Positions 1 to 34,161 of a stretch of DNA of 34,161 bases are shown here, piece by piece. The stretch's first letter is position 1, and every line of letters begins with the position of its first letter. This DNA comes from Saccharomonospora azurea NA-128. GTDB lineage: Bacteria > Actinomycetota > Actinomycetes > Mycobacteriales > Pseudonocardiaceae. The translations under genes were made by a program, and so were the position numbers. Where the stretch lies: contig NZ_CM001466.1 of NCBI RefSeq assembly GCF_000231055.2, forward strand, positions 4,102,386 to 4,136,546, read 5' to 3'. The notes below the pieces were generated by a model, which was not told the DNA's origin, ran no database searches, and saw only the letters and a program-made list of their open reading frames with translations.

Positions 1-1
1 C

Positions 2-169
2 GCGCAGCAGGACGACGGGCGCGACAGGTGGAGCGTCGCCGCCGCGGGCGCTGTGACTCTGGCCGGCCTCGCCTCCGCCGTCCTCGGCCCGGCCGGTGCC
101 GCGCAACTGGCCGGGGTGGTGGCACTCGCCGAGGTGGTCCATCGCCTCGCCACCCGGGGGCGCGAGTGA
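2..169 (+). CDS. C-terminal fragment of an unrecognised membrane protein
   Basis: An open frame enters from the left edge and stops at TGA 167-169, giving 55 residues. They begin with a hydrophilic stretch (DDGRDRW) followed by an Ala/Gly/Leu/Val-rich hydrophobic segment of about 35 residues and end in a short basic tail (HRLATRGRE). That looks like the last one or two membrane helices of an integral membrane protein. The stop is 25 bp from the end of the convergent small membrane protein gene. Too little is visible to assign a family. Position next to ilvE and cobT would allow a cobalamin-related membrane protein, but nothing in the residues proves it. Confidence 0.5.
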
Positions 170-194
170 CCCCGGGGACCGCAGGGTCGCGGGG

Positions 195-497
195 TCACAC
201 CATCAGCAGCACGAGTCCGAACAGCACCAGCGCCACCACGGCGAGGCTGACCACCGACTTGGCGGCCAGGTCGCGGGGCAGCATGGCGCCGTGCCGCTCC
301 TTCCACCAGACGAGCCCGAAGACGACGCCGATGAGGCTGAGGATGATCCCGAAGAACCCGATCATGACGTAGCCGACGAGGACGACCATGCCGCACGTGA
401 AGGTGAGCAGTGCGGCGGCGGCGAACGCCTTGGCGTCCGAGGCGGGTCCGGCCGAGACGGCGTTGGGGGCGGAACTGGGCTGAGGCTGCGAGGTCAC
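195..497 (-). CDS. Small actinobacterial membrane protein
   Basis: A 100-residue protein with a Ser/Pro/Ala-rich cytoplasmic-looking N-terminus (about 25 residues), two closely spaced hydrophobic helices around residues 27-68 (containing [16 protein letters not shown] and ending in WWKERHG), and a last helix at the very C-terminus ([19 protein letters not shown]). No catalytic motif is visible and I do not recognise a named family. The GTG at 497 is chosen because TAGGAT (510-505 on the minus strand) lies 7 nt before it, a leaderless start signature. The alternative ATG at 506 would sit inside that hexamer and has no ribosome binding site. The gene is divergent from ilvE with 63 bp between starts, so the two may share an upstream control region. 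Confidence 0.7.
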
Positions 498-504
498 GGG
501 GCAC

Positions 505-510
505 ATCCTA
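505..510 (-). promoter_or_regulatory. -10 element of small membrane protein gene (leaderless)
   Basis: TAGGAT on the minus strand, 7 nt before the GTG at 497. No Shine-Dalgarno sequence is present, so the transcript probably begins at the start codon. Confidence 0.45.
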
Positions 511-547
511 GGGGCGTGCGGGGCTCTGGTGTGGTCGTCGGCGGAGT

Positions 548-553
548 TATGCT
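548..553 (+). promoter_or_regulatory. -10 element of ilvE (leaderless)
   Basis: TATGCT followed by 7 nt and the ATG at 561. The only purine-rich tract (GGAG, 543-546) is 14 nt from this ATG and 2 nt from the alternative ATG at 549, so neither fits as a ribosome binding site. This supports a leaderless start at 561. Confidence 0.5.
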
Positions 554-560
554 GACGGCC

Positions 561-1664
561 ATGACTACCACGATCCCCTTCAGCCACCGTCCCAGCACCC
601 GTCCGGCATCGGCGGAGCGGGTAGCTGAGGTACTGGCGAAGCCGGGATTCGGGGTCCACTTCACCGACCACATGGCCACGGTGGAGTGGACGGAGGGCCA
701 GGGCTGGCACGACGCGCAGCTCCGGGCCTACGAGCCGATCGCGCTCGACCCCGCCTCGGCCGTCCTGCACTACGGCCAGGCCATCTTCGAGGGGCTCAAG
801 GCCTACCGGCAGCCGGACGGCACGGTGAAGGCGTTCCGGCCCGAGGTCAACGCCGCGCGGTTCCGCCGTTCGGCCCGCAGGCTGGCGATGCCGGAACTGC
901 CCGACGAGCTGTTCCTCGGCTCGATCCGGGAACTGATCGCCGCGGACGAGCGGTGGGTGCCGACCCGGCAGGGCGACTCGCTCTACCTGCGTCCGTACCT
1001 GGTCGCCACGGAGGTCGGCCTGGGCGTCAACAGCCCGTCGTCCCGCTACCTCTACCTGCTCATCGCCTCGCCCGCGGGTTCCTACTTCGCGGGTGGCGTG
1101 AAGCCGGTGAGCGTGTGGCTGTCCACGGAGTACGTGCGCGCGGCGCCCGGTGGAACGGGTGAGGCCAAGTGCGCGGGCAACTACGCCGCCTCGTTCGTGG
1201 CCCAGGCGCAGGCCGTGGAGCAGGGTTGCGACCAGGTGGTCTGGCTGGACGCGAACGAGCGCCGCTACGTCGAGGAGATGGGCGGCATGAACCTGTTCTT
1301 CGTGTTCGGTTCGGGCTCCGACGCCCGGGTGGTGACGCCCGAGCTGAGCGGATCGCTGCTGCCCGGTGTCACCCGCGACTCGCTGCTGCGGCTGGCGTCC
1401 GACTTCGGCCACGAGGTCGAGGAACGCCGCATCAGCACCGACGAGTGGGAGAAGGCGGCGGCGTCCGGCGAGCTCACCGAGGTCTTCGCCTGCGGCACCG
1501 CTGCGGTGATCACGCCGGTCGGCCGCGTCAAGCACGCCGGTGGTGAGTTCTCGATCGGCGACGGCACGCCCGGCGAGATCACCATGAAGCTGCGCGACGA
1601 GCTCACCGGCATCCAGGAGGGCACGCGGCCCGACCCGCACGGGTGGATGCACACGCTCGGCTGA
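561..1664 (+). CDS. ilvE: Branched-chain amino acid aminotransferase IlvE
   Basis: Class IV PLP-dependent aminotransferase that interconverts Leu/Ile/Val and their 2-keto acids with glutamate/2-oxoglutarate, in the cytoplasm. The 367 residues are the normal length for the actinobacterial enzyme. Visible family signatures are [13 protein letters not shown] (71-83), the PLP-lysine segment [13 protein letters not shown] with Lys203, and [12 protein letters not shown] followed by the [16 protein letters not shown] phosphate-binding segment near the C-terminus. Open frame extends far upstream, but that extension is low-complexity and lies over the divergent small gene. The start at 561 gives the usual [12 protein letters not shown]-terminus and matches a TANNNT hexamer 7 nt upstream. 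The next gene, cobT, is convergent, with the stops 51 bp apart, an arrangement also known from M. tuberculosis. Confidence 0.95.
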
Positions 1665-1715
1665 CGACTCTCGACACGCTGACGAGGGCTGGGGACGTCG
1701 TCTCCCGGCCCTCTG

Positions 1716-2684
1716 TCACAGGGTGTGGTGGACGGTTGCCGCCATCGCGACCAGGGGAAGCACCATGACCGCTCCGGTCCCGGACCCTTCGGCGACACCC
1801 AGGTCCAGCAGCGGCTCCAGGTCGAGGTGTTCGAGCGCGAGCACGTGAGCCGGTTCGGTGCTGCGGTGCGCGGCCGTCCACCACGAACGCGCACCCGGAG
1901 CGAGCTCCTCGGCCAGCAGGGCGGCGGCACACACCGACAGTCCGTCGAGCAGCACGGGGGTCCGGCGCACCGCTGCCTGGGCGAGGAATCCCGCGAGGGC
2001 GGCGAGGTCGGCTCCACCGGCCGTGCCCACCAGTTCGAGCGGCTCGGTCACCACCGGCTTCGCTCGCCGCAGGGCGTCCCGGACGGCGGCTGCCTTGCGC
2101 ATCCACGTGTTGTCGTCGATACCGGAACCGCGGCCGACGACGGCCACGGGCTCGGTGCCGGTCAACGCGGCGACGAGCGTGGCCGCGGGAGTGCTCGCGC
2201 CGGTGCCGAGTTCGGCGGGCACGAGGAGGTCCGCGCCTTCGTCCACCTCGGCGTCGGCAATCCGCTTGCCGAGGTCGACGGCCGCCTCGGTCTCCTCGGG
2301 CGTCAGCGCGTCCTCGCGGTCGACGGAGCCGGAGCCCCGGCGGACCCGGGACTCGGAGTGCTCGTCGTCGTCCACCGCGACGTCCACCACCCGGATCCCG
2401 GCGCCCGCGCGCTCGGCCAGAAGCCCGAGCGGTGTGCCGCCGGTGCGAAGCTCCCGCACGGCCTGTCGTGTGAACTCGGGGGAGCGGGCGGACACGCCTC
2501 GGCTCGCGACGCCGTGGTCGGCGGCGAACACGACGACCCGGGGGCGCTGCGGGGCGTGGGGTTCGGAGCGGCCCTGGCGGGCGGCGAGCCAGTCGCCGAA
2601 CGCGTCGAGCCTGCCGTACCGGGGCCGGCTCGTCCGGCGTGGAACGTCGTCGGGACGGGGAACCTCGGCGAACTCGATAGGCAC
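1716..2684 (-). CDS. cobT: Nicotinate-nucleotide:dimethylbenzimidazole phosphoribosyltransferase CobT
   Basis: Transfers phosphoribose from nicotinate mononucleotide to 5,6-dimethylbenzimidazole, giving alpha-ribazole phosphate for the lower ligand of cobalamin. The 322 residues contain the family segment FAADHGVASRGVSA followed by GGTPLGLLAERAGAGIRVVDVAV, and a C-terminal LDLGVAEGSGTGAVM segment carrying the Glu expected as catalytic base. The usual GEMGIGNTT phosphate-binding motif is changed to AELGTGASTPA, so the enzyme is a divergent member. The start is GTG at 2684, with TACGGT 6 nt upstream and no ribosome binding site. No cobS or other cobalamin gene lies beside it. It is divergent from the cytidylyltransferase gene at 2775, 90 bp between starts. 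Confidence 0.88.
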   Translation of the reverse strand: MPIEFAEVPRPDDVPRRTSRPRYGRLDAFGDWLAARQGRSEPHAPQRPRVVVFAADHGVASRGVSARSPEFTRQAVRELRTGGTPLGLLAERAGAGIRVVDVAVDDDEHSESRVRRGSGSVDREDALTPEETEAAVDLGKRIADAEVDEGADLLVPAELGTGASTPAATLVAALTGTEPVAVVGRGSGIDDNTWMRKAAAVRDALRRAKPVVTEPLELVGTAGGADLAALAGFLAQAAVRRTPVLLDGLSVCAAALLAEELAPGARSWWTAAHRSTEPAHVLALEHLDLEPLLDLGVAEGSGTGAVMVLPLVAMAATVHHTL

Positions 2685-2690
2685 GGGCCT

Positions 2691-2696
2691 ACCGTA
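2691..2696 (-). promoter_or_regulatory. -10 element of cobT (leaderless)
   Basis: TACGGT on the minus strand, followed by 6 nt (AGGCCC) and the GTG start at 2684. No ribosome binding site. Confidence 0.45.
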
Positions 2697-2760
2697 CCGG
2701 GACGGGCGTCCCGCAGGACCGACGTCGTCGGCGTCCGGCGACGGCGAACCGGGCGGCCTC

Positions 2761-2766
2761 TAAGAT
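2761..2766 (+). promoter_or_regulatory. -10 element of ispD-like gene (leaderless or near-leaderless)
   Basis: TAAGAT followed by 8 nt and ATG at 2775. The intervening bases contain no Shine-Dalgarno sequence. Confidence 0.4.
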
Positions 2767-2774
2767 CGGTCGTC

Positions 2775-3497
2775 ATGGTGGGTGGGCGGAGATCGCCGGG
2801 CGCGGCCGGTGTCGTTCTGGCCAGTGGCGCGGGAACGCGGGTCGGAGCGGCGACCAACAAGGTGTATCTCCCCCTCGCGGGCCGCAGCATCGTCTCCTGG
2901 TCGCTGGAGGCGTTCGCGCGGGCGGAGGGAGTCGACGTCCTCGTGTTGGTGACGAGACCCGTGGACGCCGACCTCGTCGAGCGGGTGTGCCGCGACGAGC
3001 TGCCCGGGACGGCCGTGGAAGTCGTCCATGGTGGACGGACACGGCAGGAGTCGGAGCTGTTCGCCCTGCGGCACCTGCGCACCCGCATCGAGTCGGACGC
3101 GATCGACACGGTGCTGCTGCACGACGGGGCGCGCCCGCTGGTGAGCACCGGTCTCATCGAGACGGTGCTGCGAGTGGCCCGGGAGTACGGCGGCGCGCTG
3201 CCCGGTCTCGAGGCCCACGACATCGTCGCCCTCGACGAGACGGGCGAGGCGGTCACCGCGCCCGAATCGGGGACGCTGGTGCGCGCACAGACCCCGCAAG
3301 GCTTCCGGGCCGCGCCGTTGCTCGGGGCCTACGAGAAGGCCGAGGCCGAAGGGTTTGTCGGCACGGACACGGCCTCGTGCATGGAGCGCTTCTCCGACCT
3401 TCCGGTGCGCTGGCTGGAAGGGGAGGAGAGCAACATCAAGGTGACCTACCCCCACGATCTGGTGATCGCCGCGCAGGTTCTCGCCGAGGGGGCGTGA
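2775..3497 (+). CDS. ispD: IspD/TarI-family cytidylyltransferase (2-C-methyl-D-erythritol 4-phosphate cytidylyltransferase)
   Basis: A 240-residue cytosolic nucleotidyltransferase. The N-terminal CTP-binding segment AGVVLASGAGTRVGAATNKVY has the glycine-rich loop, Arg and Lys of the IspD family. LLHDGARPLV, RAQTPQGFR and the C-terminal GEESNIKVTYPHDLVIA segment are also typical. In IspD this enzyme makes CDP-methylerythritol in the non-mevalonate isoprenoid pathway. The segment GTDTASCMERF replaces the usual TDDAS..E, and no ispF is adjacent, so a ribitol/other polyol-phosphate cytidylyltransferase (TarI-like) role is possible. ATG 2775 is preferred because of the upstream TAAGAT hexamer, and GTG 2778 would remove only one residue. 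It is convergent with the aldo/keto reductase gene; a weak GGCCG/CGGCC hairpin (3500-3517) follows the stop. Confidence 0.8.
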   Translation: MVGGRRSPGAAGVVLASGAGTRVGAATNKVYLPLAGRSIVSWSLEAFARAEGVDVLVLVTRPVDADLVERVCRDELPGTAVEVVHGGRTRQESELFALRHLRTRIESDAIDTVLLHDGARPLVSTGLIETVLRVAREYGGALPGLEAHDIVALDETGEAVTAPESGTLVRAQTPQGFRAAPLLGAYEKAEAEGFVGTDTASCMERFSDLPVRWLEGEESNIKVTYPHDLVIAAQVLAEGA

Positions 3498-3536
3498 CCG
3501 GCCGAGTCCGCCCGGCCACGCCCGTCGGCCTCGTCG

Positions 3537-4532
3537 TCAGAGAACGGGGCTCTTCGTCAGGCCCGGGTCGCGCTCGACGACACCGTCGAGGGTCTCGTCG
3601 ATGGCCTTCATGAGCTCGTCGTCGAGCTTCACGCCTGCGGCCTTCACGTTCTCGTGCACCTGCTCGGGGCGCGAGGCGCCGATGATGGCCGACGCCACGT
3701 TGGTGTTCTGCAGCACCCACGCCACGGCGAGCTGGGCCAGCGTCAGCCCGGCCTGCTCGGCCAGCGGCCGCAGCCCCTCCACCCGCGTGAGCACCTCGTC
3801 ACGCAGGTAGCGCCCGACCATCTGCGCGCCGCCCTTCTCGTCGGTGGCACGGGAACCCGCGGGCGGCGGCTGGCCCGGCTTGTACTTGCCGGTGAGCACA
3901 CCCTGCGCGATGGGCGACCACACGATCTGGCTGAGGCCCTCGCGCTCGCAGGTCGGCACGACCTGGTCCTCGATGACCCGCCACAGCATGTTGTACTGCG
4001 GCTGGTTGGACACGAACGGGATCTTCAGCTCGCGGGCGAGCGCGGCGCCGCGCGCGATCTGCTCGGCGTCCCACTCGGACACTCCGATGTAGAGGACCTT
4101 GCCCTGCCGCACCAGGTCGGCGAAGGCGGTCATGGTCTCCTCGAGCGGCACGGTGTGGTCGAAGCGGTGCGCCTGGTAGAGGTCGATGTAGTCGGTGCCG
4201 AGGCGCTTCAGGGAAGCGTGGGCCGACTCCATGATGTGCTTGCGGCCGAGGCCCTTGTCGTTCGGGCCCTTGGGGCCGGTGGGCCAGAAGACCTTGGTGA
4301 AGATCTCCAGGCTCTCGCGGCGCTGACCGGCCAGTCCGCGACCCAGCACGGACTCCGCCGCGGTGTTCGCGTAGACGTCGGCGGTGTCGAACGTGGTGAT
4401 GCCGGCGTCGAGTGCGGCCTTGATGCAGGCGTGGGCCTGCTCCTCCTCCACCTGCGAAGCGTGGGTGAGCCAGTTGCCGTAGGCGATCTCACTGACGGAA
4501 AGGCCACTGCGGCCGAGACGACGAAACTCCAT
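3537..4532 (-). CDS. Aldo/keto reductase
   Basis: NADPH-dependent oxidoreductase of the aldo/keto reductase superfamily with a TIM-barrel fold, 331 residues. The catalytic tetrad is visible: Asp49 and Tyr54 in FDTADVYAN, Lys80 in FTKVFWP and His122 in YQAHRFD. The C-terminal NADPH-phosphate segment ASAIIGASRPEQVHENVKA is intact. Similarity in the central region (SNQPQYNMLWR, GLSQIVWSPIAQGVLTGKY) places it with the Kv-beta/YghZ-like branch. The physiological substrate cannot be read from the sequence. The start ATG 4532 has TAGTCT 6 nt upstream and no ribosome binding site. A repeat-containing gap separates it from the DUF3043 gene upstream on the same strand. Confidence 0.9.
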   Translation of the reverse strand: MEFRRLGRSGLSVSEIAYGNWLTHASQVEEEQAHACIKAALDAGITTFDTADVYANTAAESVLGRGLAGQRRESLEIFTKVFWPTGPKGPNDKGLGRKHIMESAHASLKRLGTDYIDLYQAHRFDHTVPLEETMTAFADLVRQGKVLYIGVSEWDAEQIARGAALARELKIPFVSNQPQYNMLWRVIEDQVVPTCEREGLSQIVWSPIAQGVLTGKYKPGQPPPAGSRATDEKGGAQMVGRYLRDEVLTRVEGLRPLAEQAGLTLAQLAVAWVLQNTNVASAIIGASRPEQVHENVKAAGVKLDDELMKAIDETLDGVVERDPGLTKSPVL

Positions 4533-4538
4533 ACCGCA

Positions 4539-4544
4539 AGACTA
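4539..4544 (-). promoter_or_regulatory. -10 element of aldo/keto reductase gene (leaderless)
   Basis: TAGTCT on the minus strand, 6 nt before ATG 4532. No ribosome binding site. Confidence 0.5.
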
Positions 4545-4602
4545 GCGGTTACTTGTTTCGCAACACTAACGACTTGACCCGCCGAGTGGGTCCGCCGACA
4601 TC

Positions 4603-4649
4603 GTGTCCGCGACCTGCGAACGCTTGTTCGCGTCGCACGTCGCGGACAC
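4603..4649. repeat. Nested intergenic palindrome
   Basis: Outer perfect 11-bp arms GTGTCCGCGAC (4603-4613) and GTCGCGGACAC (4639-4649) enclose an inner perfect 6-bp stem GCGAAC/GTTCGC (4616-4621 and 4626-4631) with a 4-nt loop. It lies between two minus-strand genes and would form a long hairpin. It could be an extragenic repeat element or a terminator for the DUF3043 gene, but no T-tract follows. Confidence 0.7.
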
Positions 4650-4691
4650 CCGTACGGGAAGCGCGGACACGCGTGCATGAGGCGCGGACAC
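4641..4691. repeat. Three direct copies of CGCGGACAC at exactly 21-bp spacing
   Basis: CGCGGACAC occurs at 4641-4649, 4662-4670 and 4683-4691, a 21-bp period equal to two helical turns. The intervening 12-bp spacers are only loosely similar. The first copy is also the right arm of the nested palindrome, so all four copies (one inverted) form one composite element just downstream of the DUF3043 stop. Confidence 0.8.
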
Positions 4692-4698
4692 GCCGGGC

Positions 4699-5370
4699 TC
4701 AGTCGACCTTGTCGCCGGGCTTCACGCGGGGCTTGGGAACGCGGAGCTTGCGCAGCTGGCTCGCCCGCACGAAGGCGTACCAGCCGATCGAGGAACCGCG
4801 GATGTTCTCCTTCGGGAACTTCTCGCGCACCTGCCTGCTGATCCGCCTGCCGTTGAGGAAGCCCTCGATGATCATGCCGAGCAACATCACGGTGGTGAGC
4901 AGCGTCGCGTACTGCTGGACGACCATGATCGGCACCAGCAGAGTGATGAACACCACGATGGCCATCGGCATGAACAGGCCGAGCACGTTGCGGCGCGAGT
5001 CGACGAGGTCCCGGACGTACGCCTTCACCGGGCCGCGGTCCCGGGGCAGCAGGTAGCGCTCGTCGCCGGCGAGCATGCGCTCACGTCGCTCCTTCGCCGC
5101 GGCGCGCCGCTCCTCCTTGTTCACCGGGTTCTTCTTGCGCAGCTCACGGCTGCGCCGGATGGCTTCCCGGGTGGTTTGGGGCGGGGGAGCGACCGGGCCG
5201 CGCCGCCTGCCCTCGGCCTCACGGCGCTTGGGCGTGGGGCGGCCCTTGCCCGGGGTGTAGCCCTTGCGACGGGCTTCGGCCGAGTCGGCATCCTCGACGG
5301 TGGTGCCGGATTCGGCGGTGCCGTCTGTGGTGTCGGCCTCTTTGGTGCTCGAACGACGCAGGAACCTCAC
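4699..5370 (-). CDS. DUF3043 membrane protein
   Basis: A 223-residue protein of the actinobacterial DUF3043 family (M. tuberculosis Rv2206 type). Residues 1-125 are highly charged: an acidic stretch, then a strongly basic region rich in Arg/Lys (KGRPTPKRREAEGRRRG, KERRERML). Two hydrophobic helices follow at about 129-151 and 153-171, and then a basic tail ending in PRVKPGDKVD. The function is not established. The start GTG 5370 lies 6 nt after TACCCT (leaderless signature). It is divergent from the Fe-S carrier gene at 5508 with 137 bp between them, the same neighbourhood as in mycobacteria. Confidence 0.85.
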   Translation of the reverse strand: MRFLRRSSTKEADTTDGTAESGTTVEDADSAEARRKGYTPGKGRPTPKRREAEGRRRGPVAPPPQTTREAIRRSRELRKKNPVNKEERRAAAKERRERMLAGDERYLLPRDRGPVKAYVRDLVDSRRNVLGLFMPMAIVVFITLLVPIMVVQQYATLLTTVMLLGMIIEGFLNGRRISRQVREKFPKENIRGSSIGWYAFVRASQLRKLRVPKPRVKPGDKVD

Positions 5371-5376
5371 CTCACC

Positions 5377-5382
5377 AGGGTA
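5377..5382 (-). promoter_or_regulatory. -10 element of DUF3043 gene (leaderless)
   Basis: TACCCT on the minus strand, 6 nt before GTG 5370. The only purine tract (GGTGAG) abuts the start codon and is too close to act as a ribosome binding site. Confidence 0.4.
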
Positions 5383-5507
5383 TTGCAGCGCACAGTCGGC
5401 ATGTTCATCCGGTCGGCGAATGTGACACCATGGACCGTGGGAACAGAACGGGTATGCGGTGTGTTGGAGCCGATGCCCGCCTGAACCACGAACCGTGAGG
5501 GAGAGTC

Positions 5508-5885
5508 ATGACGACCGCTGAGCAGACCGGCAACACCTCCGCCGACGCCGGCGAGGCGACACACGGCGTCACGCTGACCGAGTCCGCCGCCGCCAAGGCG
5601 AAGGCGCTGCTCGACCAGGAGGGTCGGGACGACATGCACCTGCGCATCGCCGTGCAGCCCGGTGGCTGCGCCGGCCTGCGCTACCAGCTCTTCTTCGACG
5701 AGCGCACGCTGGACGGCGACCTGTTCCGCGAGTTCGACGGGCTGCGAGTGGCCGTCGACCGCATGAGCGCTCCGTACGTCGAGGGCGCCGAGATCGACTT
5801 CGTCGACTCCATCGAGAAGCAGGGCTTCACGATCGACAACCCGAACGCCGGTGGCTCCTGCGCCTGCGGCGACTCCTTCCACTGA
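5508..5885 (+). CDS. A-type iron-sulfur carrier (HesB/IscA/ErpA family)
   Basis: A 125-residue cytosolic protein of the HesB/IscA family that hands Fe-S clusters to apo-enzymes. The three conserved cysteines are present: Cys54 in PGGCAGLRYQ, and Cys118 and Cys120 in the C-terminal GGSCACGDSFH. An extra 20-residue Ala/Thr-rich N-terminus precedes the domain, as in the mycobacterial Rv2204c type. A GAGGGAGAG ribosome binding site stands just before ATG 5508, so this gene has a normal leader. Possible clients in this window are NadA, BioB, BsaP and the Rieske protein, but this is inference. A strong terminator follows. Confidence 0.9.
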   Translation: MTTAEQTGNTSADAGEATHGVTLTESAAAKAKALLDQEGRDDMHLRIAVQPGGCAGLRYQLFFDERTLDGDLFREFDGLRVAVDRMSAPYVEGAEIDFVDSIEKQGFTIDNPNAGGSCACGDSFH

Positions 5886-5943
5886 GCCGTCTTCAGGGCC
5901 TGTCCTCAGGCCTACGGTCAGCCGGGTCACCGATCGACCTCAC

Positions 5944-5988
5944 CGCTCCCAGAGCCGCGCTCGTCCGAGTGCGACGGCTCTGGGAGCG
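5944..5988 (+). terminator. Intrinsic terminator after the Fe-S carrier gene
   Basis: Perfect 14-bp stem CGCTCCCAGAGCCG (5944-5957) / CGGCTCTGGGAGCG (5975-5988), 17-nt loop, followed by a T-rich TTGTTGTTG tail. It isolates the Fe-S carrier gene from the FAD oxidoreductase gene. Confidence 0.85.
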
Positions 5989-6039
5989 TTGTTGTTGCGA
6001 GGTGCGGCGGGAATCATCCGCACGCGAGTTCGGCGACCC

Positions 6040-6056
6040 GGCGGCGTAACGCCGCC
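6040..6056. promoter_or_regulatory. Palindrome upstream of FAD oxidoreductase (candidate operator)
   Basis: GGCGGCGT-a-ACGCCGCC, perfect 8-bp arms around one central base, about 45 bp before the start codon. Its core resembles the palindrome in the bioA promoter region (GGCGTACGCC). It may be a regulator site or an RNA hairpin. Confidence 0.4.
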
Positions 6057-6069
6057 GCCGTGCCTGCGA

Positions 6070-6092
6070 CTTCCCCCACGGCCAGGGGGAAG
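6070..6092 (+). promoter_or_regulatory. Hairpin overlapping the ribosome binding site of the FAD oxidoreductase
   Basis: CTTCCCCC (6070-6077) pairs perfectly with GGGGGAAG (6085-6092) around the loop ACGGCCA. The right arm runs into the Shine-Dalgarno sequence AAGGAGG (6090-6096), and ATG is at 6101. If formed, the hairpin would partly hide the ribosome binding site. Confidence 0.55.
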
Positions 6093-6100
6093 GAGGCACG

Positions 6101-7495
6101 ATGTCCACTACGTCACGAGCGCTCGACGGTCGGACGGTCCGGGGCCTCGACGCGGCCCTCGCGGGTACCGCTCTGACGCCGGAAGACCCGAGTTACGAGG
6201 ACGTCCGCGCGGTCTTCAACGCGATGGTGACCGCCCGTCCCGCGGTGATCGCACGCTGCGCGACTCCCGACGACATCGCGACAGCGCTCGCCTTCGCCAC
6301 CGACCACGATCTGGAGGTGGCGGTCCGTGCGGGTGGCCACAGCGTGTCCGGAGCCAGCCTCGTCGACGGAGGGCTGGTGGTGGACCTGCGGCCGATGCGG
6401 GACGTCGGCGTCGACACCGGGCGCCGCACCGTCACCGTCGGAGGCGGTGCCACGTGGGCGGACCTGGACGCGGCGATCCAGCCGTATCACCTCGCCACCA
6501 CAGGCGGGCGCGTGTCCACCACCGGCGTCGCGGGCTTGACGCTCGGTGGGGGATCGGGCTGGTTGGAGCGGCGTTTCGGGCTGTCCTGCGACAACCTCCT
6601 CGCGGTGGAGCTGGTCACCGCCGACGGGCGGCAGGTGCACGTGGACGAGGAGAGCACACCCGAGTTGTTCTGGGCGCTGCACGGAGGCGGCGGCAACTTC
6701 GGTGTGGCGACGTCGTTGACCTTCGCCCTGCATCCGTTGCCGGAGTTCTGCATCGCGTTGCTCGTCTGGCCCGCGGAGCAGGGGCGTGCCGTGTCCCGGC
6801 TCTACCGTGATCTGCTGGACGGTGCGCCGGAGGCCGTCGGCGGCGGCGTGATCTACCACACGGCCAAGGCCGACGATCCTGTGCCACCGGAGCTGGTGGA
6901 CACCCTCTGCTGTGCGGTGCTGGTGACCTACACGGGGCCGATCGGCGAACTGCGCGAGTTCATCGCGCCGCTGCGCGCGGCCGAGCCTTGGGGCGAGTTC
7001 GTGTCCGAGGTCCCGTACGCCGAGTTCCAGCGCATGCTCGACGACCCGCCCGGCCAGCGCAACTACTGGTCGGACGAGAACCTCCGCGAGCTGCCCGACG
7101 AGGCCCTCGACCGGTTCTGCGCCCGCGCCGGGGAGATGCCCGTGCCGTCGGCGTCCCAGCAGCTGCTCTTCCCGTGGGGTGGCGCGATCTCCCGTGGGCG
7201 TGCGTGGCCGGGCTTCGACCGCGGCGCGGCTTGGGCGGTGCATCCGTTCGGCATCTACCCCGACCCGGCCGACGACGCCCGGGTGAGGGCCTGGTCACGC
7301 GGTCTGTGCGCCGACGTCCGTCCCTGGGGCACGGGTGACGCATATCTCAACTTCATCGGTGACGAAGGACACGACCGGGTCGTGGCGGGCTTCGGCGAGC
7401 GCAACTACCGGCGACTCGCGGAACTCAAAGGCCGATACGACCCGGACGACGTCTTCCACCGCTGGCACGACATCCGGCCGTTGACTACAGCTTGA
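6101..7495 (+). CDS. FAD-linked oxidoreductase, berberine-bridge/PCMH type
   Basis: A 464-residue flavoprotein. The N-terminal PCMH-type FAD domain has RAGGHSVSG with His80, the residue that usually carries covalent 8-alpha-histidyl FAD. GLTLGGGSGWLERRFGLSCDNL and GGGGNFGV follow. The C-terminal BBE motif is present (AYLNFIGDEG, then ERNYRRLAELKGRYDPDDVFH). The second attachment Cys of bicovalent enzymes is replaced (GRVSTTGVAG), so single attachment is expected. No signal peptide is seen. Substrates of this family range from sugars to alkaloids and polyketides, and nothing here fixes one. The gene has AAGGAGG and ATG 6101, stands alone behind a terminator, and overlaps the convergent asnB by 11 nt at its 3' end. 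Confidence 0.88.
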   Translation: MSTTSRALDGRTVRGLDAALAGTALTPEDPSYEDVRAVFNAMVTARPAVIARCATPDDIATALAFATDHDLEVAVRAGGHSVSGASLVDGGLVVDLRPMRDVGVDTGRRTVTVGGGATWADLDAAIQPYHLATTGGRVSTTGVAGLTLGGGSGWLERRFGLSCDNLLAVELVTADGRQVHVDEESTPELFWALHGGGGNFGVATSLTFALHPLPEFCIALLVWPAEQGRAVSRLYRDLLDGAPEAVGGGVIYHTAKADDPVPPELVDTLCCAVLVTYTGPIGELREFIAPLRAAEPWGEFVSEVPYAEFQRMLDDPPGQRNYWSDENLRELPDEALDRFCARAGEMPVPSASQQLLFPWGGAISRGRAWPGFDRGAAWAVHPFGIYPDPADDARVRAWSRGLCADVRPWGTGDAYLNFIGDEGHDRVVAGFGERNYRRLAELKGRYDPDDVFHRWHDIRPLTTA

Positions 7496-9413
7496 CCGGG
7501 TAGTGCGGCTCCGGGACCTCGGGCTTGATGCGGTGCTCGACGAAGATGCCGTGCCACAGCATGAAGACCAGCAGCGCCCACAGCCGCCTGCTGTGGTCGA
7601 GCGTGCCGTCCTTGTGCTCCTGCAGCATCGCCAGGATCGCCTGCTTGTCGAGCAGCTCGTCGGTCTTGGAGTCGTTGACGATGCCGCGCGCCCATTCGTA
7701 CATGTCGGTCCGCAGCCAGTGGCGGATCGGCACGGGGAAGCCGAGCTTGCGCCGGTTCAGCACGTGGGCGGGCACGATGCCGTCCAACGCCCGCCGCAGG
7801 GCGTACTTGGTGGTCTCCCTGGTGATCTTCTGGTCCAGGGGGATCGTCGACGCGACGCGGAACACCTCCGCGTCCAGGAACGGCACTCGCAACTCCAGCG
7901 AGTTGGCCATCGTCACCTTGTCGGCCTTCACGAGGATGTCGCCGCGCAGCCAGGTGAACAGGTCGACGTGCTGCATGCGCGCCACTGGGTCCCAGCCTTG
8001 GGAGAGCTCGTACCAGGGTGCGGTGACGTCCCGGTGGCCGATGCCCTCGCGGAACGTGCGCAGGATCGGCCGCAACTGGTCGTCGCGGAACAGACGCGCG
8101 TTGCCGTAGTAGCGCTCCTCCAGCGACAACGCTCCCCGGCGCAGGAGGTCCTTGCCGCGGGTGCCCTCGGGGATGAACGTGGACGCCTTGCCGATGAGCT
8201 TGCGAACGCCGCCGGGGACCTTCTCGAACGGCGCGAGCGACAGCGGCTCACGGTAGATGGTGTAGCCGCCGAACAGCTCGTCCGAGCCCTCGCCGGACAG
8301 CACGACCTTGACGTGCTTGCGCGCCTCACGCGCGATGAACCACAGCGGCACGAGCGCCGGGTCCGCCACCGGGTCGTCGAGGTACCAGACGATCAGCGGC
8401 AGGGTCTCCATCATCTCCTCGGCGGAGACGGTGCGCACCACGTGCTTGACCCCGATGGCCGCGGCGGACTCGGCCGCCACGTCCACCTCGGAGTAGCCCT
8501 CGCGCTCGAAACCGGTGGTGAACGTGATCAGGTTCGGGTTGTGCTCCTTCGCCAGTGCCGCGATGGCGGTGGAGTCGATGCCGCCCGACAGGAACGAGCC
8601 CACCGTGACGTCCGCGCGCATGTGCTTGGCGACCGAGTCGCGCAGCACCTCGGCGATGTTCTCGTGCAGGGCCGCCACCTGCGCCGCACCCGACACGGGC
8701 TGCGCGCGGAACTCGGGGGAGAAGTAGCGCTCGATCCTCGGCTCCCCACCGGGCGACACCGTGAACGAGGTTCCGGACTCGACTCGGCGGATGCCCTGGT
8801 GCAGGGACTCGGGCTCGGGGACGTACTGCAGCGTCAGGTAGTGCTGCAGGGCGGTGCGGTCGAGCTCCTGCGCGATGCCCAGGGTGTCGGTGAGCTCCAG
8901 CAGGCTCTTCTTCTCGCTCGCGAAGGCGACGCCGTCGGGGCCGGACGCGTAGTACAGCGGCTTGATGCCGAACGGGTCGCGCGCACCGAAGAGAACCTGG
9001 CGCTCCGAGTCCCAGATCAGGAACGCGAACATGCCGCGGAGGCGGCCCACCGCCGCGGTGCCGAGGTAGTGGTAGGCGGCCACGATCGCCTCGGTGTCGC
9101 CTTCTGTGGCGAATTTCGCACCGTGTTCTTCGGCCAACTCCTCGCGCAGTTCGAGGTAGTTGTAGATCTCACCGTTGAAGTTGATGGTGTAGCGCGTGGG
9201 GTTGTCCTCAGGGCCCCAGGTCAGGGGCTGGTGCGAGTGCTCGAGGTCGATGATGGCGAGGCGGTTGAAGCCGTAGACGACGCGGCCGTTCGCCCAGGTG
9301 TCGGTCTCGTCAGGGCCGCGATGCCGCTGGCAGCGCAGGGCACGGCCGACGGCCTCCCGCGCCTTCGCCGCGTCGTCCTCACTGCCACAGACCAGTCCAA
9401 GCAGGCCGCACAC
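7485..9413 (-). CDS. asnB: Asparagine synthase (glutamine-hydrolysing) AsnB
   Basis: Makes asparagine from aspartate, ATP and glutamine in the cytoplasm. The 642 residues cover both domains. The N-terminal glutaminase begins with the nucleophile Cys2 (MCGLLGLV) and includes RHRGPDE and NFNGEIYNY. The synthetase domain carries the PP-loop SFLSGGIDSTAIAAL near residue 275 and GEGSDELFGGY. The start is GTG at 9413, forced by the need for Cys at position 2. AAAGGG about 13 nt upstream is the only ribosome binding candidate. In mycobacteria the homologue (Rv2201) also lies beside ctaC. Its last codons overlap the stop region of the convergent FAD oxidoreductase (7485-7495). Confidence 0.95.
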   Translation of the reverse strand: MCGLLGLVCGSEDDAAKAREAVGRALRCQRHRGPDETDTWANGRVVYGFNRLAIIDLEHSHQPLTWGPEDNPTRYTINFNGEIYNYLELREELAEEHGAKFATEGDTEAIVAAYHYLGTAAVGRLRGMFAFLIWDSERQVLFGARDPFGIKPLYYASGPDGVAFASEKKSLLELTDTLGIAQELDRTALQHYLTLQYVPEPESLHQGIRRVESGTSFTVSPGGEPRIERYFSPEFRAQPVSGAAQVAALHENIAEVLRDSVAKHMRADVTVGSFLSGGIDSTAIAALAKEHNPNLITFTTGFEREGYSEVDVAAESAAAIGVKHVVRTVSAEEMMETLPLIVWYLDDPVADPALVPLWFIAREARKHVKVVLSGEGSDELFGGYTIYREPLSLAPFEKVPGGVRKLIGKASTFIPEGTRGKDLLRRGALSLEERYYGNARLFRDDQLRPILRTFREGIGHRDVTAPWYELSQGWDPVARMQHVDLFTWLRGDILVKADKVTMANSLELRVPFLDAEVFRVASTIPLDQKITRETTKYALRRALDGIVPAHVLNRRKLGFPVPIRHWLRTDMYEWARGIVNDSKTDELLDKQAILAMLQEHKDGTLDHSRRLWALLVFMLWHGIFVEHRIKPEVPEPHYPVKL

Positions 9414-9506
9414 GCCGTTTCACACACCCTTTGTTCGTCAAAGCCTTGAGTCGTAAGTCGCAAGTATGCCGGGGAAGGCGGTGACGCCGCTGTCCCGGGT
9501 CTCGGC

Positions 9507-9512
9507 TAGAGT
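9507..9512 (+). promoter_or_regulatory. -10 element of ctaC
   Basis: TAGAGT preceded by GGC, about 40 bp upstream of the GTG start. It predicts a short 5' leader containing AGGAGG (9537-9542), spaced 9 nt from GTG 9552. Confidence 0.4.
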
Positions 9513-9551
9513 CCCATTCGTTGCAAGGATCGGGCGAGGAGGCATCACGGA

Positions 9552-10499
9552 GTGGGCGTTTCTGAGCGCACCCGGGGCACACGACGAGGCAAGGCCGGCA
9601 AGCTAGCGGCGCTCGCCGCGCTCGTCGCTTTGACGGTCACCGGTTGCTCGGGCGAGGAAATTCTGCGGTTCGGGTGGCCCGACGGTGTCACGCCGGAGGC
9701 CGACAAGATGCGCACCTTCTGGACCTGGGCGGTCGTGGCAGCGCTCGGTGTCGGCGCGATCGTGTGGGGACTCATCTTCTGGTCGATGGCATTCCACCGG
9801 AAGAAGAAGGGCAAGAACGAGCCCCTGCCGAGGCAGTTCCAGTACAACGTGCCGCTGGAACTCTTCGTGGTCGTGCTGCCGGTCGTCATGGTCTGCGTCC
9901 TGTTCTTCTTCACGGCGGTCACCGAGCAGTCGGTGCTGGCCGAGGAGGACGACCCCGACGTGGTGGTGGACGTCACCGGGTTCCAGTGGAACTGGGAGTT
10001 CACGTACCCGGAGGAGCAGGCCGAGAACGGTCAGCCCGTCACCACGGTCGGTAGCTCCAGCGAGATTCCGCTGATGGTCGTCCCGACGGACCGGAGGATC
10101 CAGTACAACCTGGTGTCCACCGACGTCATTCACTCCTTCTGGGTGCCGGAGTTCCACTTCAAGCGGGACGTCATCCCCCACCCGGACAAGAACAACCAGG
10201 ACAACTCGTTCCAGAACACCATCGACCAGGAAGGTGCCTTCGTCGGCCGTTGCGCCGAGCTGTGCGGCACCTACCACGCGATGATGAACTTCGAGATCCG
10301 TGCTCTGTCGCCGGACAAGTACGACCGGTACATCGAGCTGCGCAAGCAGATCAACCCGGACACGGGGCAGCCGAACACCGCCGCCGAGGCTCTGTCGATC
10401 ATGCAGGGCGAAGGCTGCGACGAAAAGCTGTGCAGCCCGGTCGCCACGACCACGAGCCCGTTCTCGACCGACCGCACCCTGCGGACCGCGTCAAACTGA
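9552..10499 (+). CDS. ctaC: Cytochrome c oxidase subunit II CtaC
   Basis: Subunit II of the aa3 oxidase, which receives electrons at the CuA centre on the outer face of the membrane. The 315 residues include a basic N-terminus, a lipoprotein signal with lipobox VTGC (Cys32), two membrane helices (about 57-79 and 105-122) and the cupredoxin domain. The CuA ligands are all present: His194 in DVIHSFWVPEFHF, Cys234, Glu236, Cys238, His242 and Met245 in CAELCGTYHAMM. Residues 149-158 contain the FQWNWEF aromatic electron-entry motif. The C-terminal tail has two extra cysteines (289 and 294), perhaps a disulfide. GTG 9552 follows AGGAGG by 9 nt. It forms an operon with ctaF. Confidence 0.95.
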   Translation: MGVSERTRGTRRGKAGKLAALAALVALTVTGCSGEEILRFGWPDGVTPEADKMRTFWTWAVVAALGVGAIVWGLIFWSMAFHRKKKGKNEPLPRQFQYNVPLELFVVVLPVVMVCVLFFFTAVTEQSVLAEEDDPDVVVDVTGFQWNWEFTYPEEQAENGQPVTTVGSSSEIPLMVVPTDRRIQYNLVSTDVIHSFWVPEFHFKRDVIPHPDKNNQDNSFQNTIDQEGAFVGRCAELCGTYHAMMNFEIRALSPDKYDRYIELRKQINPDTGQPNTAAEALSIMQGEGCDEKLCSPVATTTSPFSTDRTLRTASN

Positions 10500-10549
10500 G
10501 CCGGGCCTCGAGAAGTGACCCAGCGATCGAGTAAGAAGGACACACGCTC

Positions 10550-10966
10550 ATGAAGGTCGAAGCTCGGGTTTTCGACATCGTCGCGATCTTCGGTTTGGTC
10601 GTCGCGGTGGTCTACGGGGTGCTCACCGCCCAGATGACCGACGACGGCATCGAGCCGATCGGCACGATCGCGCTCCTGCTCTCCGGTGGCCTGGCGCTGC
10701 TGGTCGGCAGCTACTTCCGGTTCGTCGCCCGCCGGATCGAGCCGCGTCCCGAGGACCACGAGGACGCCGAGATCAGCGACGGCGCCGGGGAGATGGGCTT
10801 CTTCAGCCCTGGCAGCTACTGGCCGATCGGCGTCGCCGCGGCGGCAGCGCTGCTCAGCATCGCGCTGGCGTTCTGGCAGCCCTGGCTGATCATCGTCGGT
10901 ATCGTGGTCGTCATCATGTCGGTCGCGGGCCTGGTGTTCGAGTACCACACGAGTCGCAGCCACTGA
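10550..10966 (+). CDS. ctaF: Cytochrome c oxidase subunit IV CtaF (actinobacterial)
   Basis: A 138-residue integral membrane protein of the actinobacterial oxidase subunit IV family (Rv2199c type). Four hydrophobic helices are visible at about 8-28, 39-59, 92-109 and 111-130, with an acidic loop between the second and third (PRPEDHEDAEISDGAGEMGF). It is a structural subunit of the bcc-aa3 supercomplex. It lies 50 bp after ctaC with an AAGGA ribosome binding site, and is followed by a long perfect terminator hairpin. Confidence 0.93.
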   Translation: MKVEARVFDIVAIFGLVVAVVYGVLTAQMTDDGIEPIGTIALLLSGGLALLVGSYFRFVARRIEPRPEDHEDAEISDGAGEMGFFSPGSYWPIGVAAAAALLSIALAFWQPWLIIVGIVVVIMSVAGLVFEYHTSRSH

Positions 10967-10987
10967 CCGTTCGATCGTCGCGATCCC

Positions 10988-11025
10988 AGAACGAGGGCCC
11001 CGGTGTGCACCGGGGCCCTCGTTCT
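10988..11025 (+). terminator. Terminator after ctaF
   Basis: Perfect 18-bp stem AGAACGAGGGCCCCGGTG (10988-11005) / CACCGGGGCCCTCGTTCT (11008-11025), with the loop closing on TG. The A-rich and T-rich ends make it usable from either strand between convergent ctaF and trpD. Confidence 0.85.
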
Positions 11026-11149
11026 TGTCGTCCGTCGTCGGGGAGCGGTCAGAAAGCGCGCTCGGGGGCTCGTGGCGGCTCGGTGAGGGTTCTCCCCGTG
11101 GCGTCGTGTCCTCGATGCTCCGGCGCGCGTTGGGGCGGCGTGCCGAGGT

Positions 11150-11182
11150 GCCCGTCCGATGCCCGAGTGGCACCGGACGGGC
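11150..11182 (-). terminator. Hairpin just after trpD stop
   Basis: GCCCGTCCG (11150-11158) pairs with CGGACGGGC (11174-11182), with an inner TGCC/GGCA stem. It starts 7 nt past the trpD stop on the minus strand. There is no T-tract, so it is either a weak terminator or a 3'-end stabiliser. Confidence 0.5.
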
Positions 11183-11188
11183 CCAGCC

Positions 11189-12214
11189 TCAGCTCCGCTT
11201 GATCCAGCGATCCAGCAGGTCGGCGGCAGCACCGGAGTCGAGGGTCCGGGTGGCTCGCTCCAGACCCGCGCTCAGATCGGCGGTGAGGTCGTCCGAGAAG
11301 CCCGCGTAGGCCGCCAGCGCGCCCGCGGCGTTGAGCAGCACGGCGTCGCGTACGGGGCCCTTCTTGCCGCCCACGAGGTCCTTGACGACCTCGGCGTTCG
11401 CGGCGGCGTCACCACCGCGCAGAGCGTCCGGCTCGGAGAGCGGGATGCCCAGGACGGTGGGATCGATCGTCGTCCGGCGCACCTGGCCGTTCGACACGAC
11501 CCAGGCCGTGCTGGTGGTCGTGGTGGTGATCTCGTCGAAGCCGTCGTCGCCGCGCACCAGCAGGACACTGTGCCCGCGCCGCGCGTACACCTCGGCGAGG
11601 ACGGGAGCCTTGTCCAGGTAGGCGCACCCGATGAGTCCCGACGTGGGCTGTGCCGGGTTGGTGAGGGGGCCGAGCAGGTTGAACGCCGTGGAAACGCCCA
11701 GTTCGCGGCGTGGCGGCCCCGTGTGGCGGTAGGCGGGGTGGAAGACGGGAGCGAAGCAGAAGCCGATCCCGAGCTCCTCCACGCAGCGGCGCACGTCGTC
11801 GGGTTCCGAGTCGATCGTCACACCGAGCGCTTCGAGCACGTCCGCCGCGCCGGACTTCGACGAGGCGGCGCGGTTGCCGTGCTTCACGACGGGCGTGCCG
11901 GCCGCGGCCACGACGAGTGACGTCATCGTGGAGATGTTCACCGAGCCCTTGCGGTCGCCGCCGGTGCCGACGATGTCCACGGTCGGCGTGGTGAGCTCGA
12001 TGCGCTTGGCGTGCGCGAGCATCGCCTTCGCCATACCCGAGATCTCGGCGGGAGTCTCGCCCTTCGACCGCAGGGCCACGGCGAAGCCGGCGATCTGCGC
12101 CGGGGTGGCCTCACCCGACATCACCTGGTCCATGGCCCACGCCGTGGCGTCCTCGGAGAGGTCGACGCGCTCGATGAGCTCGTTGAGGACGGTTGGCCAG
12201 GTGTGCTCAGGCAT
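11189..12214 (-). CDS. trpD: Anthranilate phosphoribosyltransferase TrpD
   Basis: Second step of tryptophan synthesis: anthranilate plus PRPP gives N-phosphoribosylanthranilate, in the cytoplasm. Family signatures in the 341 residues are the PRPP-binding GTGGD (83-87), NIST, KHGNRAASSKSGAADVLEALG (from Lys111), and the FNLLGPLTNPA and VRGDDGFDE segments. The start is ATG 12214 because GGAG (12224-12221) is 6 nt upstream of it. ATG 12220 would abut that ribosome binding site. The gene is separate from any trp operon, as in M. tuberculosis where it also sits beside ctaE. Palindromes lie upstream (see 12237-12250 and 12266-12291). Confidence 0.95.
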   Translation of the reverse strand: MPEHTWPTVLNELIERVDLSEDATAWAMDQVMSGEATPAQIAGFAVALRSKGETPAEISGMAKAMLAHAKRIELTTPTVDIVGTGGDRKGSVNISTMTSLVVAAAGTPVVKHGNRAASSKSGAADVLEALGVTIDSEPDDVRRCVEELGIGFCFAPVFHPAYRHTGPPRRELGVSTAFNLLGPLTNPAQPTSGLIGCAYLDKAPVLAEVYARRGHSVLLVRGDDGFDEITTTTTSTAWVVSNGQVRRTTIDPTVLGIPLSEPDALRGGDAAANAEVVKDLVGGKKGPVRDAVLLNAAGALAAYAGFSDDLTADLSAGLERATRTLDSGAAADLLDRWIKRS

Positions 12215-12236
12215 GGTCATCTCCGGCTGCCGACAC

Positions 12237-12250
12237 CACCACGCGTGGTG
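12237..12250. promoter_or_regulatory. 14-bp palindrome upstream of trpD
   Basis: CACCACGCGTGGTG is a perfect palindrome 23 bp before the trpD ATG, between the ribosome binding site and a second inverted repeat at 12266-12291. It may be an operator or a leader hairpin. Confidence 0.4.
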
Positions 12251-12265
12251 CGGCCACAAGTTGGG

Positions 12266-12291
12266 GGCTCACCCCGGCACCGAGGTGAGCC
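12266..12291. repeat. Inverted repeat in trpD upstream region
   Basis: GGCTCACC (12266-12273) / GGTGAGCC (12284-12291) with a 10-nt loop. It lies in the 209-bp gap between trpD and the receiver-like gene. It could act as the end of the upstream minus-strand transcript or in the trpD leader. Confidence 0.4.
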
Positions 12292-12312
12292 GTCGTCATC
12301 ACAGTTCACGAA

Positions 12313-12332
12313 CCGGTCAACGGGGTGACCGG
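12313..12332 (-). terminator. Possible terminator of the receiver-like gene
   Basis: CCGGTCA (12313-12319) / TGACCGG (12326-12332) with a 6-nt loop, about 92 nt beyond the stop of the minus-strand receiver-like gene. No T-tract follows. Confidence 0.3.
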
Positions 12333-12423
12333 AACCTCACCGGCGCAGGAGGCCGCTCGTGTCCGAGATCTCCGGGAACTCCGACACCGGCACTGCCGCC
12401 GTCCGGGAACGGTATCGGCCGGG

Positions 12424-12834
12424 TCAGCCGTTCACCGCGGGCACACGCTGGGTCCTCAGCACGTGCGCGACCGTCTCCGCCGCGGAGAGCGGGTCGAGAG
12501 GGTGGACGAGTACGGCGTCGGCCTGCGACCAGGTGGCAAGCCAACGGTCGTCCCTGCGTCGGACAGCCACCACGATAGGCGGGCAGTCGGCGAGTTCGTG
12601 CTTCAACTGCCGAGTGAGACCAATCCCACCGGTGGGTTGAGCCTCACCGTCGAAAATGGCGAGATCGACCTCACCCGAATCCATCTCCGCGATGACGTCG
12701 GCCACTCCCGCGGCCTCGACGTACGAGACTTTCCCCAGATCGGCGGCCGGTCGGCGGCCGACCGCGTTGATGATGGAGTCGCGCACCTCCGCCTTGTGGC
12801 TGAAAACCAGGATCCTCTTGGCCGGCTCGGTCAT
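12424..12834 (-). CDS. Degenerate response-regulator receiver-like protein
   Basis: A 136-residue single-domain protein with the alternating beta/alpha pattern of a CheY-type receiver: KRILVFSHK, VDLAIFDGE, CPPIVVAVRR, ADAVLVHPLDPLSAAETVAHVL. Asp62 falls where the phospho-acceptor Asp lies, followed by GEAQPTGGIGLTRQLK. The acidic pair at the end of strand 1 is replaced (SHKAEVRD), and the usual Lys before Pro in the last strand is His (VHPLDP). Normal phosphorylation is therefore doubtful. No output domain and no histidine kinase neighbour are seen. A ribosome binding site (AAAGGA) precedes ATG 12834. It is divergent from ctaE. Regulation of the neighbouring respiratory genes is only a guess. 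Confidence 0.7.
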   Translation of the reverse strand: MTEPAKRILVFSHKAEVRDSIINAVGRRPAADLGKVSYVEAAGVADVIAEMDSGEVDLAIFDGEAQPTGGIGLTRQLKHELADCPPIVVAVRRRDDRWLATWSQADAVLVHPLDPLSAAETVAHVLRTQRVPAVNG

Positions 12835-12993
12835 CCTCGCGTCCTTTGCGCCTCGACGATGGTGACGAGCCTCATGCTAACGGGCCTACCCCCTGGTTAC
12901 CCAGCGGGTTCGAGGCTCTTTGGGTAGCGTTTTCGGTCCGTGCACGACCGTCTGTAGGACCCGATCTGCGGCGCCCGGTCGAGGGGAGACATA

Positions 12994-13623
12994 ATGCGAG
13001 CCGTGACAACGGCAGCTCCTTCCATCAGCCAGCGAGTGCACTCGCTGAACCGGCCGAACATGGTGAGTGTCGGCACGATCGTGTGGCTGTCCAGCGAGCT
13101 CATGTTCTTCGCTGGCCTCTTCGCCATGTTCTTCACGGTCAAGGCGCAGAACGACTCCGGCATCTGGCCGCCGCTGAACCCGGCGACAGGTGAACCGATC
13201 CACCTGGACATCGCGTACGCGCTGCCGTTCACGTTGATCCTGGTGGCATCGTCCTTCACCTGTCAGTTCGGTGTCTTCGCGGCCGAGCGCGGCGACGTCT
13301 TCGGACTGCGCCGTTGGTACTTGATCACCCTGATCATGGGGACGGTCTTCACCCTCGGGCAGGCCGGCGAGTACTACATGCTCGCCAGCTCGGGCGTGAC
13401 CATCTCGTCCGGTGCCTGGGGTTCGGTGTTCTTCATGACCACGGGCTTCCACGGTCTCCACGTCATCGGTGGTCTGATCGCGTTCGCGATGCTTCTGGTG
13501 CGGACGAAGCTGAGCAAGTTCACTCCGGCGCAGGCGACCTCGGCGATCGTGGTGTCCTACTACTGGCACTTCGTCGACATCGTGTGGATCGGCCTGTTCG
13601 CGGTGATCTACATCGTTCCTTGA
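12994..13623 (+). CDS. ctaE: Cytochrome c oxidase subunit III CtaE
   Basis: Subunit III of the aa3 oxidase, a 209-residue five-helix membrane protein. Typical segments are [22 protein letters not shown], the GQAGEYYML region, [13 protein letters not shown] (conserved His pair) and the C-terminal [22 protein letters not shown] 12994 follows GAGGGGAG by a normal distance; the GTG at 13003 is less well placed. First gene of the ctaE-qcrC-qcrA-qcrB operon. The upstream gap (12835-12993) carries TACCCA/TGGGTA inverted arms (12898-12903 and 12921-12926) that may belong to its promoter region. Confidence 0.95.
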
Positions 13624-13667
13624 TCTCGAGTACTCGGCCGAACTGACAGCAAGGGTTGCCGCAGAAG

Positions 13668-14495
13668 ATGTTCTTCAAGAAGAAGCCCGTCGCCGCGGAG
13701 AGCAGGCGATCGGCTCGTCGCACGAAATTCCGTCGCCGTATGGCCGGCACGCTGGCCCTCGGTGTGGCGCTGCTGAGCGCGGGCGGTCTGTACACGGTGT
13801 TCGCGCCGGAGCCGCAGACGGCCCAGGCGCAGGAGGACCCGGCTCTCATCCGCAAGGGTGAGCAGGTCTACAACAACACCTGCATCAGCTGCCACGGCGA
13901 GAATCTCCAGGGTGTGGAGGACCGGGGTCCGAGCCTGATCGGCGTCGGCGAGGCCTCCGTGTACTTCCAGACCGCCAGCGGCCGGATGCCGATGGTCCGG
14001 CAGGAAGCCCAGGCGTTGCGCAAGCCGCCGAGGCTCACGCCGGAGGAGATCGACGCGCTCGGTGCCTACATCCAGGCCAACGGTGGTGGCCCGCAGCGTC
14101 CCGCCGAGTCCGGCGCGGAGCTGCGTGGCGAGAACCCCGCGCGAGGCGCGGAGCTGTTCCGCCTGAACTGCGCGTCGTGTCACAACTTCACCGGGCAGGG
14201 CGGCGCCCTGTCGGCGGGCAAGTACGCGCCGCCGCTCGACCCCGCCTCCGAGGAAGAGATCTACACCGCGATGTTGACCGGGCCGCAGAACATGCCGAAG
14301 TTCTCCGACCGGCAGCTCTCCCCCGAGGAGAAGCAGGACATCATCGCCTACGTGAAGTCGGTCTCGGGCAGCAACAACGCCCCCGGCGGGAACCCGCTCG
14401 GTGGCCTCGGGCCGGCATCGGAAGGTGTGATCGCCTGGGTTGTCGGCATCGGTGCGCTGATCGGCGCGACCCTGTGGATCGGATCGAGGGCGTAG
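13668..14495 (+). CDS. qcrC: Diheme cytochrome c subunit QcrC of the bcc complex
   Basis: A membrane-anchored c-type cytochrome that replaces both cytochrome c1 and soluble cytochrome c in Actinobacteria, passing electrons from the Rieske centre to CuA. The 275 residues have a basic N-terminus, an N-terminal helix (about 26-46), two heme-binding sites CISCH (72-76) and CASCH (168-172) with Met candidates in SGRMPM and PQNMPKF, and a C-terminal helix (about 252-272). ATG 13668 is chosen; TTG 13656 would add MPQK but would abut the AAGGG ribosome binding site. It starts 44 bp after ctaE. Confidence 0.95.
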
Positions 14496-14499
14496 GGGC

Positions 14500-14604
14500 A
14501 TGAACACGCCAGTCGAGCCACGGCGGCGTTCAGCCGGGAAGGCCAAGGGTGAGGGGCTTACGCCCTGCACGCGGAGCACAGCGAGGCAGGTTCAGACAGC
14601 ATGA
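14500..14604 (+). CDS. Possible 34-codon coupling ORF between qcrC and qcrA
   Basis: ATG 14500 starts 5 nt after the qcrC stop, with GAGGG (14486-14490) 9 nt upstream. The frame runs 34 codons, and its TGA overlaps the qcrA ATG as ATGA (14601-14604). qcrA itself lacks a well-placed ribosome binding site, so translation of this small frame could deliver ribosomes to qcrA. The product would be basic (NTPVEPRRRSAGKAKG...) with no recognisable family. Third-position G+C is about 70%, lower than in the neighbouring genes, so coding status is uncertain. Confidence 0.35.
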   Translation: MNTPVEPRRRSAGKAKGEGLTPCTRSTARQVQTA

Positions 14605-15749
14605 GTAGCGGTAACGGGCCGGAGCAGCGGCCGAGCGACGAGGAGCTCGCGGGTATGAGCCGTGACGAACTCGTCCGGCTCGGTGCGAAGCTGGACGGGG
14701 TCGAGATCGTCAACTACCCCGATCCGTGGCCGGTCAAGGGGACGAAGGCCGAGAGGCGCGCCCAACGGACGGTGGCGTTGTGGTTCGTCCTCGCCACGCT
14801 GGCGGGGCTCGCGTTCATCGCCGCCCTGATCTGGTGGCCGTCGGAGTACGTGCCGGCTGACGACGAGAGCGGTCATTTCTGGTACAGCCTGTACACGCCT
14901 GCGTTGGGTATCACGCTGGGTGTGTCGGTGCTCGCGTTGTCGATCGGCATCCTGCTCTACACGAAGCGGTTCATCCCCGACGAGCTCGCCGTCCAGGAGC
15001 GCACCGACAACATGGGCAAGGGCTCGGCCGAGATCGACCGGCAGACCCTGGTCGCCCAGCTGGCCGACGCCGGTGAGCGGAGCACGATCGGCCGCCGTTC
15101 CCTGATCAAGCGCACCGCCGGTCTCGGCGCGGGCGTGCTCGGTCTCGGCACGGTGGCGCTGCCGGTGGCCGGGTTCATCAAGAACCCGTGGGAGAACCCG
15201 AACAGCCCGGACTCGCTGGCCCACACCGGGTGGATGCCGCAGTACCCGGGCGAGGTCGTCTACCTCCGCCGCAACACGGGCGACCCGCAGGAGATCTCGC
15301 TCGTGCGTCCGGAGGACCTGGACGCCGGCGGTATGGAGACGGTGTTCCCGTTCCGGGAGTCGGAGCGAGGCGACTCGCACGCACTGTCCGTGGCGCTCAA
15401 GCGCTCCGACAACCCTGTGATGCTCATCCGGCTGCGCGCCGACGACGCCGAGCGGGTCGTCAAGCGCAAGGGCCAGGAGGACTTCAACTACGGCACCTAC
15501 TACGCGTACTCGAAGATCTGTACGCACGTGGGTTGTCCGGCGTCGTTGTACGAGCAGCAGACCAACCGGTTGCTGTGCCCGTGTCACCAGTCGCAGTTCG
15601 ACATGCTGCAGTACGCCAAGCCGGTGTTCGGCCCGGCGACTCGCGCGTTGCCGCAACTGCCGATCACGGTGAATGAGGACGGGTACTTCGTTGCTCGGCA
15701 CGACTTCATCGAGCCGATCGGACCGGGTTTCTGGGAGCGCAAGTCATGA
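14601..15749 (+). CDS. qcrA: Rieske iron-sulfur subunit QcrA of the bcc complex
   Basis: A 382-residue Rieske protein with the actinobacterial three-helix architecture. Helices lie at about 58-79 and 93-121, and a third at about 172-193 preceded by a twin-arginine GRRSLIKR. The 2Fe-2S domain carries both boxes: Cys307, His309 and Cys312 in CTHVGC, and Cys326, Cys328 and His329 in CPCHQSQF. It oxidises menaquinol with QcrB and reduces QcrC. A stop in the same frame upstream (TGA in the 14496-14600 gap) rules out a longer N-terminus. It overlaps qcrB by 4 nt (ATGA), so the two are translationally coupled. Confidence 0.96.
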
Positions 15750-17407
15750 GCTCACTCACTACGCCGACGAAGGGCTCCGGCTTGCTGGCGAAGCAGGCCG
15801 CTGCGGCGGCGGACAATGCCGACCAGCGGTACGTCATGGCCAAGGGGATTAGGCACCAGCTCAACAAGGTGTTCCCGACCCACTGGTCGTTCCTGCTGGG
15901 CGAGGTGGCCCTTTACAGCTTCATCATCCTGATCCTCTCGGGGATCTACCTGACCTTGTTCTTCGACCCCTCGATGGCGGAGGTCGTCTACGACGGCCCG
16001 TACAAGAACCTTCAGGGTGTCGAGATGTCGCGGGCGTTCGAGTCGACGCTCGAGATCTCGTTCGAGGTCCGGGGCGGACTCTTCATCCGCCAGGTGCACC
16101 ACTGGGCGGCGTTGATCTTCGTCGCGTCCATGTTCGTGCACATGTTCCGGATCTTCTTCACCGGAGCGTTCCGCAGGCCGCGTGAGGCCAACTGGGTCAT
16201 CGGCGCGCTGCTGCTGATCCTGGGCATGTTCGAGGGCTTCTTCGGCTACTCGCTGCCGGACGACCTGCTCTCCGGTACCGGTATCCGGGCGACGCTGTCG
16301 GGCATCGTGCTCTCGGTCCCCGTGGCGGGCACCTGGTTGCACTGGGCGCTCTTCGGTGGCGAGTTCCCGGGCATGATGATCGTGCCGCGGATGTACGCGC
16401 TGCACATTTTGATCATTCCGGGCATCATGCTCGCGCTGGTCGCGGCGCACCTCGCGCTGGTCTGGTACCAGAAGCACACGCAGTTCCCCGGGCCGCGGCG
16501 CAAGGAGACCAACGTCGTGGGCGTGCGGATCATGCCGGTCTTCGCGCTCAAGGCGGGTACCTTCTTCGCGCTGGTCACCGGCTTCATCGCCCTGCTGTCC
16601 GGTCTGTTCCAGATCAACGGGGTCTGGCACATCGGTCCCTACAACGCCTCCCAGGTGTCGGCGGGGTCGCAACCGGACTGGTACATGGCCTGGGCGGACG
16701 GCATCCTGCGTATCTACCCGGCCTGGGAGCTCTACCTCGGCAACTACACGGTGCCTCCGGTGTTCTTCGCCGGCGCGATCGGCATGGGCATCCTGTTCAC
16801 GCTGCTGATCGCGTATCCGTTCATCGAACGGAAGCTGTCGAAGGACACGGCGCACCACAACCTGTTGCAGCGTCCTCGCGACGCACCGGTACGCACCAGC
16901 CTCGGTGTGATGGCGCTGACGTTCTTCATGGTGCTGGAGATCTCCGGCTTCAACGACATCGTCGCGTTCAAGTACGACATCTCGTTGAACGCGATGACGT
17001 GGGCAGGCCGGATCGGACTCCTCGTGCTCCCGCCGTTGGCGTACTACATCACCTACCGGATCTGTCTGGGGCTGCAACGCTCCGACCGCGAGGTGCTGGA
17101 GCACGGTGTGGAGACCGGCATCATCAAGCGGTTGCCGCACGGTGAGTTCATCGAGGTGCACCAGCCGCTGGGCCCGGTCGACGAGCACGGGCACCCGGTG
17201 CCGCTGGAGTACCAGGGCGCGCCGGTGCCGCAGAAGATGAACGAGCTCGGCAGCGCGGGCAAGCCGGTGCCCGGTTCGTGGTGGTCTCCGGACCCCGCGG
17301 ACGAGACCGCCGCACTGGAGCGGGCACGCGCCCAGCAGGGCGACCACGCCAGTGGCGAGCTGGAGGCGCCGGAGCCCGAGCAGGCGGGATCGTCCGGCAA
17401 GCACTAG
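15746..17407 (+). CDS. qcrB: Cytochrome b subunit QcrB of the bcc complex
   Basis: A 553-residue di-heme cytochrome b carrying the menaquinol sites; the M. tuberculosis homologue is the target of telacebec-type inhibitors. Heme-ligand histidines are seen in [16 protein letters not shown] (His118/119 and His132) and [17 protein letters not shown] (His220 and His235). The second pair is 15 apart, as in b6f-type proteins. The Qo-site [10 protein letters not shown] and PPVFFAG segments are present. A hydrophilic C-terminal extension of about 110 residues follows the last helix, rich in Pro, Glu and Gln. It is the last gene of the operon, overlaps qcrA by 4 nt and ends before a strong bidirectional terminator. 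Confidence 0.96.
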
Positions 17408-17445
17408 CCGGGTCGACGGCGCCTTCGGGCGCCACGACGCCAGAC

Positions 17446-17488
17446 GGGAAAGGCCCCCATCACCGATCCGGTGGTGGGGGCCTTTCCC
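17446..17488. terminator. Bidirectional terminator between qcrB and the Lrp-like gene
   Basis: GGGAAAGGCCCCCA (17446-17459) pairs with TGGGGGCCTTTCCC (17475-17488); an inner CACC/GGTG stem nearly continues it. The A- and T-rich ends suit termination from either strand, and the flanking genes are convergent. Confidence 0.88.
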
Positions 17489-17506
17489 ATGTCGCGGGAC
17501 ACGAAC

Positions 17507-17791
17507 TCAGTCGTCGTCGAGGCCGATGTCGAACGCGGTCTCGGTGTCGGCGCGGGAGTACGACCGGAACGCGATGTGGGTGACGGTGTCGAGGACGCCG
17601 GGCACCTTGCCGATCTGGGCGGGGATGACCTCGGCCAGCCGCTCGTGGCCGGCGACTCGCAACACGGCGACGAGATCGACGTCGCCGGCACACGAGTAGA
17701 CCTCGGACACCCCGTCGATGTCCGCGATCGCCTGCGCGGTCTCCGGGATGCTGTCCGTCGCGGCGTTGATGAGCACGATCGCGGTAACCAA
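17507..17791 (-). CDS. Stand-alone Lrp/AsnC ligand-binding (RAM) domain protein
   Basis: A 94-residue protein with only the alpha/beta ligand-binding half of an Lrp/AsnC regulator (VTAIVLINAATDSIPETAQAIADI, GVSEVYSCAGDVDLVAVLRV, VIPAQIGKVPGVLDTVTHIAF) and no helix-turn-helix. Such proteins oligomerise and bind amino acids or similar small ligands; their role is mostly unknown. The start is probably TTG 17791: AAGGAGG (17803-17797) is 5 nt from this codon but only 2 nt from the GTG at 17794, and homologues begin MVTA. Convergent with qcrB. Confidence 0.82.
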   Translation of the reverse strand: MVTAIVLINAATDSIPETAQAIADIDGVSEVYSCAGDVDLVAVLRVAGHERLAEVIPAQIGKVPGVLDTVTHIAFRSYSRADTETAFDIGLDDD

Positions 17792-17865
17792 CACGGCCTC
17801 CTTGCGGTCTGACTATTCGCTGGTCGGATTGCTCCGTAGCCCTGAGCGTACGGGGTGGGGCGCGC

Positions 17866-19566
17866 TCAGCTCACGGCGTCTCCCGCGGTCTCCAGGGCGG
17901 TGGCGGTGTCGACGGTGTCGAGCCACGTCCGCCACCGGCCCGCGCCGTGCAGGGGTTCGGCCCAGGGTGTGGAGGTGCGAACCAGCCGCACGCCCGGGCG
18001 CGTGAGCCACCGCCACAGGAGCGCGGTCTCCTCGGGGTTGGCACCCCGGAGCGGACCGGGCTCGGGCAGGACGGTCTCGGCCGACGCCACGAGGGCGTCG
18101 ACCACCGGCATCGGCGGTACGCCTCGGCGTGCCACACCCGCGGAGGCGAGCCGGCCGTGGCGTACGACGGCGAACTCCCATCCGCCGGAGCCGTCGGGTG
18201 CCGCGGCGACGAGTTCGGCCACGGCGGCCAGCGCGGTGAGTCGGTGCCGCTTGTCGACGGCGCGCAGCAGGGCGGCGAGCTCGTCACGGCGGCGTGCGGC
18301 CCGCTCGAAGCGGTGGGCCGAGGCGAGTTCGTCGAGCTCGTCGCTGCCCCGGTGCAGCAACGTGGCGTCGGTGCCCTGCACGAGGTCCGACACGAGCCGC
18401 ACCGAGGGGCGGTACTGCTCGATGGTCTGCGCTCCGGTGCAGGGGGCGCCGCAGCTGCCCAGCTCCGCGAGGACGCAGGCGCTGCCGGAGGCGCCCGACG
18501 CGGGGATGCGATCCGTGCACGTCCGCAACCGGGCGATGCCCGCCAGGGTGTCGGCCGCGGTCTTGGCGCGGGCGCGGGAACCGAACGGGCCGAGCGCCCC
18601 GTCGCGGGGACGGCGCACCACGGACAGCCGGGGGAAGGGTTCGTCGGTGAGCACGACCCACCACACCTTGCCGGGGTTCCTCGACCGCCGGTTGTAGGCG
18701 GGGCGGTGGGCCGCCAGCAGCCGCAGTTCCCGCACGGCCGCTTCGAGGGTGTGGGCGCACTCGACGGTGTCGACCCGCTCGGCGAGCGCGACCATCTCCT
18801 TGATCCTCCCGCGGCTTTCGGACGACGTGAAGTACTGCCGCACCCGGCGGCGGAGATTGCCCGCCGTGCCCACGTAGAGCACCTCGTCCGACGGTCCGCG
18901 GAAGAGGTAGACGCCGGGACGTTCGGGCAGGTCCTTCGCGAGGTCGCGCTTACGGCGTTGCGCGGGGGTGACGTCGGGGAGGTAGTCGAGCAGTTCCTCC
19001 AGGGACTGCACTCCGAGCGGACCCACGCGTTCCAGCAGGCCGTGCAGGACGTCGACCGTGGCCCGGGCGTCGTCGAGCGCGCGGTGGGTCGGTGTCGTCG
19101 ACGCGCCGAAGAGGGCGGCGAGCGTGGACAGCCGGTGGCTCCGGACTTCCCCCCGCAGCACGCGCCGGGCGAGCTTGAGCGTGCAGAGCACCACCGGTGT
19201 GGGCCACGCGTAGCCGTGTGCGCGGCAGGCGGCCTTGAGGAACGAGGTGTCGAACCCGGCGTTGTGGGCCACGAGTACCGCGCCCTCGGCGAATGCGAGG
19301 AACGCGGGCAGCACGTGTTCGATGCGCGGGGCCGAGCGCACCATCGCCGTGGTGATCCCGGTCAGGGCCACGATCTGGGGCGGGATGGGCTGCCCCGGGT
19401 CGACCAGCGTCGCGAACTCGCCGAGCACCTCCCCGCCGCGGACCTTCACGGCACCGATCTCGGTGATGTTGCCTCCGTCGGGAGCGCCGCCGGTGGTCTC
19501 CAGGTCCACGATCACGAAGGTCACGTCGCGCAGGGGAGTGCCCAGCTCGTCGAACGCAAGCTGCAT
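17866..19566 (-). CDS. DnaQ-type exonuclease fused to a GIY-YIG/UvrC-like domain
   Basis: A 566-residue two-module DNA-processing protein (Rv2191 type). Residues 15-180 are a DEDDh 3'-5' exonuclease: DLETTG (Asp21, Glu23), HNAGFD (His101, Asp106), HRALDDA (His161, Asp165/166). Residues 215-300 are a GIY-YIG endonuclease domain (RPGVYLFRGPSDEVLYVGTAGNLRRRV). A UvrC-like region follows, with LGSCGAPCTGAQTIEQY and a UVR-like helical pair (DELASAHRFERAARRRDELAALLRAV). The C-terminal RNase-H-like nuclease half of UvrC is absent or not recognisable. A role in DNA repair is likely, with incision and trimming in one chain. ATG 19566 has TAGGGT 8 nt upstream. It is divergent from the NYN gene, 117 bp apart. 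Confidence 0.88.
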   Translation of the reverse strand: MQLAFDELGTPLRDVTFVIVDLETTGGAPDGGNITEIGAVKVRGGEVLGEFATLVDPGQPIPPQIVALTGITTAMVRSAPRIEHVLPAFLAFAEGAVLVAHNAGFDTSFLKAACRAHGYAWPTPVVLCTLKLARRVLRGEVRSHRLSTLAALFGASTTPTHRALDDARATVDVLHGLLERVGPLGVQSLEELLDYLPDVTPAQRRKRDLAKDLPERPGVYLFRGPSDEVLYVGTAGNLRRRVRQYFTSSESRGRIKEMVALAERVDTVECAHTLEAAVRELRLLAAHRPAYNRRSRNPGKVWWVVLTDEPFPRLSVVRRPRDGALGPFGSRARAKTAADTLAGIARLRTCTDRIPASGASGSACVLAELGSCGAPCTGAQTIEQYRPSVRLVSDLVQGTDATLLHRGSDELDELASAHRFERAARRRDELAALLRAVDKRHRLTALAAVAELVAAAPDGSGGWEFAVVRHGRLASAGVARRGVPPMPVVDALVASAETVLPEPGPLRGANPEETALLWRWLTRPGVRLVRTSTPWAEPLHGAGRWRTWLDTVDTATALETAGDAVS

Positions 19567-19574
19567 GAGCGGAC

Positions 19575-19580
19575 ACCCTA
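19575..19580 (-). promoter_or_regulatory. -10 element of exonuclease/GIY-YIG gene (leaderless)
   Basis: TAGGGT on the minus strand, 8 nt before ATG 19566. Confidence 0.4.
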
Positions 19581-19671
19581 GGCAGCGACACCGACAGTCT
19601 CCGACCGGGTGTGCCGCGTGTGTGATCGAAACCGGCGTCGTATTGGGGGCGCGGTTCGATCGTGGAGAACC

Positions 19672-19677
19672 TAAGCT
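19672..19677 (+). promoter_or_regulatory. -10 element of NYN gene (leaderless)
   Basis: TAAGCT followed by 6 nt and ATG 19684; no ribosome binding site for that ATG. Confidence 0.45.
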
Positions 19678-19683
19678 GGACCG

Positions 19684-21087
19684 ATGCTGTCGTCGTCCGC
19701 GTACCCCGAGCACCCCGAGGACTCTTCCTCGGGGACGCCGTCCGAGGAGGGCGGTGCGGCCGCGTCCCGGCAGGCTCACGCGGAGGAGGACGGGGCCGTG
19801 ACCGAACCCGTCGACTGGCTCGGACTGCCCGAACCCATCCGGGAGCGCGTCGCCGAACTCGCCGCCGCCGCGCTGGGTCGGCTGCCGAGCGACGACGTCC
19901 CGAGGCAGCTGCGGCCGGTCGCGCGGTTCGCGCCCGCCAAGCGGGCGAGGCTCGGCGGGCCGGCACTGCTGGCCGCACTGCGGGACTCGACGCGGTTTCG
20001 CACCGCGGTGCTGGAGTGGCTGCGCGAACACCGGGTCGATGCGCTGAACCCGAACGACGGCGATTCCGTCGCGGCGGCGGCCGCCGCGGTACTTCTCAAC
20101 GAGTCGAGCGCGTCGTCGCGCGTGCGGTTGGTGGCGCGGAACACCGAGGAGTCCACGCTGCGCGCCGAACGCGATGCCGCGCTGGCCCGGGTGCGGAAGC
20201 TGGAGTCGGAGGTCGAACGGCTGCGCGCCGACCTGGAACAGGCCCGCGAGGAGGTCGAACAGGCCCGCGCCGAGCGCGAGGACGAGATCGTCAAGCTGCG
20301 GGGACGGCTGCGCGAGCAGGGTGTGAGGGTCCGGCAGGCCAAGGACGAGGCGGCGGAGGCCGTGGCCGCGCGGGAGCGTGCGAAGGCGGAGCGCGACTCC
20401 GAGATCGAGGCGATCACCGCCCGGTACGAGCGGGAACGGCAGAAGGCCGCGGCCGAGCGCGCGCGGGCCGAACGGGCGTTGGTCGAGGCGGAGGTCGCCC
20501 GGCAGTCCGCCCGTGAGGCGCGGGACGCCGACGAGGTGCGGCTGTCGATGCTGCTGGACACCCTGAGCGGCGCGGTGGACGGTTTGCGGCGCGAGCTGTC
20601 GGTGGGTGGCAGCCCACGGCGGCCCGCGGACACCGTGCGTGGTGCCAACGCGGGACGGCGGGGCGGCCGGGTCTCGGAGCCGAGGACGTTGGACACGCTG
20701 CTGTCGCTGCCGGGTGTGCACCTGATCGTCGACGGTTACAACATCACCAAGACCGGATATCCCGATCTCTCTCTCGCCGAGCAGCGGCAGCGTCTGGTGC
20801 GGCAGCTGGGCGCTCTGGCGGCGCGGACCGGTGCCGAGGTCACCGTCGTGTTCGACGGCGCCGACGTGACCGCCGTCCCCGCCGCGGGCCCGCGTTCCGT
20901 GCGCGTGCTGTTCTCCGACCCCGGAGTGCTCGCCGACGACGTCATCCGGACGATCGTGCGGTCGGAGCCGCAGGGCCGCCCGCTGGTGGTCGCCACGTCC
21001 GACCAGGCCGTCGTGACCTCGGTGTGCTCGGAGGGAGCGCATGCCGTCCCCGCCGCGGTCCTGTTGACCCGGCTCGGACGAGTCTGA
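19684..21087 (+). CDS. Coiled-coil protein with C-terminal YacP/Rae1-like NYN nuclease domain
   Basis: 467 residues from ATG 19684. After a low-complexity acidic N-terminus comes a helical domain starting TEPVDWLGLPEPIRERV (residue 40 on). A long charged coiled coil occupies about 150-300, almost all Glu, Arg, Ala and Lys. The C-terminal NYN/YacP domain is at about 343-467 (HLIVDGYNITKTGYPDLSL, VTVVFDGADV, VLADDVIRTIV, VVATSDQAVV) with the acidic residues of the PIN-like active site. The family cleaves RNA; in Bacillus Rae1 acts on ribosome-bound mRNA. Two starts are credible: ATG 19684 as a leaderless message, or GTG 19798, which has GGAGG (85-89 of the 19700s) 8 nt upstream and drops the low-complexity end. 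Both could be used. Confidence 0.85.
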   Translation: MLSSSAYPEHPEDSSSGTPSEEGGAAASRQAHAEEDGAVTEPVDWLGLPEPIRERVAELAAAALGRLPSDDVPRQLRPVARFAPAKRARLGGPALLAALRDSTRFRTAVLEWLREHRVDALNPNDGDSVAAAAAAVLLNESSASSRVRLVARNTEESTLRAERDAALARVRKLESEVERLRADLEQAREEVEQARAEREDEIVKLRGRLREQGVRVRQAKDEAAEAVAARERAKAERDSEIEAITARYERERQKAAAERARAERALVEAEVARQSAREARDADEVRLSMLLDTLSGAVDGLRRELSVGGSPRRPADTVRGANAGRRGGRVSEPRTLDTLLSLPGVHLIVDGYNITKTGYPDLSLAEQRQRLVRQLGALAARTGAEVTVVFDGADVTAVPAAGPRSVRVLFSDPGVLADDVIRTIVRSEPQGRPLVVATSDQAVVTSVCSEGAHAVPAAVLLTRLGRV

Positions 21088-21165
21088 CGCTCACTCCGAC
21101 GTTCCGGCGCTCGCCGCGGTGGTATTCCCCGTCGACACAGTCGGCTTCACTGTGGCGGAGGCGGT

Positions 21166-22419
21166 ATGCGCGCATTCGGAGTGTCGCTGTCGATGCTCGT
21201 CGCGTTGGCGGTGTCCTCGGCACCGCCCTCACAGGCGGTACCGGCCGCGCGTGCCGTGGCCGGCGTGAGCGGGGTCGTCGAGCCGCATTCCGGCGCTGCC
21301 GCGATCCAGGCCTGGCGCAGCCGTCTCGCCGGGCTCGAACGCGCCGGAGTGCGCATCCCGCCCGTGCGGGCGCTGCTCGACGTCGACCGCTTCCCGCCGG
21401 GGCTGCGTCCCGCCCGCGGCGCCGACGGGTCCGTACAGCGGGGCGTCGCGTGGGCTCCGGACCCGGGCGTGCTGGTGGTGCCGCGGGAGGTGACGGCCGT
21501 CGTCTCGGGAGCCCTGGACGCGGTGGGAGCGCCGTACGCGGACGACGGGGACGGCCCCACCGCGTTCTCGTGCGACGGGCTCGTCCACTCGCTCTACCGG
21601 CGGGCGGGCATCGACGTGCCGGGATCGGCGGAGGCGCAGTGGGCCACGGGACGGCGGGTGGCCTTCGAGGACGCGGTGCCGGGCGACCTCGTCGTCGTGG
21701 GTTCGGCGCGCTACGGGGTGCAGTCGATCGGCATCGTCGTCGGTGGGGGGGACATGGTGGTGGCCGATGCCCGGACGGCGTCCGTGGTGGTGGCGGCGCT
21801 GCCCGGGCCCGATGCCGTCCTCGGCGTCGTGCGTCCGAGCCTGGGGCGGCGGGCCGCGGAACCACGGGCCGGTGGAGACGGCGGGGCCGCCGCGGACCGC
21901 GCTGACGGCGCCGCGTCGCTGTCCTGGCGTTGTGGAGGGCTCGAACCGTCGAGCGGCGGCAGTGGTCCGGCTGGTCCGGCTGGTCGGGCCGGCCCGGCTG
22001 GTCCGGCACAGCGGGGCTGGGCGGGGTATCCGAACGGGCTCATCCCGGGAGACGTCCTCTGCCCGCTGGAGGAGGAGCCGCACGCATTGCGCTGCGACGC
22101 CGCTTACGATCTTGCGGCACTTTCCGCGGCCTACGAGGACGAACTCGGTGAGTCGTTGTGCCTGACGGATTCCTATCGGACGCTGGAGATGCAACTGGAC
22201 CTGCAGCGGAGGAAACCGGAACTGTCGGCCACGCCCGGAACGAGCACCCACGGCTGGGGGCTGGCCGTGGACCTCTGCGGGGGAGTGGAACGGTTCGGCA
22301 GCGAGGAACACCGCTGGATGCGGGCTCGTGGTCCGGACTTCGGCTGGGTCCTTCCCGCGTGGGCCCGAGAGGGGAGCCCGCGCGAGGAACCGTGGCACTG
22401 GGAGTACGTGCGCGAATGA
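21166..22419 (+). CDS. Secreted NlpC/P60-like domain fused to a VanY (M15) D,D-peptidase domain
   Basis: 417 residues with a Sec signal peptide (about 1-24, ending PSQA). Residues 110-225 resemble NlpC/P60: the Cys segment FSCDGLVHSLYRRAG (Cys136) and PGDLVVVG are present, but the catalytic His position reads QSIGIVVG (Ser187), so this module may be inactive. Residues 266-281 form a collagen-like GPA/GRA linker. Residues 285-417 are a VanY-type zinc peptidase: STHGWGLAVD (His362, Asp369) and EPWHWEY (His411) supply the ligands. It is probably exported to act on or bind peptidoglycan stem peptides. GGAGG stands just before ATG 21166. It follows the NYN gene by 78 bp and precedes other envelope genes. 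Confidence 0.85.
   Translation: MRAFGVSLSMLVALAVSSAPPSQAVPAARAVAGVSGVVEPHSGAAAIQAWRSRLAGLERAGVRIPPVRALLDVDRFPPGLRPARGADGSVQRGVAWAPDPGVLVVPREVTAVVSGALDAVGAPYADDGDGPTAFSCDGLVHSLYRRAGIDVPGSAEAQWATGRRVAFEDAVPGDLVVVGSARYGVQSIGIVVGGGDMVVADARTASVVVAALPGPDAVLGVVRPSLGRRAAEPRAGGDGGAAADRADGAASLSWRCGGLEPSSGGSGPAGPAGRAGPAGPAQRGWAGYPNGLIPGDVLCPLEEEPHALRCDAAYDLAALSAAYEDELGESLCLTDSYRTLEMQLDLQRRKPELSATPGTSTHGWGLAVDLCGGVERFGSEEHRWMRARGPDFGWVLPAWAREGSPREEPWHWEYVRE
21964..22008 (+). repeat. Five tandem 9-bp units encoding a collagen-like linker
   Basis: Units based on GGTCCGGCT at 21964, 21973, 21982, 21991 and 22000 (two exact, three with substitutions). They encode GPAGPAGRAGPAGPA between the NlpC-like and VanY domains. 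Exact repeats of this kind can vary in number between strains. Confidence 0.85.
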
Positions 22420-22443
22420 GGACGAAACTGTCGGAGTCGTTCG

Positions 22444-22449
22444 TACGGT
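22444..22449 (+). promoter_or_regulatory. -10 element of small CxxC protein gene (leaderless)
   Basis: TACGGT followed by 7 nt and ATG 22457; no ribosome binding site. Confidence 0.4.
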
Positions 22450-22456
22450 CGTCGAC

Positions 22457-22726
22457 ATGAACGAAGTCAGGGTCAGCGAAGACGATTCCGAAGCCGATCT
22501 CGAAGCCGACGCCGAGGCTGCTGCCGGAGAAAGCCACCGGTATGCGGGTGGAATCACGGTCGACTGCGATTCCTGCCTGTTTCGGGCCCGGGAATGCGAC
22601 AACTGCGTCGTGAGTGTGGTGGTCGAGGCCGCGAGCCCGCTGTGCTTCGGTTCGGAGGAACTGCGGGCTGTGTCACTGTTGGCCGACGCGGGAATGGTGC
22701 CGCCGTTGCGCTACGCGGCGGTGTGA
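22457..22726 (+). CDS. Small conserved-looking protein with paired CxxC motifs
   Basis: An 89-residue protein. The first 28 residues are very acidic (SEDDSEADLEADAEAAAGE). They are followed by YAGGITVDCDSCLFRARECDNCVVSVVVE, with CDSC and CDNC separated by six residues, then a hydrophobic/helical tail. Two CxxC pairs suggest zinc or Fe-S binding. I do not recognise a named family and no function is assigned. It lies 37 bp after the VanY fusion gene but has its own leaderless-type promoter. The following 457 bp hold no gene. Confidence 0.65.
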   Translation: MNEVRVSEDDSEADLEADAEAAAGESHRYAGGITVDCDSCLFRARECDNCVVSVVVEAASPLCFGSEELRAVSLLADAGMVPPLRYAAV

Positions 22727-23183
22727 GGGCCGGAGAGGTGTATTTCCGTCGGAGAGCGGCGGGAGCGGTCGAGTACAGCGTTTGATCACTCTGCGCCAGG
22801 TATTCGGTGAGCGGTCCATCCGATCAGGTGAACGGTCCTGCGCTCGATGAGCGCTACGTGTTGCGCTGGTCACAGCTTTGGACAAAGTGCTGGTCCGAAC
22901 GCTCACCCACGGACGGTCATCGATTGCCTCCGCTGGGTTGGTGGACTCGTGGAACGCTCTTTCGTAATCTGGCCGAGATCTCGCGCCAGGTAGCCGTTCC
23001 ACCAGAGGTCGGCACGCGGGATCGCCGCCGAAACAGCTTGTCGGGGAGCTGTGCCGGATCCGACGCGACAATGTCGACGCCGGCTGTCGAACGATCAGCA
23101 CTGCGATGTTCTTCGGCATGACGGTGCCCGCGTCGTGGCGGTTACCCGGCAGGCGGCCGGAGAGCAAAGGAGACCCACGCGAC
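22727..23183 (+). other. 457-bp non-coding region before the RipC-like gene
   Basis: This is the only long gene-free stretch. Its base composition is visibly less GC-rich than the genes, and the frames that happen to be open use third positions unlike real genes here. Small hairpins are present: GCGCTC-gat-GAGCGC (22840-22854) and ACAGCT/AGCTGT near 23033-23053. I looked for the conserved core of the c-di-AMP (ydaO) riboswitch, which often precedes actinobacterial cell-wall hydrolases, and did not find it. It probably contains the promoter and a long 5' leader of the hydrolase gene. Confidence 0.5.
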
Positions 23184-24245
23184 GTGCAGTCGCATCCCGT
23201 GAAACGCGTGGTGTCGGGAGCGCTGGCGGCCTGCGCCGTGATCGCGGTCGTCACCTTCGCGCAGACGCCCGCGACGGCGAGCCCCACGAACCCCGCGGTC
23301 CCCGCCCCACAGCAGCCCCAGAGCACCTCCGAGGCGCTGGAGAAATACCGGGAGCTCGCCACCAAGGCTCAGAAGCTCAACGAGGAGTACCTCTCCGCGA
23401 AGCAGGAACTCGCGGACAAGAAGAAGGAACTCGAGAAGTACGACAAGACCCTCGAGAAGGCCAAGAAGGCCGAGAAGGGTGCCCGCAAGGACGAGGAGGT
23501 CTTCCGCAAGGAGGTCGACCGGTTCGCGGGCGCGTCGTTCACCAGCGGCGCCCAGCTGAGCAAGCTGTCGGCGCTGCTCACGGGCGACTCGCCGCAGCAC
23601 TTCCTCGACCGGTCCTCGGCCATCGACCTGCTCGCGACCGACAAGAACCGGGCGCTGCAGGCCCTGCGGGGTGCCGTCGACAAGGCGGAGGAGAGCCGCG
23701 ACAAGGCGGCCGAGGCCCGGCAGAAGGCCAAGGAGGCGAAGGACAAGGCCGCCAAGATCGCCGCGGATCTCAAGGACCGCAAGGAGAAGCTCGACGAGCA
23801 GATCGAAGAGGTCAAGGCTCAGGCCGGTCTGCTGAGCGATGCCGACAAGGCGCAGCAGCAGGACACCGGGCCCGACCCGGGCAAGGTCACGGCTCCGGGC
23901 GCGGCCGCCCAGGTCGCGGTGGACGCCGCGCTCAGCCAGCGGGGCAAGCCGTACGCGTGGGGCGCCACCGGTCCGAACAGCTACGACTGCTCCGGGTTGA
24001 CCCAGTGGGCGTACGCGCAGGCCGGCATCAGCATCCCCCGCAACAGCGGAGCCCAGTCGGGGTTCGGCACGCCGATCCCGCGGTCGCAGCTGCAGCCGGG
24101 TGACCTGGTGTTCTTCGGCTCGCCGGTCTACCACGTCGGCATCTACATCGGCGGCGGCAACATGGTCCACGCGCCCACGACGGGTGACGTGGTGAAGGTC
24201 GCGCCGATCCAGGCCGAGTACAGCGGCGCGCGCCGGGTCGCCTGA
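23184..24245 (+). CDS. Secreted NlpC/P60 peptidoglycan endopeptidase (RipC-like)
   Basis: A 353-residue secreted hydrolase expected to cleave within peptidoglycan stem peptides during growth and division. A signal peptide covers about 1-32 (VVSGALAACAVIAVVTFAQTPATA). A long Lys/Glu/Ala-rich coiled coil at about 48-220 precedes the C-terminal NlpC/P60 domain (240-353). The catalytic Cys269 in YDCSGLTQWAY, His317 in YHVGIYIGGG and the MVHAPTTG segment are intact. Domain order matches RipC/Rv2190c, where the coiled coil restrains the enzyme until an FtsEX-type partner acts. GTG 23184 is chosen because AAAGGAGA (23166-23173) lies about 11 nt upstream. In mycobacteria it also neighbours pimB. Confidence 0.9.
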   Translation: MQSHPVKRVVSGALAACAVIAVVTFAQTPATASPTNPAVPAPQQPQSTSEALEKYRELATKAQKLNEEYLSAKQELADKKKELEKYDKTLEKAKKAEKGARKDEEVFRKEVDRFAGASFTSGAQLSKLSALLTGDSPQHFLDRSSAIDLLATDKNRALQALRGAVDKAEESRDKAAEARQKAKEAKDKAAKIAADLKDRKEKLDEQIEEVKAQAGLLSDADKAQQQDTGPDPGKVTAPGAAAQVAVDAALSQRGKPYAWGATGPNSYDCSGLTQWAYAQAGISIPRNSGAQSGFGTPIPRSQLQPGDLVFFGSPVYHVGIYIGGGNMVHAPTTGDVVKVAPIQAEYSGARRVA

Positions 24246-24279
24246 CCCCGGCACGCGCCCGGTCCCCGCCGGGGCGGGA

Positions 24280-24285
24280 TAGTCT
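24280..24285 (+). promoter_or_regulatory. -10 element of pimB (leaderless)
   Basis: TAGTCT followed by 6 nt and ATG 24292; no ribosome binding site. Confidence 0.5.
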
Positions 24286-24291
24286 CGCACC

Positions 24292-25488
24292 ATGCCTCGC
24301 ACGTTGCTGGTGACGAACGACTTCCCGCCCCGGCCCGGGGGCATCCAGTCGTATCTGCACGCGTTGGCCACGCGGCTTCCCGCCGACGATCTGGTGGTCT
24401 ACGCGCCCTCCTGGGAGCGGGAGTCGGGGTCGCACTCGCGTTTCGACGCCGACCAGCCGTTCGAGGTCGTCCGCCATCCCACGTCGCTCATGCTCCCCAC
24501 CCCCGACGTGTTGCGCCGGGCGTCGCAGCTCGTGCGTTCGCGGCAGTGCGAGACCGTGTGGTTCGGCGCCGCCGCCCCCCTCGCTCTGCTCGCCGACCCG
24601 CTGCGCCGGGTGGGCGCCCACCGCGTCGTCGCCTCCACTCACGGACACGAGGTCGGCTGGTCGATGCTGCCGCTGGCCCGTCAGGCTCTGGGGCGCATCG
24701 GACGGACCACGGACGTGCTCACGTTCGTCAGCCACTACACACGGCGCCGGTTCGCCTCGGCCTTCGGTCCGTTGGCGGGACTGGAACATCTACCGTCCGG
24801 AGTGGACCCTCAGGTGTTCCGCCCCGACGACGCCGCGCGTTCCGAGCTGCGCAGTCGCTACGGCCTGAGTGACCGGCCGACGGTGGTCTGCGTGTCGCGG
24901 CTGGTGCCGCGCAAGGGCCAGGACATGCTGGTGAAGGCACTTCCGGAACTGCGGCGCAGGGTTCCGGACGCGGCGTTGCTTCTCGTCGGCGGTGGTCCGT
25001 ACCGCCGCACGCTCACGGAGCTCGCCGAGCACTGTGGTGTTGCCGACCACGTCGTCTTCACTGGTTCCGTGCCGTGGGAGGAACTGCCGGCTCACTACAC
25101 GGCGGGTGACGTGTTCGCCATGCCCGCGCGGACTCGGGGCAAGGGACTCGACGTCGAGGGCCTGGGCATCGTGTACCTGGAGGCGTCCGCGACGGGCCTG
25201 CCGGTGGTGGCGGGCAACTCGGGTGGCGCGCCGGAGACGGTGTTGGACGAGGTCACCGGCCACGTGGTCGACGGCCGCGAGCAGTCCGCGCTCGTCGACA
25301 CGCTCGCCGCGTTGCTCGGCGACCCGGTCAGGGCGCGCCGGATGGGCGAGGCGGGCCGGAAGTGGGTCGGCGAACACTGGCGGTGGGACGTGCTGGCCCA
25401 GCGCCTGTCCGATCTCCTCGCCGGTCGGCGGACGTTGGGCCGGGCCGCGCAAGTCCGCCCGCGTCACAGCGGCCGGACCGTGAGCTGA
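24292..25488 (+). CDS. pimB: GDP-mannose-dependent phosphatidylinositol mannosyltransferase PimB'
   Basis: A GT4-family glycosyltransferase of 398 residues that adds the second mannose to phosphatidylinositol monomannoside on the cytoplasmic face, starting PIM, lipomannan and lipoarabinomannan synthesis. Visible features are the N-terminal TNDFPPRPGGIQSYLHAL acceptor loop, STHGHEVGWSMLP, FVSHYTRRRF, VCVSRLVPRKGQDMLV and the C-terminal EX7E segment DVEGLGIVYLEASATGLPVVAGNSGG. Its presence next to the RipC-like gene repeats the mycobacterial order Rv2190c-Rv2188c. It ends 10 bp before the convergent kinase-like gene with no clear terminator. Confidence 0.9.
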   Translation: MPRTLLVTNDFPPRPGGIQSYLHALATRLPADDLVVYAPSWERESGSHSRFDADQPFEVVRHPTSLMLPTPDVLRRASQLVRSRQCETVWFGAAAPLALLADPLRRVGAHRVVASTHGHEVGWSMLPLARQALGRIGRTTDVLTFVSHYTRRRFASAFGPLAGLEHLPSGVDPQVFRPDDAARSELRSRYGLSDRPTVVCVSRLVPRKGQDMLVKALPELRRRVPDAALLLVGGGPYRRTLTELAEHCGVADHVVFTGSVPWEELPAHYTAGDVFAMPARTRGKGLDVEGLGIVYLEASATGLPVVAGNSGGAPETVLDEVTGHVVDGREQSALVDTLAALLGDPVRARRMGEAGRKWVGEHWRWDVLAQRLSDLLAGRRTLGRAAQVRPRHSGRTVS

Positions 25489-25498
25489 CCGGCGCGGA

Positions 25499-26143
25499 TC
25501 ACCCTTCGCGCAGGGCGGGGCGTTGCGGATCGTCCATCCGCACCACGACGTCGGCGAGCTCGACCGGACGCACCTCCTCGTCGTAGCGCGCGTAGGCGGG
25601 CAGTGCCCAGTGGGTGTCGTCGGGCAGCCGTCGCCGGAGCGCGCCGGGGGAGAGCCACAGGTGCACGGTCAGCTCGGCGGGAAGTCCTTGTCCGAGCAGG
25701 AGTTCGCCGTCCACGAGCACGACGCCGCCGTCGGGCAGGCGCGTGCGAGGCAGGCGGAAGGCCCGGTCGCGGTCGGCGTCCCATAGGGCGGGCAGGACGT
25801 GGCCGGTGCCCGAGTCCTCCAACGGGTCGAGCACCTCGCGCCGGAGCCCGGCGACGTCGAGCCAGTCCTCGTAGCGCACGTCGGGGTCGTACCTGCCGCG
25901 CTCGTAGCGCAGTGAGGCGGGGCGCAGGAAGTCCCGGGCCGACACCCGCAGCACGGGGTGTCCGCGAACCCGCAGCGGGTCGACGAGCGCGTCGGCCAGG
26001 CCCGTGGAGTCCGTGGCGGTCTCGGCGCCGTCGACGAGCACGCGCGTCCACCGGGTGCGCGCGGCGAGGTCCGCGACACGATCGGCGAGTTCGGCCACCA
26101 GGCGCTCGACCGTGATGGGCCGGTACCGGACGCTGGTCGCCAT
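25499..26143 (-). CDS. Uridine-kinase-like P-loop protein with degenerate Walker A
   Basis: A 214-residue protein with the layout of the uridine kinase/phosphoribulokinase superfamily: an N-terminal strand-loop ([20 protein letters not shown]), an acceptor region ([29 protein letters not shown]), [10 protein letters not shown] and the lid-like [10 protein letters not shown]. The P-loop GxxxxGK[ST] is replaced by GAETATDST with no Lys, so ATP binding or catalysis is doubtful. The start ATG 26143 has TACCGT 7 nt upstream. It is divergent from bioA, with 52 bp between starts and a perfect palindrome centred there. A link to biotin metabolism is suggested only by this shared region. Confidence 0.75.
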
Positions 26144-26150
26144 GACCGTC

Positions 26151-26156
26151 ACGGTA
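26151..26156 (-). promoter_or_regulatory. -10 element of kinase-like gene (leaderless)
   Basis: TACCGT on the minus strand, 7 nt before ATG 26143. Confidence 0.45.
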
Positions 26157-26163
26157 GCCGGTC

Positions 26164-26179
26164 CGCGGCGTACGCCGCG
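26164..26179. promoter_or_regulatory. 16-bp perfect palindrome between divergent bioA and kinase-like promoters
   Basis: CGCGGCGTACGCCGCG sits where the -35 regions of both divergent promoters would lie: 7 bp from the minus-strand -10 (26151-26156) and 3 bp from the plus-strand -10 (26183-26188). A dimeric repressor bound here would block both genes. It does not resemble the BioQ boxes of Corynebacterium or mycobacteria. Confidence 0.6.
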
Positions 26180-26182
26180 TCG

Positions 26183-26188
26183 TACAGT
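26183..26188 (+). promoter_or_regulatory. -10 element of bioA (leaderless)
   Basis: TACAGT followed by 7 nt and ATG 26196; no ribosome binding site. Confidence 0.5.
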
Positions 26189-26195
26189 GCCGGGC

Positions 26196-27494
26196 ATGAC
26201 GTCCGATTCGCCGATGCACGAACTCCTCCGTCTCGACACCCGCCACGTGTGGCACCCGTACGGGCCGATGCCGGCCACGGTGCCGCCGCTGCTGGTGGAG
26301 GAGGCGTCGGGGGTTCGGCTGCGGTTGGCCGACGGCACGGAGCTCATCGACGGCATGTCGTCGTGGTGGGCGGTCGTCCACGGTCACCGGCACCCGGTCC
26401 TCGACGCGGCGTTGCGCGAGCAGGCGGGCAGGATGAGCCACGTCATGTTCGGCGGGCTGACGCACGAACCCGCCATCCGCCTGGCGACCAACCTCGTCGA
26501 CCTCACGCCCGACGGGCTGGAGCACGTGTTCCTGTGCGACTCGGGCTCGGTGTCGGTCGAGGTCGCGCTCAAGATGTGTCTGCAGTACTGGCGTTCTCTC
26601 GGCCGGACGAAGAAGACGCGCATGCTCACCTGGCGGGGCGGGTACCACGGCGACACCTTCCACCCCATGAGCGTGTGCGACCCGGAGGGCGGCATGCACG
26701 CCCTGTGGCGTGGTGTGTTGCCGGAGCAGGTGTTCGTCCCCGAACCGCCGCCGGGCTTCGACGCCCCGGTCGACCAGTCCTACGTGGACGTCCTCGTGCG
26801 TGCGGTCGAGGAGCACGCCGACGAGCTCGCCGCCGTGGTGGTGGAGCCGGTCGTGCAGGGTGCCGGTGGGATGCGCTTCCACAATCCCGATTACCTGCGG
26901 GTGCTGCGCGAGGTCACCGAGCGCCACGACGTGCTGCTGGTGTTCGACGAGATCGCCACCGGTTTCGGCCGCACGGGTGCGTTCTTCGCGGCCGAGCATG
27001 CGGGGGTGACGCCGGACGTCTTCTGTGTGGGCAAGGCGTTGACCGGCGGGTACCTCACGATGGCCGCGACGCTGTGCACGCCGCGGGTGGCCGACGGCAT
27101 CTCCCGCGGCGAGGTGCCGGTGCTCGCGCACGGGCCGACGTTCATGGGCAACCCGCTCGCGGCCGCCGTCGCCAACGCCTCGATCGGGCTGCTGGCCGAC
27201 GGTTCGTGGCGCGACGAGGTGCGCCGCATCGAGCGCGCGCTCACCGAGGGGCTCGCGCCCGCGGCGGAGGTGCCGGGTGTGCTCGACGTCCGCGTGCTCG
27301 GCGCCATCGGGGTGGTCCAGCTCGACCGGCCGGTGGACATGGCGGTGGCGACGGAGACGTTGACCTCACGCGGCGTGTGGTTGCGACCGTTCCGCGACCT
27401 CGTCTACACCATGCCGCCGTACGTCACGTCGGACGCCGACCTCGCGCTCGTGACCGAGGCGATGGTGGCCACCGCGAGGGTGCTGACCGCGTAG
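26196..27494 (+). CDS. bioA: Adenosylmethionine-8-amino-7-oxononanoate aminotransferase BioA
   Basis: A PLP enzyme of 432 residues that converts 7-keto-8-aminopelargonate to 7,8-diaminopelargonate with S-adenosylmethionine as amino donor. Features of class III aminotransferases are seen: HVWHPYGPM near the N-terminus, [58 protein letters not shown] and the PLP lysine Lys280 in [14 protein letters not shown] 26196 is chosen from the TACAGT hexamer 7 nt upstream. The pathway order bioA-bioF-bioD of mycobacteria is broken here: bioD follows directly after a 155-bp gap and bioF is not in the window. Confidence 0.95.
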
Positions 27495-27557
27495 CGGAAC
27501 GGACCCGTTCGCTCCCGCGGCGGGCACGCCGGAGAACACCCGTTCCGGGGTCCGGGA

Positions 27558-27574
27558 CACCGGCTCGGCCGGTG
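27558..27574. repeat. Triloop palindrome 1 between bioA and bioD
   Basis: CACCGGC-tcg-GCCGGTG, perfect 7-bp arms. With a second triloop palindrome 31 bp further on, it lies in the 155-bp gap before bioD; it could serve as terminator of bioA or as an operator. Confidence 0.5.
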
Positions 27575-27605
27575 ACCCGGACGGTTCGGACCCGCCCGTG
27601 TGAAG

Positions 27606-27622
27606 ACCGGGTGAGACCCGGT
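27606..27622. repeat. Triloop palindrome 2 upstream of the bioD promoter
   Basis: ACCGGGT-gag-ACCCGGT, perfect 7-bp arms, ending 14 bp before the bioD -10 hexamer, i.e. where a -35 region or operator would be. Confidence 0.5.
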
Positions 27623-27636
27623 GAGGTCGTCGGTAC

Positions 27637-27642
27637 TAGTGT
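27637..27642 (+). promoter_or_regulatory. -10 element of bioD (leaderless)
   Basis: TAGTGT followed by 7 nt and GTG 27650; no ribosome binding site. It implies bioD can be transcribed separately from bioA. Confidence 0.45.
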
Positions 27643-27649
27643 CGCTGCC

Positions 27650-28375
27650 GTGACCGTGCTGGTGATGTCCGGAACCGGAACCGGCGTGGGCAAGACCGTC
27701 GTGACGGCGGCCGTTGCCGCGCTGGCGATGAACGACGGTCAACGCGTCGCCGTGCTCAAGCCCGCCCAGACCGGGGTCGCGCCCGGAGAACCCGGTGATC
27801 TCGCCGACGTGCGCCGCCTCGCCGGGGACGTGACCACGTGCGAACTGCGCCGCTATCCCGACCCCCTTTCGCCCGAAGCCGCCGCCCGTCGCAGCGGGCT
27901 GCCGGAGGTGACTCCCGCCGACGTGGCGGCCGCGGCCACCCGCCTGCACGAGGACCACGACCTGGTGCTCGTGGAGGGCGCGGGTGGCCTGCTCGTCCGG
28001 TTCGACTCGACGGGCGGGACCCTCGCCGACGTGGCGTGGGCACTCGCTGCGCCCGTGGTCGTCGTGGCGGAGGCCGGTCTCGGTACGCTGAACGCCACGG
28101 CGCTGACCGCGGAGGTCGCCACCCGGCGTGGACTGGATGTCCTGGGCGTCGTGATCGGCGCCTGGCCGTCCAACCCCGACCTGGCCGCTCGCTGCAACGC
28201 CGCGGACCTGCCCGTGGCCGCCGCCGCCCCGCTGCTCGGGGCGCTGCCCGCGGGGCTCGCGGCGGTGAACGGCCAGGAGTTCCTCGACGAGGCGCGCAAG
28301 GGCCTGGCACCGTGGTTGGGCGGCTCGTTCGACCCCGACCTGTTCGCCCGCGCCGCGGCGGCGACCGGCACGTGA
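27650..28375 (+). CDS. bioD: Dethiobiotin synthetase BioD
   Basis: ATP-dependent closure of the ureido ring of 7,8-diaminopelargonate to dethiobiotin. 241 residues with the P-loop SGTGTGVGKTVVTAAV near the N-terminus, VLKPAQTGV, RRYPDPLSPEAAARRSG and LVLVEGAGGLLVRFD, all typical of BioD. Upstream in-frame sequence has no plausible start; GTG 27650 is supported by the TAGTGT hexamer 7 nt before it. It is 72 bp upstream of bioB, which has its own ribosome binding site. Confidence 0.93.
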   Translation: MTVLVMSGTGTGVGKTVVTAAVAALAMNDGQRVAVLKPAQTGVAPGEPGDLADVRRLAGDVTTCELRRYPDPLSPEAAARRSGLPEVTPADVAAAATRLHEDHDLVLVEGAGGLLVRFDSTGGTLADVAWALAAPVVVVAEAGLGTLNATALTAEVATRRGLDVLGVVIGAWPSNPDLAARCNAADLPVAAAAPLLGALPAGLAAVNGQEFLDEARKGLAPWLGGSFDPDLFARAAAATGT

Positions 28376-28447
28376 CGTACGTCGCTGTGCCACCCCGGCC
28401 CCGTCCGTCAGACTCGTGACCACAGTCAGCAAGCCGAAGGAGATGCC

Positions 28448-29464
28448 GTGACGGCAGCAGCCACGGAGGCGGAGATCCTCACGATCGCACGTCAGCAGGT
28501 GTTGGAGGACGGCACCGGGTTGTCGCAGGAGCAGGTCCTCGACGTGCTTCGCCTCGGTGACGACCAGATTCCCGCCCTGCTGTCACTCGCCCACGACGTC
28601 CGGATGCGCTGGTGCGGCCCCGAGGTCGAGGTCGAGGGCATCATCAGCGTGAAGACCGGCGGGTGCCCCGAGGACTGCCACTTCTGCTCGCAGTCCGGTC
28701 GGTTCCCGACCCCGGTCCGTTCCGCGTGGCTCGACATCCCCGGCTTGGTGAAGGCCGCCGCCGAGACCGCCGCCACCGGCGCCACCGAGTTCTGCATCGT
28801 GGCGGCCGTCCGCGGTCCGGACGCGCGCCTGATGTCGCAGGTGCGGGACGGCATCAAGGCCATCCGGGAGTCCGGCAACGACATCCAGATCGCGTGCTCG
28901 CTCGGCATGTTGACCCAGGAGCAGGTCGACGAGCTCGTCGACATGGGCGTGCACCGCTACAACCACAACCTCGAGACCGCTCGTTCCCACTTCCCCAACG
29001 TGGTCACCACGCACACGTGGGAGGAGCGCTGGGAAACGCTGCGCATGGTCCGCGAGGCCGGTATGGAGGTCTGCAGCGGCGGCATCATCGGCATGGGCGA
29101 GTCGCTGGAGCAGCGGGCCGAGTTCGCGGTGCAGCTCGCGGAGCTGGACCCGCACGAGGTGCCGATGAACTTCCTCATCCCGCAGCCCGGCACCCCGTAC
29201 GAGTCGTTCGAGGTCGTGGAGGGCAAGGACGCGCTGCGGGTCGTCGCGGCGTTCCGGCTCGCGATGCCGCGCACGATGCTGCGGTTCGCCGGCGGCCGCG
29301 AGCTCACGCTCGGCGACCTCGGCGCCGAGCAGGGCATCCTCGGTGGTGTCAACGCCATCATCGTGGGCAACTACCTGACCAACCTCGGTCGCCCGGCCCA
29401 GCGGGACCTCGACATGCTGGGCGATCTGAAGATGCCGATCAAGGCACTCAGCGACAGCCTGTGA
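28448..29464 (+). CDS. bioB: Biotin synthase BioB
   Basis: A radical SAM enzyme of 338 residues that inserts sulfur into dethiobiotin. The SAM-cluster cysteines Cys73, Cys77 and Cys80 lie in [46 protein letters not shown] and [15 protein letters not shown] are further family segments covering the 2Fe-2S site and substrate pocket. GTG 28448 follows AAGGAG (28438-28443) at a normal spacing. The immediately downstream small gene encodes the auxiliary protein that mycobacterial-type BioB needs. Confidence 0.96.
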
Positions 29465-29474
29465 GTGAGGTGAC

Positions 29475-29684
29475 GTGAACCCGGTCCACTGCGTCCACTG
29501 TGGCGGCCTGCTGTCCGCCTCCGGGCACGAGAAGTGTCGGAATCCACGCACGGCCCTGGAGCCGCCGCGCTACTGCCCCCAGTGCGCGCGGCGCATGGTG
29601 GTGCAGGTGACCCCCACGGGGTGGACGGCACGGTGCAGCAGGCACGGCGAAACCTCCTCCTCCGGAGCGGTCACCACCGGCTAG
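29475..29684 (+). CDS. bsaP: Biotin synthase auxiliary protein BsaP
   Basis: A 69-residue Cys-rich protein directly behind bioB (10 bp gap, GTG 29475 after GAGG). It matches the M. tuberculosis Rv1590 pattern: CVHC (Cys6, Cys9), Cys21, CPQC (Cys34, Cys37) and Cys54 before RHG. Rv1590 has been described as a protein that mycobacterial BioB requires to turn dethiobiotin into biotin. Paired CxxC motifs suggest that it binds a metal or Fe-S cluster. Identification rests on the residue pattern and the conserved bioB-bsaP-DUF2567 order. Confidence 0.85.
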
Positions 29685-29724
29685 GCTCGCTCACGAGGCA
29701 GAGCGGGGCCGTCGCGGGGAGGGT

Positions 29725-30306
29725 GTGGAGTTGTCGGAGCAGGCAGGCGCCGGGCGGGGCCACGCGACGCTCGTGCAGGCGACCGGCCAGGTGTCCCGAG
29801 TGGTGGTCCGCGCGGACCTGCTGCCCGCGTTCAGCGCGGTGTCGTTGATCGCGCTTCTCGGGCTGCCGCTCGGCTGGATCTGGTCCCGGCTCGCTCCTCC
29901 CCAGCGGATGCGTGTGGTCACGCGGGAACACCAGCTGGCCCCGTTGACGGCGGAGAGCTGGCACCGCTTCGACGACCTGGCGATCTTCCTGCTGATCGGT
30001 CTGGTGGCGGGGTTGCTCGTCGGCGTGGTGGTCTGGCTGCTGCGCGCCCGTCGCGGGCCGGTGATGCTCGTGGGGGCCGTCCTCGGATCGCTGCTGAGCG
30101 CGTGGCTCGCGATGCGCATGGGCACGGCGTTCGCCGAGGCGAGGTTCTCGCTTCCGACCTCGGCGGAGCTCGGCGCGGTGGTCGACCGGGCGCCCGTGCT
30201 GGAGACGGGCTGGGCGTTGCTCGCGCAACCGCTCACCACGGCCTTCGCGTACGGGACGCTGGCGGCCTGGAACGCCCGCGACGACCTCGGCAGGCGGCTG
30301 GGCTGA
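29725..30306 (+). CDS. DUF2567 membrane protein
   Basis: An integral membrane protein of 193 residues from GTG 29725, of the Rv1591/DUF2567 type. Helices are visible at about 32-55 (LLPAFSAVSLIALLGLPLGWIW), 84-106 (LAIFLLIGLVAGLLVGVVVWLL), 110-132 (VMLVGAVLGSLLSAWLAM) and near the C-terminus (ETGWALLAQPLTTAFAYGTL). GGGGAGG (29717-29722) is only 2 nt from GTG but about 8 nt from the TTG at 29731, so TTG may be the true start (two residues shorter). A TAGGCT hexamer (29682-29687) overlapping the bsaP stop may give it a separate promoter. Function is not established. Convergent with the LON-domain gene, 4 bp apart. Confidence 0.82.
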   Translation: MELSEQAGAGRGHATLVQATGQVSRVVVRADLLPAFSAVSLIALLGLPLGWIWSRLAPPQRMRVVTREHQLAPLTAESWHRFDDLAIFLLIGLVAGLLVGVVVWLLRARRGPVMLVGAVLGSLLSAWLAMRMGTAFAEARFSLPTSAELGAVVDRAPVLETGWALLAQPLTTAFAYGTLAAWNARDDLGRRLG

Positions 30307-30310
30307 GCGC

Positions 30311-31033
30311 TCAGTTGAGATTCGGTCGCAGCAGTGTCGCGTTGACCTCGTGCTGCGGCGGGGGTACGGCGCTCAATTCCGACACGAACGCCGCTTCCCG
30401 GGCCAGCAGTCGACAGACCAGCCGCAACCTCCGGAGCGGATGCCGTTCCTCCAGCAGGGCCTGGCGATCGGCCAGCGGAAGGATGCAGTCGGAGGCGAGG
30501 CGGTAGGCCAGCACGGAGGGGTCGGTGTCGAGGGGCGGCGACTGCCACCCGTCGGACTCCCACGCCACCGAGCAGTACCGGCGGTGAGCGAGGCGGCCCG
30601 CGTCGGCCAACCGCGCCTCGGCGTCCTCGGCGCCCTCGGGCACCGGTTCGTCGTCGACCCACTCGACGGTGCCGCGCAGGTACGGCGCGGCACCGGCGTC
30701 GATGTCGAGCAGGCGGAACCGCGCGTGTCCCGTGCCCACGATGTCGAAGCGCCCGTCCGGCAACCGGCGGGCTTCGCGCAGCCGCACCGCGCACCCTGTG
30801 ACGTGCACGTGGGTGACCTGCTCCACCTCGCTGATCGTCGGGTTGCTGATCGCCACCACGCCGAAGAGCCGGTCGGGCACCACTTCGGTGACGAGATCGA
30901 TGGTGAGCTGGCGGTAGCGCGGCTCGAAGATGTGCAGCGGTAGGTGCACGCCGGGCAACGCCACCGTGTGCAGCGGAAAGAGGGGCAGGGTCGGGGGAGT
31001 CGGCCGGCTGTCGCGTCCTTCCGAGTGAGTCAC
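30311..31033 (-). CDS. LON-domain (Lon N-terminal substrate-binding domain) protein
   Basis: A 240-residue stand-alone version of the N-terminal domain of Lon protease: TLPLFPLHTVALPGVHLPLHIFEPRYRQL, LFGVVAISNP, VGTGHARFRLLDID, then a helical C-terminal half. The AAA+ ATPase and the Ser/Lys protease parts are absent, so it cannot degrade proteins itself; similar proteins are thought to bind substrates or partners. The GTG 31033 start lies 4 bp after the nrtR stop (same strand), so the two genes form an operon. TAACGT (31045-31040) 6 nt upstream could also give a separate leaderless transcript. Confidence 0.87.
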   Translation of the reverse strand: MTHSEGRDSRPTPPTLPLFPLHTVALPGVHLPLHIFEPRYRQLTIDLVTEVVPDRLFGVVAISNPTISEVEQVTHVHVTGCAVRLREARRLPDGRFDIVGTGHARFRLLDIDAGAAPYLRGTVEWVDDEPVPEGAEDAEARLADAGRLAHRRYCSVAWESDGWQSPPLDTDPSVLAYRLASDCILPLADRQALLEERHPLRRLRLVCRLLAREAAFVSELSAVPPPQHEVNATLLRPNLN

Positions 31034-31037
31034 GATC

Positions 31038-31823
31038 TCACGTTACGGGTTTGGAGCCCGGGCCGCGCGTTCGCGAACGCCGGTTCGAGGAGGCGGCCGG
31101 TGGGCGGAACACCGCGAAGGGGTCCGTGACCCGGATGTCGCGGTGGGCGAAGCGGAACAGGGCCGCCGGGCGTCCGCCCGCACGTCCCGGTGCTGCGGTA
31201 CGGCCTGTGGGCACGAGCACTCCCCGCCGGGACAGGACGCGCTGCAGGTTGGTGGCCGAGATGGGATAGCCGAGTGCGGCGGAGTACAGGTCGCGCAGGG
31301 CCGAGATGGTGAACTGCTTGGGGGCGAGCGCGAAGCCGAGGTTGGTGTAGCTGAGTTTCGCGCGGAGCCGTTCGCGCGCCTCCAGGACGATGTCGGCGTG
31401 GTCGAACGCCGTGCGGGGCAGGTCGTCGACGTTGTGCCACGCGGTGTCCTCCGGCACCACCGGGTCGACGTCCGACGGCATGAGCCCGAGGTAGGCGGTG
31501 GCGACGACCCTCGGCCCCGGGACCCGGTTCGGCGCGCTGAAGACCCCGAGCTGCTCGACGTGCGTCAGCGTCTTGACGTCGACCTTCTCGGCCAGTTGCC
31601 GGCGGATCGACGTCTCGGTGTCCTCGTCGGGGCGCAGTCTGCCGCCGGGGAGCGACCACCGGCCGATGTGCGGATCGAGGGCACGTCGCCACAGCAGGAC
31701 ACGAAGCGTGGCCGGGTCGCTGCTGCTCGTGTAGACGCCGTGCCGTGTGGTGCAACGCACCTGAAGAACTGCGGCCAGAACCTCGTGTGCCAGGGGGGCG
31801 CTGCTGTTAATATGGGATCGCAC
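31038..31823 (-). CDS. nrtR: NrtR-type Nudix-family transcriptional regulator of NAD synthesis
   Basis: A 261-residue protein: an N-terminal Nudix-like ADP-ribose-binding domain ([30 protein letters not shown]) and a C-terminal winged helix (about 165-235, [30 protein letters not shown]). The Nudix box is degenerate: GX5E is kept, but REUxEExG reads RQLAEKVD, so hydrolysis is unlikely, as in NrtR repressors. These bind nad promoters and release DNA on binding ADP-ribose or related NAD metabolites. The start is GTG 31823, 8 nt after TATAAT (31837-31832), with the operator inside the promoter. It is divergent from nadA. Confidence 0.92.
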
Positions 31824-31824
31824 G

Positions 31825-31847
31825 GTTTTCGATTATAAGACGAAAAC
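31825..31847. promoter_or_regulatory. NrtR operator in overlapping divergent nrtR/nadA promoters
   Basis: GTTTTCG (31825-31831) and CGAAAAC (31841-31847) are perfect inverted arms around 9 bp. The minus-strand nrtR -10 (TATAAT, 31837-31832) and a plus-strand nadA -10 candidate (TATAAG, 31834-31839) both lie inside it, so one bound repressor would shut both genes. The site is AT-rich in a GC-rich region. Confidence 0.85.
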
Positions 31848-31863
31848 TAACCGGAGGACCACC

Positions 31864-32871
31864 ATGACGGCACACGCAGACGAGCTTGCTCCGTACGACG
31901 GGGTCGTGGCGGACGCGGCCTGGGCCGAGGAGGTGCGTGAGCTCGCTCGGCAGCGCGACGCCGTCATCCTCGCGCACAACTACCAGCTCCCGGAGATCCA
32001 GGAGGTCGCCGACCACACCGGTGACTCGCTGGCGTTGAGCCGCATCGCGGCGTCCAGCGACGCCTCCACCATCGTCTTCTGCGGTGTCCACTTCATGGCC
32101 GAGACGGCGAAGATCCTCTCCCCGGAGAAGACGGTGCTCATCCCCGACGCGAGGGCGGGGTGCTCGCTGGCCGACTCCATCACGGGCGAACAGCTCCGGG
32201 AGTGGAAGGCGCGGCACCCGGGCGCCGTCGTGGTGTCCTATGTGAACACGACGGCCGAGGTGAAGGCCGAGACGGACGTCTGCTGCACGTCGTCGAATGC
32301 CGTCGACGTGGTGGCGTCGATCCCCGCCGACAAGGAGATTCTCTTCTGCCCGGACCAGTTCCTGGGCGCCCACGTCAAGCGGGTGACCGGCCGGGAGAAC
32401 CTGCACGTGTGGGCCGGTGAGTGCCATGTGCACGCGGGGATCAACGGTCCCGAGCTCGCCGAGCGGGCGGCGGCGAACCCGGACGCGGACCTGTTCATCC
32501 ACCCCGAGTGCGGGTGTGCCACCTCGGCTCTGTACCTCGCGGGGGAGGGAACGGTCGAGCCGGAGCGGGTCAAGATCCTGTCCACGGGGGACATGCTCAC
32601 GGCGGCGCGCGACACGAAGGCGACGTCGGTGCTCGTCGCCACGGAGGTCGGCATGCTGCACCAGCTCCGCAAGGCGGCGCCGGAGATCGACTTCCGGGCC
32701 GTCAACGACCGGGCGTCGTGCCGCTACATGAAGATGATCACGCTGGCGGCGTTGCTGCGGTCGCTGCGCGGAGGCGTCGACGAGGTCGACGTCGACCCGG
32801 ACGTGGCCGCCAGGGCGCGCGCCTCGGTCCGGCGGATGGTGGAGATCGGCACGCCCGGCGGTGGGGAATGA
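31864..32871 (+). CDS. nadA: Quinolinate synthase NadA
   Basis: Condenses iminoaspartate (made by NadB) with dihydroxyacetone phosphate to quinolinate, the de novo NAD precursor, using a 4Fe-4S cluster. 335 residues. The cluster-type cysteines are found in RAGCSLADS (Cys100), VWAGECHVH (Cys187) and HPECGCAT (Cys216/218). [19 protein letters not shown] and [12 protein letters not shown] are further signatures. ATG 31864 follows GGAGG (31853-31857) by 6 nt, so unlike nrtR it has a leader. It overlaps nadB by 4 nt (ATGA, 32868-32871). Confidence 0.96.
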
Positions 32872-34161
32872 CGCCCCCGGTTTCCGACCAGCAGTCGAAA
32901 ACCACGTGGGATGCGGACGCCGACGTGGTGGTGGTCGGCAGCGGGGGTCGCCGGGCTCACGGCCGCGGTGCGAGCCGTGGAACTCGGGCTGCGCACGCTG
33001 GTGGTGACCAAGGGACGGCTGCCCGACGGCAACACGCGGTGGGCGCAGGGCGGTGTGGCGGTCGTGCTGCCCGACGAGGGAGCGAGCGGGGACGACTCGC
33101 TCGACGCGCACGTGGCCGACACGCTCGCCGCCGGCGGGGGGCTCTGCGACGCCGCGGCGGTCCGCTCGATCGTCGGCGCGGGGCCCGATGCCGTGAACCG
33201 CTTGCTGCGGGGCGGTGCCCGGTTCGACTCCGACGCCTCCGGACGGCTCGCCCGCACCCGCGAGGGCGGGCACAGCGCCTTCCGGGTCATCCGGGCGGGC
33301 GGCGACGCCACGGGAGCGGAGGTGCAGCGGTGCCTGGAAGTCGCGGCCGAGGGGCTGCCCGTGCTCGAACACCACGTCGCCGTCGACGCGCTCACCACGG
33401 CGTCCGGCCAGGTGTGCGGCGTGCGCGTGCTGGCCGGACCGGACGCCACGCCCGGTGTCGTCCGGGCCCGCGCGGTCGTGCTGGCGACCGGCGGTCTCGG
33501 CCAGCTGTACCGGTCGACCTCGAATCCCGAGCAGGCCACCGGCGACGGGCTCGCGCTGGCGTTGCGAGCGGGGGCGAGCGCCGCCGACCTGGAGTTCGTG
33601 CAGTTCCACCCCACCGTGCTCTACACACCCCGGGCGAAGGGGCGGTGCCCGCTCGTCACGGAGGCGGTGCGCGGTGAGGGCGCCGTGCTGGTCGACGCCG
33701 CGGGCCGTCGGGTGATGCAGGGTGTGCACCCGCTGGGCGACCTGGCGCCGCGCGACGTCGTGTCGGCGGCGATCACGCATCGGCTCGCCTCGGCCCCCGG
33801 CGGGGTCGACGACCACGTCTACCTCGACGCCACCGGCATCGCCGGGTTCGCCGCGCGGTTCCCCACGGTGGCGGCGGCGTGCGCGGCCGCCGGGATCGAC
33901 CCGGAGCGTGACCCGATCCCGGTCGTCCCGGCCGCGCACTTCGCGTGCGGTGGCGTGGTCACCGACACCCACGGGCGCACGGACGTGCTGGGCCTGTACG
34001 CGGCGGGGGAGGTGGCGCGCACCGGACTGCACGGTGCCAACCGGCTCGCGTCGAACAGTCTGCTGGAGGGCCTTGTGATGGGCCGCCGTGCGGCCGAGGC
34101 CGTCGCCGCGGACCTGGGCGCCGGGCGGCTGCCGAGGGGCGAGGCGCGACCGGGTCCGGTT
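32868..34161 (+). pseudogene. nadB: L-aspartate oxidase NadB, interrupted by a one-base frameshift; runs off the window end
   Basis: FAD enzyme that oxidises L-aspartate to iminoaspartate for NadA. ATG 32868 overlaps the nadA stop and the frame reads VVVVGSG (Rossmann FAD motif) up to residue 26. A run of five G (32943-32947) then throws it out of frame; as written, the frame ends at 33677 with an unrelated Arg/Gly-rich tail. Removing one G restores the family sequence VAGLTAAVRAVELGLRTLVVTKG, then TRWAQGGVAVV, GGHSAFRVI, VLATGGLGQLY, FVQFHPTVL and AAHFACGGV...GLYAAGEVARTGLHGANRLASNSLLEG. That frame (from 32947) stays open to the last base, with 405 codons visible. A base-call error is as likely as a real mutation. 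nadC would be expected next. Confidence 0.9.

Follow-up and report, generated by a model that had tools for sequence, protein, structure and literature searches.

The nadB gene (aspartate oxidase) of Saccharomonospora azurea NA-128 is out of frame in the deposited sequence, at a run of five G that is one base longer than the matching stretch in relatives. The extra G most likely reflects a mistake in base calling or assembly that was left in the draft genome close to an unclosed gap; the nadA-nadB-nadC operon of the cell is probably ordinary and functional. The window, i.e. the whole stretch of DNA that was analysed (34,161 nucleotides), is exactly one contig, NZ_CM001466.1 4102386-4136546, and 100 N adjoin both of its ends. 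The features concerned are the following:

31038..31823, minus strand: NrtR-like regulator (NUDIX plus NrtR winged helix), divergent from nadA
31864..32871, plus strand: nadA, intact quinolinate synthase, whose stop overlaps the nadB start
32868..33677, plus strand: frame from the native nadB start, 26 native residues and then out-of-frame sequence to the stop (269 aa)
32911..34161, plus strand: open frame with the remainder of nadB (TIGR00551, 472 bits), running off the contig end
32943..32947, plus strand: GGGGG run, site of the nadB frame break
34161: contig end inside nadB, adjoined by 100 N (window-equivalent 34162-34261)

The native start of nadB is the ATG at 32868. The initial annotation had described five G at 32943-32947, the loss of the aspartate oxidase frame after residue 26 and about 405 further NadB codons without a stop. 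All of this is borne out: the window text reads GGGGG, the stop of the shifted frame ends at 33677, and the downstream frame stays open up to the window end. As deposited, the N-terminal GxGxxG dinucleotide motif is not in frame with the rest of the protein. At E 0.001, neither Pfam nor NCBIfam gave a match for the 269-residue out-of-frame product. The nadB match to TIGR00551 lies above the curated cut-off (471-472 bits vs 452.75) and covers only positions 10-387 of 489, and the remainder stays below the cut-off of NF005867 (573 vs 639), a model whose length exceeds that of the sequenced part. A portion of the C-terminal region is missing, within the assembly gap. We note that the five-G run is ordinary in itself, since runs of at least five G or C occur 54 times in the window by our own count; the unusual part is that the frame breaks there. 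The break is well observed, and the feature itself is probably ordinary.

The site was compared with 90 other nadB loci, 10 from genomes of the genus and 80 named ones, the latter being the best 80 of 561 confirmed matches. The stretch encoding the N-terminus is absent from two of the 90 (L058 and L089), and in all 88 loci that have it the FAD motif shares its frame with the sequence that follows. This was established for 82 loci by the frame test, for three (L121, L037 and L040) by the pattern test and for three (L056, L060 and L073) by the translations, the frame test having reached too short a way downstream in these six. The pattern test taken alone failed in 15 of 91 loci, i.e. the window's own, the two without the stretch, and 12 that were resolved by the translations or the frame test. 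It had been proposed that alignment to relatives would be informative, with a functional five-G version having a different N-terminus as one possible outcome; the relatives keep the frame, and the out-of-frame five-G form was found in none of the 88. The genus copies have four G at the site in seven of 10 cases and no run in the other three, and all 10 are in frame. Over the motif stretch the longest G run was at most three in 56 of the 76 scored loci, four in 19 and five in one. The last of these, a nadB of a Pseudonocardiales MAG (L050, 3001-4119), has its five G at the motif and remains in frame as a serine codon ends in G.

The surroundings of the run are those of a draft assembly. The scaffold carrying the window is 4,763,852 bp long, and S. 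azurea NA-128T (CM001466.1) is listed with 1 scaffold and 96 contigs (PMC7990883, Table 1). There were 31 stretches of N in the 1.2 Mb sampled, and the 26 listed ones are all exactly 100 long; given this fixed length and the 96 contigs, we regard them as ordinary assembly gaps. The distance from the GGGGG run to the 100-N gap in the same gene is 1,219 bp, and 6.5% of the sampled sequence lies equally close to a gap. The G+C content of nadB up to the gap is 76.7%, as compared with 70.2% for the 1.2 Mb sampled, where segments of 300 bases reach 77.7% at the 99th percentile and the gap flanks have a mean of 73.8% (n = 62).

Homopolymer indel errors occur in 454-era draft genomes. The present case resembles them in that a one-base change in a G run leaves the rest intact and is found near a gap in G+C-rich DNA; it differs in that such changes are rare elsewhere in the NA-128 assembly, and the likeness is one of sequence pattern. 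An indel error is favoured because the run is 1.2 kb from the 100-N gap in nadB, in G+C-rich DNA of a 96-contig draft. The preserved frame in all 88 related loci, the roughly normal selection on the remainder of nadB, the repeated failure of nadB assembly in the genus and the one other accepted break, likewise close to a gap, speak for it as well. Read support would then be expected to be poor at the run, and the raw reads would show a shorter one. Were the base an error, its importance would be confined to annotation: nadB would be mislabelled as a pseudogene, and a nicotinate requirement would be wrongly ascribed to the type strain.

The frequency of comparable changes was surveyed by comparing 1.2 Mb of S. 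azurea NA-128 with 1.2 Mb of S. cyanea NA-134, a species whose genome was sequenced by 454 plus Illumina (PMC3910552). With the S. cyanea genes as reference, the survey covered 819 genes, 838 kb of aligned sequence and 1,058 runs of at least five G or C. The choice of starts was loosened so that nadB is detected, which also admits events upstream of the real starts. Judged by eye, the nadB change is the sole pure change of G/C run length inside a coding frame among the 819 genes. With S. azurea as the target, the 819 genes yielded 37 events; 29 were free of N, and 12 of these were single indels of 1-2 bases. With S. cyanea as the target, 828 genes yielded 32 events, all 32 free of N and 18 of them single indels. 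The remaining 17 and 14 events, respectively, were listed and left out of the coding-potential scoring; most of them contain multiple indels or are situated close to the start of a gene. Pure run-length changes outside good coding sequence are found in both species, an A run in S. azurea (cy_436) and a C run in S. cyanea (own_736). These two have identical printed flanks, and the coding score upstream is negative in both.

The coding-potential rule flagged three of the 12 single indels in S. azurea (cy_373, cy_12 and cy_35) and four of the 18 in S. cyanea (own_680, own_860, own_942 and own_879). The nadB event itself narrowly escaped flagging (2.9 vs 3.1) and is counted on the alignment. Upon inspection by eye cy_373 and cy_35 were set aside, as they lie upstream of the likely start. 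In the ortholog of cy_12 a single base breaks the coding frame at a G/C run where further changes adjoin, so this is not a pure run-length change; we accept it as the one other break, a count that rests on judgement. The break, near G000:C1 4502924 (L218), falls in a gene predicted to encode an exported protein of about 1,550 residues; a gap lies 1,987 bp away, a proximity shared by 9.8% of the sampled sequence. That nadB and cy_12 are both so near to gaps (product approximately 0.006) is suggestive, the two having been picked after the fact. The S. cyanea sequence has one gap in its 1.2 Mb, and the flagged single-base breaks (4 of 18) lie far from it. We also observed that own_879 and cy_1059, the latter listed for S. 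azurea, mirror each other, and that near G001:C1 688607 (L173), far from the gap, the S. cyanea counterpart of an S. azurea gene of 308 codons has its frame broken by a single base.

Several of these results count against an error. Long G/C runs elsewhere in the assembly rarely upset the frame, and the run is 1.2 kb away from the gap rather than at its edge. Moreover, the number of single-base coding breaks is similarly small in S. cyanea, where they lie far from the gap, and at a distance from gaps S. azurea also shows larger length changes, among them a single difference of 28 bases in coding sequence at 17.4 kb and one of 145 bases at 14.2 kb from a gap. Errors at G/C runs are not general in the S. 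azurea assembly. Error and mutation cannot be told apart by the survey alone.

The genetic context of nadB is that of the nadA-nadB-nadC operon of Saccharomonospora. The S. azurea locus has the same nadA upstream with an overlapping start, an intact nadC directly downstream, and the same nadB sequence from the second Gly of the motif on; it differs in that the frame is broken at GxGxxG and a C-terminal part falls into the gap. The divergently encoded NrtR-like protein passes the Pfam cut-offs for the NrtR winged helix and the NUDIX domain, and the NCBIfam repressor model stands at 79 vs a cut-off of 400. The protein is likely to be a regulator of the NAD operon.

The variability of the nadB remainder was examined by computing dN/dS over the 404-405 codons after the run. 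The ratios of S. azurea were 0.155 to G008, 0.178 to G001 (S. cyanea) and 0.176 to G002, and those of G008 were 0.163 to G001 and 0.170 to G002. dN to G001 was 0.109 from S. azurea and 0.122 from G008, and dN to G002 was 0.117 and 0.138, respectively, i.e. the slightly higher S. azurea ratios accompany a lower dS, not a higher dN. Selection on the remainder looks about normal and no relaxed constraint is seen; therefore any real mutation would be recent, which agrees with what the initial annotation had held on this point.

Such a mutation is the alternative that we consider possible, if rather unlikely: a recent, real frameshift in the type strain, with NadB lost and nicotinate taken up and converted by PncB, as might happen during upkeep on rich medium. 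The genome does encode a PncB-type nicotinate phosphoribosyltransferase (448.7 bits vs a cut-off of 297.4), so a nadB mutant could live on nicotinate. The undamaged state of nadB as far as it is sequenced, together with the rarity of frame changes at long G/C runs elsewhere, is also in keeping with a real mutation. Also in its favour, NadX had no match in the S. azurea genome (in a search whose controls matched in 3 of 14), and there was no second NadB over the TIGR00551 cut-off. The next TIGR00551 matches, at 363 and 189 bits, fall short of the cut-off and were rejected as a second aspartate oxidase; both classes occur in all 12 genus genomes, as would be expected if they are succinate dehydrogenase/fumarate reductase flavoproteins, their probable identity. 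One partial match to 3-hydroxyanthranilate dioxygenase stayed below its cut-off (23.8 vs 25 bits, in a search whose controls matched in 0 of 14), and we did not read it as a sign of a kynurenine route. Against a real loss stand the assembly gap within the same gene and the intact nadA and nadC with the NrtR-like regulator adjacent, as expected of a working operon. The literature on Saccharomonospora with nicotinic acid contained nothing on a need for niacin by title, none was found that links S. azurea to aspartate oxidase, and the terms nadB, nicotin- and aspartate oxidase do not occur in the main text of PMC7522111, which describes SOLiD RNA-Seq of the strain (DSM 44631). A real mutation would make the type strain a niacin auxotroph; of its 11 relatives in the genus, six have an intact nadB, the other five not being judgeable from their assemblies.

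Two further explanations would leave the five-G sequence as it is and the enzyme in place. By the first of them, low but sufficient amounts of NadB would be made by slippage, either a +1 slip of a glycine tRNA or slippage of RNA polymerase, which we hold to be very improbable. The letters of the run would permit it, as five G could let a GGG-reading tRNA re-pair one base on, with native residues following. The relatives speak against slippage, given that all 88 loci with the stretch are in frame, that the run over the motif is mostly three G or shorter and that the sole locus with five G is in frame as well. Programmed +1 frameshifting was rejected on the same comparison, none of these loci having the out-of-frame arrangement. 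A DNA hairpin at the run was also considered, and nothing unusual was found: the z-score of the structure was +0.70 with DNA parameters. We give hardly any credence to the proposal that the five-G gene is real and NadB is made by the +1 event, a translational slip that would throttle de novo NAD synthesis. There is no support for phase variation at the site either, since the run is short, is one of 54 in the window and is missing from three genus copies, all 10 of which are in frame. The other explanation takes the in-frame ATG at 32911 as the start of a nadB with a different N-terminus, and the frame is indeed open from there to the contig end. The product would begin MRTPTWWWSAAGVAGL. In it the residues TWWWSAAG take the place of the strand before the motif, at the cost of the first beta strand and also of the first Gly of GxGxxG. 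Furthermore, Pfam FAD_binding_2 and TIGR00551 match only from residue 11 of the ORF, on which ground we rejected 32911 as the normal form of the gene, and the arrangement occurs in none of the 88 related loci. This start can be regarded as extremely unlikely. Of the three readings initially offered for the run, the indel error is thus the favoured one, the phase-variable or slippage site finds no support, and a true loss with salvage retains some plausibility through the presence of PncB.

An indel error in S. azurea would not be the only difficulty with this gene, as the assembly of nadB repeatedly fails in the genus Saccharomonospora. The gene is of full length and without stops in six of the 11 other genus genomes, and in four (G003, G004, G005 and G007) it is present only in pieces at 100-N gaps or contig ends; in the remaining one, G009, a NadB-type match was not found and there are only the two weaker match classes. 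These five genomes are drafts of 80 to 190 contigs with 82-91% completeness, in which other genes will be cut too. The apparent absence of nadB in the genus is therefore not to be taken as biology. The pieces correspond to the loci L124, L125, L126 and L127 in G005, G007, G003 and G004, respectively. In G005 a single scaffold carries them at distances of kilobases, which suggests that the scaffolding is at fault.
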